Part shown: positions 1 through 64,000 of the stretch, piece by piece
How the letters are laid out: each line of letters begins with the position of its first letter
Numbering within the stretch: position 1 is the first letter of the stretch
NCBI RefSeq assembly: GCF_002019645.1
Contig: NZ_KV917374.1
Span: forward strand, 3,670,696-3,734,695
DNA: 64,000 bases
Source of the DNA: Litchfieldia alkalitelluris
Lineage (GTDB): Bacteria; Bacillota; Bacilli; Bacillales; Bacillaceae_L
Direction: 5' to 3'
Notes under the pieces: generated by a model
Databases searched by the model: none
The model's input: only the letters and a program-made list of their open reading frames with translations
What the model was told of the DNA's origin: nothing
Position numbers and translations under genes: made by a program

Positions 1-1185
1 TTCATGGATAATCTTATTACTGATTGTTAAACCTAGTCCCATACCTTTTTCTTTATGTGTAAAAAAAGGTTCTCCAAGTCTTTCTAAACGATCCTTTGGT
101 ATACCGTGTCCAGTATCAATAATTGATATATTAATTCTGTCAGAATTTTTTTCTGTTACTATTTTTATCGTGCCACCCTTTGGCATTGCTTCAATAGAAT
201 TTTTAATAATGTTTATAAATACTTGTATTAACTGATTGCTATCTCCATACAATTTTGGATTACCAGATTTATTTATAAAATCCAATTCTATGCCATACAA
301 TAATGCTTCATGGTTTGTTAATTTTAATACATGGTTAATAAAGCCATTCAATTGAAATTGTTTATACGTTTTGCTTTGTGGTTTAGATAAAACTAACATT
401 TCGCTAACAATTTGGTTGATTCGATCCAATTCTGATAAGACGATATTAAAATGTTCCTTTGGAGCTGATTGCTTTGACTCTTTCATTAATTGGATAAACC
501 CCTTGATGGATGTAAGCGGATTACGGATTTCATGGGCGATACCTGCTGCTAGCTCTCCGACCACCGACAGCTTCTCTTTCCTCAATAACATTGTCTCGGC
601 AGCTTTGAGTTGAGTAATATCCCTACCTATTGTCAACAATCCTTTGCGGTTATTATCTTCATCATATAAAGGCACTTTAATAACATCAAATGTTTTTATT
701 TCGCCACTAATTACCGGAAATGATTCTTCACACCTACTTAAAACGCCTTTCTCCCAAGCTTCCTTATCTGACTTTACACAATATAAAAAAGCATCTTTAA
801 AGAATGGTACCATTTCTGCTAAGTCTGTATCTGTCTTACCCACATAATCAATATTTTCTAGCGTATATAACTCTTTTCCAAAGTCATTAACCTTTAACCA
901 GCGGCCCTTTCCATCCTTAAAGCTTACGAAATCCGGCATTGAGTTAATAAGGATAGAGAGTTCGTTGTTATTTTCTTCCGCTTTTTTATGTGCATTATGT
1001 TTTTTTATAATGAAATGGATTAATATAGAAGTAACGACTGAAAATATAACCCCTTTAATAAACTGTAAATTATCATATAATTTATCTGTTATATCTACTT
1101 TATCAATTAATATATCTGTTGATGTAATCCATACTAAACTAATAATTAAATAAACAATTGCAGTATGTTTTGAAATAAACTTCAT
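1..1185 (-). CDS. PAS-domain sensor histidine kinase, C-terminus cut off by window edge
   Basis: I read this by translating the minus strand; 395 codons are present and the stop lies outside the window. The order is: two N-terminal hydrophobic segments (about residues 8-25 and 50-68), a PAS domain (about 85-190, ending GLLTIGRDIT), a HisKA domain with the H-box AAGIAHEIRNPLTSIKGF, and an HATPase domain with N-box (NIIKNSIEAMPKGG), G1 (DTGHGIP) and G2 (GMGLGLTIS) motifs. It should autophosphorylate on the H-box histidine. The architecture resembles the Bacillus sporulation kinases feeding Spo0F/Spo0A (KinC-like in having two membrane segments), but the signal and partner cannot be told from sequence. 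AGGAGG lies a few bases before the ATG at 1185. No response regulator is visible nearby. Confidence 0.93.
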   Translation of the reverse strand, partial: MKFISKHTAIVYLIISLVWITSTDILIDKVDITDKLYDNLQFIKGVIFSVVTSILIHFIIKKHNAHKKAEENNNELSILINSMPDFVSFKDGKGRWLKVNDFGKELYTLENIDYVGKTDTDLAEMVPFFKDAFLYCVKSDKEAWEKGVLSRCEESFPVISGEIKTFDVIKVPLYDEDNNRKGLLTIGRDITQLKAAETMLLRKEKLSVVGELAAGIAHEIRNPLTSIKGFIQLMKESKQSAPKEHFNIVLSELDRINQIVSEMLVLSKPQSKTYKQFQLNGFINHVLKLTNHEALLYGIELDFINKSGNPKLYGDSNQLIQVFINIIKNSIEAMPKGGTIKIVTEKNSDRINISIIDTGHGIPKDRLERLGEPFFTHKEKGMGLGLTISNKIIHE

Positions 1186-1375
1186 GCTTCCTCCTACTAG
1201 GGTATAAATAAATAAAAATAATCCACATATTATGATATAACCTTATATTACCTAAAAAGCAATTATATATAACAGAAATTCTAATTCCTAGTTTAGAAAT
1301 ACTCTAATCTACAGAATAACATTTTTTCATTAAAAATATTAGAAAAAAAGATGACGTTACATTATTTTTATCATG

Positions 1376-1404
1376 TTGACATAAAACTGACTTTGAGATA
1401 TAAT
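1376..1404 (+). promoter_or_regulatory. Perfect sigma-A promoter
   Basis: TTGACA (1376-1381), a 17-base spacer and TATAAT (1399-1404) match the vegetative consensus exactly. The predicted transcript starts near 1411 and runs into the structured region that ends at the terminator at 1674-1710. Confidence 0.85.
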
Positions 1405-1410
1405 TGCAAA

Positions 1411-1712
1411 TTGTACTTCCGTTTCGAAAAAACAATTTACATTTTCATATATATGTTTTATTAATTAAAATGAATTTGGCATTCCACTCGAAGTTTGAGA
1501 TGAGCTTATTCACACTGGATCGGCTTCGGAGCCGTGAGGACGAAAGAGAGGTAGGGCTTTCGTTGTTTAAGGATTTCAAGTAGCTACCAAGGAACATTAC
1601 CGCGGCCATTTGGTAATGATAATGTAGAAAAATAATTAAAAACGGAGAATACCGTGTCTCATATAAAGTATTTAAAAAGCGTACAGTTTTCATTTACTGT
1701 ACGCTTTTTTAT
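1411..1712 (+). ncRNA. Candidate structured RNA of about 300 nt
   Basis: This stretch lies between a consensus promoter and a strong terminator and has no convincing protein gene. Three local hairpins are visible: CGGCT/AGCCG (1521-1534), ACGAAAG/CTTTCGT (1540-1563) and CATTACC/GGTAATG (1595-1618). The loop of the second contains GGTAG (1550-1554), which can pair with CTACC (1584-1588) as a pseudoknot. It also contains a 37-codon ATG frame (1470-1583, no ribosome binding site; start MNLAFHSKFE). The RNA could be an independent small RNA, a leader mRNA for a tiny peptide, or an attenuated leader of the M42 peptidase gene 90 bases on. I do not recognise it as a named riboswitch. Confidence 0.5.
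1674..1710 (+). terminator. Rho-independent terminator
   Basis: AAAAAGCGTACAGT pairs with ACTGTACGCTTTTT around an 8-base loop and is followed by a T run on the plus strand. Confidence 0.85.
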
Positions 1713-1803
1713 TGAAATTAAATATAGTTGCTTATCCTTTGCCGTTCTATCTGAATTATGTAACAATAGGAGGGATTGAAAACTATAAACTACAAAATGG
1801 GTG

Positions 1804-2886
1804 ATGAAATTGTTTAAAGAAACTTTTTACGAGCAATTGAAGGTACTTTCTAGTATTCAAGGCCCCCCAGGTCAAGAAGCGCCTGTCGTAAAAACGTTGG
1901 TGGATTGGTTCAAGCCATATGCAGACCATGTTGAGGTCGATCATATCGGAAATGTCTATGCCTATTTAAATGGTAAAAAACCAGGGCCTACATTAATGGT
2001 ATCTGCTCATTCGGATGAAATAGGCTGTGTTATTCGTGATATAGATGACAAAGGTTTTCTTAGAATTGAAAGAACTGGTGGAGTTATAGAATCTCTATTA
2101 ATAGGCCGAAAAGTTAATGTTAATGGTCATTTCGGGGTAGTCGGAGTAAAAGCTGGGCATCTCCAAACACCTGAAGAAAGAAAGAGAATCCCTTCCATTT
2201 ACGAATTATATGTAGATGTCGGAGCATCATCTCGTAATGAGGTATACGAAATGGGCATTCAAATTGGGGATCCTATTACATATATTAGTGAACTTGAACA
2301 ATTTACAAATAAAGATTTAATTTGTGGTAAAGCTATCGACAACCGAAGCTGCTGTGTTTTATTATTGGAGTTGTTTAAATCCTTTAGTGAAAGAGAATTT
2401 TCTGGGACATTGGTTGGAGTCATTGCTGTACAAGAAGAAGTTGGGTTAAGAGGTGCCAAAATCGCTTCCTATAAAATAAATCCTGATTTCGCTCTAGTTC
2501 TTGATACGATTCCATGTGCAGATACCCCAGACAGCTTAGGTTCAGGCTACCCTATCGGAATTGGCAAAGGTCCGGTTATCCCAGCACTAGCTGGTGGATC
2601 AGTAAGAGGACATTTAATGTCACCTCAAATGAAGAAATTACTTATTGATTATTCAAATAAGCTTGCCATCCCTTACCAGGTAGCTGTCATGACTGGAGCA
2701 ACTACTGATGCAGCAGCAATACATCTTGAAAGAGAAGGCGTAAAAGCCGGAGCTATTACTTTTGCTAGAAGATACTCACACTCGCCAGTTGAGGTTGCAG
2801 ATTTGAACGACTTTGAAAAAGGTTTGATCCTATTACAAGGTATGATTTCAGATTTGGAAAACTGGGGAGAATTGAATTTCATTTAA
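1804..2886 (+). CDS. M42 family metalloaminopeptidase
   Basis: Cytosolic zinc/cobalt aminopeptidase of the M42 (TET/FrvX, Bacillus YsdC/YtoP) family, probably trimming short peptides. About 360 residues, the usual length. Metal-site signatures are in the family order: SAHSDEIG near residue 70, GKAIDNRS with the bridging Asp near 180, QEEVG with the catalytic Glu pair near 213, VLDT near 233, and the final histidine in RRYSHSP near 328. All look intact. The start is uncertain: a GTG at 1801 directly precedes this ATG and neither has a good ribosome binding site (an AGGAGG lies about 30 bases upstream). It is a single gene followed by AbrB-family and ArAE-family membrane genes on the same strand. 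Confidence 0.92.
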   Translation: MKLFKETFYEQLKVLSSIQGPPGQEAPVVKTLVDWFKPYADHVEVDHIGNVYAYLNGKKPGPTLMVSAHSDEIGCVIRDIDDKGFLRIERTGGVIESLLIGRKVNVNGHFGVVGVKAGHLQTPEERKRIPSIYELYVDVGASSRNEVYEMGIQIGDPITYISELEQFTNKDLICGKAIDNRSCCVLLLELFKSFSEREFSGTLVGVIAVQEEVGLRGAKIASYKINPDFALVLDTIPCADTPDSLGSGYPIGIGKGPVIPALAGGSVRGHLMSPQMKKLLIDYSNKLAIPYQVAVMTGATTDAAAIHLEREGVKAGAITFARRYSHSPVEVADLNDFEKGLILLQGMISDLENWGELNFI

Positions 2887-3016
2887 ATGCTCATACATTA
2901 GCTCTTTGACTGTTTTGTGACAGGTCTAGAGCTTTTTTATATTTTTTTATTTCGGATATAGAAATATTAAAGTACCCATGGTAAAATTTCCTTATCCTCT
3001 TGAAAGGTAAAATATA

Positions 3017-4075
3017 ATGAAAACATTCAAAGTAATCTTGTTTACCTATTTAATAGCTTGTACTGGTGCATTTATTTTTCACTTTGCCTCCCTTCCGATT
3101 CCATGGATTCTCGGTCCTCTATCTTTTGTTTTAATCACAAAAATGTTCACAAAACAAAAAACAATGATTCCAAAAGGACTTAATAATACTGGCTTAATGT
3201 TTATTGGGATCTATTTTGGTATGTCGTTTACAGAGTCAACTATTTCTACAGTTGCTCCTTATCTGATTCCTTTTATTATCTCAACCATTTTATTACTTGC
3301 AGTGAGTATTCTTATAAGCATTGTAATCACATCGTTTATAGATATTGATCCTATTACAAGTGTATTCGGGTCTATTCCTGGTGGTTTATCCGAGATGGTT
3401 GCTGCAAGTGAATCGTTGTCTGCCAACTCTGCATTAGTAACCATTCTTCAAACCGTCAGGCTATTAACAGTTGTATTCACCGTTCCTTTTCTTGCAGTTC
3501 ATATGTTTTCAATGGACGTGGTAAATCTAGGGGCCACTCCCCCTTCTATTACCGAAAATAAATATTTTGAATACCTTTGGTTTGTCCCCGCTATGCTTGT
3601 AGGCTGGATGTTCCGAAATATACTTCCTGCTGCCTACGTATTAGGACCACTTATCGTGATAGCTACTTTAAATATTTTTGGAGTTTCACTTCCTATGATT
3701 CCTTTATGGGTATTAGTGATAGCACAGATAACTGTGGGCATTAGCATGGGTAATAAAATTTCGCTAAGTGATTTAAAGCTTGGAGGAAAATATTGTGGGT
3801 ACTACTTTATTTTAACAATTTTATTAATTCTTACTTCGGTAGGATTTGGTTATTTATTTTCTCTTTTCACAACATTATCACTTTCAACTTCCATCTTAAG
3901 TCTTGCCCCAGGTGGCATGGTTGAAATGGTTTTAACAGCTAAAGCAATTGGCGCTGACTCAGCAGTCGTAAGTGCTCTACAGCTTATTAGGTTATTATTT
4001 ATTATTTTAATTGTACCTAGCTTTTTAAAATTCGTGTTTACTAAAAGAATTAAAAATAAAGAGCTTTCGGCCTAG
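3017..4075 (+). CDS. AbrB-family integral membrane protein
   Basis: Polytopic membrane protein of PF05145, often misnamed ammonia monooxygenase or AbrB regulator; it is unrelated to the DNA-binding AbrB. The 352 residues contain two homologous halves of about five hydrophobic segments, each carrying the family PGG motif (PGGLSEM near residue 121, PGGMVEM near 298) and the (S/A)xLQ(T/L)(V/I)R motif after it. This suggests a tandem-duplicated transporter; the substrate is unknown. GAAAGG precedes the ATG. The next gene begins about 70 bases downstream and encodes an exporter-like membrane protein, so the two may be co-transcribed. Confidence 0.85.
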   Translation: MKTFKVILFTYLIACTGAFIFHFASLPIPWILGPLSFVLITKMFTKQKTMIPKGLNNTGLMFIGIYFGMSFTESTISTVAPYLIPFIISTILLLAVSILISIVITSFIDIDPITSVFGSIPGGLSEMVAASESLSANSALVTILQTVRLLTVVFTVPFLAVHMFSMDVVNLGATPPSITENKYFEYLWFVPAMLVGWMFRNILPAAYVLGPLIVIATLNIFGVSLPMIPLWVLVIAQITVGISMGNKISLSDLKLGGKYCGYYFILTILLILTSVGFGYLFSLFTTLSLSTSILSLAPGGMVEMVLTAKAIGADSAVVSALQLIRLLFIILIVPSFLKFVFTKRIKNKELSA

Positions 4076-4146
4076 GAGAATAAACATCTTCCAGTTTTGA
4101 CAATAATAGTAATAATGATTTAATAAACGAATTGAGGATTAAAGAA

Positions 4147-5232
4147 ATGAAGTATCTTACAAGAATCTTTGGTAGTAGGATCCTAAAGACTGGTTTAGCG
4201 GTTTTTCTAACTGCTCTTTTATGTAAATTACTAGACCTCCCTGCTATATTCGCAGTCGTTACTGCTATTGTTACAATTGAACCAACCGCAGCTGATTCTA
4301 TAAAAAAAGGAATCGTACGTCTACCAGCTTCAGCAATTGGGGCAGCATTCTCTATGACTTACGCTGCTCTTTTAGGAGATGTTCCTCTTGCCTATACACT
4401 AGCAACAATATGTACAATCTTTACTTGTCACAAATTAAAGCTTGAAGCTGGAATTTTAGTTGCGACCCTGACTGCCGTAACAATGATTCCATTTACACCG
4501 GATCATTTTTTAACCGCATTCTTCACTAGACTAGGAACCACAACAATAGGTCTATTGGTATCTACATTGGTTAATTTATTTATATTACCACCGGATTACT
4601 CAAAGAAAATCACAAAAAATATAAGAAATGCATATCATGATTGTTCTCGTTTACTAGAAAGACAGTCTAGAGATATCGTTAAAGGGACACTAAATAATGG
4701 AAATGTTCTACCAGAACTTTTGAAGATTGAACATAGCTTATTAGAAACAAAAAAACTTTGTGAATATAAATACGCGGAATGGAAATTCCATCGACATACT
4801 GAAAAACAAGAACGCTTATATCATTTTGAATGCAAACATATCGAAATACTTCAACAGGTTATATATCACTTTAGAAATCTTAGCATTTCCCATACCAGCG
4901 GAAATGGTTGGAAAGACACAGAGGAGATAAAAGTTTTATCTTATTTACACTCCTTGTCTACTATATTAAGGACACCATATCCTGTAATTCCTACAAGCCA
5001 TCAGATATTAACTGGAGAACTTGAAAAGATATTTTTCAAAGCAAAAGAAACTTCATATCAAAGTTATATAATCGATAAGGAAAAGAACCTTTTTTCATCA
5101 AGTTTAAAACTTTTATATGAGATTTTATCTATTAATGAGTTATTAATTGAACTAACTAAAATATCTATGATTGACAAACCATCTGATACTGAAGAAGCTA
5201 ACCAGATTTTAAAATCAGTTAATAATGAATAA
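4147..5232 (+). CDS. Aromatic acid exporter (ArAE) family membrane protein
   Basis: Member of the FUSC/ArAE superfamily (DUF939-like, Bacillus YqjA/YgaE type). About 140 N-terminal residues form several membrane segments with the family feature AxVTAIVTIEPT near residue 40; the remaining 220 are a hydrophilic helical cytosolic region. 361 residues, typical. I chose ATG 4147 because GAGG (4134-4137) sits nine bases before it; an upstream TTG at 4132 would overlap that site. The substrate is not known; efflux of aromatic or other organic acids is family inference only. Confidence 0.82.
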   Translation: MKYLTRIFGSRILKTGLAVFLTALLCKLLDLPAIFAVVTAIVTIEPTAADSIKKGIVRLPASAIGAAFSMTYAALLGDVPLAYTLATICTIFTCHKLKLEAGILVATLTAVTMIPFTPDHFLTAFFTRLGTTTIGLLVSTLVNLFILPPDYSKKITKNIRNAYHDCSRLLERQSRDIVKGTLNNGNVLPELLKIEHSLLETKKLCEYKYAEWKFHRHTEKQERLYHFECKHIEILQQVIYHFRNLSISHTSGNGWKDTEEIKVLSYLHSLSTILRTPYPVIPTSHQILTGELEKIFFKAKETSYQSYIIDKEKNLFSSSLKLLYEILSINELLIELTKISMIDKPSDTEEANQILKSVNNE

Positions 5233-5234
5233 AT

Positions 5235-5261
5235 AAAAAAACCCTCTATCTTAATAGAGAG
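5235..5261 (-). terminator. Rho-independent terminator of the large RNA
   Basis: On the minus strand CTCTCTAT pairs with ATAGAGGG (8 bp, one GU) around loop TAAG, followed by seven T. On the plus strand no T run follows, so it serves the minus-strand transcript rather than the exporter gene. Confidence 0.85.
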
Positions 5262-5881
5262 TAAAATAATAGGAGAGTTAATTTTTGAAATTAACATCTT
5301 AGGTGACCCAACCATTCACCAGCCGTTAATATAGTCACTTCTCAGTTAAATTAACCAACTCAATTTAATAGTAACTGATTACAACAACTATAATGCTGAT
5401 GCGTGTCAGTTCCGCAAGATTATTATGGAGACCCATAATTCAGATTAATTTGGAACCATTGTGGAAATTGTTCGACTCTACCCTTACCATACAATACATC
5501 ACACTAAAAGCATTAGCCATGCGTCTATCGATTTAAATTTCAAATTAAGAATTACATATCGTAATAAGCTTAATCTTTGGGTCCTGAAAATTCCCTGAAG
5601 AAATTATACTCAAATTTATCCTTTTTGAAGAGGTACTTACTTACAATTTGTGAGAATTGTCATAACCATAAATCTTCAAGGACAACTATTAAAGTAATTC
5701 CTTAAGTTCCTTTTAAACCGAGTGAAATAAAATCGAATGAACAAAACAAAGATTTGAAAGCGTTTACTGTATTGTGTAAATAAAACGTTATTCAATTGTA
5801 TCGTTCACACTTACGCGGAACGAACACCAATATGGTTGAGCCAACTAAGATGTTAAGTGTTAAATCTTGTCTCTTTCTTAC
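5235..5881 (-). ncRNA. Candidate large structured noncoding RNA (about 645 nt)
   Basis: No credible frame exists on either strand between 5316 and 5990. TTAACATCTTAG at 5291-5302 is the exact reverse complement of CTAAGATGTTAA at 5845-5856; just inside, CAACCAT (5309-5315) pairs with ATGGTTG (5832-5838). These make a 12+7 bp long-range stem with a symmetrical 6-base internal loop, closing about 520 nt. Internal hairpins include AACTGA/TCAGTT (5373-5411), ACAATT/AATTGT (5643-5660) and TCGTTC/GAACGA (5801-5823). On the minus strand an extended -10 (TGATATAAT, -10 at 5893-5888) lies just before the stem, and a strong terminator (5261-5235) just after it. The layout recalls large ornate RNAs (OLE, ROOL, GOLLD) but I cannot assign it. 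Alternative: a decayed element with 25-bp inverted ends. Confidence 0.5.
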
Positions 5882-5887
5882 AACCTT

Positions 5888-5896
5888 ATTATATCA
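5888..5896 (-). promoter_or_regulatory. Extended -10 promoter for the large RNA
   Basis: Minus-strand TGATATAAT gives a consensus -10 with the TGn extension; the -35 region (GTTGTT about 16 bases upstream) is weak. The predicted start is near 5881, about 25 bases before the closing stem. Confidence 0.55.
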
Positions 5897-5955
5897 CTAA
5901 TTAAAGAAAAACAACGCTTCTTATGTGACATATTTGTGAATTTATTCACATTTAA

Positions 5956-5986
5956 AAAGGAAAGCTGGATAACCAACAGCTTTCCT
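5956..5986 (-). terminator. Rho-independent terminator
   Basis: Minus-strand AGGAAAGCTG pairs with CAGCTTTCCT and is followed by TTTTAAA, directly after the stop of the VWA-like gene. Confidence 0.8.
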
Positions 5987-5995
5987 AAATAATCA

Positions 5996-6406
5996 CTATG
6001 CCACTAAAATAGCTTTTCCGAAAGGTACTCTTGGTAAGTAATCATCTGGAACTAACCAAAATACTTCATTAGTTACTTGTAATTCTTCATAAAAATAGCC
6101 TGTTACATCTGTAATATAAAATAAACTATCAATCTTTTCTTGTTCTGCCCATTCTAAAACTTCGGTATATGAGGATTTTCCATGAGTAAAATACTTAATC
6201 GGTGGAGCTTCTTTTATTGGCGAAACGTTCCTAATCTTAAAATCAGCTTGAATCAGTGTTGCATCTGGTTTCATCTCTCCAAAAAATGTCACAATATTAT
6301 TGATTAAAATGCTTCTTACCTGGTTACTTGATGTATCTATTGCTAATGCAATCTTCTTATTTTGACGATCCTTCAACATTGAAAGCAAAGAGCGTTGCCA
6401 TCTCAT
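5996..6406 (-). CDS. Stand-alone VWA-like domain protein (DUF2201 C-terminal type)
   Basis: 136 residues matching only the C-terminal VWA-like half of the DUF2201/VWA_2 putative metallopeptidase family: ALAIDTSSN near residue 22, then an alternating beta/alpha pattern, ending in the family-typical PFGKAILVA. Full-length relatives are about 400 residues with an N-terminal peptidase-like half, which is absent here. The ion-binding DxSxS motif is degenerate (DTSSN). AGGAGG before ATG 6406 and a terminator just after the stop argue for a genuine small gene rather than a fragment, although a truncated remnant with a fortuitous start remains possible. Function unknown; a protein-protein interaction module is inferred. 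Confidence 0.7.
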   Translation of the reverse strand: MRWQRSLLSMLKDRQNKKIALAIDTSSNQVRSILINNIVTFFGEMKPDATLIQADFKIRNVSPIKEAPPIKYFTHGKSSYTEVLEWAEQEKIDSLFYITDVTGYFYEELQVTNEVFWLVPDDYLPRVPFGKAILVA

Positions 6407-6592
6407 GTTATCATCCTCCTCAATAAGATTTAATGGGCAAACTTATTTTGCTCGTCTAAAACTTAAAATATAAATCAAAATAGTGGAAAAAAATCTCACA
6501 GTTTCCAGCATGTTGTCCAATTTATTCATATTAACCTGAGCCAAAGTGTGAAGACTAATTTAAAGCGGATGTTTTTGAGAGGAGCATATAAG

Positions 6593-6871
6593 ATGCGTGT
6601 ACAAAAAAAACAACTCATCGAACTAGTGAAGAAAAACAATAACGTAGGAATTATTGAAATAAACCAAATACCTTATGAAGTTAGACTTTTAGATGATAGT
6701 AATTTTCAATTTACTGGTGTATTTTGGGATTGGGAGGAGACACAAATCCCTTCTTCTCATCATGACTACCTGATAGAAACTGATGAACTTGTCTTAAAAC
6801 ATACTGAAAATCCACCATCGATTGAACACATGAATGAGTTTGATTACTACAGAAACATAAAAGAAATTTAA
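6593..6871 (+). CDS. Small hypothetical protein
   Basis: 92 residues, acidic C-terminal half, no membrane segment, no family recognised. Start chosen at ATG 6593 because AGAGGAG lies seven bases upstream; a longer frame from 6548 has no such site. A strong hairpin with a T-rich tail follows at 6920-6988, consistent with a single-gene transcript. Confidence 0.65.
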   Translation: MRVQKKQLIELVKKNNNVGIIEINQIPYEVRLLDDSNFQFTGVFWDWEETQIPSSHHDYLIETDELVLKHTENPPSIEHMNEFDYYRNIKEI

Positions 6872-6919
6872 AATTAAGGTAAATAATTAATTTAAAAAGT
6901 GCATATACTATTCTTAAGG

Positions 6920-6988
6920 CCGCCCACCACTCCAAAGACGCTTCGTTGCGGGACTAACCAGTACGGACCGTGGGCGGTCTTATTTTTG
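6920..6988 (+). terminator. Long-loop hairpin, probable terminator
   Basis: CCGCCCAC (6920-6927) pairs with GTGGGCGG (6970-6977) around 42 bases that contain a further small stem (CGC/GCG), followed by TCTTATTTTTG. The loop is unusually long and GC-rich for a terminator in this genome. Confidence 0.55.
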
Positions 6989-7000
6989 TCCCCAAAAAAT

Positions 7001-7030
7001 AAAAAAAGTCCTATTAAAAGGACTTTTTTT
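7001..7030 (-). terminator. Rho-independent terminator (bidirectional)
   Basis: AAAAAAAGTCCT pairs with AGGACTTTTTTT around a 6-base loop; it overlaps the stop codon of the minus-strand gene ending at 7029 and has T runs on both strands. Confidence 0.8.
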
Positions 7031-7277
7031 ATTCGTCTACCTTCATTTTAGTGTAATGTGTCTTTTCAACCTCTATAGTATGGTTTACTGAAGTTGACCA
7101 ATTTAAAAAGTCTTTACCATTTATGACAGATTCTCCATCTTTTTCAAATGAGGAAATCTTTCCATCCGCAATTAGATAACTAATTGTGTCTTTCCCTAGT
7201 CCTGTCAAACCCATTAGGACATCGATCGGATAGTCTGTGTAATTGTCAATTTCCTTTATATGCATTTTATATTTCAT
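7029..7277 (-). CDS. Small protein with excisionase-like helix-turn-helix pattern
   Basis: 82 residues. The middle (residues about 20-58: LMGLTGLGKDTISYLIADGKI, then INGKDFLNWS) resembles the MerR/excisionase-type winged helix in which a helix-turn-helix is followed by a short beta wing and an alignment motif. GGGAGG precedes two adjacent ATGs (7280 and 7277); I use the second for spacing. No integrase or phage gene is nearby, so a role in excision is not supported. DNA binding is inference from the pattern only. Confidence 0.6.
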   Translation of the reverse strand: MKYKMHIKEIDNYTDYPIDVLMGLTGLGKDTISYLIADGKISSFEKDGESVINGKDFLNWSTSVNHTIEVEKTHYTKMKVDE

Positions 7278-7337
7278 CATGACCCTCCCTTTTTTGTTAG
7301 TTTCACCCTACATTAATCATAACAATACTTTAAAGGG

Positions 7338-7718
7338 CTACCGTAAAATAAATGTTTGGCAATTTGTATCCTGACACTCATTACTGTCTGGGCCATTTAC
7401 CGCTATTGCCTCTGCTACACAGATTGATCCTTCACCCCAGTATTTACAACTGGAGACACTGCACATCACTGTAGGACTCACCTTATATTCAGGATTGATA
7501 ATACCAGCTATTGTACCCAAAGCATTGATGTTGTCAGCTGATCCTAAATAACTGAATACATTTTTTGCGTCATGAAAGGTTTTACACATCGTTTGGTCCA
7601 CAACTTCAGACATTTTTGTTTCATTCTCATGAAGAATGTCAATGTTTCCCGCTCCACACCTATCACCGTATAGATAGTGAGTACAGGTATTGACATTACA
7701 TTTTACAGTTGGATTCAT
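7338..7718 (-). CDS. Protein with two DUF1540 domains
   Basis: 126 residues with two cysteine-rich DUF1540 modules: the first begins CNVNTC near residue 7 and ends with a CKTF-type motif, the second begins CSVSSCKYW near residue 86 and ends CQTF. Spacing and cysteine pattern suggest small metal-binding knuckles, common in Clostridia and Bacilli and often spore-associated; the biochemical role is unknown. GAGGTG lies before ATG 7718. The linker of about 40 residues between the modules is unrecognised. Confidence 0.85.
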   Translation of the reverse strand: MNPTVKCNVNTCTHYLYGDRCGAGNIDILHENETKMSEVVDQTMCKTFHDAKNVFSYLGSADNINALGTIAGIINPEYKVSPTVMCSVSSCKYWGEGSICVAEAIAVNGPDSNECQDTNCQTFILR

Positions 7719-8149
7719 TTTATCACCTCAAGAATAGAATACCCAAAACGGATTTACAAATGTGCTAAATCATCAGAGGTACATGTACTACAACTTAATT
7801 TATCTTTTACATACAATAAAGTATGGTTACCACCTTTTAGTTTGAACATCAATACTGCTAGGTGTTACACCTATCTCCTACATCTGTCTTTTGAGGAAAG
7901 TATTATATAATACTTTCCTCATATTTTTTCTCTACAACATAAAAATCCATATTTATTTTATCTAAAGCCAAAGAGATGTATAATAGTAAATACTATACTT
8001 ATAGTGAATAAACATTAGTGACCTATATTACAGCTAAACGGCCAAAACTAATATAATATTGTGTTAATATATACTTATTTTTTAATCTGTTAAGTCTCTC
8101 ACGATTGAAAATAAAAATGGGTGTGATCTAACCGCACAGATAAAGGAAT
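7719..8149. other. Intergenic region without recognised gene
   Basis: AT-rich. The only clear structure is a perfect 28-base palindrome at 7893-7920 (GAGGAAAGTATTAT and its complement) followed by ATATTTTTT on the plus strand, which would terminate a plus-strand transcript. No credible reading frame precedes it. Confidence 0.6.
7893..7929 (+). terminator. Perfect 28-nt palindrome with T run
   Basis: GAGGAAAGTATTAT is immediately followed by its exact reverse complement and then ATATTTTTT. It looks like a terminator but has no plus-strand gene in front of it. Confidence 0.5.
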
Positions 8150-8205
8150 ATGCGGAGAGCCACTTGACTCCATTACCTAGGTTATTTTCAGGGTAGACAG
8201 GCATC
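8150..8205 (+). repeat. R1 palindromic repeat, internally deleted remnant
   Basis: It holds the outer edge (GCGGAGAGCCACTTGACTCC) joined directly to the distal edge (ACCTAGGTTATTTTCAGGGTAGAC), so the central hairpin is missing. It lies beside full copies A and B. Confidence 0.6.
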
Positions 8206-8257
8206 CATGATAAATATGTATTTCGCACCATGGAGAATGAAAATAGGTACTTACTAA

Positions 8258-8400
8258 GTGTGGAATGAGCGGAGAGCCACTTGACTCCTGCGGGATCTAG
8301 TGGTCTCGTGAGACCCCGCAGGAGATGAGCCCCTGGCGACGAGGAGGCTCACGGACCACCCCGCGGTATCCCGCAAGTGGATCGCAGCTCATGGAACTCT
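8258..8400 (+). repeat. R1 palindromic repeat, copy A
   Basis: About 140 bp, GC-rich against an AT-rich background. Stems: outer CCACTTG (8277-8283) with CAAGTGG (8374-8380); middle TGGTC (8301-8305) with GACCA (8354-8358); inner hairpin GGTCTC/GAGACC within CTCCTGCGG...CCGCAGGAG. Flanked by the short palindrome R3 (CCATG...CATGG with AATT centre). Confidence 0.85.
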
Positions 8401-8476
8401 ACATCATTATGTATTTTCAGGGTAGTCATCCATGCTAATTAAAATTAGCACCATGGAGTATGAAAATAGGTACTTA

Positions 8477-8622
8477 CTAAGTGTGGAATGAGCGGAGAGC
8501 CACCTGACTCCTGCGGGATCTAGCGGTCTCGTGAGACCCCGCAGGAGCTCAGGAAAGCGACGAGGAGGCTCCCGGACCGCCCCGCGGAAAGCAGGTGGAT
8601 CGCAACTCATGGAACTCCACTA
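8477..8622 (+). repeat. R1 palindromic repeat, copy B
   Basis: Same layout as copy A, but both diagnostic stems carry compensated changes: outer CCACCTG (8500-8506) with CAGGTGG (8592-8598); middle CGGTC (8524-8528) with GACCG (8575-8579). Confidence 0.85.
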
Positions 8623-8715
8623 CCTAGGTTATTTTCAAAGTAGACTTTCAGTAATGCCTAACCAACCAATAAAATAACTACAATGTCCCAGGTTACTATA
8701 AAGGATGTGATTTTG

Positions 8716-9744
8716 ATGAAACAATCCACTGAATTATTAGACAAGCTAAATCGTCCATTACGGGATTTAAGAATATCTGTAACAGATAAATGTAATTTCC
8801 GTTGCCAATACTGTATGCCAGCTGAAATATTTGGGCCCGACTTCCCATTTCTAAAAAGAAGCGAATTACTATCCTTTGAAGAAATAGAGAGACTAGCAAG
8901 ATTGTTTGTCAGCAACTTTGGTGTTAAAAAGCTACGTATTACTGGTGGTGAGCCCTTAATGAGGAAGGATATCTCTTATCTGATCTCTAAGCTGGCAGAT
9001 ATCGATGGAGTCGAGGACATTGCTATGACAACCAATGGGTCTCTTCTAACTAAATATGCAAATGAGTTAAAATCAGCTGGATTAAGGAGAGTCACTATCA
9101 GTCTCGATTCTCTTGATAATAATATTTTTGGAATGATGAATGGTAGAAATGTGAAAGTAGAGGAAGTCTTAGCTGGGATTGATGCTGCTAAAGATGTAGG
9201 CTTAGGTGTAAAAATAAATATGGTTGTTCAAAAAGGAGTAAATGAGACAGAAATTATTCCAATGGCAAAGTTTTTCAGGGAGAAAGGACATCCCCTACGG
9301 TTTATTGAGTATATGGATGTAGGTAACACAAATAAGTGGGACCTTAAGGAAGTCTATCCGAAAAAACAAATACTAGAAGATATACATTCTGTCATGCCAC
9401 TTGAACCAATTGATCCTAACTACAAGGGTGAGGTCGCAACAAGATTCCGATATGTGGGCTCTTCTGAAGAAATTGGAATTATCTCCTCAGTTACAGATGC
9501 TTTTTGTTCTAGTTGTAATCGAGCTCGTCTCTCAGCGGATGGCAATCTATTTACATGCTTATTCGCTTCTAAGGGTTATGATTTACGGGAACCACTTCGA
9601 ACTAATTACTCCGATAGTGAATTAATTGAACTACTTTCAGATATTTGGTTCAAACGGAAAGATCAGTATTCTGTCGAGCGCAATACCCTTTTAGAAAAAA
9701 ATGTTGTGAAGAACAAAATAGAAATGTCTAAAATGGGTGGATAG
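8716..9744 (+). CDS. moaA: GTP 3',8-cyclase MoaA (molybdenum cofactor biosynthesis)
   Basis: Radical SAM enzyme that starts molybdopterin synthesis by rearranging GTP to 3',8-cyclo-GTP (with MoaC). 342 residues. The N-terminal 4Fe-4S motif CNFRCQYC is near residue 27; ITGGEPLMR follows; the C-terminal second cluster motif [18 protein letters not shown] is present; the protein ends in KIEMSKMGG, where MoaA proteins usually end in a GG pair. Start at ATG 8716, aligning with family N-termini ([20 protein letters not shown]); an upstream ATG at 8683 would add 11 residues. No moaC, moeA, mobA or molybdenum transporter is in the window, so the gene stands alone beside the R1 repeats. Confidence 0.96.
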
Positions 9745-9891
9745 CTACCCGAGCGATCTTTAGACAAAGGTTGAAACAAAATGAATACTCCTAGATAACC
9801 GGCTAGGAGGGTAGCTGTCACAAGCTTTAAACATAAAACAATACAGGCTCAGCAATGTAGAAAAGTAATTTAACGAAAAAGAAGGTGTCCC

Positions 9892-9915
9892 TTTGTACAT
9901 TAGGACACCTTTTTT
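9892..9915. terminator. Bidirectional terminator between moaA and coat gene
   Basis: AAGGTGTCC (9892-9900) pairs with GGACACCTT (9903-9911), extended by a short loop, with a T run on the plus side and a T-rich stretch on the minus side. Confidence 0.8.
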
Positions 9916-9930
9916 CACTATACCATTATA

Positions 9931-10440
9931 CTAATAACCCATTGACAAGGCTTTTTTTGCAAGTACAACATCATTATTTAATAATTGATTAAGATTATAA
10001 GCAGGATAAAACCCACGTTGGTACATATAGTTAAAAACAAGTGAATGTGCTTTAATAGCCTTTTGCATTTGGTTTACTAAAACGTTTTTCAACTCAGGCG
10101 TGGCTGTTTCAGTAATTGCAATGGCATAATTCCTTACCGATGCTTTTAAGAAACCAAGCAAGTCTCCAGCGTAAAATCCTTTTTCCATTTCAGCAGGGTT
10201 ATCGCTATATCTTGGTGTCATCGGATAAAAGGCTAAAAGTTCATTTAAATTAGCTTCAAGGTCCCCAATAACACGACGGTAAATTCCCTTTAATGTACTA
10301 CATTTAACCATTCCAATGGATTTTTTAAATTTCATTAATCCATTTGCCTGAAATGCAACTAATTCATGCATCTCAAGAGTTTCATGATAAGCAAGCGTAT
10401 TTTGGCGTTGGTCCACATAACCGTAAGGCTGATAATACAT
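9931..10440 (-). CDS. CotF-family spore coat protein
   Basis: 169 residues: a tyrosine-rich N-terminus (MYYQPYGYVDQRQ) followed by a ferritin-like/CotF helical region, with the family HETLEMHELVAFQANGLMK at about residues 19-37 and a second pair of helices to residue 145. Such proteins assemble in the Bacillus spore coat in the mother cell. AGGAGGAG lies before ATG 10440. Monocistronic by appearance, with a terminator right after the stop. The specific paralogue cannot be named. Confidence 0.85.
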   Translation of the reverse strand: MYYQPYGYVDQRQNTLAYHETLEMHELVAFQANGLMKFKKSIGMVKCSTLKGIYRRVIGDLEANLNELLAFYPMTPRYSDNPAEMEKGFYAGDLLGFLKASVRNYAIAITETATPELKNVLVNQMQKAIKAHSLVFNYMYQRGFYPAYNLNQLLNNDVVLAKKALSMGY

Positions 10441-10530
10441 ATAAAATCTCCTCCTAAAATATAAGTCATTACACTAATATTCAGGAAGGTTAAAAAGGCC
10501 TTTTGTCCTTAATAAATTAGGCACAATACT

Positions 10531-12309
10531 CTAAGATTTTACTGCCCTATAGGTTTGAACAACTTCAAGAAATTGCGAACCATATCTCTCATATTTCATT
10601 TCTGCTATCCCCTTTATCTCTAACATTTCTTGTTTATTCGTTGGACAGACATGACTTATCTCTCTAAGTGTCTGATCTGAGAAAACAATATATGGAGGTA
10701 TCTTTTCAGTTTCAGAAATTTTCTTTCGTAGTAATCTTAGTTCTTCAAATAGTTGGTTATCTTCTATAATCTCTTTCGCCTTGACTTTAGATTTCCTACT
10801 TACCTTCAAATCCCCTTTTAGTACTGAATATGCCTTGCTTTCTAAAGTAAGGACTGGATATTGTCCACTAGTTAAAGCAATAAAACCTTCTGCTGCGAGG
10901 AAATCAATTATATTTACAAGCTCTTTTTCAGTTAAATGCTTCATTAAACCATAAGTTGATAATTTTTCAAATTTAAATTGTAAAATCCGATTATTTTTAG
11001 ATCCCTTAAGCACTTGTGCTACCAACGTTTTTCCAAATCTTTCGTTCATTCTTTTAATACAAGAAAAAATCATCATTGCTTCAGTCGTGATATCCACTGA
11101 ATCTCGGTCATCAGTGCAGTTTAGACATTTACCACAAGGATTTAGGATTCCACTATCTCCAAAGTATTCGAGAATATATTGTTGTAAGCATTTCTGCGTA
11201 TGACAATAATCAACCATTTGTTGTAGCTTTTTATATTCAAATAATTTCATGTTGTCGTTTAGGCTTGACTGCTCAATTAAAAATTTTTGCAGTTGAATGT
11301 CCTGTGGACCATATAACACGATACACTCTCCGGGTTCTCCATCACGTCCTGCACGCCCAGCTTCCTGGTAATACGCCTCAATATTCCTAGGTAGATTATG
11401 ATGAATTACATAACGCACATTTGATTTATCAATCCCCATCCCAAAGGCATTAGTAGCTACCATAATTGTAATTTCATCAAATAAAAACAATTCCTGGGCT
11501 TTGTTACGCTCATCCTCAGACATGCCAGCATGATATTTACCCACTGTATATCCCAGCTGTGATAAATAATGATGTAATTGGTCAACTTCCTTCCTAGTTG
11601 CTGCATAAATAATTCCTGCTTGATTTGTATTCTTTTGTATATAACTCTTTAAATAGTCACGTTTATTTTCACCTTTGATAACTGAGAACGTTAGGTTTTC
11701 CCTTGTAAACCCTGTGATAAACACTTGATCATCATCGATTTGCAACATTTTACAAATATCTCTTATCACTTCTTTTGTAGCTGTTGCTGTTAACGCCACG
11801 ATTGTTGGTTTATCTTTCAGGCTATCAATCATAGATTTGATATTTCGGTAGCTTGGTCTGAAATCGTGGCCCCACTGTGAAATACAATGAGCCTCATCCA
11901 CTGCAATCTGACTAATTGTTAAAGATTGAAGAGCACGACGAAACACTTCTACCTCAAGTCGCTCTGGGGCAACATAAATAAATTTATACTTTCCTTCGAC
12001 TGCATCATTTAACCGATTAGCTATTTCTGAAACTGGGATGCTACTGTTTATATAAGTGGCAGAAATCCCCATCTCGCTTAACGCATCTACTTGATCTTTC
12101 ATCAGAGAAATTAGTGGACTTATTACTAAAGTAACTCCATCAAACATCATACCAGGTACTTGATAGCAAACTGACTTTCCTCCCCCAGTCGGCATGATGG
12201 CTAATGTAGGCTTTTTAGAACTAACACTTGTAATTATTTCTTCCTGTCCTTTTCGGAAAGAATTGTATCCATAATATGTTTTCAAAATCTGAATTGCTTC
12301 ATTTAACAT
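10531..12309 (-). CDS. recQ: ATP-dependent DNA helicase RecQ
   Basis: 3'-5' superfamily-2 DNA helicase acting in recombination and fork repair. 592 residues. Walker A TGGGKS near residue 41, [17 protein letters not shown] near 138, the C-terminal RecA-like domain with [12 protein letters not shown] near 325, RQC zinc-binding cysteines (C...C..C..C, CGKCLNC) near 370-400, a winged helix, and a C-terminal HRDC domain (about 515-590). Length and order match Bacillus RecQ. I chose ATG 12309 because GAGG lies eight bases upstream; a GTG three codons earlier overlaps that site. Confidence 0.95.
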
Positions 12310-12466
12310 CTTTTTCACCTCTATTTTTTGTACTTATTTAGAGCCTTTTATTTTTCATTATTTGTGGGCTAAATCACTATTTTTGGAGAAAAAAGGCGGA
12401 TGCCCAAACGAATCCAATGTAATCCCATAGGATAGTATTGTATAACACGTTAGGAGGTGTTATTAA

Positions 12467-12550
12467 ATGAGTCACGCATATGGCGGTGGATTCGCGTTAA
12501 TTGTTGTGTTGTTCATTTTATTAATCATTGTCGGAACGGCATTTGTTTAA
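12467..12550 (+). CDS. YjcZ-family sporulation mini-protein
   Basis: 27 residues: short glycine-rich start (MSHAYGGGFALIV) and one hydrophobic membrane segment (VLFILLIIVGTAF). This is the YjcZ/YhhO-like family seen in many copies in sporulating Bacillaceae and found in spores; its function is unknown. AGGAGGTG precedes the ATG by eight bases. A second copy lies 51 bases downstream and the two probably share a transcript. Confidence 0.85.
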   Translation: MSHAYGGGFALIVVLFILLIIVGTAFV

Positions 12551-12601
12551 AAATTGACATTAGATAATTAAAATAAAAAACTTTTAAAAGGAGATGTTTT
12601 C

Positions 12602-12742
12602 ATGCATTGCGGATATAATACAGGAATGGCTTATGGATACGGAGCACCAGTTGGAGTAGCACCTACAGGTGGAATGGGAGGATTCGCACTTATTGTAGTG
12701 TTATTTATCCTTCTAATCATTGTCGGCGCTGCTTGGATGTAA
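12602..12742 (+). CDS. YjcZ-family sporulation mini-protein
   Basis: 46 residues. The C-terminal half (GGFALIVVLFILLIIVGAAW) is nearly identical to the upstream paralogue, with a longer glycine/tyrosine-rich N-terminus. AAAGGAGATG precedes the ATG. A terminator follows at 12797. Probably a tandem duplication that acquired an N-terminal extension. Confidence 0.85.
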   Translation: MHCGYNTGMAYGYGAPVGVAPTGGMGGFALIVVLFILLIIVGAAWM

Positions 12743-12796
12743 TAAGCGAAAAGAAAATATTGCTTTAGCTAGACAATAATCGATTGAGAAAACTTT

Positions 12797-12828
12797 GATC
12801 CCCTATCCTTGCGATGGGGGATCTTTTA
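12797..12828 (+). terminator. Terminator of the YjcZ pair
   Basis: GATCCCC (12797-12803) pairs with GGGGATC (12817-12823), followed by TTTTA on the plus strand. Confidence 0.75.
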
Positions 12829-12843
12829 GTTTAGATGATACTA

Positions 12844-14085
12844 CTACTTTATCTCTTCTGTCCTTTCATACCTCGAATCCAGGTAATCAACAATATGAAT
12901 AAGATATCCTTCTATTGTTTTAGGCTCTATATTTGCTCCCCACTCTAACTTTCCATGATGACTTAAGATAGAATGCTGTAATTTATGAATGTCTTCTATT
13001 GATATCTCGATTTTTTCAGTTTCAATTATTTTTGAAATTAACATCACACCATATGGGATATGACCTATATATACTCCTAGTTCGTCCATTGTAATTCCGC
13101 TAGCTTTTCTCTTTGATAAAGAACTATGATTTGCTGTTGGGTATAGAAATTTAAATTCCTCAATTCCTTTACCTGCATGGTGGTATTCAAGTAATTTACC
13201 CATGTCATGGTAAAGTATAGCACAGATAATTAATGAATAATTAGGGTCATCTTTTTTATGTTTAGCCATTCCGTAGAACATCGAATACAAATGGTCAACA
13301 GAATCCTTCCAAACTAGATTTCGCCAATTATTACCAGCATGTTCAGATTGCAAATCATTCCATAGCTCTTGTTTATAAAATTTCTCAACCTGGTTAATCA
13401 ATTTAATTACAGCTTTAAAAGGATGATCTTCTTGTTTAAGGATATAACGTGCAAGACGCATTAATCCTACCGTATGCTTCAATAACCCACCCAAATAGGC
13501 ATGATGATGGCCCATTGCAGCTGGCCTAATAGAAAACTCTTTCCAAAATCGCGATAAGGCTCCCATACAAATTGATTTAAAAGGATCTTCAATTTCATTA
13601 ATATAATGATAAAGTTCTAAAGTGAAGTCCTCCAACGACTGCTGCGTACATGCAATTAAACTAAAGGGATCATCGATATTTTCACAAGGTGAAAGCTTAT
13701 TTACAGTAATTGATTTAAAACCTCTAAATTCCTCAATCTTTCCTGAAATATTAAACACACTATGACTTTGAAGTATTGGATGGTAATTTTCAATAGCACC
13801 ATCATTATCCCAAATTTTAGCACTATAAGTTCCCAAATGGTTTGAAAACTTTAACTTTAAATATGGTCTTGGATTGTTACCTTGTGTTTTTTCAATTGTA
13901 AAATCATTCAATAGTAGAGTAATATCCTCTATAAAATTCCCGTGGGTTTCAGTTTCGATTGAAAATCCTCCAGCTTGTCCAGCAAAATGAGGAACTGGAA
14001 ATTGTGTAAGTATATGTGAACGTTCTTCCTCTGATATGGAGAGGTCCATCGAAATTAATCCATTAAAATAATTAATTTTAGGCAT
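12844..14085 (-). CDS. YhaM-like OB-fold/HD-domain 3'-5' exoribonuclease
   Basis: 413 residues. An OB-fold nucleic-acid-binding segment (about 55-150) is followed by an HD hydrolase domain with HAYLGGLLKHTVGL near 213, the HD pair in ILYHDMGK near 306, and LSHHGKLEWG near 374. This order is that of Bacillus YhaM, which trims RNA (and possibly DNA) 3' ends. The protein is about 100 residues longer than YhaM: it has an extra N-terminus and an insertion between the first histidine and the HD pair, so it is probably a diverged paralogue. Start ATG 14085 follows AAAGGAG; a longer frame to 14124 lacks such a site. Confidence 0.8.
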   Translation of the reverse strand: MPKINYFNGLISMDLSISEEERSHILTQFPVPHFAGQAGGFSIETETHGNFIEDITLLLNDFTIEKTQGNNPRPYLKLKFSNHLGTYSAKIWDNDGAIENYHPILQSHSVFNISGKIEEFRGFKSITVNKLSPCENIDDPFSLIACTQQSLEDFTLELYHYINEIEDPFKSICMGALSRFWKEFSIRPAAMGHHHAYLGGLLKHTVGLMRLARYILKQEDHPFKAVIKLINQVEKFYKQELWNDLQSEHAGNNWRNLVWKDSVDHLYSMFYGMAKHKKDDPNYSLIICAILYHDMGKLLEYHHAGKGIEEFKFLYPTANHSSLSKRKASGITMDELGVYIGHIPYGVMLISKIIETEKIEISIEDIHKLQHSILSHHGKLEWGANIEPKTIEGYLIHIVDYLDSRYERTEEIK

Positions 14086-14278
14086 GTTTTCTCCTTTAAT
14101 TTGTAATTGATAATACATCAACAATGAAAGTACTTTTTGTATATTAATAATAGTTTAATATAATTTGAAAAATAAGCAAAGAGTTCACTATAAACTATAC
14201 ATAATTTCAACAATAAAAAACCATATTACTAATATTATCCTTTTAGGGAAATTTTGATCAAAATGGGGTTCGCATAAA

Positions 14279-14989
14279 ATGAAAACAAGTAATAAAGTTA
14301 TGTTAGGTTTAACTGTTGCTTCTATAGCTGGAAAGATTATTGACAATCTAATCCTTCCTAATAATGTAAAAAAGAACACTCAAACATCGTTTAATTTACA
14401 CAGAGATAAACCTGTAATCGATCCAACTGCCTTTGTCCATCCGGTTGCTTCAATTATTGGAAAAGTTAATATTGGAAAGACGGTGTTTGTTGGGCCTTTT
14501 GCTTCAATTAGAGGAGACGAGGGCCTTAGAATTCACATTTCAAACGAAACGAATATTCAAGATGGAGTGGTCCTGCACGGCTTGAAAAACTTTGATTATA
14601 CAAGTGTACTATTTGAAAATGCAGTTTACCACAATGGTGAAGCATACTCAATTTATATAAATGAAAAAGTCTCGCTGGCACATCAATGCCAAATCCATGG
14701 CCCTGTAAAAATTGATAAAAATGTATTTGTAGGGATGCAAAGCTTTATTTTCGACTCTAACATAAATGAAAATGTCGTAATTGAACCTTGCGCTAGGGTC
14801 ATTGGAGTCACTATTCCAAGCAACCGGTATGTTGCTGCAGGAAAAATCGTAACATCTCAAGAAGAAGCAGACCAATTACCTGAAATTACTCCGGAGTACC
14901 GCTATGCTAATTTTAACAAAAAAGTAGTGGATGTGAATACCGAGTTAGCGCGAGGCTATAACGGGGATAAATCTAATGGAAATAATTAA
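14279..14989 (+). CDS. Gamma-class carbonic anhydrase-like protein with N-terminal membrane segment
   Basis: 236 residues. A hydrophobic N-terminus (VMLGLTVASIAGKI) suggests a signal or anchor. Then comes a left-handed beta-helix with hexapeptide repeats (PVASIIGKVNIGKTVFVGP). The three zinc histidines expected of gamma-carbonic anhydrases are present: one in GVVLHGL, two in AHQCQIHG with the HxxxxH spacing. A loop between strands resembles the acidic-loop insertion of Methanosarcina Cam. Reversible CO2 hydration at the cell surface is inferred. It overlaps the downstream DUF421 gene by 14 bases, so the two are translationally coupled. Confidence 0.8.
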   Translation: MKTSNKVMLGLTVASIAGKIIDNLILPNNVKKNTQTSFNLHRDKPVIDPTAFVHPVASIIGKVNIGKTVFVGPFASIRGDEGLRIHISNETNIQDGVVLHGLKNFDYTSVLFENAVYHNGEAYSIYINEKVSLAHQCQIHGPVKIDKNVFVGMQSFIFDSNINENVVIEPCARVIGVTIPSNRYVAAGKIVTSQEEADQLPEITPEYRYANFNKKVVDVNTELARGYNGDKSNGNN

Positions 14990-15695
14990 GGACATATTAG
15001 TGGTTTATGGTAGGATCGTCACTATCATACCATTACTATTAATTGTCACACTTTTAGTTGGAAAGAGATCTATAGGTGAAATTCCCGTATTTGATTTTAT
15101 TATCATTATCACTTTAGGTTCTGTAGTTGGTGCTGATATTGCAGATCCGTCTGTAAATCATTTACCTACTGCTATTGCGGTGATTTCAATCGGTTTATTA
15201 CAACGGTTAATAGCAGGCTTTGCAATTAAGTATCGTTGGTTTGGGAAAATGGTGACATTTGAGCCCACAATTGTCATTAAAAACGGGGAATTTATGATAA
15301 AAAACATGAAGAGGATTCGTTATTCTCTGGACAATATACTAATGATGTTAAGAGAACAAGGAGTATTTGATAGTAGTGATGTTGAACTAGCATTAATTGA
15401 AGCAAATGGAAACTTAAGTGTCCATAAGAAAGCAGAAAAAAACAATGTAACAATCGAAGATCTAAAGCTTCAGAAAAAACATGTGGGAATAGCCTATCCT
15501 GTCCTTGTTGAAGGAAAGATTTACACAAAAATATTAAATCAATTTAATTTAGATGACAAGTGGCTGTTACAACAATTCAACAAAAAGGGGTTAAAGCCTG
15601 AAGATATATTCTTTGCTTCACTTACTGCAAATCACGAAATCCAATATTCATTATTTAATAACAAAAGTGCTTCATACCCTGAATTTTTAAACTAA
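14976..15695 (+). CDS. DUF421 membrane protein (YetF/YrbG type)
   Basis: 239 residues: three N-terminal membrane segments, then the cytosolic DUF421 domain with the hallmark MKRIRYSLDNILMMLREQGV near residue 110 and the second module VLVEGKI near 171. The Bacillus family includes YetF, YkjA and YrbG; the molecular function is unknown. The start codon lies inside the end of the carbonic-anhydrase gene, with GGGGAT eight bases upstream. A strong terminator follows. Confidence 0.88.
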   Translation: MEIIKDILVVYGRIVTIIPLLLIVTLLVGKRSIGEIPVFDFIIIITLGSVVGADIADPSVNHLPTAIAVISIGLLQRLIAGFAIKYRWFGKMVTFEPTIVIKNGEFMIKNMKRIRYSLDNILMMLREQGVFDSSDVELALIEANGNLSVHKKAEKNNVTIEDLKLQKKHVGIAYPVLVEGKIYTKILNQFNLDDKWLLQQFNKKGLKPEDIFFASLTANHEIQYSLFNNKSASYPEFLN

Positions 15696-15702
15696 AAAAT
15701 TG

Positions 15703-15738
15703 CCCTCTAAAAACACCTTCCTATTTTAGAGGGTTTTT
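15703..15738 (+). terminator. Rho-independent terminator
   Basis: CCCTCTAAAA (15703-15712) pairs with TTTTAGAGGG (15724-15733), followed by five T. Confidence 0.9.
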
Positions 15739-15751
15739 GATGTAATCTCCA

Positions 15752-16039
15752 TTAACTAGTTATCAAACTTTCTTTTATGCTTTTATTAATAGCTTTTCGG
15801 TGGTACCAAACGAACTTCTGATTTTCCTCTGAAGGTAATAAAGATTCTTGTTTATCACAATAATCTTCACCAAGCCCATGAAATGACCATTCATCATTTA
15901 ATAACATTAAGGTTAATTGACCACCACGGTCCTTATCATGAAAGACAAAATAATACTTTCCATTCGTAGAATCATAGGCAGCAAAGCGTTTAAAATCATC
16001 AAGAAATACTTGTATGTCATTCGAACTTCTAATTACCAT
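15752..16039 (-). CDS. Hypothetical protein
   Basis: 95 residues, soluble, with aromatic-rich central strands (GKYYFVFHDKDRGGQ). No family recognised. AGGAGGAG lies 10 bases before ATG 16039; a GTG two codons upstream is an equally possible start. Confidence 0.6.
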   Translation of the reverse strand: MVIRSSNDIQVFLDDFKRFAAYDSTNGKYYFVFHDKDRGGQLTLMLLNDEWSFHGLGEDYCDKQESLLPSEENQKFVWYHRKAINKSIKESLITS

Positions 16040-16375
16040 TAACACTTCTCCTCCTAATAAACCTTTTATTAAAGTGTTCGATAGATTTACCAATTATCCT
16101 GCAAAAAAAATCATTTTTTTCTGTATTTTTAGTAAACAACGAAATAAAACGCTTTCTTTCCCTGCAAATATCGTTTAGGGTGCACCTTTTTGCAAATGGT
16201 AATTTAACTATGGAGAAATGAAGAGGTTGGTTAATATTACTTATAATCAGTTGGAATTTAGGTGATTCCAGTTGCTTCGATACAGTTACCAAAGTAAACG
16301 CAAGACGGAAGTGGATCATAGGCCTTCTATGATGTGGTTACCCAAATTAGACGAATTTCCAAACCAGATTTTTCA
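16040..16375. other. Intergenic region, nothing recognised
   Basis: Frames here are short, lack ribosome binding sites and look like chance. The region leads into repeats R3 and R1. Confidence 0.5.
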
Positions 16376-16570
16376 GCGTAGACATCCATGCTAATTCGAT
16401 TCGTACCATGGTGTATGAAAATAGTGTACTTACTATGTGTGGAATGAGCGGAGAGCCACCTGACTCCTGCGGGATCTAGCGGTCTCGTGAGACCCCGCAG
16501 GAGCTCAAAAAGCGACGAGGAGGCTCACGGGCCGCCCCGCGGAAAGCAGGTGGTTCGCAGCTCATGGAAC
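16376..16570 (+). repeat. R3 short palindrome plus R1 palindromic repeat, copy C
   Basis: R3 (CATCCATGCTAATTCG...) at about 16385-16425, then R1 from about 16437. R1 stems: outer CCACCTG (16456-16462) with CAGGTGG (16547-16553); middle CGGTC (16480-16484) with GGCCG (16530-16534), kept paired by one GU. Confidence 0.8.
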
Positions 16571-16599
16571 CCACTCTCAACCTATGTATTTTCAAACCT

Positions 16600-16663
16600 A
16601 CACAAAAAAACTTGCCTCATTATATACCTAAAAAGATAGATACAAAATCCAAGCAAGTTTTAT
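16600..16663 (-). terminator. Terminator of the VUT gene, long loop
   Basis: On the minus strand AAACTTGC pairs with GCAAGTTT across about 45 bases and is followed by TTTTTGTG. Confidence 0.55.
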
Positions 16664-16686
16664 TATTAATAGAATGGTATAAAAAA

Positions 16687-17232
16687 CTAAACGTTATTAG
16701 GAATAGTGTGATTAAACATCTTATCTTTAAATTGACTTACAATAAGAGCTCCAATTCCTTGAATAATGGTTTTAGCTATTACCTGACCCATAATAGCAGC
16801 TGGAACAGCTTCCCATGGAATAAAGCCAGCACCGATTGGACTTAAACCAATTACTACAAAAATAACAGAATCTAAAAATCCACCAACTAATCCACTATAG
16901 AAAACTCTTAAACTAAGAGGTAATTTTAGTCGTGTATAAATTTCGGTATCGGTTGTTTCAGCAACAGCAAATGATATCGCCGATGCTAATACAATTAGTA
17001 GCGTATCCCCTAGCATGTATGATGCAAAAGCAGATAATAATAACGCTCCTGCAATAAACATATATGTTTTCTTACGGCCATATTTATTTTGGACTAAATC
17101 ACGAAAGATAAAAGTACCGCCAATTAAAAATGTACCCATAGGAATGATAAACATCCCTAGTTCAAGTGGTGCAAACTTGGCTGTTACAACATTTGCTAAA
17201 ACAATTGAAGCTAAGTATAAAAATAATCTCAT
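16687..17232 (-). CDS. VUT-family transporter, probable queuosine precursor (preQ1/preQ0) importer
   Basis: 181 residues with about six membrane segments and the VUT/YhhQ family motif FIFRDLVQNKYGRKKTY near residue 47. YhhQ-family proteins (PF02592) import precursors of the modified tRNA base queuosine. A preQ1-I riboswitch sits directly upstream in the leader, which ties this copy to preQ1 rather than to other vitamins. GGAGG lies before ATG 17232; a longer frame from 17262 is not needed. No queCDEF genes are in the window, consistent with salvage. Confidence 0.9.
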   Translation of the reverse strand: MRLFLYLASIVLANVVTAKFAPLELGMFIIPMGTFLIGGTFIFRDLVQNKYGRKKTYMFIAGALLLSAFASYMLGDTLLIVLASAISFAVAETTDTEIYTRLKLPLSLRVFYSGLVGGFLDSVIFVVIGLSPIGAGFIPWEAVPAAIMGQVIAKTIIQGIGALIVSQFKDKMFNHTIPNNV

Positions 17233-17254
17233 TTTCTTTCCTCCAAATAGAAAA

Positions 17255-17325
17255 AACAGCACACTAAAAAGAGTACTGAATCTCCTTAGTTTTTTTAAGA
17301 GGGTAGCTAAAAACCTCTACCGCTT
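17255..17325 (-). promoter_or_regulatory. preQ1-I riboswitch with terminator-type expression platform
   Basis: The minus strand from 17319 reads AGAGGTTTTTAGCTACCCTCTT then an A run and ACTAA, matching the preQ1-I aptamer: stem AGAGG/CCTCT, the C-rich loop, and the A-rich 3' tail that folds back as an H-type pseudoknot. The tail end ACTAAGGAG can instead pair with CTCTTTTTAGT just downstream (to about 17263), followed by T-rich sequence. Ligand binding would choose between these folds and stop transcription before the VUT gene. A CCGC/GCGG hairpin at 17318-17330 precedes the aptamer. Confidence 0.9.
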
Positions 17326-17416
17326 TTCGCGGTTTTTTATTTAATTGATTTTATCATTGTAGCATAAAAATTATGCTTTATTTATTTTTCGAAAATTTTT
17401 ATTCTTATCCATAGAG

Positions 17417-17815
17417 TTATTTATTAGTTACTAACAGAAATGTATTCTTAGGTATGTGGAAGACTGCATTGGCTCTTAATTTCTTATCATATATTTCTAA
17501 TACACTACCAAGTTGCTCTCGTAAAATACGGGCCTCTATGGAGTTTTCTTGTAACGGATAAAACCATTCATTTAGAGCTTTCTGTGACTCTATACTCGGT
17601 TTCCCTTTTATTTGAGTGTACTGATCTGAATCCATAAATTTATAGCCAATAAATTTACTCGGGCCGAATAAATTCAAATGCGGGATATAATACCAATGTT
17701 TAAATTGAGTAAGTAATCCGGTTATTGGTAAATGATTATTTATTTCATTATTAAATTTTTCGATATTTGAGACTACCTCTTTCAAATCACTTACTAGTTG
17801 ACCAACCTCAGACAT
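17417..17815 (-). CDS. Hypothetical protein, possible modified-DNA-restriction reader-like domain
   Basis: 132 residues; N-terminal helical segment, then a block with LFGPSKFIGYKFM near residue 50. Similar blocks (FGPSKFxGY) occur, as far as I recall, at the N-terminus of some HNH/McrA-like endonucleases, but here no nuclease domain or neighbour is present. The assignment is weak. AGGAG lies eight bases before ATG 17815. Apparently monocistronic. Confidence 0.6.
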   Translation of the reverse strand: MSEVGQLVSDLKEVVSNIEKFNNEINNHLPITGLLTQFKHWYYIPHLNLFGPSKFIGYKFMDSDQYTQIKGKPSIESQKALNEWFYPLQENSIEARILREQLGSVLEIYDKKLRANAVFHIPKNTFLLVTNK

Positions 17816-18071
17816 TTATTACACTCCTAACACCAAATATCATATCTTGTGTATTTTCTTTCACTTGAATTATATACTAATAAGTACTATAAATACTAGA
17901 TTTTTGCGTCACACAATCTATTGAAATTGGTTTGAAATTATGTAAAAGTAGAATAAAGTTTAGGGATTGAAAGGTATATACCGTTCAACCCCCTTTTTTC
18001 GAATTTCACACTTAAATACGCCAAGATTATATGCGCATTTTTTAGGATGGGGGCTAGAGCAAACTGAACAT

Positions 18072-19505
18072 TTATAAAATAGGAGACAACAATCTTGAGA
18101 TAGATTCTTTTATCTTTGTGCATAATCTTCTTTTCTGATAATCCTCTATCGTCATTTCCTTCGACACATCAAGATCATTTTCATAATAACTTCTTAACTG
18201 TTTAGCCACTTGAGAGTGGTATAAGAAGGTATTCACTTCAAAATTCAATCTGAAACTACGCATATCAAAGTTTGCTGTACCTACTGTTGCAACTTTATCA
18301 TCTATCACCATTGTTTTTGAATGCACAAAGCCATTTTCATAGGTGTATACTTTCACTCCAGCTTGTAATAATTCCCCAATATAAGATAAACCTGCCCAAT
18401 AAACAAAAGGCTGATCTGGTTTGTTTGGTATAATAATTCGGACATCTACACCAGATAAAGCTGCAATTCTTAAGCTATCTAAAATACTTTGATCAGGTAC
18501 AAAATATGGTGTTTGAATATAGACGTAATGTTTTGCTGATAAAATCATTTTTAAATAACCGTTCTTTATATATTCTGATTTTGAATCAGGTCCGCTTGCT
18601 ACAATCTGAATACCTACCCCATCACTATGACGCTTTCTTTTAAACTTCAAGTCTTGGATATTTAATTTATGTTGAGCTGCTTGATTCCAATCAAGAATAA
18701 AACGGGTTTGGATAAAATCGACCGCATCCCCTGTGATTCTTAAGTGGGTATCTCTCCACTTCCCATACTCCTCATCCAATCCCAAATATTCGTTTCCTAC
18801 ATTGAAACCACCGATATATCCGATATCACCATCAATAATGGCAAGCTTTCGGTGATTACGATAATTAATCTTTATTGAAAATAACTTAGTTGGAAAGAAA
18901 ACTTCGACATCCCCTCCAGCACTTATTATTTTCTGTTTGAAACGTTTTGACAAGTTTCTAGAACCGTAAGCATCATATAGAAATCGTACTTTCACCCCTT
19001 CTTTTGCCTTATTAGCTAGAGCATCACAAATTAAATTTCCTAGTTCATCATCTCGAAATACATAATAAAGTAAGTGAATATGAGATTTTGCGTTTTCAAT
19101 ATCATGTAACAACGAATTGAATTTTTCTTTACCATTAACGAAAACATCTAGTTTATTATTTTGAGTTATTGGTGCCTCCCCATGATTTAAGTTCAAATAA
19201 GCTAGGTCGCCGTATTCTTTTACAACAGAATTGTAGTAGCGATATCCGCCAATTTCTATTTCTTCTTTTTGAGTCTCAATTATTTGATTTAACTCTTTAT
19301 AGCTTTCCTCATCCCATTTAAAGATCTTATATTTATAGAGATTTCTTCCAAAAATCAAATATAGAGCAAAACCAATAATAGGAAGAAATGCTAATACTAA
19401 TACCCAGGCCCATGTTGAACTAACACTACGCCTTTCAAGAAATATCATCATCGCCATTAAGGCAATATTTATTACAAGTACAGCTGGTATAAGCCACGTA
19501 AGCAT
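18072..19505 (-). CDS. cls: Cardiolipin synthase
   Basis: Phospholipase-D-superfamily membrane enzyme joining two phosphatidylglycerols into cardiolipin. 477 residues. Two N-terminal membrane segments (1-25, 35-52), then two HKD catalytic motifs: HRKLAIIDGDIGYIGG near residue 219 and HSKTMVIDDKVATVGTANFD near 395. Length and order match Bacillus ClsA/YwjE-type synthases. The gene is divergent from the oxidoreductase gene at 19681. Confidence 0.95.
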   Translation of the reverse strand: MLTWLIPAVLVINIALMAMMIFLERRSVSSTWAWVLVLAFLPIIGFALYLIFGRNLYKYKIFKWDEESYKELNQIIETQKEEIEIGGYRYYNSVVKEYGDLAYLNLNHGEAPITQNNKLDVFVNGKEKFNSLLHDIENAKSHIHLLYYVFRDDELGNLICDALANKAKEGVKVRFLYDAYGSRNLSKRFKQKIISAGGDVEVFFPTKLFSIKINYRNHRKLAIIDGDIGYIGGFNVGNEYLGLDEEYGKWRDTHLRITGDAVDFIQTRFILDWNQAAQHKLNIQDLKFKRKRHSDGVGIQIVASGPDSKSEYIKNGYLKMILSAKHYVYIQTPYFVPDQSILDSLRIAALSGVDVRIIIPNKPDQPFVYWAGLSYIGELLQAGVKVYTYENGFVHSKTMVIDDKVATVGTANFDMRSFRLNFEVNTFLYHSQVAKQLRSYYENDLDVSKEMTIEDYQKRRLCTKIKESISRLLSPIL

Positions 19506-19680
19506 GAACTAAAGACCTCCTCTTAATTCCATGTTTACTGCCTATGTTATTATTATGTCAGCTTTGTATATAGCGTTCATTAATACTCGAGAACTTTAAA
19601 TGCCAACGATATGTCTAAAGAAGTAAAGTTTGATATAATGAACCAAGTTCAAATAGAAATAATCAAAGGAGTTAGCTATA

Positions 19681-20667
19681 ATGATTAAATTTGGAGTAAT
19701 AGGTACAAATTGGATTACTGAATCCTTTATCACAAGCGCAAGTAATATAGAAGATTTTCAATTAACTGCTATCTATTCTCGTACTGAAAAACGAGCTTTA
19801 GAATTCGGGGAAAAGTTCCACGTTGACAAGGTTTTTACTGATTTAGAAACGATGGCAAAGAGTGACGATATCGACGCTGTGTATATTGCGAGTCCAAATT
19901 CATTACACTCAAAACAAGCCGTACTATTTTTAAATCAAGGCAAACATGTTTTATGCGAAAAACCAATTGCTTCTAATGTTGCAGAATTAGAAGACATGGT
20001 AAATGCAGCAAGAAATAACAATGTACTACTAATGGAGGCTCTGAAAACGACTCTGTTACCTTCTTTCACACAGATAAAAGATAATCTACATAAGTTAGGA
20101 GAAATTCGTCAATACTTTGCAAGTTATTGTCAGTATTCCTCAAGATATGACGCATACAAATCTGGTACCATTCTTAATGCATTTAACCCGGAATTTTCTA
20201 ATGGTGCGATAATGGATATTGGGGTGTACACCATATACCCGATGGTAGCATTATTTGGGAAGCCAAAGACTGTTCAAGCGACTGGAATTATGCTCGAATC
20301 AGGCGTTGATGGTGAAGGAAGTATTATATTTAATTTTGGGAAAATGACAGGTAATGTTATGTACTCTAAAATTACTAATTCGTATATTCCTTCTGAAATC
20401 CAAGGAGAAAATGGTAGTATGATTATTGATAAAATTCACACTCCAGAGCATGTTGAGATTCGATATAAAGACGGTTCAGTTGAAGATTTAACTATCCCAA
20501 TGGAATTTCCGCCAATGTATTTTGAAGCTAAGGAGTTTATTGATTTAATTAAATCTCATACCTACGAGTCCTCAATCAATTCATTCAGCAATTCACTAAA
20601 TACAATGAGTCTGTTAGATGATATTCGCAGCCAACTTGGCTTGGTATTTCCTGCAGATAAACACTAA
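19681..20667 (+). CDS. Gfo/Idh/MocA-family NAD(P)-dependent oxidoreductase
   Basis: 328 residues. An N-terminal Rossmann fold (FGVIGTNWIT, with G-x-G-x-N in place of the last Gly), the family catalytic motif CEKPI near residue 93, then the C-terminal alpha/beta dimer domain with GAIMDIGVYTIYP. Probably oxidises a sugar or inositol derivative; close to Bacillus YulF by overall pattern, but the substrate is unknown. AAAGGAG lies before ATG 19681. Single gene with its own terminator. Confidence 0.88.
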   Translation: MIKFGVIGTNWITESFITSASNIEDFQLTAIYSRTEKRALEFGEKFHVDKVFTDLETMAKSDDIDAVYIASPNSLHSKQAVLFLNQGKHVLCEKPIASNVAELEDMVNAARNNNVLLMEALKTTLLPSFTQIKDNLHKLGEIRQYFASYCQYSSRYDAYKSGTILNAFNPEFSNGAIMDIGVYTIYPMVALFGKPKTVQATGIMLESGVDGEGSIIFNFGKMTGNVMYSKITNSYIPSEIQGENGSMIIDKIHTPEHVEIRYKDGSVEDLTIPMEFPPMYFEAKEFIDLIKSHTYESSINSFSNSLNTMSLLDDIRSQLGLVFPADKH

Positions 20668-20685
20668 AAGTTAGTTTTTAATCAT

Positions 20686-20735
20686 AAAAAGGCTGTTTCC
20701 AAGTGTATTCCTTACACATGGTCACAGCCTTTTTA
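20686..20735 (+). terminator. Rho-independent terminator
   Basis: AAAAAGGCTGT (20686-20696) pairs with ACAGCCTTTTT (20724-20734), with an inner GTGT/ACAC stem, and T-rich tail. Confidence 0.85.
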
Positions 20736-20831
20736 TTAAAACCACTTAATCGGGTACCGCTCACATTGTGGCATTTTAGGGAAATTAAGTTATATCTAAT
20801 TATGTCAGACTTTTTTCAAACAGAAAGATCA

Positions 20832-22514
20832 TTATTTTTTGTTTTGATAAAAAATTCTTGAACCTAGAATACCAATACTTCCAAGTCCTATAAATAAGAT
20901 TGATCGAATAAACAAAGATAGGAAATATAAATCTACAAATAAGAGCTTACCTAAAGTAATAAATAATAAAATCAAACCAAATACTCTAAGAGGTTTATGC
21001 TCTCTGATAAATCCAAAAACGATGGAGCCAAACGCATATATGCCCCAAGCAAAAGATACAGACATTAGTTGAATGTTTACCGACTGATTTTTTGTTAATG
21101 CATTAATTACCAGGGTAATAAAAAATAACAAAAGTACCATTGAAGTAATTTGCAATATTCTATAGACAGTCTTCCAATCTTTCTTTTTAATCCAACTGAA
21201 ATATGGCACGAAGTAAGTAATTACATAAATTGAAAGTAACAGTAAAATCCAATTTATAAATTCGATCGAAAATATATCTGTAAACATCGTTGAAAAAATG
21301 GCTAAACCACTGTATACGTAAATAATAGCTCCGATGACTTGCTTCATTAGAGATTTTGCCAGAATTCCCAAGTAAATGGACAACAAACCTTGAACAAGGA
21401 GAACCCCTAAAATATTTTCAATGTCAAAACGATGAATTAATAAAGTAGCTAAAGCAATGGTCGTAATAGATAGTGAAGTTGATCGTCTAACTTCACTTTT
21501 CCAAAAGACAATTGATAATACTGAATAAACCAAGACAAATATTAGAACAACCCATTCAAATTGAGGATCAGAATATGTTGCTTTAGTCCATGCTAATGTT
21601 AATAGGAAGCTTGTAAACATAATCCCAATTTGTTGCTTTATAAATAGACTATACATAAAGAAAACAATCAGCAAAAATGCATGTTGAATAAGGATTGAAA
21701 TAGCAAATAATTCTGTATTTCCATTCGAAATTAATAAGGCTCCAAAAAGTAATGTTAAGTGTAAAAAGAAAAAAGCAATATGATATAAAATGGCATATTT
21801 CTTATTAATGGCAAAGACCAATAAAGATAAGTATAAAATAGTTTCAAAGATAATAAAATTCGGAATATTAGGTGACGCACTTTCTAATAAGAAAGGGATT
21901 AAATATCCTCCAATTGCCGTAATAATTACTAGCGGTTGGGAGTTATGCCTTTGTCCTAAATAAAGGCCTAATATCAACCATATGATATTTGCACAAAGAG
22001 CTAAAAACATCGGAAACAGTAGGTACAAAACATGTGCAGCAAACGTCACAATAAATAATAATACGATACTCCCACCAAGCAACACTTGTCCTAAAGCAGC
22101 TCTATTTTCTGATATTTGCTTATGGCCAATATAAATTAGGAAGCTTGCTGCGATGTAACCTAACAGCACCTTTATAGGATTATTGAGTAATCCATAATCT
22201 GATGCCGCTTTAAATGCCCAAACTATACCTAGTAACAAAACAAATATGAATATTCTCGGTAACCATACTTGTCCAATCTGTCTTTCCCAATCAACTGGTT
22301 CATTATTTTCTATTCGCTTATTCTGCTGTTTCTTTTGTGGTAAATTTCCCTCGTTTTTAGTTTCCACCTCAATATGACGAAGTACTTTATCATCGTTTTT
22401 ATGTATTCCTTCCTCCCGCTTAATCTCTAAAATTAATACCTTTATCTCATGAGCTTCTTTTCTTAAATCGTCTACTCTTTTCTCAAGTTTTTCTAAGTCT
22501 ATATTTCTTTTCAT
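20832..22514 (-). CDS. DUF2339 polytopic membrane protein
   Basis: 560 residues: a charged coiled-coil-like N-terminus (about 1-70, LEKRVDDLRKEAHEIK), then 13 or more membrane segments from WLPRIFIFVLLLGIVWAF onward. This is the DUF2339 architecture of Firmicutes; function unknown. GAGAGG precedes ATG 22514; an in-frame start 9 codons upstream lacks a site. Confidence 0.85.
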   Translation of the reverse strand: MKRNIDLEKLEKRVDDLRKEAHEIKVLILEIKREEGIHKNDDKVLRHIEVETKNEGNLPQKKQQNKRIENNEPVDWERQIGQVWLPRIFIFVLLLGIVWAFKAASDYGLLNNPIKVLLGYIAASFLIYIGHKQISENRAALGQVLLGGSIVLLFIVTFAAHVLYLLFPMFLALCANIIWLILGLYLGQRHNSQPLVIITAIGGYLIPFLLESASPNIPNFIIFETILYLSLLVFAINKKYAILYHIAFFFLHLTLLFGALLISNGNTELFAISILIQHAFLLIVFFMYSLFIKQQIGIMFTSFLLTLAWTKATYSDPQFEWVVLIFVLVYSVLSIVFWKSEVRRSTSLSITTIALATLLIHRFDIENILGVLLVQGLLSIYLGILAKSLMKQVIGAIIYVYSGLAIFSTMFTDIFSIEFINWILLLLSIYVITYFVPYFSWIKKKDWKTVYRILQITSMVLLLFFITLVINALTKNQSVNIQLMSVSFAWGIYAFGSIVFGFIREHKPLRVFGLILLFITLGKLLFVDLYFLSLFIRSILFIGLGSIGILGSRIFYQNKK

Positions 22515-22612
22515 ATCTATTCCTCTCTTGTCTTTATCCACGTATACTAATTTTTATATTTCGACTTGTTTCCTGGATTTCCCTTTAATTTTCTTTATAA
22601 TTTATATGAACA

Positions 22613-22657
22613 AAGGTTGACCAAAGTATGGTTAGTTATTACCATTTGATCAACCTT
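22613..22657 (-). terminator. Terminator, nested hairpin
   Basis: AAGGTTGA pairs with TCAACCTT, with an inner AAATGGTA/TACTTTG-like stem; it follows the stop of the gene at 22668 on the minus strand. Confidence 0.6.
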
Positions 22658-22667
22658 CTATAATTAG

Positions 22668-23432
22668 TTATAAATCCACTTTAAATTCAAATTCTGGATG
22701 AATGGCCACAACTTCAAAATTATCGTTCTCCTTTGTTTTAGTATAAAGATCTTCTGGAGCAAACCAAAGGTGATCATTTGGTATTTCATATCCGGCTCCG
22801 TGAAAATAACTCATCCACACAAACTTCGAACAATAGATAAACTCCCCCTCAGTTAACGACTCTTTTAACGTAAAATTAAATTCAGGCGTCTTCTCACCAT
22901 TCTGAAATTGTTCCAAATAATCTAACGCATATTCTGATGCCTTTTCTCCCAACTCACTTGAACGTGGCCGTATCACAGCGTGATTTGGATGATTTTCTGT
23001 AAAACTAGATATCGGGGTTTTTCTGACAATAGGCCTACTTGGAAGTGCCTCTACTATATGCTTGGAGTCAACAACAATTGCTGCATGCCCCATATACCCA
23101 AATGGTAATCCACTTACATTGTCACAGGCAACAAGGATATCACCAGCCATATAATCTACATCTAATAAATCCTGTTCCCTTAGGTTTTTTATCTGAAGAA
23201 TATCATGTTGCTCAGACATGCTATAAAAATATCCATTTGAAAGAACATCTGCTTTAATATATAAGTTCCTTGCTTTATAGTAAGGTAATTTAAGGGTTAA
23301 TCCTTCTAAATAAGAAAGGTTTCCCAAATAATAGTGGTCAATATAAAAAGATACATTATAAAGCTGATCGGATGTTTTCTTAATCACTTTAAGGTTATTC
23401 CCCACACGGTTAACATCAAAAAGCATGTACAT
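22668..23432 (-). CDS. Permuted papain-like (YiiX/NlpC-P60 superfamily) enzyme
   Basis: 254 residues, no signal peptide. An N-terminal domain of about 80 residues unlike known families is followed by a circularly permuted papain-like fold: AGDILVACD near 98, catalytic histidine in YMGHAAIVV near 117, and catalytic cysteine in EFIYCSKFVWMSYF near 205. Such proteins act as amidases, peptidases or acyltransferases; the substrate here is unknown. An ATG two codons downstream is an alternative start. A nested hairpin terminator follows. Confidence 0.82.
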   Translation of the reverse strand: MYMLFDVNRVGNNLKVIKKTSDQLYNVSFYIDHYYLGNLSYLEGLTLKLPYYKARNLYIKADVLSNGYFYSMSEQHDILQIKNLREQDLLDVDYMAGDILVACDNVSGLPFGYMGHAAIVVDSKHIVEALPSRPIVRKTPISSFTENHPNHAVIRPRSSELGEKASEYALDYLEQFQNGEKTPEFNFTLKESLTEGEFIYCSKFVWMSYFHGAGYEIPNDHLWFAPEDLYTKTKENDNFEVVAIHPEFEFKVDL

Positions 23433-23593
23433 TTAACTCTCACTCTCCTGTCTTGTAATAGGCTATTCAAAGAATTAAAGAGTGTGAAAAAATCTAAAAT
23501 AAAGCAGCTATATCACAATTAGTGGCATTTTTTAATAAGGAATGCTACATTTTTTATAGATAACGGAAATTTTAAAATCAGACTATAGGAAGT

Positions 23594-23821
23594 GTGAAAC
23601 GGATGTACTTTGTGGTTATTGATATTGGATGTACGGAATGTGGAGAGAGTTCAAATTTGATTGGTATTTTCACATCAAAAGAACGAGCACAAGCGGCTAA
23701 GGAAACTTATATTAAAGTTAATCGGTTACAGAACAATTCAGATCATGAATTTTTCATATATCAAATTGAAGAGTTGGACAAAATTCATCAAAATAGTTAT
23801 GAGCATTTAATTAAAGAGTAA
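23594..23821 (+). CDS. Small hypothetical protein with CTECGE motif
   Basis: 75 residues. The N-terminus VVIDIGCTECGESSNLIGIF carries a CxxC pair and is followed by a helix (SKERAQAAKETY), a pattern seen in small uncharacterised Bacillaceae proteins. GTG 23594 follows GGAAGT closely; ATG 23603 is the alternative. Function unknown. Confidence 0.65.
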   Translation: MKRMYFVVIDIGCTECGESSNLIGIFTSKERAQAAKETYIKVNRLQNNSDHEFFIYQIEELDKIHQNSYEHLIKE

Positions 23822-23969
23822 AAAACACCCAATTGGTAACTGGTTCTTTTGCGGGGGATAAGATGGAATTTAACAAAGGAAAATGCACAGGTATAAGCAT
23901 ATGATTTTACAATCCTATTAGCACCTGAAATAGTAAAAAGCTCGGACCCAGATGAAGGAATCAGCAGGG

Positions 23970-24195
23970 CTGACGGATAATTAAGGGGAGGAATTTCCCT
24001 TATTTAGGAAATGGGACTGATAATAGCTAAAATAGAGGTAAAATTTCCCGCTATTTACTTTAAAAACATGAAAATAGGGAGATTGTGCTTTGCTTAAAGG
24101 GAAAATTTCCCCTTAATTACCCCTAACCAAGCCATATTCTGCAGTTTAAAGGGAATTATCCCCTTATTTTAAGTATCTTTAGTCACTCGATTAAT
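23970..24195 (+). repeat. R4 element, copy 1: four spaced hairpins
   Basis: Four palindromic units (about 23978-24005, 24028-24056, 24092-24120, 24144-24172) of type TTAAGGGGA...TTTCCCTTA, separated by conserved spacers: TTTGC precedes unit 3, and CATATTCTGCA precedes unit 4. Two related elements lie at 48950-49175 and, inverted, 55976-56215. Confidence 0.75.
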
Positions 24196-24473
24196 AATAA
24201 AACCTACTATGCTTTACATATATTTTATCAGGCCATTTTGCAAAACAACCGGACACTGAATAATTGTTATATGCTGATAAATTGTCAAGCTAAAAAGTGT
24301 GGTTAAATCCCATTAAATCAAGACTATCAAGAGACCAAATAGCTATGCTAATTGGTCAACTAATTTGCTGATTGTATTGTTTCTACCTATTAACGGAACT
24401 GTCTGGGTTTTTTCCAATAAAATAATACAAAGTTTTTTTGAATATGCATTTTATAAAACACTATAGAGTAAAG
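24196..24473. other. Intergenic region, one weak hairpin
   Basis: AT-rich, no gene seen. GACCAA/TTGGTC forms a 6-bp stem with a 13-base loop near 24336-24359, without a T run. Confidence 0.4.
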
Positions 24474-25445
24474 TTATGCCACTTTGGCCTTCTTCACTTC
24501 CTTATATTGAAAATAGCGATCAATAACTACCCCAAATAAAGAAGCTAATATTTGTTGAAATAACATTCCAATCACGACAGGAACAGCAACGGCTGCAGGA
24601 AAATAGGAAACGGCTAATACAGCACCTGCACTAATATTCCTCATACCTCCTGAAAAAGTTAAAGCTATAACAGTTTCTTTATCTCTCTTAAGTAAGGTAC
24701 TTAGAAGAAAGGAAAATAAATACCCTGTGAATGCAATGATAAAAACAGTTACCGCAATTCCTACCAACTTCACATCTATGTTCCTTAAATAAGGAGCAAC
24801 TACTGCCCCATTGATCATCACAACAATTCCTAAGCATAGCTTTGAAAATGGAGACAATCTTGGACTCCATACATCTCTTACTTTTCCTTTAGTTAACTGA
24901 TTTAACAACATTCCAATTAAAGATGGGACTACAACCATACCAAGCAAACCCTTCATTATATGTATAATATCCATCTCTACCCTCTCTCCGACAAACAAAG
25001 ATAAAGTGAGCGGAACAATGAATGGTGATAATAATGTATCAATTAAAATGATTGATAGTGTGAGAGCGATGTTACCTCTATAAATAGTAACCCATAAAAA
25101 GCTTGTAATACCTGTAGGAATAATCATTCCTAAAATGAGTCCAGTCATAGTGTATATATCACCATGAAAGGTAATAAAGCCAATGCTCCAAGCCCATAAT
25201 GGCATGATAATGTGTAATATAAACATCGCAATTAATAAAGGAAATGGATGTGCCACAACTCGTTGGAGGGATGAAAAGTTTGAACTTAGACTTCCAGAAA
25301 AAGTAATGAACGCGAATATCCATGGTATCAGAAATGCAAATCCTTCTAAGTTACCAGCAAATAAAACACCTATGATCACACCAATAGGCGTAATCAATGG
25401 CATATGTTTTTCAAGAAATTTATTTAATGATACTAACAATTGCAT
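24474..25445 (-). CDS. Bile acid:sodium symporter (BASS) family transporter
   Basis: 323 residues with about nine or ten membrane segments; family features include the glycine-rich GGMRNISAGAVLA near residue 268 and IIPTGITSF near 110. Bacterial BASS proteins move organic anions such as pantoate or keto acids with sodium; the substrate is unknown here. AGGAGAG lies immediately before ATG 25445. Neighbouring minus-strand genes (ABC ATPase, HAD phosphatase) have separate ribosome sites and gaps of 66-105 bases. Confidence 0.88.
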   Translation of the reverse strand: MQLLVSLNKFLEKHMPLITPIGVIIGVLFAGNLEGFAFLIPWIFAFITFSGSLSSNFSSLQRVVAHPFPLLIAMFILHIIMPLWAWSIGFITFHGDIYTMTGLILGMIIPTGITSFLWVTIYRGNIALTLSIILIDTLLSPFIVPLTLSLFVGERVEMDIIHIMKGLLGMVVVPSLIGMLLNQLTKGKVRDVWSPRLSPFSKLCLGIVVMINGAVVAPYLRNIDVKLVGIAVTVFIIAFTGYLFSFLLSTLLKRDKETVIALTFSGGMRNISAGAVLAVSYFPAAVAVPVVIGMLFQQILASLFGVVIDRYFQYKEVKKAKVA

Positions 25446-25511
25446 CTCTCCTACTTATTCGCAAGCTTAAGTGAATTTCCCACACTTTAAATAGTTTTAA
25501 TATCTAGGAAA

Positions 25512-26306
25512 CTATGTCGTAGAATTCACCAATTTTCTTGATAATAGTGGTCTATTATTTTTCCAAACCACATCAACTGGTAGCTCGAAAAATTCAGTTA
25601 ATTTGTCACTTGAAATCATATCCTCAGTCTCACCTGAAGCAAAAACTTCCCCCTGCTTCAATAATAGAGTTTTAGAGAATAGTGGTAGAATTTCTTCTAC
25701 ATGATGTGTTACATAAATCATCGTAGGAGAATTTTCTTTTCTTGCTATCCCTTCAATCGCTTCTAAAAGTTTCTCTCTAGCAATAAAGTCAAGACCGTTA
25801 GTTGGTTCATCCAAAATGAGCAGCTGAGGCTCTGCCATTAAAGCCCTTGCTATTAATACTCTTTGCTTCTCTCCTTGTGATAAGGTCTGGTAATTTCGGT
25901 CAGCATATTCGATGCAGCCCAATTCTTTAAGTAAAGAGATCGCTTTTTCTCTCATCTTGTCTGTTGGAGTCTGATATAAACCTATAGAAGCAAATCCGCC
26001 ACTTAACACAATTTCATAAGCACTATCTTCCGGATATAGTTTTTGTTGAAGGGAGGAAGAAATAAGGCCTATGTTTGTTCGAAGCTCTTCTCCGAGTGGG
26101 CTTTTTCCAAACACCTTCTCAAGAACAACCATTTTTCCTTTCGTTGGGAACTCATAAGCGTTGAGGAGATTTAACAGAGCCGTCTTGCCCGCCCCATTCA
26201 ATCCAAATAATGTCCAATGCTCACCCTTATTCACTTTCCAATTAATCTCTTTTAAAATGGCAATTCCATCTTTCCGCAAATAAACACTGTCCAATTGAAA
26301 AATCAT
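25512..26306 (-). CDS. ABC transporter ATP-binding protein (YlmA-like)
   Basis: 264 residues. Walker A FGLNGAGKTALL near 37, signature LSQGEKQR near 145, Walker B LLILDEPTNGLD near 168 and the switch histidine in YVTHHVEE near 205 are intact. The pattern is of a lone ATPase like Bacillus YlmA, related to molybdate-type ModF ATPases; no permease is adjacent, so it may not be a transporter component. ATG 26306 follows GGAAGG at 10 bases; a GTG seven codons upstream overlaps that site. Confidence 0.9.
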   Translation of the reverse strand: MIFQLDSVYLRKDGIAILKEINWKVNKGEHWTLFGLNGAGKTALLNLLNAYEFPTKGKMVVLEKVFGKSPLGEELRTNIGLISSSLQQKLYPEDSAYEIVLSGGFASIGLYQTPTDKMREKAISLLKELGCIEYADRNYQTLSQGEKQRVLIARALMAEPQLLILDEPTNGLDFIAREKLLEAIEGIARKENSPTMIYVTHHVEEILPLFSKTLLLKQGEVFASGETEDMISSDKLTEFFELPVDVVWKNNRPLLSRKLVNSTT

Positions 26307-26411
26307 GATAACACTACCTTCCCTCACCGATGTTAATGGTTAAAGCTAATTATATGAAAAAGAAAGGTGTTTTTCAAAATTTTTTGTCTTTATATCGATG
26401 TTAATTACTTC

Positions 26412-27074
26412 CTAGTGAAAACGTTCAATCAAATTAGAAAGAGTCAACTCAGTTGTATGTGTAACATGCCAATTCGCTTGTTTGACCCATTCGTTCCCAT
26501 TTCCGACACCAATTGAAAACATCTCGGTCGCTAATATTGCCCTCATACCTGCTTCTCCATCCTCTATTGCTACACAATTTTCATAGCTGACTCCAAGACG
26601 GTCAGCAGCTGTTAAAAATATTTCCGGATCTGGTTTTCCTCTTTTTAACAAGTAAGGATCAATCATTACATCAAAGAAAGGAGTTAACCCAAGCTTCTCA
26701 ATAATCTTCTTTTGATTAGAACTCGACGATGCAAGACCAACTTTTAATCCATTACACTTTAATTCCTCTATAAAGTTAATCATTCCTGGAAAAACATGCG
26801 ATTGATCCATATTTTCTATTAAGGAAAGATAGTGTTCGTTTTTTAATCTAGCTAACTCTTGTTTCGCTGAAGTTGAATAATCCTTTCCACTTCTTTCTAC
26901 CATCATTTCTATGATTTCCATACGCCGTATCCCTTTTATTTTTTCATTATCCTCATATGTAAAAGGAATAGACAACATATCCGCAATTGCTTTGTTAACA
27001 ATAAAATAAAGCTCATCTGTATCAACAATGACTCCATCCATATCAAATATTACCGCTTCTAGTCTTTTATTCAA
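26412..27074 (-). CDS. HAD-family phosphatase/phosphoglucomutase-like protein
   Basis: 220 residues. HAD motif I DMDGVIVDTDE near residue 10 (nucleophile and acid Asp), motif II in GLASSSS near 114, motif III lysine in LKRGKPDPE near 145 and motif IV in VAIEDGEAG near 168 are all present; the helical cap lies between I and II. It belongs to the beta-phosphoglucomutase-like subfamily (Bacillus YhcW-like). The start is TTG at 27074 with AGGAAG seven bases before. Substrate unknown. Confidence 0.9.
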   Translation of the reverse strand: MNKRLEAVIFDMDGVIVDTDELYFIVNKAIADMLSIPFTYEDNEKIKGIRRMEIIEMMVERSGKDYSTSAKQELARLKNEHYLSLIENMDQSHVFPGMINFIEELKCNGLKVGLASSSSNQKKIIEKLGLTPFFDVMIDPYLLKRGKPDPEIFLTAADRLGVSYENCVAIEDGEAGMRAILATEMFSIGVGNGNEWVKQANWHVTHTTELTLSNLIERFH

Positions 27075-27199
27075 TCTGTCACTTCCTTAAAAATACTCTT
27101 TATAATATAGTATACTTAACAAAAAGACTAGAGTCGACTTAAGAAAAAAGACTCTATTTCTTTTAAGTTTCTATAGTTAGTCGAAATGGGTGAAGAACA

Positions 27200-27583
27200 A
27201 TTTTACATCATATTGAACTTTATGTCTCAAACTTAAATGAGAGCAAAAAATTTTGGGAATGGTTTTTAAATGAGTTAGGGTATCAAAAGTACCAACAATG
27301 GGAAAGTGGGATCAGCTTTAAATACGAAAACACTTATATTGTCTTTGTACAAGTTGAAGAAAGGTACACTGATGTTTCTTATCACAGATGTCGAGTCGGT
27401 CTAAATCATCTTGCCTTTCATGCAAAATCTAAAGAACAAGTCGACTCGATTTCAGATTTTTTAGATGCAAAAGGAATAAACATCTTATATAAGGAAAAAC
27501 AGCCTTTTGCAGGTGGACCTTTACATTATGCAGTGTATTTTGAGGACCCTGATCGAATTAAGGTAGAATTAGTTGCACCCTAG
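27200..27583 (+). CDS. VOC-family (glyoxalase/bleomycin-resistance fold) protein lacking a canonical start codon
   Basis: Translating from 27200 gives a complete VOC protein of 127 residues: ILHHIELYVSNLNESKKFW at the N-terminus, LNHLAFHA in the middle, HYAVYFEDPDRIKVELVAP at the C-terminus, with plausible metal-site His and Glu. No ATG, GTG or TTG occurs near the N-terminus, and an in-frame TGA lies three codons before. ATT at 27200 is exactly where homologues have Met, with GGTG about 8 bases upstream, so either AUU is used or the start codon has mutated and the gene is silent. The ATG at 27186 is in another frame. Confidence 0.75.
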   Translation: MLHHIELYVSNLNESKKFWEWFLNELGYQKYQQWESGISFKYENTYIVFVQVEERYTDVSYHRCRVGLNHLAFHAKSKEQVDSISDFLDAKGINILYKEKQPFAGGPLHYAVYFEDPDRIKVELVAP

Positions 27584-27603
27584 TTAATATGGTGGAATCA
27601 ACA

Positions 27604-27642
27604 AACAATAGCGCCCCAAGAATATCAGGCGGCGCTATTGTT
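27604..27642. terminator. 12-bp perfect hairpin between convergent genes
   Basis: AACAATAGCGCC pairs exactly with GGCGCTATTGTT around a 15-base loop. There is no T run on either side, but it lies between the VOC gene and the minus-strand small gene, as terminators do. Confidence 0.5.
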
Positions 27643-27651
27643 AACTCCTCT

Positions 27652-27789
27652 TTAAGACCGGAAATCATCTTTTAAATATAAAGTTTCAATTCCTTTTTCT
27701 TTATTGGGCATACTGTCTTCAAGTTTAGGTGTAGGGTTATTGGCCATAACTGGGTGGAGACTTTTTTTATTGTTAGAAGTTTTCTTCAT
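27652..27789 (-). CDS. Tiny hydrophilic hypothetical protein (45 aa)
   Basis: Reads MKKTSNNKKSLHPVMANNPT onward, lysine-, asparagine- and proline-rich, with no hydrophobic segment. AAAGGAG lies five bases before ATG 27789. It sits 24 bases after the stop of another tiny gene on the same strand; the composition of both resembles small spore proteins, but I cannot place them in an Ssp family. Confidence 0.6.
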   Translation of the reverse strand: MKKTSNNKKSLHPVMANNPTPKLEDSMPNKEKGIETLYLKDDFRS

Positions 27790-27813
27790 GGTTTCTCCTT
27801 TTGATTAACTGTT

Positions 27814-27966
27814 TTAGTCACTAGTCTTCGTTGTTTTTCCTGCATCCTTATGATTCGGTGATGTTTCATTACCTGTTGTCGCCTCATAGCCAACTCGATA
27901 TTTGTAGCTTTTCTCTCCTTTTAAAGCATCAGGCATCATGTACTGTTTGTTATTTTTTTGTGCCAT
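27814..27966 (-). CDS. Tiny hydrophilic hypothetical protein (50 aa)
   Basis: Starts MAQKNNKQYMMPDALKGEKS, rich in Lys, Asn and Thr, no membrane segment. AGGAGG lies five bases before ATG 27966. It probably forms a two-gene transcript with the 45-residue protein downstream. A spore-related role is a guess from composition and neighbour type. Confidence 0.6.
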   Translation of the reverse strand: MAQKNNKQYMMPDALKGEKSYKYRVGYEATTGNETSPNHKDAGKTTKTSD

Positions 27967-28143
27967 ACAAGCCTCCTATTAATTCAATGAGATTGGCATT
28001 CGTAAAAGTGAATGCCTATAGTTACTATGTAGCTTGTAATTTTAAACTATTCATAAAATTTATTACTTGCTTCGAATTCTCATTGCTATTCATTCACCAT
28101 GGTGCGAGTACTTATTTAGAATAGAAGTCTACCCTTAAAAAAG

Positions 28144-28266
28144 AAAAGCGGAAGGCGCTCGTTCATCGGCGACAGGCATAAGACGAGCCGGCTAGAAGGT
28201 TGCTTTTTAACCTTCTTGCCGGATTGACTTAGACCTGAGAGCCGATAGCGCCTGAAGCTAGACACT
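28144..28266 (+). repeat. R2 palindromic repeat, copy a
   Basis: Outer stem GGCGCT/AGCGCC continued by ATCGGC/GCCGAT, and an inner hairpin AGAAGGTT/AACCTTCT extended here by CCGGC/GCCGG. Two more copies lie at 43091-43216 and 43286-43415. Confidence 0.8.
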
Positions 28267-28284
28267 AAGCTAAGTATAATTTTT

Positions 28285-28335
28285 CATACTCCAGGGTGCT
28301 AATTTTAATTAGCATGGATGTCTACCCTGAAAATA
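28285..28335. repeat. R3 short palindrome
   Basis: GTGCTAATT and AATTAGCA form a hairpin flanked by TTTTTCATACTCC and GGATGTCTACCCTGAAAA. Variants lie near 8210, 8440, 16400, 28100, 28520, 28630, 43255 and 43450, almost always at the border of R1 or R2 copies. Confidence 0.7.
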
Positions 28336-28339
28336 ACTT

Positions 28340-28492
28340 TGGTTGTGGAGTTCCATGAGCTGCGATCCACTTGCTTTCCGCGGGGTGGTCCGTGAGCCTC
28401 CTCGTCGCCAGGGGCGGGCTTCTGCGGGGTCTCACGAGACCACTGGATCCCGCAGGAGTCAAGTGGCTCTCCGCTCATTCCACACTGAGGAG
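28340..28492 (-). repeat. R1 palindromic repeat, copy D (inverted)
   Basis: Stems: CCACTTG (28367-28373) with CAAGTGG (28460-28466); TGGTC (28386-28390) with GACCA (28438-28442). Its central GTGAGCCTCCTCGTCGCC is the intact version of the site split by the IS110 element at 43.5-45.3 kb. Confidence 0.85.
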
Positions 28493-28719
28493 GAAACACT
28501 TTTTCATACCCCATGGTGCGAAATACTTATTTAGCATGGATGTCTACCCTGAAAATACCTTTGGTTGTGGAGTTCCATGAGCTGCGATCCACTCATGGGA
28601 GCAGAACATTTTCATCCTTCATGGTGCAAATATTCATTCGCATAAAAGTCTACCCTGAAAATACATAGGTCGGAGAGTCCCAATTCCCTTACTAATGCCT
28701 AAAGCCAAACAAAAGCAAT

Positions 28720-29132
28720 GAAAAGCGTTGTTTTATTCTCTTTCTCATGCCAAAGCTCAACAATGGGAATGAAAAGAGTTGTTTTATTCTCTTTCTCATG
28801 CCAAGGCTCAACAAAGGGAATGAAGAGCGTTGTTTCATTCCCTTTCTCATGCCAAAAGCTCAACAAAGGGAATGAAAAGCATTGTTTCGTTCCCTTTCTC
28901 ATGCCAAAAGCTCAACAAAGGGAATGAAAAGCATTGTTTTGTTCCCTTTCTCATGCCAAAGCTCAACAAAGGGAATGAAAAGCATTGTTTCGTTCCCTTT
29001 CTCATGCCAAAAGCTCAACAAAGGGAATGAAAAGCATTGTTTTGTTCCCTTTCTCATGCCAAGAGCTCAACAAAGGGAATGAAAAGCATTGTTTTGTTCC
29101 CTTTCTCATGCCAAAAGCTCAACAAAGGGAAT
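28720..29132. repeat. Minisatellite of eight 51/52-bp units
   Basis: Eight head-to-tail units beginning GAAAAGC(A/G)TTGTTT and ending CAACAAAGGGAAT, units of 51, 51, 52, 52, 51, 52, 52 and 52 bp with no spacers. Across each unit border AAAGGGAA can pair with TTCCCTTT (8 bp). Units 1-2 are the most divergent and 4-8 nearly identical. Unit lengths are not multiples of three throughout, so it is not a protein repeat. Confidence 0.9.
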
Positions 29133-29261
29133 GAAAGATATCTGAGACCGAAAGATCAGTAGTTGTCTAGTTGCTCTCCCTCCACACTGAAGGCACAAAA
29201 ACATTTTCATCCTCGATGATGCAAATACTCATTGGCACGTTTAAACTTTTAAAACAGAACA

Positions 29262-29287
29262 CAAAAAAACCTAACCCAGTGGATTAG
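29262..29287 (-). terminator. Rho-independent terminator
   Basis: On the minus strand CTAATCC pairs with GGGTTAG (one GU), followed by seven T, 22 bases after the stop of the C39 peptidase-like gene. Confidence 0.8.
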
Positions 29288-29308
29288 ATCTTTTTAAGGC
29301 TTTTATGA

Positions 29309-30085
29309 TCACTTTTCAATATCCAGTAAGTTATCGCTAATCTTTAAGGTAATTGCTTGCTGCCCTAATTGTTTCCAACCTGCTAAAAACTTACCAATTT
29401 CAACTTTAGAATTCTTTTCTGTCTTAAAAGGATCATTAAAATAAATATATTCTTGATCGAATCCAGTTAACAATACGGAATGCTCTTTCATGGTAATATT
29501 GATTTCTCCTGATTCTGTTTCCCAAGTTTGCCAAGCTTCTTTAGGTAGTTTATTAAAGGTACTTGTCACAATTACCCAAACTGGATTTCCTGATAATAAA
29601 TATTCTTTAACAACATCAAATTCACTTCCGCTAATATTTATAATTTGGTCTGGTAAATACGATTTTGCCAGTTCTTCGATCGGTTGGTGATACACTGCAT
29701 ATCCCGGTTCATTAAATGTATATATATTACCAACAAATCCTTCATTAGGGTTTCCATATATTCCGTTGTTCAAGAACGGCACCTTTGGAATTTCTTCAGC
29801 TAGTGTCATTTTGTCCACCTCTACCCCTGCAAATTGCAAAAGCATGGCTAGGCTTGTTACTTCACAACCTCGAGCTAATTCAGGAAATTGGGTAATGATT
29901 GGCGCATTAATCAAAGCCTGGTTATTCAACTCCTTATGTGAGACCTCAATCTCTCTTTCTTCATGCTTTACCTTTTCTAACTGTTCATTCGTTAGTTTAT
30001 GATTGGAATGTGAATCAAATTCTTGACTTGTATTCAATAATCTGAAAATTGTATATAGACAAATGAGATTTATCTTAAAAGTCAT
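29309..30085 (-). CDS. C39-like papain-fold peptidase family protein (YvpB-like)
   Basis: 258 residues with a weak N-terminal hydrophobic stretch (INLICLYTIFRLL) that may be a signal. A Peptidase_C39_2 domain covers about 85-245: catalytic Cys in ARGCEVTSLAML, His in KEHSVLLTGFD, Asp in YFNDPF. The order and spacing match Bacillus YvpB and relatives; secreted or surface protease activity is inferred, the substrate unknown. Confidence 0.85.
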   Translation of the reverse strand: MTFKINLICLYTIFRLLNTSQEFDSHSNHKLTNEQLEKVKHEEREIEVSHKELNNQALINAPIITQFPELARGCEVTSLAMLLQFAGVEVDKMTLAEEIPKVPFLNNGIYGNPNEGFVGNIYTFNEPGYAVYHQPIEELAKSYLPDQIINISGSEFDVVKEYLLSGNPVWVIVTSTFNKLPKEAWQTWETESGEINITMKEHSVLLTGFDQEYIYFNDPFKTEKNSKVEIGKFLAGWKQLGQQAITLKISDNLLDIEK

Positions 30086-30289
30086 TGACTCCCCCTCGCA
30101 TCAAAAGAAATTCATATCCTAGGATCGATATGTTAAGTTACTAATCCTAACGACAAAGATTACTTTTTTAGCGAGATTGAAAAAAATTAGGCTATCACAT
30201 TCTATTATATTGGGACAATTTTTATTCATATTAGCTGCTCATGAGGTTACAACGAATAAACTAAAATACAAGGGGTCAACAATTACACT

Positions 30290-31345
30290 CTAAAGACTAC
30301 AATTAAGCACTACTTCTCTACCATGACTAGAAGATTTGTAAATTGCGTCAATAATTAAACAAGATGTCACACTACTCACGAGCGAAGATTTAGCTATATT
30401 CCCAGTTTGAATACATTCAATAATATGCCGACTCTCTAACAAACATTCATCAGACTCTTCACTTGGAGACTTGATTTCAATATCTATTGGTTCATTAAAT
30501 TTTTCCGTAAAAAGCTTTATTCCATCTTCATGAACATAAGCTCCACCTTCTGTACCTAATATAGAGAGGAAAGGCCTTATAGTGGGTTCAATATGGGCAG
30601 ACCAGGTTACATCCAATGAAATGGATGATCCATTATCAAGTTTTATAAGTGCTGTAGCTAAATCATCAACATCAAAATAACCTTGGCCATTCGGACGGCT
30701 ATTTGGGTCTATTCCTATTTTTTGCCTACCTAGTTCGCCATAAGTTGATCCAAACACTGAACAAGGATTGCAGTCTTCTAGTAGATACAAACAAAGATCT
30801 AGAAGTTCCCCTCCTATATCCATTAAAGATCCCCCACCTGATTCACTTAAGCGCGTTTTCCAACTTCCCCAGTTTGGTATACCATTTCTCTTGAACATCC
30901 CCGTCTTCACATGATAAATATGGCCAAACTCACCAGATTCAATATATTTCTTTAACTGTTGTATTTGCCATTTCCAGCGCATTGGTCTAAAAACAAAGAC
31001 CATTTTACCTGTTTTCTCATGAGCCTTATATATTTCTTTAGCGGAAGTGCTGTCTATTCCTAAGGGTTGGTCAAGAATGACATGTTTCCCGGAATGTAAT
31101 GCCTGAATGGCAAGTGATTTATGCCACTTATTTGGAACAGTAAGAATAACTGCGTCAATCTCAGGATCATCTAATAGATCTTTTACCGACGAATAGACCT
31201 TTGGAATAGTTTCATGATGATCAATAAGTGATGAACTTGTCTTAGCGGAAATAGATACTCCCTCTATCTGACAAAAATAGTCGGTATGTATATGTTTCTT
31301 TTCAGTTGCTCCAATTACCCCTATCATAACAGTTTTATCTAACAT
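30290..31345 (-). CDS. Gfo/Idh/MocA-family oxidoreductase
   Basis: 351 residues. A Rossmann start (VMIGVIGATEKKHI) is unusual in lacking the last Gly of GxGxxG. The usual EKP catalytic motif reads DQP (VILDQPLG near 94), and GGGSLMDIGGELLD marks the dimer domain. The missing lysine makes normal dehydrogenase chemistry doubtful, though DQP-type members may act on other substrates. ATG 31345 follows GGGG; the frame begins four codons earlier at a GTG. A D-2-hydroxyacid dehydrogenase gene lies upstream on the same strand (70-base gap), suggesting a shared pathway. Confidence 0.85.
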   Translation of the reverse strand: MLDKTVMIGVIGATEKKHIHTDYFCQIEGVSISAKTSSSLIDHHETIPKVYSSVKDLLDDPEIDAVILTVPNKWHKSLAIQALHSGKHVILDQPLGIDSTSAKEIYKAHEKTGKMVFVFRPMRWKWQIQQLKKYIESGEFGHIYHVKTGMFKRNGIPNWGSWKTRLSESGGGSLMDIGGELLDLCLYLLEDCNPCSVFGSTYGELGRQKIGIDPNSRPNGQGYFDVDDLATALIKLDNGSSISLDVTWSAHIEPTIRPFLSILGTEGGAYVHEDGIKLFTEKFNEPIDIEIKSPSEESDECLLESRHIIECIQTGNIAKSSLVSSVTSCLIIDAIYKSSSHGREVVLNCSL

Positions 31346-31415
31346 CTGTATCCCCACTTCTCTCTAATTATCATTATAGGAAACAGTTTATGCTAGGGGA
31401 CTTTATTCGGTACTA

Positions 31416-32369
31416 CTAATTAACTGGAGTTATTGCTTTTTCTCCTTTTAGCACGTTGATTATATTCTGTGCTGCAAGCTTTGCCATCATGTTTCTCGTT
31501 TCAACAGTTGCATTTCCAATATGCGGTGTCAACACAACCTGACTCATGCTTTTTAGCTCCTCGGTAATTCTTGGTTCAAACTCAAAAACGTCTAATGCAG
31601 CTCCAGCGATTACTTTCTCTCTAAGTGCTTGTACTAAATCGTCTTCCTTTACAATAGGGCCACGGGAAGCATTAATTAAGTAGGCTTCATTTTTCATTGT
31701 ATTCAGTTCTTTTTCCTTTATTAAATGATGTGTTTCTGTACGATATGGGGAATGAATACTAACATAATCTGACTGTTTTAAAAGTTCTTCCAGTGAAACA
31801 TATGTAGTTTCATACTCAGATTCAATAGAAGAATCTTTTCGGTTAGGTCCTGTATAAATAATGTTCATTCCAAAAGCACGCGCTCGTTTTGCAACACCCT
31901 GACCGATTTTTCCAAGGCCAATAATACCGAGTGTTTTATTTGTTAATTCTCTCCCTAAGAAAAATAGAGGTGCCCACCCGTTAAAACCGGTTGTCCGACA
32001 TAATTCATCTCCCTCAACAATTCGACGAGAAACAGCTAAAATAATACCCATTGTAAGTTCTGCAGTAGCATCCGTTGAAACTGCAGGTGTATTTGTCACG
32101 ATAATATTTCTTTCCCGGGCAGTTGAAATATCAACATTATCAAATCCTGCACCAAAGTTTGCGATGATTTTTAAATGATTAGCGTTGTCAATAACTTTCT
32201 TCGTTACGGGAGATGATAAGGGACTTAAAAGTGCATCCTTATCAACTACTCTCCTCATTAACTCATCCTCACTAATTACATCATCATTTTCGTATATTTC
32301 TATTTCATGATTTTTCAATAACTCATAACCAATATCAGGTATTTTTCCAGATATAAAAATTTTCGCCAT
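31416..32369 (-). CDS. D-2-hydroxyacid dehydrogenase (glyoxylate/hydroxypyruvate reductase type)
   Basis: 317 residues. NAD(P)-binding GLGKIGQGVAKRA near 150; catalytic Arg in NASRGPIV near 233, Glu in FEFEPRI near 262, His in TPHIGNAT near 280. All three catalytic residues are present. It reduces 2-keto acids such as glyoxylate or hydroxypyruvate; the exact substrate is not determinable. ATG 32369 with GGAG nine bases before; a GTG three codons earlier is the alternative. Confidence 0.9.
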   Translation of the reverse strand: MAKIFISGKIPDIGYELLKNHEIEIYENDDVISEDELMRRVVDKDALLSPLSSPVTKKVIDNANHLKIIANFGAGFDNVDISTARERNIIVTNTPAVSTDATAELTMGIILAVSRRIVEGDELCRTTGFNGWAPLFFLGRELTNKTLGIIGLGKIGQGVAKRARAFGMNIIYTGPNRKDSSIESEYETTYVSLEELLKQSDYVSIHSPYRTETHHLIKEKELNTMKNEAYLINASRGPIVKEDDLVQALREKVIAGAALDVFEFEPRITEELKSMSQVVLTPHIGNATVETRNMMAKLAAQNIINVLKGEKAITPVN

Positions 32370-32533
32370 GCAATTCACTCCAATACAAAGATAACTTTTA
32401 AATCAAACTATTATTACCATACAACTTTTTTAAAGCTTTTGCACTCCTCAAGAGGTGACTTATAACCCGTTTAAGAGCACATTCAAACATGCTCAATATA
32501 GAACAACTGATCTAGCTTCGACTTAAACTGATT

Positions 32534-33455
32534 TTATGATAAGTCCCTAAAAAACACAAAAGAAAAAGCGTGATTATTTATACGAATCCACGCTTTTTGA
32601 TACATTAGATATAATTTCAAATTTTTTAAAAATTGTTGAAACTCAAGGTAATAAACATCATAATTTGGGAGTTGCTTAAAACCAAGTTTATTAGCAATAC
32701 TAATTGAATCTTTTCGAAAATATTCAGTCGTCCAACGCGGTGTCCCATTTTTAGCTAAACATTCAATAATGAAGTCACTCGCCATTTTTGGTAGCAATTC
32801 CTTTTCCACGATGTGATTTATCATATGTGTTAATTCCAATTTCGTAAATATCCTGACTTACAAAAACGGAAATACATGTACCGATTACTTTTTCTTTATA
32901 AGTTGCGCAATAACCAATCCCATGTTCTAGGAATAAATCAATACTTTTCCAAAACTTTAGGATTTCATTTAATACGGTATGACGATCATCACTCTCTATT
33001 AATTGCTTATTAATTCTCTTTATCTCATACTCTTTTGATAACTTACGTTTACCAAATGAGGATTGCAAAAAGAGTTCTTTTTGGAATTCAAAAGGAATTC
33101 GCTCCCCAGTTTTTAACATATCAAATTGTGATTCTATTACTTTTTTCCATGATTCATGTGGATAGGTTTCTAAATTTAACGTATCCTCACCGATGTTTAT
33201 TGCTTCAGGAAAAATAGTAGATTTTAAATATGACAAAATTTCTTCATTAAAGATTAGATTACTTGAATCACCAATTAAATAATACATCTCATTTTTCGCC
33301 CAAACCAGAGCAGTGTTTGGTGATTCTAAATAATCTGTATAAATCTCACCACGTTGATTCCCCTCAATAACTCCTTGAATAATAGGATTAAAACGAAAAG
33401 GCGATACTAGTTTGTTTATTTTTTTGTAATCTTTTAACTCTAACTTATAAATCAT
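32534..33455 (-). pseudogene. GNAT-family acetyltransferase, frameshifted
   Basis: The first frame (33455 to about 32775) encodes MIYKLELKDYKKI...YDKSHRGKGIAT, including the acetyl-CoA loop RGKGIA, then goes out of frame at an A5 run (near 32785). The second frame continues the same domain (MASDFIIECLAKNGTPRWTT...ANKLGFKQLPNYDVYYLEF). The second frame also runs through an obvious terminator hairpin (32563-32598), so the original stop has probably been lost too. It is either a decayed gene or a sequencing error in homopolymers. ATG 33455 follows GAGGG. Confidence 0.75.
32563..32598 (-). terminator. Rho-independent terminator
   Basis: AAAAAGCGTG (32563-32572) pairs with CACGCTTTTT (32589-32598); on the minus strand it is followed by CTTTTGTG. 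Confidence 0.75.
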
Positions 33456-33662
33456 TTCAAGATCCCTCAATTCAGTTCATTTTTTATGACTAAAATAAAA
33501 AATGAATACAGGAAGACTTTAGGCATTTTCGTATCTTCTCACCTCCTATCTTTATAGTAGTATAGCTGTATATATTTAACAAACTTTTTTCCTATCTATC
33601 CAACTAAAGTGAATTATATGGTATTATTACTATTGCCATATTGTATAAGGGGGAATTTTGAG

Positions 33663-34583
33663 ATTAATAAATTTAGATTTCTAATATGTATAGGGTTTGT
33701 CCTTCTTTTTATCCCCGAATTAACTGAGGCACATAACGGTTCAAGAGATGAGTTAGGTGGCCATTTTCGCAATGCAGATTGTGTCTATCTATTACATGAA
33801 CCCACATCTTTAGCCCAATCCGCACAAAATAAAAGCGAACTCGTACAACTAATACAACAATATAATGGGAACGAACATTGCAAAACTAGTCTAGATGAAA
33901 GTAAGGTTGAGTTAGAAGGATATTCCTTTAATAGTGATGTAGATCATAATGGTAATGAAGAACTTAGTATTGATTCATCACCCGTGGTCACTTCCTCTGA
34001 TTTACTACTTGGCGCAAAGTATAATGCCATATTGAAACAATGCACTGATGGCGATACTGCACAATTTATTATTAACGGAACTACTTACAAAACAAGGTTT
34101 CTTTACATTGATACGCCTGAAAGTACAAATAAAGTCGAACCTTTCGGGAAGGAAGCAAGTGAATTCACTTGTGCTTTTTTACAAAAAGGAAAAATTGTAC
34201 TTGAAACTGATGGACTTGAATTATTCGATAAATATGACAGATTATTGGCATGGGTATGGGTCGACAATCAACTTCATCAAGAAGAAATTACAAAAATCGG
34301 CCTTGTGAAAAAATTTTATGATTATGGCAACTATAAATATGAAGATAGAATTCATGAGGCAATGGAAGAAGCTAGGTCCAGTCAACTCGGGCTATACGGA
34401 AAAGAAGGTAGCAATTCCAATCATACATCTAACGAGAACAATCTGAATCAACATGAAGATGTAAACCAAGAGGAACCTGGAGAACACTCTAATCCTTCCG
34501 AAAAACCAAATACCCTTCCTACTTTCGTCACTGGGGCATTAATTATTATTGTAGCTATTGCTTTCTTATTTTTCAAAAAATAA
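33663..34583 (+). CDS. Staphylococcal-nuclease-like thermonuclease, secreted and apparently membrane/wall anchored
   Basis: Ca-dependent endonuclease fold. From 33663 the protein starts INKFRFLICIGFVLLFIPELTEA, a good signal peptide, followed by an HNGSRDELGGHF stretch like the YHYH/excalibur type, then SNase (about 140-275) with catalytic Arg in YKTRFLYIDTPES, Glu in TPES and Arg in YDRLLAWV. The C-terminus is LPTFVTG plus a hydrophobic helix and KK, resembling a sortase-type or membrane anchor. AAGGGGG lies nine bases before an ATT codon at 33663; a GTG (33609) or ATG (33618) upstream would add residues and lacks a ribosome site. Confidence 0.88.
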   Translation: MNKFRFLICIGFVLLFIPELTEAHNGSRDELGGHFRNADCVYLLHEPTSLAQSAQNKSELVQLIQQYNGNEHCKTSLDESKVELEGYSFNSDVDHNGNEELSIDSSPVVTSSDLLLGAKYNAILKQCTDGDTAQFIINGTTYKTRFLYIDTPESTNKVEPFGKEASEFTCAFLQKGKIVLETDGLELFDKYDRLLAWVWVDNQLHQEEITKIGLVKKFYDYGNYKYEDRIHEAMEEARSSQLGLYGKEGSNSNHTSNENNLNQHEDVNQEEPGEHSNPSEKPNTLPTFVTGALIIIVAIAFLFFKK

Positions 34584-34604
34584 CCGTAGTATGATAAACA
34601 CAGT

Positions 34605-34635
34605 AAAGACGCTTCAAGGATGAAGGGCGTCTTTT
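34605..34635 (+). terminator. Rho-independent terminator
   Basis: GACGCTTC pairs with GAAGGGCGTC (one bulge) and is followed by five T. Confidence 0.75.
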
Positions 34636-34754
34636 TACTATCTTTTAAAATTGAAATAGAGGCTTGTCAAATTAATAGACCAGTTATAACTAAAAATGAT
34701 ATGTATATTTTAAAAAATAAAACCGAAAATAAGTTACAAAAGGAGGGGGATTAA

Positions 34755-34934
34755 ATGAATATCCAAAGAGCTAAAGAGATTGCTACATTACCGGAGATGG
34801 TCAATGTTACATACAACGGGACACCTATCTACATTCAACATGTTGATGACGATGCTGAGACCGCTAGGATTTTCCCATTAGAACAACCACAAAATGAAAA
34901 AAACGTACCAATTACTCAACTCATAGAGCATTAA
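34755..34934 (+). CDS. sspH: H-type small acid-soluble spore protein
   Basis: 59 residues: MNIQRAKEIATLPEMVNVTY followed by NGTPIYIQHVD and a C-terminal NVPITQLIEH. This is the full H-type SASP pattern, typical length. SspH-type proteins are made in the forespore and packaged in the spore core. AAAGGAGGGGG precedes the ATG. It would be transcribed by forespore RNA polymerase (sigma-G), but I did not find a clear promoter. Confidence 0.93.
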   Translation: MNIQRAKEIATLPEMVNVTYNGTPIYIQHVDDDAETARIFPLEQPQNEKNVPITQLIEH

Positions 34935-35011
34935 GAAGAGCGCTTGCGGCTCCTGAAGGCTTTGGACTACAACTAACTAGGTAAAATTTTTAAACTCTTA
35001 AGACGTTTAAA

Positions 35012-35037
35012 AAGAAGCCAACTCAAGTTGGCTTCTT
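35012..35037. terminator. Bidirectional terminator
   Basis: AAGAAGCCAACT pairs exactly with AGTTGGCTTCTT around a 2-base centre; it serves sspH and the convergent YjcZ-type gene. Confidence 0.75.
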
Positions 35038-35061
35038 CTATTTGTTAACTTAATTTATGAA

Positions 35062-35181
35062 TTAATAAACCCCATATCCACCATACCAGCTTGCGCCGAT
35101 AATAATTAATAAGATGAATAAAACAATTAATAAAGCAAATCCTCCACTAAATCCTGTTGTTGCACCTGCTACTGCACCCAC
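35062..35181 (-). CDS. YjcZ-family sporulation mini-protein
   Basis: 39 residues starting at GTG: MGAVAGATTGFSGGFALLIV, then a hydrophobic helix (LFILLIIIGASW) and YGGYGVY. It is the third member of this family in the window. AAAGGAG lies about nine bases before GTG 35181; the nearby ATG is in a closed frame. Confidence 0.82.
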   Translation of the reverse strand: MGAVAGATTGFSGGFALLIVLFILLIIIGASWYGGYGVY

Positions 35182-35308
35182 TTATAACATCTCCTTTAAA
35201 TTATATGATGCTAAACAATAACATGGTATGCAGCAATTACCCAATTTGTTCAATAAACCTAACTTCACTTAAAGTTTTAACCAGAAAATAAAAGGTTTCC
35301 TCAACGAT

Positions 35309-37657
35309 TTAGGTAGCATTCTTGATGACGAATGTATCGTCTGATACATTATCGAAAAAAGAACTTCTTTTACCTAAGCTAAATAAATACAATTCATGCA
35401 TCGCTCTTGTACAAGCAGTATAAAAAAGATTCAGTTCAGAAGCGTGATGATAGCGGTCGTTTGAACAATTATAGATAACAACCGCATCAAATTCTATTCC
35501 CTTAGCTAAGTATGCCGGTATGATTAAAACACCCTGATCAAACTCACTGGTTTTACTATTTACTAATTTTAGGTGAAGCGTATCCTTTAGGTCATTATAA
35601 GCTTTACTACTTTCACTTGATGTCTTACAAATAATAGCAATCGTCTTATGGCCTTCTCCTTGAAGTGCTTTTACACACTCCAAGACACCGTTGTTTAAAT
35701 TCTCTAAAGTATCCATTTCCGTTAATATTGGCTTATTTCCATTTCGATTAAATGGTTCAATTTCACCTCCACCCGCAACAAGACCCCTTGTAAATTCTAC
35801 AATTTGCTTCGTTGATCTATAACTTCTCATAAGTTTAATTATTTCTTGGTTTTCACTTTCATTTGACCCTTCTGAAAAAACACTTGAGTTATTCATTGCA
35901 TGAGTATAAATGGTTTGATTAATATCACCAAGAATTGTCATAGAGCTATTTGGGAATAATTCCTTAAAAAAAGCAAATTGAAAGGGTGAATAATCCTGCG
36001 CTTCATCAATAAATAAGTGACGAATTGTTGTTTCTGTTTGTTTTCCTTCTATTTGATCTTGAAGATATAGAAAAGGTGTTGCATCTTCATTGGATAAATG
36101 TTGGTCATTTATCCTTTCAATTGTGAATTTGCAGATTTCATCCCAACAATCCGGCAATTGAGATTGAATATCTTTGTTCTTAATGCTCCAATGTAGCATA
36201 TTAATGTAGTTTGCTTTCAGATTTATGAATCCATAGTCTCTTACCGCTTTTTTTATAGGTTTAAAGTTCCTTTTTATCACGATTTTTGCAAGTAACTGTT
36301 CTTCACGTTCATAATCATCAAATGTATTTTCAGTGAATCTATTATCATTTTGGAGCTTATTATACGCTTTTAAATAGTCTTCACGGTCTAACAGCTCAGA
36401 CTCCTCTATAACCCAATCCTTTTGTCTCTCAACCTTTTGAATCTTTACTAATTTTTTCAATAGCCACTCTGACACCATTTGAATGCGATTTGCTATTGAT
36501 ATATTGTTATCAATGGAATAAAAGTATTTCTCAATTTGCTTAGAGGTTATGATGGTATCTCCTCGAAAATCAATATTCTTAAAGATTAATCCCTTCTCAT
36601 TTAGAGTGAAAACATATTGATCAATCAACTTCTTGTAATCAAGACTCGCCTTGAAGTGAATACTTTCAGTTCTTATTGAATATAACGGGTCCTTTATGTC
36701 ATTGAGGACATATTCAATTTGAGTGAAGGGGTCTTCAACCTTAAACTTGTTTCCTAAGCGGTGTTCTAGATAAGCTTGAAACGTGGTTTGCTTCATATTT
36801 TCTTCCCCAAGCTCTGGAAGAACTGTTCCTACATAGCTATTAAACATTGGGTTTGGAGAAAAAAGCATTATATTGTCTGCACTAATCGTTTTTCTGTGTT
36901 TATACAATAAATATGCTACACGCTGTAAAGCAGCAGATGTTTTACCACTTCCTGCTACTCCCTGAACAATTAACATTTTACTTTTTTCATTTCGGATAAT
37001 TTGATTTTGTTCCCTCTGGATTGTTGAAACGATGCTTCTCATCTGCGTATTTGCTTGGTTCCCTAAAACCTCTTGTAAAATTTCATCTCCAATGGTAACT
37101 CCAGTTTCAAACATACTCTTAATCCAGCCATCTCGAATGATGAACTGTCTTTTCAATTTCATCTCACCATCAATTTCACCTGAAGGAGTACTGTAATGAG
37201 CAGGTCCAGGGGCGTAATCGTAATACAGACTAGAAATTGGGGCGCGCCAATCATAAATGACAAAATTCTCTTCTGCTTCATCCATTAGAGAAGTGATACC
37301 CAAATAGATCTGATCTACTTGGCTTTCACCTTCTTCAAGAAAATCCACTCTTCCAAAATAAGGGGAATGCTTAAGTCGTTCTAAATTTTTCATTTGCTGA
37401 TAAAATTGCTTATGACTTCTTTCACGCTCTGACAAAAGCTCTGTCTGCTGCTTAATACTTGTAAATGTTTCACCTATATCATCTGGTTCATCGAAATTAA
37501 CAGTAACATCTTCCCAAAAGTCTGTACGAATACCGATAATATCTTTTTTTAATCCGCCGGTATTTCGTTCAAGTCGATCCTTCTTTTTATCAATAAGTTC
37601 CATCACTTGATTTACGCGATTTTGTTCAATTGCTAGGTCTTTATTTGATTCTGTCAT
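35309..37657 (-). CDS. helD: RNA polymerase recycling motor ATPase HelD
   Basis: 782 residues, superfamily-1 helicase-like. Bacillus HelD binds RNA polymerase, pries it off stalled DNA and promotes recycling. The N-terminal coiled-coil arm (about 1-90) and FGRVDF...IYLGITSL segment precede Walker A QGVAGSGKTSAAL near 235. An inserted arm lies between the two halves of domain 1A, the Walker B region HLFIDEAQDYS is near 558, and GDINQTIY and the C-terminal motif YLAKGIEFDAVV and YTACTRAMHELYLF complete it. Length matches Bacillus HelD. It stands alone, with no operon partners. Confidence 0.92.
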   Translation of the reverse strand: MTESNKDLAIEQNRVNQVMELIDKKKDRLERNTGGLKKDIIGIRTDFWEDVTVNFDEPDDIGETFTSIKQQTELLSERERSHKQFYQQMKNLERLKHSPYFGRVDFLEEGESQVDQIYLGITSLMDEAEENFVIYDWRAPISSLYYDYAPGPAHYSTPSGEIDGEMKLKRQFIIRDGWIKSMFETGVTIGDEILQEVLGNQANTQMRSIVSTIQREQNQIIRNEKSKMLIVQGVAGSGKTSAALQRVAYLLYKHRKTISADNIMLFSPNPMFNSYVGTVLPELGEENMKQTTFQAYLEHRLGNKFKVEDPFTQIEYVLNDIKDPLYSIRTESIHFKASLDYKKLIDQYVFTLNEKGLIFKNIDFRGDTIITSKQIEKYFYSIDNNISIANRIQMVSEWLLKKLVKIQKVERQKDWVIEESELLDREDYLKAYNKLQNDNRFTENTFDDYEREEQLLAKIVIKRNFKPIKKAVRDYGFINLKANYINMLHWSIKNKDIQSQLPDCWDEICKFTIERINDQHLSNEDATPFLYLQDQIEGKQTETTIRHLFIDEAQDYSPFQFAFFKELFPNSSMTILGDINQTIYTHAMNNSSVFSEGSNESENQEIIKLMRSYRSTKQIVEFTRGLVAGGGEIEPFNRNGNKPILTEMDTLENLNNGVLECVKALQGEGHKTIAIICKTSSESSKAYNDLKDTLHLKLVNSKTSEFDQGVLIIPAYLAKGIEFDAVVIYNCSNDRYHHASELNLFYTACTRAMHELYLFSLGKRSSFFDNVSDDTFVIKNAT

Positions 37658-38373
37658 ATTTCACACTCCAATCAAAAGCTTTGACATTCGACAAGTTATA
37701 TCTTATAATTATAATTAAGTTATTTTATGAAACGGATATGTAAACGCTAAAAAATGTTAGACCAAATTTAATGTTAACATAAAAAATATATGAATTCAAG
37801 AACATTTCTATATGTATTATAAGCTGACTTTTTAAAAGTCAGCTTTTTTATTGCCTTTTCACCTATTTTGTCCACCCCTTCCTAGTGACTCCCTTAGTAA
37901 TGCAAATACCCTTCATTAAAAATACTACACAACTTAAATATATAGTGGTTATTTCACAAAACCATACATCCTTAATTTTACATTTCACATAACGTTCATA
38001 TTAGATGAGATGGAAAAGTGATACACTAAAAAACAAAGCATTATTAACTAATAATATTTCTAAGAAGGGGTGTTCAAGGCAGATAGGAATTCATTATTTA
38101 GTTTTAATCAAATAAATTATGGTACAAATGAGGCTCTGTTAATTTTTAATTTTTAACGTTAGGTATCCTAGACTCTGATATTGATTGTTTAATTCCTCTT
38201 AGACCTTCTCTGCTTCTTCACCCTCTCCCTTACCTTATATAACATTATAGTCTCTAAATAAAACTGAATTCCCCACCATTATTAAGACCGTAAAATTATT
38301 GTTCAGTGTGACACACCATATCAAACTTTTTCAGTATATTAGTAATAGAGCGTACGTGATAGGGGTGTCTTAA
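37658..38373. other. Intergenic region with one bidirectional terminator
   Basis: No gene seen. A strong hairpin AAGCTGACTTTT/AAAAGTCAGCTT with T run lies at 37821-37850. What it would terminate on the plus strand is unclear, since the segment 37660-37820 in front of it holds no frame; a small RNA there is possible but unsupported. Confidence 0.5.
37821..37850 (+). terminator. Rho-independent terminator without an obvious gene
   Basis: AAGCTGACTTTT pairs with AAAAGTCAGCTT (2-base centre), followed by TTTTATT on the plus strand. Confidence 0.65.
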
Positions 38374-39105
38374 ATGACTAACGGTAAATTCAATAAAAAC
38401 TTAGCATTATACTTATTAAAGATATGTAAGCTTACTTATGATCAATTTGACCATGATGGCAGCTTCAGTATTCCGAATAACGCAAAGGTTCTTAAGGTTT
38501 TCAAAGCTAAATCTTTTGATTCACTTGAATGGTTTGGCTTTATTTTAGAAAAAGATGATTCTGTAATAACAGCCTTTCGGGGAACCGATTCGGATCCCGA
38601 CTGGATCTCAGATGCTGAAGTTTTTCAGTCAAGCTTCCCATATTCTACTGATAAAAAACTTTTAGTTCATGATGGTTTTCTATCCATTTATCAATCCTGC
38701 CGAGACGAAATTCTAAAGTCTTATTCAACAGTATCAAAGAACAATAAGAAACTATTTATAACTGGTCATAGCTTAGGAGCAGCTATCGCTACACTGCATG
38801 CCCTTGATACTGCGATGAACACAGATTTCAAAGATGTAAACGTGATTAATTTTGCGTCACCAAGAGTAGGAAATCAGGAATTCGCAAATAACTATAATCA
38901 ACTGATTAATAAAAGCACTCGGTTCGTTAATCAAGACGATATCATCCCTCTGCTCCCTCCGGAAAAAATACAGTGTCCATTCACTAAAAAGGATTGGAAA
39001 TATTCACATGTAGATTCTCCACTAAATTTCAGAATTCAAACTGGAAGTCTTGCAGGGAACCATGCTTTAACTACCTATAAAGAAGGCGTTAAATTATTGG
39101 ATTAG
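38374..39105 (+). CDS. Class 3 lipase-family alpha/beta hydrolase
   Basis: 243 residues, no signal peptide. The nucleophile elbow ITGHSLGAAIATLHA is near residue 131, with TAFRGTDSDPDW near 70 as oxyanion segment; a candidate Asp is in DDIIPLLPP near 189 and the His in GNHALTTY near 229. The order matches fungal/plant-type Lipase_3 proteins. Hydrolysis of acylglycerols is inferred; the intracellular location suggests a role on small lipids. GGGGTGTC precedes the ATG. Confidence 0.88.
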   Translation: MTNGKFNKNLALYLLKICKLTYDQFDHDGSFSIPNNAKVLKVFKAKSFDSLEWFGFILEKDDSVITAFRGTDSDPDWISDAEVFQSSFPYSTDKKLLVHDGFLSIYQSCRDEILKSYSTVSKNNKKLFITGHSLGAAIATLHALDTAMNTDFKDVNVINFASPRVGNQEFANNYNQLINKSTRFVNQDDIIPLLPPEKIQCPFTKKDWKYSHVDSPLNFRIQTGSLAGNHALTTYKEGVKLLD

Positions 39106-39204
39106 TTTCATTAATACAAGAAATCTGTCAATATTCTCAATAATAAATTGATAATATCTTATAAAAACGGTAAAGCTACCATTAAAAAAATGGAGGCTTT
39201 CTTT

Positions 39205-40488
39205 GTGAAAAGTGGGATAAAAGGGGATTCGAACTTCTTTATAAGCATTCTAAAGTGGGTCTTACTAGGTTGTTTCATCGGTATTTTTATAGGCTCTTTC
39301 ACAGCCTTGTTACTTCTTACCCTCGACTTCCTTACCGAAAAACGTGAAGGAAACTCTTGGTTCTTATACCTTTTACCACTCGCTGGAATTTTTATTGCTT
39401 ATATCTACAAAAGGTTTGGGAAGGATTCAATAAAAGGAAATAATCTGATTATGGAGGATATTCAAGGCCGCGGGAAAACTCGAAGAAGAATGGGGATTAT
39501 TGTTTTTATTGGTACATTCATTACACATCTATTTGGTGGATCGACAGGACGTGAGGGAGCTGCTGTTCAAATGGGCGGCAGTATTGCTGAAACAACCAAC
39601 CGAATTTTTAATTTAAATTTAACTGATCGTAAAATCCTACTAATGAGTGGGGTTAGTGCTGGTTTTGGGTCAGCTTTTGGAACACCCTTAACTGGAACGA
39701 TATTTGGTATGGAGTTATATTTTATTGGAAAAATGAAATATGAAGCACTTATCCCCTGTTTTACAGCAAGTTTTATTGGTCATTATATAACAACTAAATG
39801 GGGAGTTAAGTATGAACACCATGTCATTAAGGAAGTTCCTGACCTAACAACAATTACTACCTTTAAAGTAATTATTTTATGTATCATTTTTACCATAATA
39901 AGTATTCTCTACAGTATCTTAAGATATAGTACAGAGGTTTATTCAAAAAGATACCTAAAAGAACCTATGCTAAGAGCTTTTGTTGGAGGAATTTTAATTG
40001 TTGGCTTAGTGTTTCTCTTAGGAGGATCTCGAGACTATACTGGTCGGGGTTTAAAAATGGTAAACAAAGCATTTGAAGGCGATGTTCCGCCTTTTGCATT
40101 TTTGGGCAAACTTGTGTTCACTGCGATTACAATGGGCACTGGCTTTGTAGGTGGAGAAGCAGTTCCCTTATTCTTTATGGGGGCAACTCTAGGAAATACC
40201 TTAGCAGATTTTTTTAATTTACCGACTACATTCTTAGCAGCATTAGGAATGATTACTGTATTTGCGGGAGCTGCTAATACTCCTATTTCATGTTTTATCT
40301 TAGCTATAGAATTGTTTAACGGTAAAGGATACGAGTATTTTTTCATTGCATGTATAATAAGTTACATATTTTCTGGGAGATATGGTGTTTGGCCTTCGCA
40401 ACAGTTATTTGAACCAAAAAGTAGAATGTTAAATCAAGCTAATGGAACCTCGCTCTCTGAGTTGTTCAAAAAACAAAAAACCACATAA
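39205..40488 (+). CDS. ClC-family chloride channel/transporter
   Basis: About 427 residues with ten or more membrane segments. Selectivity-filter motif GSTGREGAAVQMG near residue 113 (family GxGREGP), GFGSAFGTPLTG near 152 and GFVGGEAVPLFFMG near 315. The position of the gating Glu is in GREG. It may work as a chloride or fluoride transporter. GTG 39205 was chosen because GGAGG (39192-39196) lies eight bases upstream; an upstream TTG at 39148 gives a longer frame without a site. Confidence 0.88.
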   Translation: MKSGIKGDSNFFISILKWVLLGCFIGIFIGSFTALLLLTLDFLTEKREGNSWFLYLLPLAGIFIAYIYKRFGKDSIKGNNLIMEDIQGRGKTRRRMGIIVFIGTFITHLFGGSTGREGAAVQMGGSIAETTNRIFNLNLTDRKILLMSGVSAGFGSAFGTPLTGTIFGMELYFIGKMKYEALIPCFTASFIGHYITTKWGVKYEHHVIKEVPDLTTITTFKVIILCIIFTIISILYSILRYSTEVYSKRYLKEPMLRAFVGGILIVGLVFLLGGSRDYTGRGLKMVNKAFEGDVPPFAFLGKLVFTAITMGTGFVGGEAVPLFFMGATLGNTLADFFNLPTTFLAALGMITVFAGAANTPISCFILAIELFNGKGYEYFFIACIISYIFSGRYGVWPSQQLFEPKSRMLNQANGTSLSELFKKQKTT

Positions 40489-40517
40489 TTGTCCTTATTA
40501 GCAAGGACTCTTATGTG
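40482..40517 (-). terminator. Terminator between convergent genes
   Basis: CACATAA/TTATGTG with an inner GTCCTT/AAGGAC stem; on the minus strand it is followed by GGTTTTTTG. Confidence 0.75.
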
Positions 40518-40518
40518 A

Positions 40519-41283
40519 TTAAAAAGGCAAATGCTTTGTTTCATACTCAATTCCTAGCTCTTGAAACCAACTATTCAAACCGGTCCATAGATCCTCGCAA
40601 CTAAAATAAGTTTTTTTAATATCTTGCAAATTTCCTCTTAGTAGTAATGTAACGAGCTCCTGATAACCAGTTGGTTTTGAGTTCATTCCTAATGACTGCT
40701 TAAATGTTGAAACCCTTGTCGTATAGTATCGCTTGTTTGCAAGTCCAATTAGCTTTGCTGTTTGCCATGCGAAATCCTTCGCTAAAAAGGTTATGAATTC
40801 GCAATCCTCTGATTCAACTAGGTTTCTAATTTTTCCCATTGTTTCGTAAGGCTCCCATACCATAAATTCCATCATAACTGCCTTTATATCATCTTCCGAT
40901 ATGTCTAAAGGTAATTGATTGTTCATTCGAAAAAAATCGGTAGGATCATATATTGGGCTAATATCAATAAAAGAACCTGCCCAGATGGCCCAAGAGTCAT
41001 CAATTCTTTTCGCCCTCTTTATCCAGTCACTTTTTTGCCTTAGATTTAGTTCGATTTTAAACCCATCATAAACAAATTCATAACTCTTTTGAACAAACCC
41101 ATCATTTGTGACAATATGCATTTCTATATCAGAATACGGCATTTCTGTATTTCGTCCGATTGACCCATATGCTCCGATTGCAATCAATTGATCACCAAAC
41201 TTATTAATTAATTTATTCTTTATAATATTTATCATTTGTTGTTTTTCGGCATTAGACGTTGGTACTGGAAACGTAAGCATCAC
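40519..41283 (-). CDS. ANT(4')-like aminoglycoside nucleotidyltransferase family protein
   Basis: 254 residues, the length of Staphylococcus/Bacillus kanamycin nucleotidyltransferase (253). It shares that enzyme's active-site block (AIGAYGSIGRNTEMPYSDIE, with the G-S...DxE pattern near 39-53), IELNL near 77, PIYD near 118, the YTTRVSTF and PTGY blocks near 187-205, and the terminal PF. Metal-binding Asp/Glu positions of ANT(4')-Ia are therefore conserved. ANT(4') adenylylates aminoglycosides at the 4' hydroxyl; whether this chromosomal homologue does so is inference. Its start overlaps the upstream kinase gene's stop by four bases. Confidence 0.82.
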   Translation of the reverse strand: MMLTFPVPTSNAEKQQMINIIKNKLINKFGDQLIAIGAYGSIGRNTEMPYSDIEMHIVTNDGFVQKSYEFVYDGFKIELNLRQKSDWIKRAKRIDDSWAIWAGSFIDISPIYDPTDFFRMNNQLPLDISEDDIKAVMMEFMVWEPYETMGKIRNLVESEDCEFITFLAKDFAWQTAKLIGLANKRYYTTRVSTFKQSLGMNSKPTGYQELVTLLLRGNLQDIKKTYFSCEDLWTGLNSWFQELGIEYETKHLPF

Positions 41284-41813
41284 TTATCCCCTATTCCACT
41301 GCTTAGACTATCATGATTAATTAAGAAAGTAATGATTTGATTTGCACATTGTTCTAGACTGTCTGTATATGTATTTACTTCAATATGATATGGCTCATTT
41401 TGTTTATGAACAAAACTCGCTTGGTTAAGGGCTTGACCAATCAATCGATCTCCCCGAAAAGTTTCTCTTCGTTCCAGTTCTTTTTGTGGACAATGTACTC
41501 CTACAAATAATACTGGGTATCCAGTTAGAGTTCGTAGGCAATCATCTAAGGTCTGATAATTATGAAGAACATGATCTACAATTAAATTCACTCCATTATC
41601 AGAGAACATAGCAATATTTCTATGATAAAACGTTTCGGTAGCAATAGGGATTAATCTCCCGTTTTGGCGATCTTCCATTTTTTCTATAATATGATCAAAT
41701 TCATCGAGACTAAAGTGAAAGAAATGCGGTAACTTTTCGACTAACACTTTAGACAAACTTGTTTTTCCCGAGCTCGAAACACCATTTAATAAAATAATTT
41801 TCCCCTTGTTCAT
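41280..41813 (-). CDS. Chloramphenicol-phosphotransferase-like P-loop kinase
   Basis: 177 residues. P-loop GVSSSGKTSLS near residue 10, FSLDEFDHII near 35 and the family block VGVHCPQKELERRETFRGDR near 105 match the CPT-like family (PF07931), first known from the chloramphenicol producer Streptomyces venezuelae. Many members are housekeeping kinases of unknown target. AAAGGG lies before ATG 41813. The stop overlaps the start of the ANT(4')-like gene, so the pair is coupled. Confidence 0.82.
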   Translation of the reverse strand: MNKGKIILLNGVSSSGKTSLSKVLVEKLPHFFHFSLDEFDHIIEKMEDRQNGRLIPIATETFYHRNIAMFSDNGVNLIVDHVLHNYQTLDDCLRTLTGYPVLFVGVHCPQKELERRETFRGDRLIGQALNQASFVHKQNEPYHIEVNTYTDSLEQCANQIITFLINHDSLSSGIGDK

Positions 41814-41830
41814 CACAATCCCTTTGAATC

Positions 41831-42457
41831 CTATATATTTAACTGTTGCTTCATCTTTTTAATGATAGTATCAAAGTATTGTCGTTCATGTTGAACAAAA
41901 TCATTCATTCCTACTTTCATTTCAATAAATTCCTTTTCTCCTAATTTATTATATTTAAATCCTGCTACGATAATGTTCTGAATCTTACCCATCCACAAAT
42001 CAGAAATTTCGTTGAATTCTGCTTTAACAATTCCTGACAGTTCTTCTTTCTGAATGTTGAACTCATTAAGATTTATATACTTAGGATATAAATAAACATG
42101 GCATAGCTCATTATCGATAAAACTACCAATCTGCAATGAATTTCTAATGGTCCCTAAAGAAACTAACTCTTCAAAAGCAACTGAGATACCTAGCTCTTCT
42201 TCCACCTCTCTCACTCCATCAACAACCGTTTCTGTAGATAGTAAATGTCCAGCAGCAGTTATATCTAGTAAGTTTGGAAAATCCTTTTTATCTTCACTTC
42301 GAATTTGAAGATATATATAATTTCTATTATTCGCCCTTGTGATGAACCAACAATGAAATGTTTCATGAAGATAACCTACTTTATGAACATCCTCACGGGA
42401 TGCTTCGCCAATTCTTTCTCCAGTATCAGTAAATATAGCTAAATGTTCTTTAATCAT
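41831..42457 (-). CDS. NUDIX hydrolase
   Basis: 208 residues. A Nudix-type box reads AAGHLLSTETVVDGVREVEEELGI near 72 (one residue shorter than the textbook spacing between its Glu and Arg, as in the YfcD/isopentenyl-diphosphate-isomerase-like branch). It probably hydrolyses a nucleoside diphosphate derivative. ATG 42457 follows AGGGG; the frame could begin two codons earlier at TTG. It lies between trmO and the CPT-like gene with gaps below 20 bases, so all four genes are likely one transcript. Confidence 0.88.
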   Translation of the reverse strand: MIKEHLAIFTDTGERIGEASREDVHKVGYLHETFHCWFITRANNRNYIYLQIRSEDKKDFPNLLDITAAGHLLSTETVVDGVREVEEELGISVAFEELVSLGTIRNSLQIGSFIDNELCHVYLYPKYINLNEFNIQKEELSGIVKAEFNEISDLWMGKIQNIIVAGFKYNKLGEKEFIEMKVGMNDFVQHERQYFDTIIKKMKQQLNI

Positions 42458-42470
42458 TAGCAACCCCTTT

Positions 42471-42935
42471 TTAATTCCAATAGTTTTTCATAATTTCTCT
42501 GGACCAATCTGGTTGAGAAATGGTTTCCCTTGGTAAGAATTCTTTCATGACGGGCTTAATGTCGAGTACCGGTGTACCGTTTATACAATCTAATCCCTGA
42601 ACATACAGTTCTCTTCCTTCTTTTTTCACAAGCTTAACCGTTGTTAATCCTATGCGATTCGGACGGTTTTTCCCTCTTTGAGCAAAAATTCCTACCTTAG
42701 GAAGATTTTTATTGTTTCTAGGATGTCGTGCATCAGTAACAATTTTATCATCCTCTACCATATGGAAGTAATAAATAATCTCAAGGTGGGAAAATGTATC
42801 AATTTCGTTTATACAGTCCTCATTGAATGATTCAGATATTTTTATTCTAGATATAACGTTTCCCCAGTGATCATCCTCAATTACTTCTCGTTCATTGAAT
42901 ACAAAACCAATTGGATTTAATGTAATGACACTCAT
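42471..42935 (-). CDS. trmO: tRNA t6A N6-methyltransferase TrmO-like (TsaA/UPF0066)
   Basis: 154 residues. A beta-barrel SAM-dependent methyltransferase family that makes m6t6A at tRNA position 37. Diagnostic blocks: ARHPRNNKNLPKVGIFAQRG near 68 and NRPNRIGLTTVKLV near 92, then LDCINGTPVLDIKPVM. The N-terminus (LNPIGFVFNERE) matches the family. First gene of the four-gene minus-strand cluster ending in the ANT(4')-like gene; an AGGAGATG lies before ATG 42935. Function is by family. Confidence 0.85.
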   Translation of the reverse strand: MSVITLNPIGFVFNEREVIEDDHWGNVISRIKISESFNEDCINEIDTFSHLEIIYYFHMVEDDKIVTDARHPRNNKNLPKVGIFAQRGKNRPNRIGLTTVKLVKKEGRELYVQGLDCINGTPVLDIKPVMKEFLPRETISQPDWSREIMKNYWN

Positions 42936-43090
42936 TGTATCATCTCCTTGTTCAATTGAATTCGTGTGAATTTAATTTAGGTTCGAAATAATTATATAAT
43001 TCATTTATATAGGTTACCATAATTTTCTATCTGTATTTTTGAAAAGGATACTTTTAGATGGGTGATTTCCATATATCTACCCTGAAAAAC

Positions 43091-43216
43091 GAAAAGCGGA
43101 AGGCGCTCGATCATCGGCGACAGGCATAAGGCGAGACTGCTAGAAGGTTGTTCTTTAACCTTCTAGGGTGGATTGACTTAGACCTGAGAGCCGATAGCGC
43201 CTGGAGCTAGACACTA
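43091..43216 (+). repeat. R2 palindromic repeat, copy b
   Basis: GGAAGGCGCTCGATCATCGG at the start and AGCCGATAGCGCCTGGAGC at the end form the outer stem; CTAGAAGGTT/AACCTTCTAG forms the inner hairpin. Followed by an R3 palindrome at about 43235-43280. Confidence 0.8.
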
Positions 43217-43285
43217 AGCTAAGTATAATTTTTCATACTCCATGGTGCGAAATACTTATTTAGCATGGATGTCTACCCTGAAAAA

Positions 43286-43415
43286 AGAAATGCGGAAGGC
43301 GCTCGTTCATCGGCGACAGGCATAAGACAAGACGGCTAGAAGGTTGCTCTTTAACCTTCTAGGGTGGATTGACTTAGACCTGAGAGCCGATAGCGCCTGG
43401 AGCTAGACACTAAGC
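43286..43415 (+). repeat. R2 palindromic repeat, copy c
   Basis: Same structure as copy b, in direct orientation and 70 bp downstream of it, followed by another R3 (about 43430-43475). Confidence 0.8.
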
Positions 43416-43479
43416 TAAGTATAATTTTTCATCCTCCATGGTGCTAATTTTAATTAGCATAGAAGTCTACCCTGAAAAT

Positions 43480-43546
43480 AACATTGGTTGTGGAGTTCCA
43501 TGAGCTGCGATCCACCTGCTTTCCGCGGGGTGGTCCGTGAGCCTCC
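43480..43546 (-). repeat. R1 palindromic repeat, 5' half (copy E) cut by the IS110 element
   Basis: Runs GTGGAGTTCCATGAGCTGCG...GGTGGTCCGTGAGCCTCC and then stops against the insertion sequence. Contains CCACCTG (43512-43518) and TGGTC (43531-43535). Confidence 0.85.
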
Positions 43547-43734
43547 CTCTATAAATGTTGCTATATCAACGCTTCAAAGAGCTTTTAGCTCTTTAAAAAA
43601 ATATTTTCAGTTAGATAACTATCTTAAAAGTGTATTAATATTACATATTTACATAACTATGGTAACTACAAGATACGCTTCGCTAGAGTCAATTGGTATA
43701 AATTGACATAGAATCTTATGTGATGCACTATGGA

Positions 43735-43925
43735 TCTCTGCGAATCTTATGACGACGTACCCTCCCATGTCTCTTGGCGTCAAGCGCGTACATTCCTTCG
43801 TTCGGTCTTTTCATAAGGCAGAGGCTGGCGGTGCTCCTCGGGGGACTCATGGTCTAATGGCTCGTTTGTTGCCGGCTTCTCCGTGTCATCCTAATGTCAA
43901 AAGTAATAACTAGAAAATGAAAAGC
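43735..43925 (-). ncRNA. Candidate bridge RNA of the IS110-family element
   Basis: On the minus strand, read 5' to 3' just after the transposase stop, are two stem-loops. The first has CGAGGAG (43840-43834) and AGCCTC (43826-43821), which match the right half (CTCCTCG, complement) and left half (GAGCCTC, identity) of the interrupted target. The second has AGGAATG (43797-43791) and GGGAG (43766-43762), which match the joined element ends AGGAATG (45305-45311) and CTCCC (43543-43547). This is what target- and donor-binding loops of an IS110 bridge RNA should look like. Exact RNA ends are unknown. Confidence 0.65.
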
Positions 43926-45203
43926 TTAAGCTGCCCCTTCGAGGCAAGAGAGGTCGTTCATCATACTTGTATGACTAAAATATATCTTCTTTTTACTTAG
44001 CGCGTGAACAATCTTTAATAACTTACAACAGAGTACTACCATGGCTTCTTTTTTCCTAAGAGGATTGATCCTCCTGGTCGTGTAATACTTATACATTGAT
44101 TTAAATGCCGAATTATGTTGTATAAGTGGGAGGATTACCCGGAATAGAATAGCTCTTAGCTTCTTCCTCCCCCGCTTAGAAATCTTTTTTTGACCTTTAT
44201 GTTGTCCAGATGAATTCTCACGTAATGTTAGTCCCGCTAGTTTAATAATTTGGCGTGGATGCTCATAATGCGTGGGGGAACCCATCTCTGATAATAGTTC
44301 TACAACTGTGTTTTCGCCAATCCCTGGAACTGACAAAATGTATTCATACTCAGCTAGCTGTGCTGCCAATTCACGTAACCTTTCTGAAAGTTCATCGAAT
44401 TGTTGAGAGAGTAGGTTAAACTGAGACATTAAAGTGGCAATCTCATAACGGGCCATCTGTAATCCCTCTGTTAAGCCTATGGACTCTTCAGATACAATCA
44501 ATAATTCATTAACCTTACCTTTCGGTACACATTTAAGGTAATCTACTGTTCGATATAATTCTACTAGCTCATGAATTTCTTTCCCTTTAACATCACTTGG
44601 TAGAGGTGACTTTTCTAGTACCGCACAAGCTGTTTTACCTAGTTTCTTAAAGACTAGATGGAACTCTGGGAAAAAGCGATCAATCCAACGAATAATGCGA
44701 TTTCTAAGAGCGGAAAGATCTTCTTGGATCTTTGACCTTAAAGACGCTCCATTTCGGAGCTCTGCTTCAATACCTTCTAAGATTCGAGGGTAACTAAACC
44801 TTCCATCACGAACCAACTGAGCGATAACACGGGCATCCTTTTTATCATTTTTGGTTTGTAGATTGTCATCTAGCTCTTTTGTTCTGTTTACATGTAAGGG
44901 ATTAACCATTACAAAACGAATGCCTAAATTAACTAAATAAGAGGCAAGATTCATCCAATAGTGTCCTGTTGGTTCAAAACCAATAATCAATTCTGATTTA
45001 TCGTGTTTCTCTTGTAGAGAGACGATTGTGCTGTGTAAATAATCAAAGTCATGACGAGCATTCATAAAAGCAAATGACTTTTGTAACACACGCCCTCGGT
45101 CATCGATAGCGCATGCGTAATGTTTATTCTTAGCAATATCAATTCCAACAACTAAGGTATTTTCAGATACTTGATTAATTTTATAATTCATATTACGATT
45201 CAT
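43926..45203 (-). CDS. IS110-family transposase/recombinase
   Basis: 425 residues. N-terminal RuvC-like DEDD domain: Asp in VVGIDIAKNKH near residue 19, Glu in IIGFEPTGHYW near 71, Asp pair in KNDKKDARVIAQLV near 120; central coiled coil near 250-285; C-terminal Transposase_20 domain with VPGIGENTVVELLSEMG near 308 and the serine in LRENSSGQHKGQK near 346. Both catalytic parts are intact, so the element may still be active. ATG 45203 follows AGGAGG by seven bases; the frame extends 15 codons further without a site. Confidence 0.95.
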   Translation of the reverse strand: MNRNMNYKINQVSENTLVVGIDIAKNKHYACAIDDRGRVLQKSFAFMNARHDFDYLHSTIVSLQEKHDKSELIIGFEPTGHYWMNLASYLVNLGIRFVMVNPLHVNRTKELDDNLQTKNDKKDARVIAQLVRDGRFSYPRILEGIEAELRNGASLRSKIQEDLSALRNRIIRWIDRFFPEFHLVFKKLGKTACAVLEKSPLPSDVKGKEIHELVELYRTVDYLKCVPKGKVNELLIVSEESIGLTEGLQMARYEIATLMSQFNLLSQQFDELSERLRELAAQLAEYEYILSVPGIGENTVVELLSEMGSPTHYEHPRQIIKLAGLTLRENSSGQHKGQKKISKRGRKKLRAILFRVILPLIQHNSAFKSMYKYYTTRRINPLRKKEAMVVLCCKLLKIVHALSKKKIYFSHTSMMNDLSCLEGAA

Positions 45204-45311
45204 AAGTAGTCCTCCTACATGGTAATGAGTCAATTTGGTCGTTGACACTCATGCATCATATATGAGGGCTATTTTTTTTTCAAGTACCTTTAAAGTTATA
45301 AAACAGGAATG

Positions 45312-45432
45312 CTCCTCGTCGCCAGGGGCGGGCTCCTGTGGGGTCTCACGAGACCACTGGATCCCGCAGTCAAGTGGCTCTCCGCTCATTCCACACTTAG
45401 TAAGTACACTATTTTCATTCTCCATGTACGAA
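45312..45432 (-). repeat. R1 palindromic repeat, 3' half (copy F) on the far side of the IS110 element
   Basis: Resumes at CTCCTCGTCGCCAGGGGCGG and continues to CCGCTCATTCCACACTTAG. Contains GACCA (45352-45356), complementary to TGGTC of copy E, but CAAGTGG (45371-45377), which mismatches copy E's CCACCTG at one position. Confidence 0.85.
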
Positions 45433-45537
45433 TCGAATTTAAGGGTTAGGCTATGGGAAGAAAAGATGCCACTCCACTTATTTCATAGTGTTTTCTATCA
45501 CGGTTCAAGAGCAACAAATTTCACGAAAATAGCCAAA

Positions 45538-45569
45538 TAAAAAAAGAATAAGGGTCGATTCCTTATTCT
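45538..45569 (-). terminator. Rho-independent terminator
   Basis: On the minus strand AGAATAAGG pairs with CCTTATTCT and is followed by seven T; it overlaps the stop codon of trhO. Confidence 0.85.
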
Positions 45570-46528
45570 ACAGTTACTTTATTCTCTTCAATTTTCTTTA
45601 GTCTTAACTGAACTTCTTCTTCGGACAGTCCATGCTCTTGAACATATCGATTACTTGGGTGGATTCTGCATTCATGTGAACAACTTCTTAAATAAAAATG
45701 TTCATTTTTCTCTGATGATAAGATGTGTTTATTACAATCAGGATTTCCACATTTTACGAATCGTTCACAGGGTTCACCTGTATAATAGTCTTTCCCAACG
45801 ACATTATGTTCTCTTTGGTTTACTTGGACTCCTATACGTTCATCAAAAACATAACATTGGCCGTCCCAGAGTTCCCCTTGTACTTCTGGATCTTTGCCGT
45901 ATGTGACAATCCCACCATGAAGTTGAGAAACATCTTCAAATCCTTCTTTCAGTAACCAACCTGAAAACTTTTCACATCGTATTCCACCCGTACAGTAGGT
46001 TAGAATTTTTTTACCTTCTAGCATCTCTTTGTTATTTCTAATCCAATCCGGTAGTTCTCGAAACGAATTAATATCAGGTTTAATTGCTCCTCGAAAATGC
46101 CCAAGGTCATATTCATAATCATTTCTAGCGTCAATAACGACAGTATCGTGAGCTTTCATTGATTCATAAAATTCCTTAGGAGATAAATACTTTCCAGTTA
46201 ATTCTAAAGGGTTGACATCATCCTCTAATCTTAATGTCACAAGCTCATTTCTAGGTCGAACCTTCATCTTTTTAAATGCGTGCCCATCCGCCTCATCTAT
46301 TTTATAAATCATATCCTCAAATCGAGTGTCTTCTTTCATATACTTCATGTAAGCATCTGTTTGGTCGATTGTCCCAGACACTGTACCATTTATTCCTTCT
46401 TTAGCTACAATAATTCGACCCATTAAGCCGATTTTATTACAAAGTTCTAAATGCTCTGCCGCAAACTCTTGAGGGTCGTAAATATGAACATATTTGTAAT
46501 ATAAAAGGACTCTGTATTGATTTTCCAT
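45563..46528 (-). CDS. trhO: tRNA uridine(34) hydroxylase TrhO (rhodanese family)
   Basis: 321 residues. An N-terminal ferredoxin-like acylphosphatase-type domain (1-95), a rhodanese domain with catalytic Cys in [13 protein letters not shown] near 180, and a C-terminal cysteine-rich region ([21 protein letters not shown]). The family (UPF0176, YceA/YbfQ) makes 5-hydroxyuridine at tRNA position 34 with oxygen. All expected cysteines are present. It stands alone beside the IS element. Confidence 0.93.
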
Positions 46529-46626
46529 TTGTTTACCACCTTATTAATTATCCAGTCTTCATAAGAAGAAATATACGGTTACTATAGCAAAGCCTAGACA
46601 TCATTTCAATCTCTAACTCATTCACA

Positions 46627-47553
46627 TTAAATCGCATTTTTGCTGAGCACTTTATTGTTCCTGAAGATTCGTTTTTTATCTAAGGCACCAGAACCGAATA
46701 AAACTCCTACAACAATAAACAAAAAGCCAAATATTTGAAGAACCGTAATGGTCTCCTTCAAGAAAAAGAACGAACCAAGTAAAGCAAAGAACGGAATTAA
46801 ATTAATAAAAATAGCTGCTTCTGCCACACCGATTTCTTGGATTGCCCTGTTATAAATCATGTGTGATATTCCAGTGGCAAATATAGCTGAAGCAAAAAAT
46901 ATCGTCCAAACACCAATTGTTCCATTCTTCATGGATTTTAGTCCACTTGGTTCTATGATCATACTTATGATGTAAAGAATTAATGAACCAAAAATAAGCA
47001 TATATGCAGTCATTACAGTTGGATCTAACTTTGAAGTTACTTTTTTGATCATTACGAAGCTAAACCCTTGTGTAGCAATTGACAAGAACACGAATAAATC
47101 ACCCATTGAAATAGAGGTAATGCTATCCCCGCCGTTAAGTATGACAAAACAAACCCCTGTAAATCCAGTTAAGACTCCAATCGCCTTCTTAATGGAGAGT
47201 TTATTTTTCAGTATGAGAGTTGATAAAATCACAGAGATTAATGGGGAAAGTCCTAAAATAAGACCAGCATTAGATGCGGTTGTTTTTGTTAGACCAAGTG
47301 ATAGGAACACATGATGTCCAACAACATTAAACAATGAAGCTATGAAAATATATCGAATGTTTAAAAAAGATATTTTTTTCAGTTTTCCCATCAGCAACAA
47401 TATGAGTAATGCGACAATACCTGCCGTGAAGATGCGAAAAGAAGTCATAGTTACCGGGGAGAAATTTGTGACTAATATTTTAGTAGCTATAACGTTCAAT
47501 CCCCAAAGCATGGTCACAAATAATAGTGAAGAATATAAGACTGACTTTGACAT
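46627..47553 (-). CDS. DMT-superfamily EamA transporter
   Basis: 308 residues with ten membrane segments in two EamA halves (boundary near residue 145). Family features: FVTMLWGLNVIATK at the N-terminus, GLILGLSPLISVILS near 95, and AIFINLIPFFALLGSFFFLKE in the second half. It probably exports metabolites or amino acids; the substrate is unknown. Confidence 0.9.
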   Translation of the reverse strand: MSKSVLYSSLLFVTMLWGLNVIATKILVTNFSPVTMTSFRIFTAGIVALLILLLMGKLKKISFLNIRYIFIASLFNVVGHHVFLSLGLTKTTASNAGLILGLSPLISVILSTLILKNKLSIKKAIGVLTGFTGVCFVILNGGDSITSISMGDLFVFLSIATQGFSFVMIKKVTSKLDPTVMTAYMLIFGSLILYIISMIIEPSGLKSMKNGTIGVWTIFFASAIFATGISHMIYNRAIQEIGVAEAAIFINLIPFFALLGSFFFLKETITVLQIFGFLFIVVGVLFGSGALDKKRIFRNNKVLSKNAI

Positions 47554-47730
47554 AGATGTTCCTCCAATTGAAGTGAAAGGATGAAGGTATAATTTGCCTT
47601 AACCAATCCGATACTCATTTATTCATATATTAGTAGATAATATCAGATTGACCAACAAGAATCAAAGTAATTACTAACTATTTTTTTTAATGAAGTCATA
47701 TCGTTTTTTGACTGTGAGCACATTACGAAA

Positions 47731-47762
47731 AGAGGAAAAACAATGAATGTTTTCCCTCTTAA
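47731..47762 (-). terminator. Terminator of the aldo/keto reductase gene
   Basis: On the minus strand AAGAGGGAAAACA pairs with TGTTTTTCCTCTT across a 5-base loop, then TTCG. Confidence 0.65.
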
Positions 47763-47765
47763 CCT

Positions 47766-48740
47766 TTATCTTAATGGTGAAAAACCTTTAATTTCTTCTA
47801 AAATATTGTCTATTTGTTCTAAAGTCTCTAAGTTTAAGTCAACGTCAACTGCTTTAACATTTTCATCAATTTGCTCAGGTTTACTTGCCCCTATTATCGC
47901 GGAGCTTACACCAGGTTTTCTCAAAATCCACGCTAATGCTAATTGACTTAATGTTATACCTTGTGATAAAGCTAACTCCTCTAGTTTCTGAACACATTCA
48001 AGGACATCGTTACGGAAATAGCTATTAATTACCATATTTGTGGAATCATTTGCTGCACGACTATCTAACGGTTTTGCCGCATTTGCCTTATATTTACCTG
48101 TCAAAATTCCTTGTGCAAGCGGTGAAAAAACAATTTGCCCAATCCCGGCCTGATCACATACAGGTAAGACCTCTTCCTCAATGTACCGTTCGATCATATT
48201 ATAAATTGGCTGATTGGAAATGATTGGTCTTAGTAAATGTTGTTTCCTAATCCCCACCGCTTTTTCAATCTGTGAAGCCGACCATTCACTAACACCAGCA
48301 TAGAGAATTTTCCCTTGTGAAATTAGGTCATTTAATGCATAAAGTGTTTCCTCCATCGGTACTTCTGGATCAAAACGATGACATTGATATAAATCGATAT
48401 ACTCTAATCCTAGTCGTTTCAAGCTTGCATCACATTGTTCAATAATATGTTTTCTAGAAAGACCACGTTCATTTGGCCCTGTCCCCATAGGAAAAAATAG
48501 TTTTGTTGCTACAACATAGCTACTACGCGAATACGCTTTCAACGCTTCTCCAAGAACTTCTTCAGCTTTTCCACCTTCATAAGCATTTGCGGTATCAAAG
48601 AAATTAATTCCTATTTCATAAGCTCTATGTATACATTCATGTGCAGTTTTGCTTCCAACAGATTTTCCATACGTTAACCAGCTACCTAATCCTATTTCAC
48701 TGACTTTAAGTCCACTATTGCCTAGGCTACGATATTTCAT
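47766..48740 (-). CDS. Aldo/keto reductase
   Basis: 324 residues, TIM barrel of the potassium-channel-beta-subunit-like AKR branch. The catalytic tetrad is visible: Asp and Tyr in FFDTANAYEGG near 54, Lys in VATKLFF near 84, His in LYQCHRFD near 125. The NADPH site is near the C-terminus (IIGASKPEQI). ATG 48740 lies about 11 bases after GGGGG; a longer frame to 48869 has no ribosome site. Substrate unknown. Confidence 0.92.
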   Translation of the reverse strand: MKYRSLGNSGLKVSEIGLGSWLTYGKSVGSKTAHECIHRAYEIGINFFDTANAYEGGKAEEVLGEALKAYSRSSYVVATKLFFPMGTGPNERGLSRKHIIEQCDASLKRLGLEYIDLYQCHRFDPEVPMEETLYALNDLISQGKILYAGVSEWSASQIEKAVGIRKQHLLRPIISNQPIYNMIERYIEEEVLPVCDQAGIGQIVFSPLAQGILTGKYKANAAKPLDSRAANDSTNMVINSYFRNDVLECVQKLEELALSQGITLSQLALAWILRKPGVSSAIIGASKPEQIDENVKAVDVDLNLETLEQIDNILEEIKGFSPLR

Positions 48741-48949
48741 AAATTCAACTTCCCCCTTAATTAACACTAATAAACAAACTAGCTTTATTATATCGCAAAT
48801 CACCAAGCATTTTAAATTATTTATATGTTCTAAACTCAAATAATAGGAAAAGCCCACTAAGCATATCAAAAGGTTTCATTTTTGGGTGCTTTCTTATTAA
48901 AAACACAACAGGAATTATCGGACGGGGGAATCATGTTATGCAGCATACT

Positions 48950-49175
48950 GGAGCGGATAAATAGACGGAAGAATTCCGCTTAATTTGTTGTTACTATTAA
49001 AAATAAGCTTAATTAGACGGAGAGATTCCGCCTATTCGCTTAAAAAGTTTGAAAATGAGAGATTTTGCTTTGCATAACCGGAAATCTACCCTTATATCTC
49101 CCGAAACGAGCTCCATTTTGCATTTAACCGAAAAATCTTCGCTTATTTTACTTTTTACTGGTTACTCAACTAAGG
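48950..49175 (+). repeat. R4 element, copy 2: four spaced hairpins
   Basis: Same order and spacers as copy 1 (GAGATTTTGCTTTGC before unit 3, CCATTTTGCA before unit 4, GGTTACTCAACTAA at the end). The stems differ in sequence: AGACGGAA.../TTCCGCTT and GACGGAGAGATTCCGCC replace the GGGGA/TCCCC of copy 1. Confidence 0.75.
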
Positions 49176-49215
49176 ACAAAACTTTATACAATTAAGGTTA
49201 CAATTTCCTAATAAA

Positions 49216-49242
49216 AAACTCGCCAATAACTATGACGAGTTT
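49216..49242 (-). terminator. Terminator of the threonine synthase gene
   Basis: On the minus strand AAACTCG pairs with CGAGTTT and is followed by TTTATT. Confidence 0.7.
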
Positions 49243-49348
49243 ACTTTTTCATTTACCAATAAACCAATACCACTGTCCTTAAGCACGTATTTTAAGAAAA
49301 GCACCTCAAAACGGAACCCTTTATAAAATATGTGGGTTTCATTTTACA

Positions 49349-50566
49349 TTAGTTAGACTTCTTTAATGCCTCTTCCTTTTGCAATACAGGAACATCAACA
49401 TTCACCGTATCAGGATACTTAATTCCCATACCTGTATTTAAAGCTACAACAACTTCATCTTCTTTTATCCATCCACTTTCTCTAAGTCTTCGTGCAGCTA
49501 CGAATGTTGCTGCTCCCTCTGGGCAGATAAATGCGCCTTCAAGAAAAGCTATTTTCTCTTGTTCTTGTAAAAAAGCTGCATCATCAATCGCAATGGCACA
49601 ACCTTCTGTTTCATAAATGGCTTCTAGTACTAAAAAATCTCCCAGTGCTTTTGGAACATTGATACCAAAAGCTATTGTGGACGAATCAGCCCAAAATTCA
49701 GATTCTTTTTTCCCTTCCTGCCAAGCTTTCACAATAGGTGCACACCCTTCAGCCTGAACTGCAACTAATCTAGGAAGTTTCCCTTCAACCCAACCAAGCT
49801 CTTTAAGTTCACAAAGCGCTTTGTATATTCCAATAATCCCTACGCCCCCGCCGGTCGGATAAAGAATAACATCAGGCATTTTCCAACCAAATTGTTCAGC
49901 TATTTCAAGACCCATTGTCTTCTTGCCTTCAATTCTATATGGTTCCTTTAATGTTGATGCATCAAATAAGTCATAATCTGCGACTGCCTTTCCAACTATT
50001 TTTCCTGCATCACTAATCAGTCCATTTACTAAGTTAAGATTTGAACCAGAAATAGCACATTCATTTCTAGTGATTTTCGGTGCATCAATTGGCATCACAA
50101 TGCTGGATTTAATTCCAGCTCTTGCAGCATAAAGTGCCCAAGCAGCTCCCGCATTTCCGTTAGTCGGCATGGCAAGTTCTTTCACTCCGACCTCTTTTGC
50201 CTTCGAAACACCTACTGCTGCTCCACGAGCTTTAAACGTTCCAGTTGGAATAATCCCTTCATCCTTCATATAAAGGTTTGGAATGTCCATGTCAATTCCA
50301 ATCACTGACATTGGTAAAAGAGGAGTCATCCCTTCTCCTAATGTAACTACATTTTCTTTGTCCACCACAGGTAGAAGTTCATGATATCTCCATAAACTAG
50401 ATTCTCTATCTACCAAATTCTCTTTGTTAAGGTTAGAACGCAGTTCGTCTAAATCATATTTTACTAGGAGTGGAGAACCACAAGTACATAATTGCTGTAT
50501 TTCTTGATAAGAATATTCAGTACTACACTTTGGACAATACAAATGAGAAATATAACTAAATTTCAA
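49349..50566 (-). CDS. thrC: Threonine synthase (PLP-dependent)
   Basis: 405 residues. An N-terminal zinc-ribbon (CPKC...CTCG) precedes a fold-type-II PLP domain with the Schiff-base lysine in GTFKARGAAV near 110, the substrate loop PTNGNAGAAWA near 133, the phosphate loop PTGGGVGIIG near 238, and ALNTGMGIK near the C-terminus. It would turn O-phosphohomoserine into threonine. It stands apart from hom or thrB, so it may be a second, catabolic or cysteate-type homologue. The start is TTG 50566 with GGGG eight bases before. Confidence 0.85.
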   Translation of the reverse strand: MKFSYISHLYCPKCSTEYSYQEIQQLCTCGSPLLVKYDLDELRSNLNKENLVDRESSLWRYHELLPVVDKENVVTLGEGMTPLLPMSVIGIDMDIPNLYMKDEGIIPTGTFKARGAAVGVSKAKEVGVKELAMPTNGNAGAAWALYAARAGIKSSIVMPIDAPKITRNECAISGSNLNLVNGLISDAGKIVGKAVADYDLFDASTLKEPYRIEGKKTMGLEIAEQFGWKMPDVILYPTGGGVGIIGIYKALCELKELGWVEGKLPRLVAVQAEGCAPIVKAWQEGKKESEFWADSSTIAFGINVPKALGDFLVLEAIYETEGCAIAIDDAAFLQEQEKIAFLEGAFICPEGAATFVAARRLRESGWIKEDEVVVALNTGMGIKYPDTVNVDVPVLQKEEALKKSN

Positions 50567-50736
50567 AGCAAAAACCCCTTTTTTCTTTTTTCCTAGTTAA
50601 CCAATATTTTTACTCTATCATTATATAATAAAAACTGAAACATATAATTGCTGTTATTAGATTTTTTATAGATACTTGTAGAAGAAAAAAGCTCTCTCTA
50701 ATTAACTATACTGATTCTGTAAAATACACAATTGAT

Positions 50737-51123
50737 TTATCTATCTCTAGTTTTCCAGGACCCACTTTTTATTAGTGGGAGATGTTTAATTTTTTCTTTA
50801 TTAAATACATAGGCGAATCCATTTAACTTCTTGTTCAAATCATTAACTTTGACTCTTTCATATAAGTTATTCGTCCGTCCTTCTTCAAAATCCTCAAGAA
50901 TATCCATTTGGGCCAAGCCATCCTCTGAGACCTTGAACCACTCCCCATGAACCTCCATTCCACTTTCATCGAGCAACAAAGCTGGGTACGGTCCTAAATT
51001 ATACAAAAATCCTTTAACCGAACCTGTTTCTATTTGTTGTATATAAGGCTCGGCAACATAGTGATTTACTTCTCCCACAAGTAAGGTGCCATAAACAAAT
51101 ACAAAATACTGTTTTGATTCCAA
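50737..51123 (-). CDS. Gamma-glutamylcyclotransferase-family protein
   Basis: 128 residues, GGCT/AIG2 fold: N-terminal FVYGTLLVGEVNH (substrate-binding YGTL) near 9, central LGPYPALLL, and the likely catalytic Glu in ILEDFEEG near 76. Acts on gamma-glutamyl or related amides; substrate unknown. Monocistronic. Confidence 0.85.
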   Translation of the reverse strand: MESKQYFVFVYGTLLVGEVNHYVAEPYIQQIETGSVKGFLYNLGPYPALLLDESGMEVHGEWFKVSEDGLAQMDILEDFEEGRTNNLYERVKVNDLNKKLNGFAYVFNKEKIKHLPLIKSGSWKTRDR

Positions 51124-51251
51124 ATTAAAAACTCCTATTCTATTAATAACATTGATATATCCTTAGCCCCTTTAACATAACAAACACTTCTTTATAAACA
51201 CAAAGCAATTAACCATAACAACCTAATAACTTATATTCTTTCTATGATGAT

Positions 51252-51284
51252 AAAAAAGACGCATCCCACTTAGTGAGCTACGTC
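51252..51284 (-). terminator. Rho-independent terminator
   Basis: On the minus strand GACG...CGTC with an inner CAC/GTG stem is followed by six T. Confidence 0.65.
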
Positions 51285-51292
51285 ATATTAGA

Positions 51293-52060
51293 TCAATCCA
51301 TCACCAATCCACCATCAACTACTAAATTCTGCCCAGTAACAGCTCGGCTCCAAGGAGCAGCAAAAAATAACACTGTGTCAGCCAAATCTTCAGGTGTCGT
51401 TACTTTTTGAAGTGGTGTACTTTGTTTAATCAGTTCAAACACTTCCAAAGATGTAGCAGAGCTTGCGTCTGTTTGCTGTAACAACCCACCAGAAACCATG
51501 TTTACTGTTATACCGTCTGCGCCTAATTCCTTAGCCATTGTTCTCGTAAAACCAAGTAGAGCTGCTTTACTAGTATTGTAATCATGATATGGTACAACTG
51601 GATTTTGCACTAAATTTGTCCCTATATTAATTACTCGACCGAACTTCATTTCAGCCATATCCTTCTTACCAGCTTGTATTGTATTCAAAGATCCCTTAAC
51701 ACTACCTTCAAGTTGGATAAGATAATCATTCCACTCAATTTGTTCAGCAGTTTTCCTATTCACGGCATCGAATTTAAAGGCAACAAGAGCATTATTTACG
51801 ATAGTAGTGATTGGCTTTTCATAATGGGCCTTGGCTTCTTCAAACAATCGACGAACATCCTGCTCTTTTCGAATATCAGCTTTGATTGCAATCGCTCGAT
51901 CATGTCCGATCTCATCTACAACTGAATTAGCCTTATCTTCACTGTTGAAATAATTAACAACAACCTTTGCTCCTTCTCGTCCAAAAGCTTTAGCGATCGC
52001 TTCTCCTAAACCTCGGCTTGCACCAGTTACTAAGACAACTTGTTCAGTAAGATTCATCAT
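51293..52060 (-). CDS. Short-chain dehydrogenase/reductase (3-oxoacyl-ACP-reductase-like)
   Basis: 255 residues, classical SDR: cofactor motif TGASRGLGEAIA near 12, NNALV near 88 (NNAG variant), catalytic Ser near 147 (INIGTNLV region) and YxxxK in YNTSKAAL near 162, ending VDGGLVMD. FabG-like, but its isolation from fatty-acid genes makes the true substrate uncertain. AGGAGAG precedes adjacent ATGs at 52060 and 52057. Confidence 0.9.
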   Translation of the reverse strand: MMNLTEQVVLVTGASRGLGEAIAKAFGREGAKVVVNYFNSEDKANSVVDEIGHDRAIAIKADIRKEQDVRRLFEEAKAHYEKPITTIVNNALVAFKFDAVNRKTAEQIEWNDYLIQLEGSVKGSLNTIQAGKKDMAEMKFGRVINIGTNLVQNPVVPYHDYNTSKAALLGFTRTMAKELGADGITVNMVSGGLLQQTDASSATSLEVFELIKQSTPLQKVTTPEDLADTVLFFAAPWSRAVTGQNLVVDGGLVMD

Positions 52061-52154
52061 ACACTCTCCTATTATAATTAAGTCTTTTCTATAAGATTGC
52101 TGCTAATTGACCTATTTTAAAGTAGACTACACTAATTTACCGAAAACAGATTAT

Positions 52155-52182
52155 AAAAAAGAGCAAAACCAATTGTTTGCTC
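52155..52182 (-). terminator. Rho-independent terminator
   Basis: On the minus strand GAGCAAA pairs with TTTGCTC, followed by TTTTTTATA. Confidence 0.8.
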
Positions 52183-52192
52183 AAATTATGTA

Positions 52193-52486
52193 TTAGATTT
52201 TGATATCTACCACAATGCTATCAACTCTACCCACTTCACGAATATATGCAGCAACCGCCTGATGGTCTGGATTTGGTCCATATGCTTCAAGAGCTGCTTG
52301 ATTCTCAAATCTTACAGATAAAACTACTTGATAGCCTTGACTTTTTTCCGAGAAATTAAGTCCTGCCTGTAAATCCACAATACCAGTAAGTTTATCTTTT
52401 AGTGCTTTGAATCGATCAACCACTTCTTGCAGTTGCTCCTGGGTAGTTGTTTCTGAAAATTTTACTAATACGATATGATCAATCAT
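52193..52486 (-). CDS. Dabb (stress-responsive A/B barrel) family protein
   Basis: 97 residues with the family start MIDHIVLVKF, the core LQAGLNFSEKSQGYQVVLSVRF and the GPNPDHQAV stretch. Dabb proteins are dimeric alpha+beta barrels often linked to stress responses or polyketide tailoring; no specific role can be assigned. AAGGGG lies before ATG 52486. Confidence 0.88.
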   Translation of the reverse strand: MIDHIVLVKFSETTTQEQLQEVVDRFKALKDKLTGIVDLQAGLNFSEKSQGYQVVLSVRFENQAALEAYGPNPDHQAVAAYIREVGRVDSIVVDIKI

Positions 52487-52564
52487 GCTAATAACCCCTT
52501 CACTTTATAAATTCTTATTTATTCTACCGAATAATGAAGGAACATACAAATTTAAAAACCAATA

Positions 52565-52590
52565 CTCCCTAAGCAATTCTTCTTAGGGAG
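52565..52590. terminator. Hairpin terminator
   Basis: CTCCCTAAG pairs with CTTAGGGAG across 8 bases; T-rich stretches follow on both strands. Confidence 0.65.
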
Positions 52591-52608
52591 ACCTTTTTAC
52601 TAAATTGT

Positions 52609-53766
52609 TTATAATGCACCATAGATTACTGCACGTAACCTCGGCTGATGATAGCTCTCAAAGTTAGGGAACATCTGTTGCATATAGACTGCAGAAAGCT
52701 TCTCTTTTGGATCAATTAACACCCATGTCCCCGCTAGTCCCGACCAGCCAAATTCACCAATATTACTATTGATTCCACTTAATGCGGGGTCAACTAAAGT
52801 CCGAACACCTAATCCATATCCATATCCAGCAAGATATCCCCAATTATATTGCTCCATATGCTCTGGCTGAAGATGGTTTGTCCCCATTAAATGAATGGTT
52901 TTCTCTCCAATAATACGAACCCCTTCAAATTCTCCACCATTTGCTAACATATAAGCAAAGCGACTATAGTCATCTAAAGTAGATAAAAGCCCACTTCCTC
53001 CTGATTCAAATGTGACAGAAGGTTGAAACTGTTTGTCTACTCTCTCATTTTTTATTAACTCACCCTCATCTGATCGATCATAAAGGGTCGCTAAACGATG
53101 CTTCTTATTGTCTGGTATAGTGAAGAAAGTATCCTTCATTTTAAGTGGGTCGAAAATTTCCACTTGAAAAAATTCTCCCAAGGACTTTCCAGATAGTACT
53201 TCAATTAGTGCACCTAGTACATCATGACTGAATCCGTAACACCATTTTGTTCCTGGTTCAAATGCTAACGGGATATTTGCCAATGTTTTTGAAAGAGTAC
53301 GGACAGTTAAATTCTCTCCTAATTCTTCTTTTTGTTTCAACGCGGCCATCACTTGACGCTCAGTTTCATTTCCTTCACCACTATAAGTTAACCCTGAAGT
53401 CATTGTAAATAAATCTTTTATTAAAATACTTCTTTTAGCAGGTAAAACAACAAGCTCACCTTGTTCATCATAGCCATATACCTGCATGTTCTTAAATTCT
53501 GGTAAGTAGTCCTCCAATGGATCGTTTAGCAAAAATAAACCACGTTCAAATAGCATTAATGCTGCAGTACATGTTACCACTTTTGTCATTGAAAAAATTC
53601 GATAAATGGTATCTTCAGCAATCTGGTTTTTCAGTGCTAAATCCGAATAGCCAACATGGCTTTCAAATACTTTTTTACCTTCATGCATAACTGCCAAAGA
53701 GCAACCTGCCGGACCTTTTTCTACAAAACTATTTAATAATGGGTGTAGTCTATGTAATAATTCCAT
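52609..53766 (-). CDS. Class C beta-lactamase-fold serine hydrolase
   Basis: 385 residues. Nucleophile SxxK in RIFSMTKVVTC near 59 and a Tyr in WCYGFSHDV near 175 follow the penicillin-binding-protein-like esterase/EstB pattern; the FAYMLANGG segment follows. No signal peptide, so an intracellular esterase or peptidase is more likely than a true beta-lactamase. It lies next to the GH127 gene on the same strand, but with a 77-base gap and a separate ribosome site. Confidence 0.88.
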   Translation of the reverse strand: MELLHRLHPLLNSFVEKGPAGCSLAVMHEGKKVFESHVGYSDLALKNQIAEDTIYRIFSMTKVVTCTAALMLFERGLFLLNDPLEDYLPEFKNMQVYGYDEQGELVVLPAKRSILIKDLFTMTSGLTYSGEGNETERQVMAALKQKEELGENLTVRTLSKTLANIPLAFEPGTKWCYGFSHDVLGALIEVLSGKSLGEFFQVEIFDPLKMKDTFFTIPDNKKHRLATLYDRSDEGELIKNERVDKQFQPSVTFESGGSGLLSTLDDYSRFAYMLANGGEFEGVRIIGEKTIHLMGTNHLQPEHMEQYNWGYLAGYGYGLGVRTLVDPALSGINSNIGEFGWSGLAGTWVLIDPKEKLSAVYMQQMFPNFESYHQPRLRAVIYGAL

Positions 53767-53843
53767 TTTATCTTCTCCCCTAGAAAGTATTTAATGGCAC
53801 TTCACTATAAGTGGCGACACAAAAATGAACCGATTTTTCAGAA

Positions 53844-55769
53844 TTAAATTTCCTTAATCCAAACAAGCATTTCTTCTTTTGTTTGACGATTTCCCCAAAA
53901 CCAATATGGAACTGCTTTAACAGTTATTTCTTTAAGTGCCTCTTCCTCCGAAGAATAAAGTTTCCCACTCCATTTTGTTTCATCAACTCGTACACCTAAG
54001 AATTGAATTTCCACCTTATTCGTTGAAAATTCACTAATTGTTGGTTTCTCGTCCCTAGGTATGAAAATATTAGATAAAAGTGGTCCATTATCAATCTGCT
54101 CTAAACAATACACCACTGGACCCCGTTTTATAGCTATTTTACCCGCATTCTCTCTTACAAATGGATTTGCACGCACCTTCTCTACCTCAATTGAAAGGTT
54201 TAGGACAACTCGATCACCCTTTTTCCATTCTCTCGTTATTGTGATATAACCGTCACTACCAAGTTCTAAATCTACTAATTCTTCATTGACAACTACTTGA
54301 TAGTTTTGACACCACGAAGGGAGCCTCAATGATAGATCAAAATTCACCGGATAATCTGGAGTTACTTCAAACACAACTTCTCCGCAAGAAGGATAGTTCG
54401 TTTTTTGAATAAGATGAACCATCTGTCCAGATACCTCAAATTTCGTTTCATTACCCATATATAAATGAACATTTACTTTATCATCTGTTATTGTATAAAT
54501 ATATTGGCCTAATGACGTGATTAATCTAGCTATATTAGGAGGACAACAAGCACAGCCAAACCAGCTAACTCTTTCTGGTTCCACATGCTTGTGATCGAAC
54601 CGATGTTCAACTGCACTAGGAACCACTTCAAGTGGATTCACGTAAAAGTACTTTGTTCCTTCTATAGATATCCCGCTTAGGACGCCATTATACAGTGCTG
54701 TTTCTAACACATCTGCATAGTCTCTATTATTCTCTATTTCTAGCATTCTTTTTGCCCAAAACATTAATCCTATCGATGCACATGTTTCGGCATAAGCTAC
54801 ATCATTTGGTAGATCAAAGGGGAAGGTAAACCTTTCACCATGGCCCTGTGAGCCAATTCCGGCTGTGATATACATTTTTTTGTTTGTCACATCAGTCCAA
54901 AGCTCTTTTAGCACATTGATGATTTCTTTGTCACCAGTTTCTAGCGCGAGGTCAGCCATTCCACTATATAAATACATCGCTCTTACCGAATGACCATGTG
55001 CTGTTGTTTGTTCTGTTATTGGTGCGTGTGCTTGGTGATAATCCAACCCAAACCAGCGATCTCTTTCCCCAATTAGTGTTTTTTCTTCTAACAGAAATGA
55101 AGGTTGTGTTCCTCTTTCCCTTAAAAAGAAAGAACTTAAATTGACACACTTTTCGTTTCCTGTTACCTTAAACAGCCTAAACAAAGCAAGTTCAATTTCT
55201 TCATGACCTGGGTACACTTTTCGTTTGAAATCTTCAGGCCCAAACATCGAGTCAATATACTCTACAAATCTACTAACTATTTTAACCAATTTATCTTTTC
55301 CTGTTGCTTCGTAATAAGCAACGGCTGCTTCTATTAAGTGGCCCGCACAATATAATTCATGACCATGTGAAAAATCAGTCCATCTTTCATCGGGCTTTGC
55401 AACGGTATAATACGTATTTATGTACCCATCATCTTGCTGCGCTTTTTCAATTAAATCTACCAATTGATCTATCTTTTCCTCTAAACTCTTATCAGGATGA
55501 TGAAACAAACTATAACTAGCAGCTTCTATCCATTTTGCAACATCACTGTCTTGAAACGGCATTCCATGAAATTCACCATCTGAGATTCCTGCTGCAATTC
55601 GAAAGTTTTCAACAGAATGACTGGGTGGTGCCTCTGGGATTTCATCATTTAAGGCTTTCCACTGATATGGTATTGTCTTTTTAGAAATTGTATTTATCCA
55701 CTGGCTCCAAAAGTTGTCTGTTATTCTTACATTTTTTAAGGAATTCTGGTTAATTTTTGTGCTAGTCAA
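53844..55769 (-). CDS. GH127-family beta-L-arabinofuranosidase (DUF1680)
   Basis: 641 residues, (alpha/alpha)6 barrel. The family's cysteine nucleophile block WFGCACCPPNIARL lies near 407, and the zinc-ligand Glu region AETCASIGLMFW is near 328, as in Bifidobacterium HypBA1. No signal peptide: it would act on imported beta-L-arabinofuranosides or related fragments. TTG 55769 follows AAGGAAGG by six bases. A cre-like site lies about 40 bases upstream. With GH43 and GH52 downstream genes it suggests arabinoxylan or arabinan use. Confidence 0.9.
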   Translation of the reverse strand: MTSTKINQNSLKNVRITDNFWSQWINTISKKTIPYQWKALNDEIPEAPPSHSVENFRIAAGISDGEFHGMPFQDSDVAKWIEAASYSLFHHPDKSLEEKIDQLVDLIEKAQQDDGYINTYYTVAKPDERWTDFSHGHELYCAGHLIEAAVAYYEATGKDKLVKIVSRFVEYIDSMFGPEDFKRKVYPGHEEIELALFRLFKVTGNEKCVNLSSFFLRERGTQPSFLLEEKTLIGERDRWFGLDYHQAHAPITEQTTAHGHSVRAMYLYSGMADLALETGDKEIINVLKELWTDVTNKKMYITAGIGSQGHGERFTFPFDLPNDVAYAETCASIGLMFWAKRMLEIENNRDYADVLETALYNGVLSGISIEGTKYFYVNPLEVVPSAVEHRFDHKHVEPERVSWFGCACCPPNIARLITSLGQYIYTITDDKVNVHLYMGNETKFEVSGQMVHLIQKTNYPSCGEVVFEVTPDYPVNFDLSLRLPSWCQNYQVVVNEELVDLELGSDGYITITREWKKGDRVVLNLSIEVEKVRANPFVRENAGKIAIKRGPVVYCLEQIDNGPLLSNIFIPRDEKPTISEFSTNKVEIQFLGVRVDETKWSGKLYSSEEEALKEITVKAVPYWFWGNRQTKEEMLVWIKEI

Positions 55770-55804
55770 TTTTTACACCTTCCTTTGTGCTTTCTATCAT
55801 GTTA

Positions 55805-55818
55805 ATAAAACGCTTACT
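55805..55818. promoter_or_regulatory. Candidate cre (CcpA) site upstream of GH127
   Basis: ATAAAACGCTTACT matches 12 of 14 positions of the Bacillus cre consensus TGWAARCGYTWNCW. It lies between the start codon and the likely promoter, the usual place for roadblock repression. Confidence 0.55.
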
Positions 55819-55975
55819 TAAGAAACATAGTAACAACAGATATTTACAAAGTAAATGGTCATAATCAACTTTGTTTGGACTTTGCAAGTGTTGTTGTAAT
55901 GGTTATTCTAACCGAAAAATAAGGTTGGAGAAATTGAATTTAAGTAGTTCAGTTATCCCACTTCCTTTAAATTAA

Positions 55976-56215
55976 AAGGCCTAAATTGGTGAACAGCGAT
56001 AAAAAAATAAGCGGAAATTTTTCCATTAATTGCAGATTATAGCTGGTTTTGGGGTAAATAGGGATAGTTTTTCCACTTATATAAAGCAAAATTGCCTATT
56101 TCAAGGATTTCGAGTCAAATAAGAGAAATTTCTCCCTCTATTTAAGTGATTTTCAATGCTATTTATTTATTAAGGGGAATTTTTCCCTCTATTTTAATTT
56201 ACTGAGTAGTAAGGT
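55976..56215 (-). repeat. R4 element, copy 3 (inverted): four spaced hairpins
   Basis: Read on the minus strand the order is AAATAGAGGGAAAAATTCCCC, TAGAGGGAGAAATTTCTCTTA, the spacer GGCAATTTTGCTTTAT, a GTGGAAAAACTATCCCTATT unit, the spacer CTATAATCTGCA, and TGGAAAAATTTCCGCTTATT. Confidence 0.7.
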
Positions 56216-56373
56216 TTACTAAGCATCTCCGACTTGCTTATTGCACATTACTGATTCGTTAGTGTAATAAGCTCTGCTCTTAGAATAACATACATCGATG
56301 AATATCCTAAAATAACTTTGGTTAGGGAATATTCAAAGTCAGTTAAGGGTTCAATCCCTAAAACTCCATGAAG

Positions 56374-56473
56374 AAAGAGACTTTCCAATTGGGTTGTTTA
56401 ACCTTAGGTTCTATATCCGAATTACCGATAGGAGTTATAGAATCTTAAGGTGTACCATTTGAAAAGTCTCTTT
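56374..56473. other. Long imperfect hairpin (about 100 nt)
   Basis: AAAGAGACTTT (56374-56384) pairs with AAAGTCTCTTT (56463-56473); ACCTTA (56401-56406) with TAAGGT (56446-56451); TTCTATA (56409-56415) with TATAGAA (56436-56442). It lies directly after the topB stop on the minus strand, without a proper T run there. Confidence 0.6.
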
Positions 56474-56482
56474 TATATTGAT

Positions 56483-58678
56483 TTATTTTAATTTCAACTT
56501 CGCCAAGGCTTCTGCCAGTGCAGGATTAAACGGTTCTTCCTCTTGGTTGTTCTGCTTTTTCATGTAGTTGGAAACCTCTTTTTTCGAAACCTTTGTATTT
56601 GATTCTTTTTTCTTTCTCTCATTAAAGGTTGATAGTTTTTCTCTATGCCCACATTTACAAGCAAACATTTGACCTTCCCCTTGACCACGAAGTTCTAGCT
56701 TATTCTTACATTGTGGACAACGGGCATTTGTTACTTTTGAAATATTTTTACGATGACCACATTCACGGTCTTGGCAGACATGCATTTTTCCTTTTTTAGT
56801 ATTTACTTCAAGCATAGGTTTTCCACAATCTGGACATTTTGTTCCAGTCAGGTTATCATGCTTAAACTTTTGGGTAGTATTTTTGATTTCATGTACTATG
56901 GTTTTTGTATAGCTTTTTATTTCATTCATAAACGCGTTTTTGTTTAGTTTACCCTTTGAAATAGCTTCTAACTTTTGCTCCCATTCGGCTGTTAAGGCAG
57001 GTGATTTCAAATCCTCTGGAGCCAGGTCTAGTAATTGTTTACCCTTAGATGTGATGAAAATTTCTTTTCCTTTCTTTTCAATTGAGAAAGAATTAAAGAG
57101 TTTCTCTATAATATCTGCTCGAGTCGCAACAGTACCTAATCCACCAGTTTGACCGATCGTTTTTATTAAATCCTTATTCTCTCCTCCCATATATTTAGCC
57201 GGATTTTCCATAGCAGAAAGAAGTGTTGCTTCATTAAATCGAGAAGGAGGCTTCGTTTCACCTTTGGTCTGAGTAACTGAGGAAATTCTCAACATATTAC
57301 CCACTTCCAATCGAGGAAGAAGTTGTTCCTTCATCTCATCACCTTCATCATCTTCTTCAAAACGATTTTCATAAACTTCTTTCCATCCTAAATTGATAAC
57401 CGTTTTTCCCTTGGCAACAAAGGTCTCATCACCAATCAACGCTTTTATTGTAGTTTGCTCAAATTCAAATGCCGGATATAATACCGCTAAGAATCGCTTT
57501 ACAACTAAATCATATATTTTTCTTTCCTTATCTGATAACTTAGCAAGAAAAACCGTTTCCTCAGTTGGGATAATTGCATGATGATCAGAAACCTTTGAAT
57601 CATCAACAAATGATTTATTTGTTTTAATTGGTTTTTGCAACACTTTGTGAGCAAGCTTTGTATAGGGTCCAACACCACACGCCTTAATTCTCTCTTTTAG
57701 TGTGTCAACAATATCAGATGAAAGGTATCTCGAATCTGTCCGAGGATAGGTTAGTACTTTATGCTGTTCATAAAGCTTTTGCATAATGGATAAAGTATCT
57801 TTTGCTGAGTATCCAAATGCTTTATTTGCATCTCTTTGTAGCTCAGTTAAATCATAAAGACCCGGTGCAAAACTTTTTTTATGCTTTTTATCAACATCTA
57901 TGACCTTTGCCTGGTTTTTATTTGTTTTAACTAAAAGCTGGTCTGCTTTATCCTTTGCAAATGTTCTTGTTTCATTAGTTTTTACATCCTGCCAAATAAG
58001 GGATAAGTTATCCTCCGTTTGAGCTTTTAAACCATAATAAGGTTTAGGAACGAATTGTTTAATTTCTTCTTCTCTTTTTGCGATTATAGCAAGAGTAGGA
58101 GTTTGAACCCTTCCAGAGGATAATTGGGCATTATGTTTGGTCGTTAGAGCTCTTGTTGCATTTAACCCCACATACCAGTCGGCCTCTGAACGAGCAACCG
58201 CTGATAAAAAGAGATTCTCGAATTCTTTACCATTCTTGAGTTTTTGAAACCCCTCTTTAATGGCTTTATCTGTGACAGATGAGATCCAAAGACGCTTTGT
58301 CGGCTTTGTCACTTTTGCTTTTTTTATTATCCAGTCTGCAACAAGCTGCCCTTCTCTTCCAGCATCTGTAGCAACGATGATTTCACCTACATCGGAACGA
58401 GTAAGTTGCGCTTTAACAGCATGAAATTGTTTACTTGTTTGCTTGATCACAACAAGCTTTAAATCATTCGGCAGCATCGGTAAATCTTCAAGCTTCCATG
58501 ACTTATATTTATCATCATAGCTTTCGGGATCAGCAAGCGTAACTAAATGTCCTAATGCCCATGTGACAATATATCGATCTCCTTCAATAAATCCGTTTCC
58601 TTTTTTATGGCAATTCAATACACGTGCAATATCACGTGCAACTGAAGGTTTTTCTGCTAATACAACACTTTTCTTCAT
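56483..58678 (-). CDS. topB: DNA topoisomerase III
   Basis: 731 residues, type IA topoisomerase for decatenation and recombination intermediates. TOPRIM domain at the start (VLAEKPSVARDIA near 5, DAGREGQLVADWI near 103); active-site Tyr in LTYPRTDSRYL near 309. The C-terminus has two zinc ribbons: CPDCGKPM...CQDRECGH and CPQCKNKL...CKCGH, then a charged tail. Length is close to Bacillus TopB. Start ATG 58678 matches family N-termini; the ribosome site (AAAGGA) is 13 bases away. The next minus-strand gene, DUF2161, begins about 80 bases upstream. Confidence 0.95.
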   Translation of the reverse strand: MKKSVVLAEKPSVARDIARVLNCHKKGNGFIEGDRYIVTWALGHLVTLADPESYDDKYKSWKLEDLPMLPNDLKLVVIKQTSKQFHAVKAQLTRSDVGEIIVATDAGREGQLVADWIIKKAKVTKPTKRLWISSVTDKAIKEGFQKLKNGKEFENLFLSAVARSEADWYVGLNATRALTTKHNAQLSSGRVQTPTLAIIAKREEEIKQFVPKPYYGLKAQTEDNLSLIWQDVKTNETRTFAKDKADQLLVKTNKNQAKVIDVDKKHKKSFAPGLYDLTELQRDANKAFGYSAKDTLSIMQKLYEQHKVLTYPRTDSRYLSSDIVDTLKERIKACGVGPYTKLAHKVLQKPIKTNKSFVDDSKVSDHHAIIPTEETVFLAKLSDKERKIYDLVVKRFLAVLYPAFEFEQTTIKALIGDETFVAKGKTVINLGWKEVYENRFEEDDEGDEMKEQLLPRLEVGNMLRISSVTQTKGETKPPSRFNEATLLSAMENPAKYMGGENKDLIKTIGQTGGLGTVATRADIIEKLFNSFSIEKKGKEIFITSKGKQLLDLAPEDLKSPALTAEWEQKLEAISKGKLNKNAFMNEIKSYTKTIVHEIKNTTQKFKHDNLTGTKCPDCGKPMLEVNTKKGKMHVCQDRECGHRKNISKVTNARCPQCKNKLELRGQGEGQMFACKCGHREKLSTFNERKKKESNTKVSKKEVSNYMKKQNNQEEEPFNPALAEALAKLKLK

Positions 58679-58757
58679 GTTATGTAAAACATCCTTTCGG
58701 AAAGTCATTAACCATTACTATAGCATATTTATCGTTAACATGCTGAGAGATAGCACG

Positions 58758-59489
58758 TTAACTAGAGTGTTCATCAAGTTTGTTAAGGTAAAACTCGACC
58801 AACTCAGGAAAATCTACTAATTCCTTCTTCCCTTCTTCGCTTATTTCATATAAACCTCTTGAAACTTTATCAAACCACCGATAATAATTTTTATTTAAAA
58901 TGGATAAGGTTTTCTCACCTGTACCTAATTTCCTTAACTCTTTAGGTGTTAACTGGCCATATTTTTCGAGATAACACGCGATTTGGATGCAATTTTCTTT
59001 ATAAGCAGTCATAATTTTAGTCCTAGTACTTCCGCCTACATTATAATCTCCGCTTCTTCCATTCATTTCTTTAATTAAAGAGTTACGTTTATATTTATTT
59101 TGTCCTGCACTTCTTTTTTGATTAAACGGTGTAGGATGAAGATGAACATCGATTCTCGTGCGATTTCCATAGAAGGAAACAAGAATTAATCCAAGCTCTA
59201 GACGCTTAAGTAAATGGCAAATATCACGCCATTTTCTAGAACGAAGGTTTTGCTTTCCTTTAGGTATAGCCACATACACTTGGTCCGTCATTTTCTGTCG
59301 CTTTGCAGCTTGTACCAATAAATCAACATTCAGCGTTTTCTTTAGCTCGACTATGATTAGTTCATCATCTTTTATAGCAGTCAAATCACAGTCCTGGACC
59401 TCACCATGTACCTCAAACCCTTGTTTTGAAAAATATCTTTGTATCGGTTTATATAAATCTATCTCTAGTAATTTCTTGTTTTCTATCAT
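58758..59489 (-). CDS. DUF2161 putative PD-(D/E)XK phosphodiesterase
   Basis: 243 residues. Nuclease-like pattern: EVQDCDLTAIKDDELIIVELKK near 30-51 gives the Asp, Glu and Lys of a PD-(D/E)XK site, with a helix-rich middle; the C-terminal winged-helix part (LTPKELRKLGTGEKTLSIL) could bind DNA. Family function unknown; restriction-like or repair roles are plausible. AGGTG lies before ATG 59489. Confidence 0.82.
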   Translation of the reverse strand: MIENKKLLEIDLYKPIQRYFSKQGFEVHGEVQDCDLTAIKDDELIIVELKKTLNVDLLVQAAKRQKMTDQVYVAIPKGKQNLRSRKWRDICHLLKRLELGLILVSFYGNRTRIDVHLHPTPFNQKRSAGQNKYKRNSLIKEMNGRSGDYNVGGSTRTKIMTAYKENCIQIACYLEKYGQLTPKELRKLGTGEKTLSILNKNYYRWFDKVSRGLYEISEEGKKELVDFPELVEFYLNKLDEHSS

Positions 59490-59545
59490 AAAATAACACC
59501 TACATTTCTATTTCCGTATCTTTCATTTTAACTAAGTTTCCCCAT

Positions 59546-59575
59546 GAAAAAAAGAGCCAAAGATAGTTAGGCTCT
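59546..59575 (-). terminator. Terminator of the GH43 gene
   Basis: On the minus strand AGAGCC pairs with GGCTCT across an 11-base loop, followed by TTTTTTTC. Confidence 0.8.
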
Positions 59576-59605
59576 AAACAGGTAGGTGTTGTATGATCTT
59601 AATCA

Positions 59606-61177
59606 TTAACCCTCTTCCACTTCTTTATAACTAAAGTAATCAAAATCGGCATGCTTTTTCTCTCCGCTCAAATCCTGTACACAGACCCCAACAAAGGTTC
59701 CAGTAAAACGTATATAATCACCGAATTCATCTGATAAATGGCAAATATCAATCAACGGTCCAATTTTTAACCATTCTTTACCTTTAAGGGAATAATAAAA
59801 CTGAAGCTGTTCTCTTTCAATCGAAGCTTTTAATTTAACACTACCACTTACGGGTATCTTATTTTCTACTAATTCGTCATATACCCCAGCCTTCGTTTGA
59901 ATGATTCCTAGACTCTTTCCTAAATCTTCATCATGAGTTATGTGTAAATATACATGATCCTTTGTATCATAATATATGACCAGTCCAGCCATTTGTTGAA
60001 AATGCTCTGGCTCGAACTCTACCTCGGTTTCCACTTCAACATAAAAACTTTGTAGTCTTCTGGCAACTAGACTTTGTCGATGTGTAGATGAAAGAGACTC
60101 CATCCCTTTTAATCGTAGATACCCAGGTCTTTCTTCTAATGAAATCCATGATGAAACTGCTGGTATACGTAGGGTGTTTAGATGAATATTTAAATTAATG
60201 TCATCAAATTCGTCTTTAATAGCTACTGAACTAACTGGATGGACAGGAATGGAAGGTGATTGAATATTTTCCTTTGGGGTGTTATCTCCTCCATCTACTC
60301 TAAGCCACCCATCCTCAGTCCAAAACACTCGTTGCAGACTTGTTTCACGTCCCAAAATGCAATATCGCTCTTTAACAGGTCTCCCGCACAAATGCGCTAA
60401 GTACCACTCATTTGTATGTGTTTCAACAAGACTCGCATGTCCTGCTTTTTGTAACAGAAGTCCTGAGTCATTAACAGATGTTAACATTGGATTTCTAGGA
60501 TCTACCTCGTAAGGACCAAAAAGGGAAGTTGACCTTGCCATTGATACTGCATGTTCATAACCAGTTCCACCTTCTGCAGTCATTAAATAATAATATCCGT
60601 TACGTTTGTAGAGATGAGGGCCTTCAGTTAATTTTAGATTTGTTCCCTTAAAGATATTCTTTCGCGCACCAACAAGCTTTTGCTCGCGCCTAGAATATTC
60701 TTGAATGACAATGCCGGCAAAAGAATTAGTGCCTTTTCGAAAATCCCACAGTTGATTTACTAGCCATTTTCTACCATCCTCATCATGAAATAAGGATGGA
60801 TCAAATCCACTACTGTTTAAATATATAGGCTCTGACCACGGACCATATATATCAGAAGCAGTGACTAGATAGTTATGTGTATCCTTATAGGCACCTTGCC
60901 TGCTTTTCACATCGGTATAGATCAGATAAAATAAACCATCTGAATAAGTTAAACATGGAGCCCAGATACCACCAGAATCAATATTCCCTTCCATATTTAA
61001 CTGCGATTTACGAGTTAAAGGGTGTGTTATTAAAGTCCAATTAATTAAATCTTTTGAATGGTGGATTTGGACTCCTGGAAACCATTCGAAGGTTGAAGTT
61101 GCTATATAATAGTCCTCACCTACACGTAAAAAAGAAGGGTCAGGATTAAAACCACGTAAAATCGGATTACTAATCAT
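59606..61177 (-). CDS. GH43 beta-xylosidase/alpha-L-arabinofuranosidase
   Basis: 523 residues, intracellular. Five-bladed beta-propeller with base Asp in GFNPDPSF near 14, the pKa-modulating Asp in GFDPSLFHDEDG near 130, and acid Glu in LTEGPHLYK near 187. A C-terminal beta-sandwich (about 325-515) is typical of GH43 xylosidases such as Bacillus XynB. It should release xylose from xylo-oligosaccharides. GGAGG lies before ATG 61177. A terminator-like hairpin sits directly upstream in the leader, suggesting attenuation or read-through from the GH52 gene. Confidence 0.92.
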   Translation of the reverse strand: MISNPILRGFNPDPSFLRVGEDYYIATSTFEWFPGVQIHHSKDLINWTLITHPLTRKSQLNMEGNIDSGGIWAPCLTYSDGLFYLIYTDVKSRQGAYKDTHNYLVTASDIYGPWSEPIYLNSSGFDPSLFHDEDGRKWLVNQLWDFRKGTNSFAGIVIQEYSRREQKLVGARKNIFKGTNLKLTEGPHLYKRNGYYYLMTAEGGTGYEHAVSMARSTSLFGPYEVDPRNPMLTSVNDSGLLLQKAGHASLVETHTNEWYLAHLCGRPVKERYCILGRETSLQRVFWTEDGWLRVDGGDNTPKENIQSPSIPVHPVSSVAIKDEFDDINLNIHLNTLRIPAVSSWISLEERPGYLRLKGMESLSSTHRQSLVARRLQSFYVEVETEVEFEPEHFQQMAGLVIYYDTKDHVYLHITHDEDLGKSLGIIQTKAGVYDELVENKIPVSGSVKLKASIEREQLQFYYSLKGKEWLKIGPLIDICHLSDEFGDYIRFTGTFVGVCVQDLSGEKKHADFDYFSYKEVEEG

Positions 61178-61204
61178 ATTAATTCCTCCGTCTCGTTATG
61201 TAAA

Positions 61205-61233
61205 AAACTCTCGCAAACGATTTACGAGAGTTT
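61205..61233 (-). terminator. Hairpin terminator in the leader of GH43
   Basis: On the minus strand ACTCTCG pairs with CGAGAGT and is followed by TTTTTTAC, only about 28 bases before the GH43 start. Confidence 0.75.
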
Positions 61234-61258
61234 TTAGTTTGGCTATTTTCGTATACTT

Positions 61259-61272
61259 TGTTAGCGTTGAAG
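61259..61272. promoter_or_regulatory. Weak cre-like site in the GH43 leader
   Basis: Minus-strand CTTCAACGCTAACA matches about 11 of 14 positions of the cre consensus. It lies between the -10-like TATAAT (61327-61322) and the leader terminator. Confidence 0.35.
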
Positions 61273-61321
61273 GTTTTTAAAATCACTATCAACTAAGTAG
61301 AGTGGCATCTTTTCTTCCTAA

Positions 61322-61327
61322 ATTATA
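61322..61327 (-). promoter_or_regulatory. Possible -10 box for GH43
   Basis: Minus-strand TATAAT, preceded by GGT; no clear -35. A transcript from about 61315 would have a leader near 138 nt containing the hairpin terminator. Confidence 0.4.
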
Positions 61328-61423
61328 ACCATACCATCAAGCGAAATAGTGTAACCCACTAAAAAAATTGGACTATTAGCAACACACTTTCAGAAAAGAG
61401 CCTTTAGTTTTACTTATATATTT

Positions 61424-63589
61424 TTAAACATGTTGAGCATTTGTGTTCGTATTCACTGCAAATAAATTCTTTTCTTTTCCTTCAGCCAACCACAAAATAT
61501 TAGTTACTCCTCGAGGATAATACTTACTCCCTGTAATTTCTCCTGAAATAATTTGATCACTCCAGCTCCATACTGATAATGTAGGATGGGTTAACCATTC
61601 AACATGAGCAGCATCCGCTTTTGCTCCTCTTTCATCCCATTCAAATCCAAGGATTTCTCGGGCAATAAATTGGCTTAAATAAATTTTACTCAACCATGAG
61701 TTATTACTTGTAGAGGAAATCTTCCACCCGCCATCTTCAAATAAACAAACTCCATCAACTAATACCGTATTTAAATGAGTTGTTAATACTTCAAGATATT
61801 TGCTGAATCTACCATTAGGATCAAGGGCTTCCTGACAATTTGTGAAATATGGGAAAATTAACCCTTCGATAGCTGGGATAATCTTTGAATCATTCCCTTC
61901 ACCAACAACTGCTGGAATATAACCTTCAGGAGTAATAAAGTTACTGATTGTATTTGCACATTTTTCAGCTTGTGATCCAGCTTGTTTTGAAAGATCTGTT
62001 AATCCTTGATCTAAGAAAAGTTTCTCAAGCGCAAGATATGAAGCCCAACACTTACCTGCCATATATATATTGTTACGTGCTTGCCCTAACGAAACATCAA
62101 GGCTATCATAAGTCGTAATTTCCGCTCCACCCATACAGCGAGTAGAGTCTAAGCCCATGATTCCATTTCTTTCTTCCGCAACTGGATGATCACGATTTAA
62201 CATACTTTCGAAGCATTGTTCAAAAATAGTTAGATTCGCTTTCAACCATTCTTCATCTTTAGTTTGTTCATAATAAACAGCACCACATAATATCCAGTTT
62301 ACAAGTTGTTCATGTGTCATATGTGAGAAACAACCATCTAATCCGTATAATTCATATGAAGAATACTCTGGTCTTGAGATCGTATTTGCAACACCCATAT
62401 CATGTGTAAAGCTAAGTCCACCTGGATATACCTTGTCATCATTTGGAAAACGCACACCATCTTGGTAGCTAAATCGCTTGACGAACATGTCTAACTCATT
62501 TTTGACAGTCCAAGGATTCATCTTTAATTCAAAGAACAGTTGATCGACAGTTAAATCGAACGTGTTCATCATTCGATATTCACCCTCATTAACTACCCAG
62601 AATGGCTCTCCATCATTGTCTAGCAACTGAGTGCACCCATAATAGCTTCGAATAGAATGAGCTAATTGGAATTTTTGATCATCTGATAAATGGTCTGCTT
62701 GTGAAACAAGGTTATTAGCATTCATTGCACGCTCGGCAATTTGTTCAAAATGATTTAAAGCGTACTGTGAAACAGCTTCGATATCTTTAAAGAAACGAGT
62801 ATAATAATAACTTGTATCTAATCCCGCCGTAACAAGTCCACCTCGATAAAAGCTTATTGCAAATTTGTAAGTCTTTACCTCACCAGCTGGAACATCCATA
62901 ATTATTGCTCCAATAGGTCCGAGGCCAAATGTCCAATTTTCTTCAAATGGAGTTGTTAAAATATTCTCCAAGCTAAAATGTAGAGCAGATTTAACATCTG
63001 AATCCGCCGAGGTCAAAGATGTTAGTCGCCCTTGCCCTATTCCTGCAATCCCATCAAGAGTATCATCCATTCTTCTCATCGAACTATAAACATCACTGCC
63101 TTCATACCCAAAGAAAGCCCTACGTGATTTTTCACCATTAGAGTTATCAATCGTAAGCTCAGCAAGTACTGCAGGTACTATAGTCATTTTTAAATCTTCT
63201 TCTGATGCATTCGCTGGATCTGGAACAGATTGAGCTTGAGAATAAACTCTAAAGGTTAAGTCTCCTGCTTTCCAAGTATCCGTTCCAAGTTGGAAATCAC
63301 GTTGAATTTTTTCATTAGCAAATGGGAAAATAATTTTTGGTTTATCTTGATCCGGATCTGGATTTTCAATATCATATCGTTTACTTTCATCTTCACTATA
63401 ATCAAAAAACGGAAGTGCTTCATAGATGCCTTCTTGGTCAGAAGATTCAACACCAATAAAAACATTTTTCTTTGGTGATCGACCAAGTTCCAAGTCTAGT
63501 CCACCACCACTACCTGGAAATCCAAGAGTAAAACTTGAAAACGAACCTATTGGTGAATGATGTGCATTAAAAAAGATATTTTTCGGCAT
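61424..63589 (-). CDS. GH52 beta-xylosidase
   Basis: 721 residues, intracellular. It matches the Geobacillus stearothermophilus XynB2-type GH52 family along its length: start MPKNIFFNAHHSPIG, then TDTWKAGDLTF, the nucleophile Glu in WVVNEGEYRMMNTFD near 335, and the acid Asp in GAEITTYDSLDVSLG near 495, ending near YPRGVTNILWL. It cleaves xylose from the non-reducing end of xylo-oligosaccharides. GGGG lies before ATG 63589. Upstream is a xyl-type operator and a cre site, and a sugar ABC permease gene. Confidence 0.95.
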   Translation of the reverse strand: MPKNIFFNAHHSPIGSFSSFTLGFPGSGGGLDLELGRSPKKNVFIGVESSDQEGIYEALPFFDYSEDESKRYDIENPDPDQDKPKIIFPFANEKIQRDFQLGTDTWKAGDLTFRVYSQAQSVPDPANASEEDLKMTIVPAVLAELTIDNSNGEKSRRAFFGYEGSDVYSSMRRMDDTLDGIAGIGQGRLTSLTSADSDVKSALHFSLENILTTPFEENWTFGLGPIGAIIMDVPAGEVKTYKFAISFYRGGLVTAGLDTSYYYTRFFKDIEAVSQYALNHFEQIAERAMNANNLVSQADHLSDDQKFQLAHSIRSYYGCTQLLDNDGEPFWVVNEGEYRMMNTFDLTVDQLFFELKMNPWTVKNELDMFVKRFSYQDGVRFPNDDKVYPGGLSFTHDMGVANTISRPEYSSYELYGLDGCFSHMTHEQLVNWILCGAVYYEQTKDEEWLKANLTIFEQCFESMLNRDHPVAEERNGIMGLDSTRCMGGAEITTYDSLDVSLGQARNNIYMAGKCWASYLALEKLFLDQGLTDLSKQAGSQAEKCANTISNFITPEGYIPAVVGEGNDSKIIPAIEGLIFPYFTNCQEALDPNGRFSKYLEVLTTHLNTVLVDGVCLFEDGGWKISSTSNNSWLSKIYLSQFIAREILGFEWDERGAKADAAHVEWLTHPTLSVWSWSDQIISGEITGSKYYPRGVTNILWLAEGKEKNLFAVNTNTNAQHV

Positions 63590-63658
63590 TTTATCCCCAA
63601 CTTTCTTGATAATTATTAAAGATCATAGATAACTAATAATCTAGTTTGTATTCCAATA

Positions 63659-63689
63659 AACTTAGTTTATCACACAAACAAACTAAGTT
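63659..63689. promoter_or_regulatory. xyl-type operator (XylR-like)
   Basis: AACTTAGTTT (63659-63668) and AAACTAAGTT (63680-63689) are perfect inverted half-sites with 11 bases between. The core TTAGTTT...AAACTAA matches the XylR operator pattern known from Bacillus and Geobacillus. It overlaps the presumed promoter of the GH52 gene. No xylR gene is in the window. Confidence 0.75.
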
Positions 63690-63698
63690 ATATATTTT

Positions 63699-63712
63699 TT
63701 TAAGCGTTTTCA
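63699..63712. promoter_or_regulatory. cre (CcpA) site upstream of GH52
   Basis: Minus-strand TGAAAACGCTTAAA matches 13 of 14 positions of the cre consensus TGWAARCGYTWNCW; it lies on the promoter-distal side of the xyl operator. Confidence 0.7.
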
Positions 63713-63766
63713 ATAATTTGTTTTTGTATATAAAAATAGACAATGAAGTATTCTTGTAATGTAATT

Positions 63767-63807
63767 GAACATACCACTAAATAAAACTGCTATCTACTGG
63801 TATGTTC
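63767..63807 (-). terminator. 10-bp inverted repeat after the permease gene
   Basis: GAACATACCA pairs with TGGTATGTTC; the loop is 21 bases and no T run follows, so terminator activity is uncertain. Confidence 0.4.
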
Positions 63808-63842
63808 AGAATTACAACTATGAAAATATAATTTAAATTCTA

Positions 63843-64000
63843 TTAACCTTTAACAGATCCTGCTGCAATTCCTTCTACAATTCGATTACTTAAGAAGAAG
63901 AACGCAATCAAGATAGGTATGATACTAATCATTAACGTTGCACCAATTGCACCCCAATCGGTTGCATATTGTCCGATAAAGTTTTGAATACCAACGGTTA
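63843..64000 (-). CDS. Carbohydrate ABC transporter permease, C-terminal end only
   Basis: Minus-strand translation from the window edge gives AVGIQNFIGQYATDWGAIGA, a membrane segment and then NRIVEGIAAGSVKG before the stop. This is the C-terminus of MalG/LplC-type inner-membrane permeases of sugar ABC transporters. Its place beside GH52 and GH43 genes suggests xylo-oligosaccharide import. The rest of the gene and the transporter lie outside the window. Confidence 0.85.
   Translation of the reverse strand, partial: TVGIQNFIGQYATDWGAIGATLMISIIPILIAFFFLSNRIVEGIAAGSVKG

Follow-up and report, generated by a model that had tools for sequence, protein, structure and literature searches.

An IS110-family element located at 43543–45311 on the minus strand of a 64,000-nt stretch of Litchfieldia alkalitelluris DNA (the window) very probably carries, downstream of its transposase gene, a two-loop bridge RNA with target and donor guides as mapped here. 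A reading of the 3′ noncoding region as bridge RNA had been put forward in a first-pass annotation made from the sequence alone. It is strongly supported by covariation of guides with targets, a covarying fold and the presence of an IS110 transposase. Sequence comparison adds some co-change of guides with element ends and two identical element copies at the same position of a repeat; transcription, a circle intermediate, RNA binding and catalysis are what we infer.

In the proposed mechanism, the bridge RNA would fold into two stem-enclosed loops. Once the element's ends are joined in a circle, the donor loop would recognize both of them, its 5′ arm AGGAATG pairing with the left end CATTCCT and its 3′ arm GGGAG matching the right end GAGGGAG. 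Guided by the RNA, the recombinase would bring target and circle junction together, and strand exchange at a shared AG (or GGAG) core would insert the element without a longer duplication.

The element is 1769 bp in length and displays the left end CATTCCTG (45311 downwards) and a right end terminating in GAGGGAG (to 43543). The genome has two identical copies, each inserted at the identical position within a dispersed palindromic repeat, and identity between the two loci extends 26 and 13 nt past the element ends into the repeat on the two sides. The junction reads, in order, left flank ..CGACGAGGAG, element CATTCC...GAGGGAG and right flank GCTCACGG, and an unoccupied repeat copy in the window has the sequence CGACGAGGAGGCTCACGG. 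The element ends and target junction are thus as described at first pass. Both targets are in the repeat on the minus strand, the left target CGAGGAG at 45312–45318 and the right target GCTCACGG at 43535–43542. Insertion is at a shared short core and without a longer target duplication, the exact cut being ambiguous by up to 4 nt because GGAG is common to the left flank and the right end.

The target repeat is an imperfect palindrome of ∼160 bp. With a window copy as query, there are 74 matches in the genome at E ≤ 1e-15, partial ones counted, and this copy folds better than shuffled sequences as single-stranded DNA (z −4.5). Copies in the window are found at ∼8340, ∼8561, ∼16516, ∼28394 and about 43480–43542/45312–45400, the last split by the element. 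A second repeat, detected by eye beside the element, is present as two very similar copies at ∼43060–43240 and ∼43280–43470 (CGGAAGGCGCTCG...GCCTGGAGCTAGACAC).

The transposase (recombinase) gene at 43926–45248, on the minus strand, is intact and encodes 440 amino acids. The translated sequence displays domains PF01548 (E 4.1e-36) and PF02371 (E 2.7e-22), by which it is classed as an IS110-family protein, and scores 226.9 bits against NF033542 (NCBIfam, IS110 RNA-guided transposase), for which the cut-off is 140. Noncoding DNA comprises 383 nt after the gene and 63 nt before it, and the RNA is in the downstream stretch. At the left end, a consensus scan detects a promoter-like sequence, TTGAAA-17-TATGAT, at 45255–45283 (minus strand) with 10 of 12 matches; the site is weak alone, and the scan returns 6 sites in the region compared with 4.7 in shuffles.

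Relatives of the RNA are abundant. A scan of genome contigs for related transposases, in which the best 80 of 103 were kept, gave 79 loci, and in many of the relatives reaching past the gene the start of a conserved ∼170-nt block is found 3′ of it. The block-start pattern matched 42 sequences, including the window and a few chance matches; in more diverged relatives the block is present in altered form. Covariance model R1 was built from an alignment of 36 sequences, and the conserved extent of the window RNA in this 36-row alignment is about 43722–43888 (minus strand), although the true transcript ends may differ. At E ≤ 1e-8, R1 hits are present in 120 of the 396 genomes searched within the order; at E ≤ 1e-6, 78 of the 398 genomes in a class-wide sample, which overlaps the order set, contain the block. 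A further 80 stretches were chosen by hand among the matches listed for the order-wide search with R1. Together with the earlier loci these gave 198 RNA hits; after removal of three window-element copies and of one hit lacking ends, 194 elements remain, with 128 unique RNAs, which were aligned. Usable flanks, one per unique RNA, number 111 on the left and 121 on the right. The Rfam collection has no match between 43000 and 45500 at E ≤ 1. At gathering score its only two matches in the whole window are elsewhere and none is to the bridge RNA: a BsrC sRNA at 1490–1576 (74.6 bits) and a PreQ1 riboswitch at 17280–17323 (39.3 bits, at threshold).

RNAalifold, applied to the 36 rows, predicts 25 pairs, of which 17 show at least one compensatory change, and misses the P1 stem. 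P1 and the other helices were counted by script on profile-aligned rows of 98 representatives (<97% identical), and six helices exceed both slid and row-shuffled controls. The cells are paired in 90% of cases for P1, 97% for the target-loop cap, 95% for P2a, 97% for P2b, 99% for P3 and 98% for the donor-loop cap; cells changed on both sides number 62, 81, 88, 113, 74 and 57, in the same order. The predicted layout has a first loop enclosed by P1 and a second enclosed by P2 and P3. On the minus strand of the window, the 5′ strand of P1 (GCCGGC) is at 43871–43876 with its partner at 43824–43829, and the hairpin capping the target loop (GAC..GTC) is at 43844–43854. The 5′ strands of P2 (CTCTGC, CTTATGA) are at 43811–43823, the hairpin capping the donor loop (GCG..CGC) is at 43777–43787, and the 3′ strands of P3 and P2 are at 43736–43756. 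Folding of the window RNA as a single sequence gives no advantage over shuffles (z 0.15), and P1 is absent from the best fold.

The first-pass annotation had placed four short guide matches in the two loops. All four are present on the minus strand, CGAGGAG at 43840–43834, AGCCTC at 43826–43821, AGGAATG at 43797–43791 and GGGAG at 43766–43762, but AGCCTC is not in a loop. When the 378-nt noncoding region was resampled 20,000 times under a first-order Markov model, no resample contained all four (single motifs occurred at rates of 2.1% for CGAGGAG, 5.9% for AGCCTC, 2.1% for AGGAATG and 10.9% for GGGAG), although the comparison gives only a rough indication because the motifs were chosen after the fact.

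The left-target guide CGAGGAG, in the 3′ arm of the target loop at 43834–43840 (minus strand), is predicted to pair with the bottom strand of the left target, and the assignment made at first pass is confirmed by covariation with the left flank. In a floating register, the guide and the left flank share at least 5 nt in 98 of 111 unique RNAs, where 41.2 are expected (z 18.3). When RNA columns are compared one by one with 20 flank positions, the best same-sense diagonal aligns columns 49–53 (CGAGG) with target positions −7 to −3, with a mean z of 11.5 against a background standard deviation of 0.88. The best complementary diagonal aligns columns 25–29 (CGAGC) with positions +2 to +6 at a mean z of 3.9, and a second register one base off reaches 3.8. 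Position by position this right-arm signal is modest, as an unrelated diagonal reaches 3.5. In a floating register, however, the 5′ arm has a match of at least 5 nt to the complement of the right flank in 58 of 121 unique RNAs, with 16.5 expected (z 12.5). Controls with the wrong strand or the wrong segment give z values from −2.4 to 0.3. Examples are L242, whose arm TATTTTTATAC is found with the right flank TATAAAAATT, and L078, with arm GCGAGAC and flank TCTCGC.

By this covariation the true right-target guide is GAGCC at 43859–43863 (minus strand), in the 5′ arm of the target loop and ∼37 nt upstream of AGCCTC; it is predicted to pair with the top strand G|GCTC. The guide in the window comprises just 5 nt and the next base is mismatched, while close relatives have TGAGCC there. 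A bridge RNA in which AGCCTC serves as the right-target guide and guide order differs between the loops is very improbable. AGCCTC does have the longer match, a 6-nt complement of GAG|GCT compared with the 5 nt of GAGCC, but it fails to follow the right targets: a match of at least 5 nt is found in 1 of 121 unique RNAs, with 3.4 expected (z 1.1), values within clusters are −0.4 to 1.1, and the best diagonal over the segment has a mean z of 1.9. The columns of its CTC part vary little whatever the target. The segment is instead within two covarying stems, 43824–43829 being the 3′ strand of P1 and 43821–43823 the start of P2; in the window copy, the A of AGCCTC faces a C in P1, a mismatch. Covariation of loop sequence with insertion site across homologues, which had been suggested as a check, thus holds for CGAGGAG (z 18.3) and fails for AGCCTC. 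With GAGCC as the right-target guide, the right guide precedes the left guide in each loop, and the reversed order reported for the first loop is no longer an anomaly; the contrast between loops arose because the wrong segment had been picked.

It might be argued that the matches are by-products of common ancestry, in which related elements, related RNAs and related repeats are simply found together, and many relatives do share targets (the repeat, GTTAG/TTTAG and Shine-Dalgarno classes). Such an explanation has a negligible probability. Swaps of targets within clusters of 80–90% scaffold identity, which are a partial remedy for swap tests made without a full tree, leave z values of 14.2–16.2 for the left guide and 8.5–10.9 for the right arm, compared with −2.4 to 1.1 for control segments. 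Among relatives whose sites are Shine-Dalgarno-like, the right-arm signal is weak, with 8 matches in 32 where 5.0 are expected (z 1.7), whereas the left guide retains significance (z 5.2). Five elements (L211, L218, L219, L220 and L226) have a different cap and scaffold, yet their guides are CGAGGAG/TGAGGAG and GAGC/AAGC. Their sites are alike, with right flank GCTC and, where available, left flank CGAGGAG; they possibly represent independent retargeting.

Alternatively, the RNA might control expression of the transposase, a role suggested for the Ssr9 RNA of ISPpu9, with the guide matches being secondary. In the available text on this IS110-family element, a downstream sense sRNA is reported to act on an antisense RNA (PMC8450116). 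A pure transposase regulator does not predict loop arms that co-change with flanking host DNA, as those found here do, and regulation as the primary role is very unlikely.

The bridge-RNA reading also predicts guides for the element's own ends. The right-donor guide AGGAATG, in the 5′ arm of the donor loop at 43791–43797 (minus strand), would pair with the left end CATTCCT, and the left-donor guide GGGAG, in the 3′ arm at 43762–43766 (minus strand), has the same sense as the right end GAGGGAG. In the comparison a right end is available for 187 rows and a left end for 166. Both guides, AGGAATG and GGGAG, and the ends CATTCCT and GAGGGAG are conserved together. Co-changes are found in three elements, where an AGGACTG guide occurs with a CAGTCCT end, and in seven of eight rows with a GAGAG guide, where the right end is also GAGAG (the eighth, L105, is mis-called). 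There are exceptions: a GGGAATG guide is found with CATTCCC in three elements and with CATTCCT in four, and 27 of 28 AATT-type right-donor guides face a CATTCCT end with one mismatch. Donor variation is under-sampled in these counts because a score matrix trained on ends of the family was used to place them; apparent mis-calls (the left end in L116, L203 and L229, the right end in L105) were left in the tables. The few co-changes support the first-pass choice of AGGAATG and GGGAG as donor guides, which is probably right. As the co-changes are few and there are exceptions, the donor guides are less firmly established than the target guides. The loops of this noncoding RNA thus covary with both target and donor, on the donor side through few changes and with some exceptions.

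Landing sites of the relatives point to a core and to a preferred class of targets. In 168 of 171 elements the left target has AG as its final two bases, and AG is therefore the likely core. Outside the GCTC and TC classes, GGAG-type left flanks are found at 58 distinct insertions, and in 42 of these a start codon that opens at least 30 codons lies 4–13 nt downstream (25 ATG, 14 TTG and 3 GTG), most commonly at +9; when the position is shifted by 20 nt as a control, the count is 11. Many relatives therefore insert at ribosome-binding sites. For other targets, a start codon is found in 12 of 87, with 11 in the control. The right end GAGGGAG is followed by G in 46 of 63 Shine-Dalgarno-site elements; end and target base therefore rebuild a Shine-Dalgarno-like sequence before the gene, which may affect its expression. 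In relatives such as L084, L134, L135, L165 and L171, insertion is between the Shine-Dalgarno sequence and the start codon, and the element is codirectional with the reading frame. In a single genome (G004), one relative is represented by sixteen loci (L035 and L039–L053) with left target GATAAGAAAG and, at those loci whose sequence extends past the right end, right target TATAAAA. IS900, a mycobacterial IS110-family element, inserts between the Shine-Dalgarno sequence and the start codon, as do many relatives here; a literature search found no paper stating this of IS900.

The mechanism is a known one, and these elements seem to be a distinct variant in the way that recombinase type, RNA side and guide order are combined. 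There is perhaps an even chance that these elements represent a large, unmodelled class of Bacillota bridge RNAs, in which an IS110-type recombinase is combined with an IS1111-type RNA (downstream, and right then left in both loops) and many members are programmed for Shine-Dalgarno landing, the right end GAGGGAG and the target G rebuilding the ribosome-binding site. If such a class exists, guide order would follow the side of the RNA and not the recombinase lineage, and models of how the recombinase reads the loops must allow both layouts for one recombinase type. A mobile element that rebuilds the ribosome-binding site upon landing would thereby have a simple means of sparing the gene behind it. 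The 128 unique RNAs, most with flanks, form a natural data set for reading the pairing code of IS110-type bridge RNAs in the IS1111 arrangement. The corrected right-target guide is also of practical concern, as AGCCTC would have misdirected an assay to the wrong segment.

The transposase matches IS110-family proteins of 395–398 aa over about 390–440 aa; proteins of 338–341 aa, which we take to be IS1111, are matched more weakly. The agreement with the IS1111 group seen at first pass extends to RNA location and guide order, as the RNA is downstream of the transposase gene and the top-strand guide is 5′ of the bottom-strand guide. It does not extend to the transposase, which comprises 440 aa in place of 330–350 aa without a long variable region, nor to the subterminal inverted repeats of 7–17 bp. 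In 104 elements, inverted matches of at least 7 are found in 2 within the outer 30 nt (2.5 expected) and in 8 within the outer 40 nt (5.9 expected). Within the outer 60 nt they are found in 40, with 15.8 expected, the commonest being A-rich runs. Assignment to IS1111 proper is rejected on the length of the transposase and the lack of IS1111-type subterminal repeats. The features of the narrow IS110 group, an RNA upstream of the transposase gene and a bottom-strand (left) guide first, are not found here either.

In a literature search by title and abstract beginning, mostly of journals without subscription, none described this RNA or element family. Of the systems described, the IS1111-family seekRNA elements ISEc11, ISPa11 and ISKpn4 resemble the window element in having the RNA downstream of the transposase gene and the top-strand match before the bottom-strand match. 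In the available text of PMC11187229, IS1111 elements have the top-strand match first, whereas it is last in the one IS110 element tested. The seekRNA elements differ from the window element in their 330–350-aa transposases and subterminal inverted repeats, and the same text describes target matches only for seekRNA, whereas donor guides are also proposed here. The ‘green group’ of IS110-type elements, as far as the text describing Fig. 1b of PMC11187229 allows a comparison, shares the IS110-type transposase and a downstream noncoding region. ISPpu9, in the part of PMC8450116 available, is likewise of the IS110 family, with a palindromic-repeat target, AG at the junction and a sense sRNA, Ssr9, downstream of the transposase gene; it differs in that Ssr9 has been studied there as a regulator.

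For IS621, guides can be compared within the accessible portions of PMC11208160 and PMC11208158. Its guides read left then right (LTG 50–58 and RTG 77–80; LDG 123–130 and RDG 157–165; PMC11208158), whereas both loops here read right then left. In the IS621 group the RNA is mostly in the left end, the IS621 core is CT and the recombinase comprises 328 aa, in contrast to a downstream RNA, a probable AG core and 440 aa in the window element. The two systems nevertheless have in common a related recombinase (PDB 8wt6, E 8e-14) and a two-loop RNA, with each loop carrying one guide for the bottom left strand and one for the top right strand. In both, the core is common to target and donor, and the target is a repetitive palindrome (REP in the case of IS621, according to the title of a cited paper).
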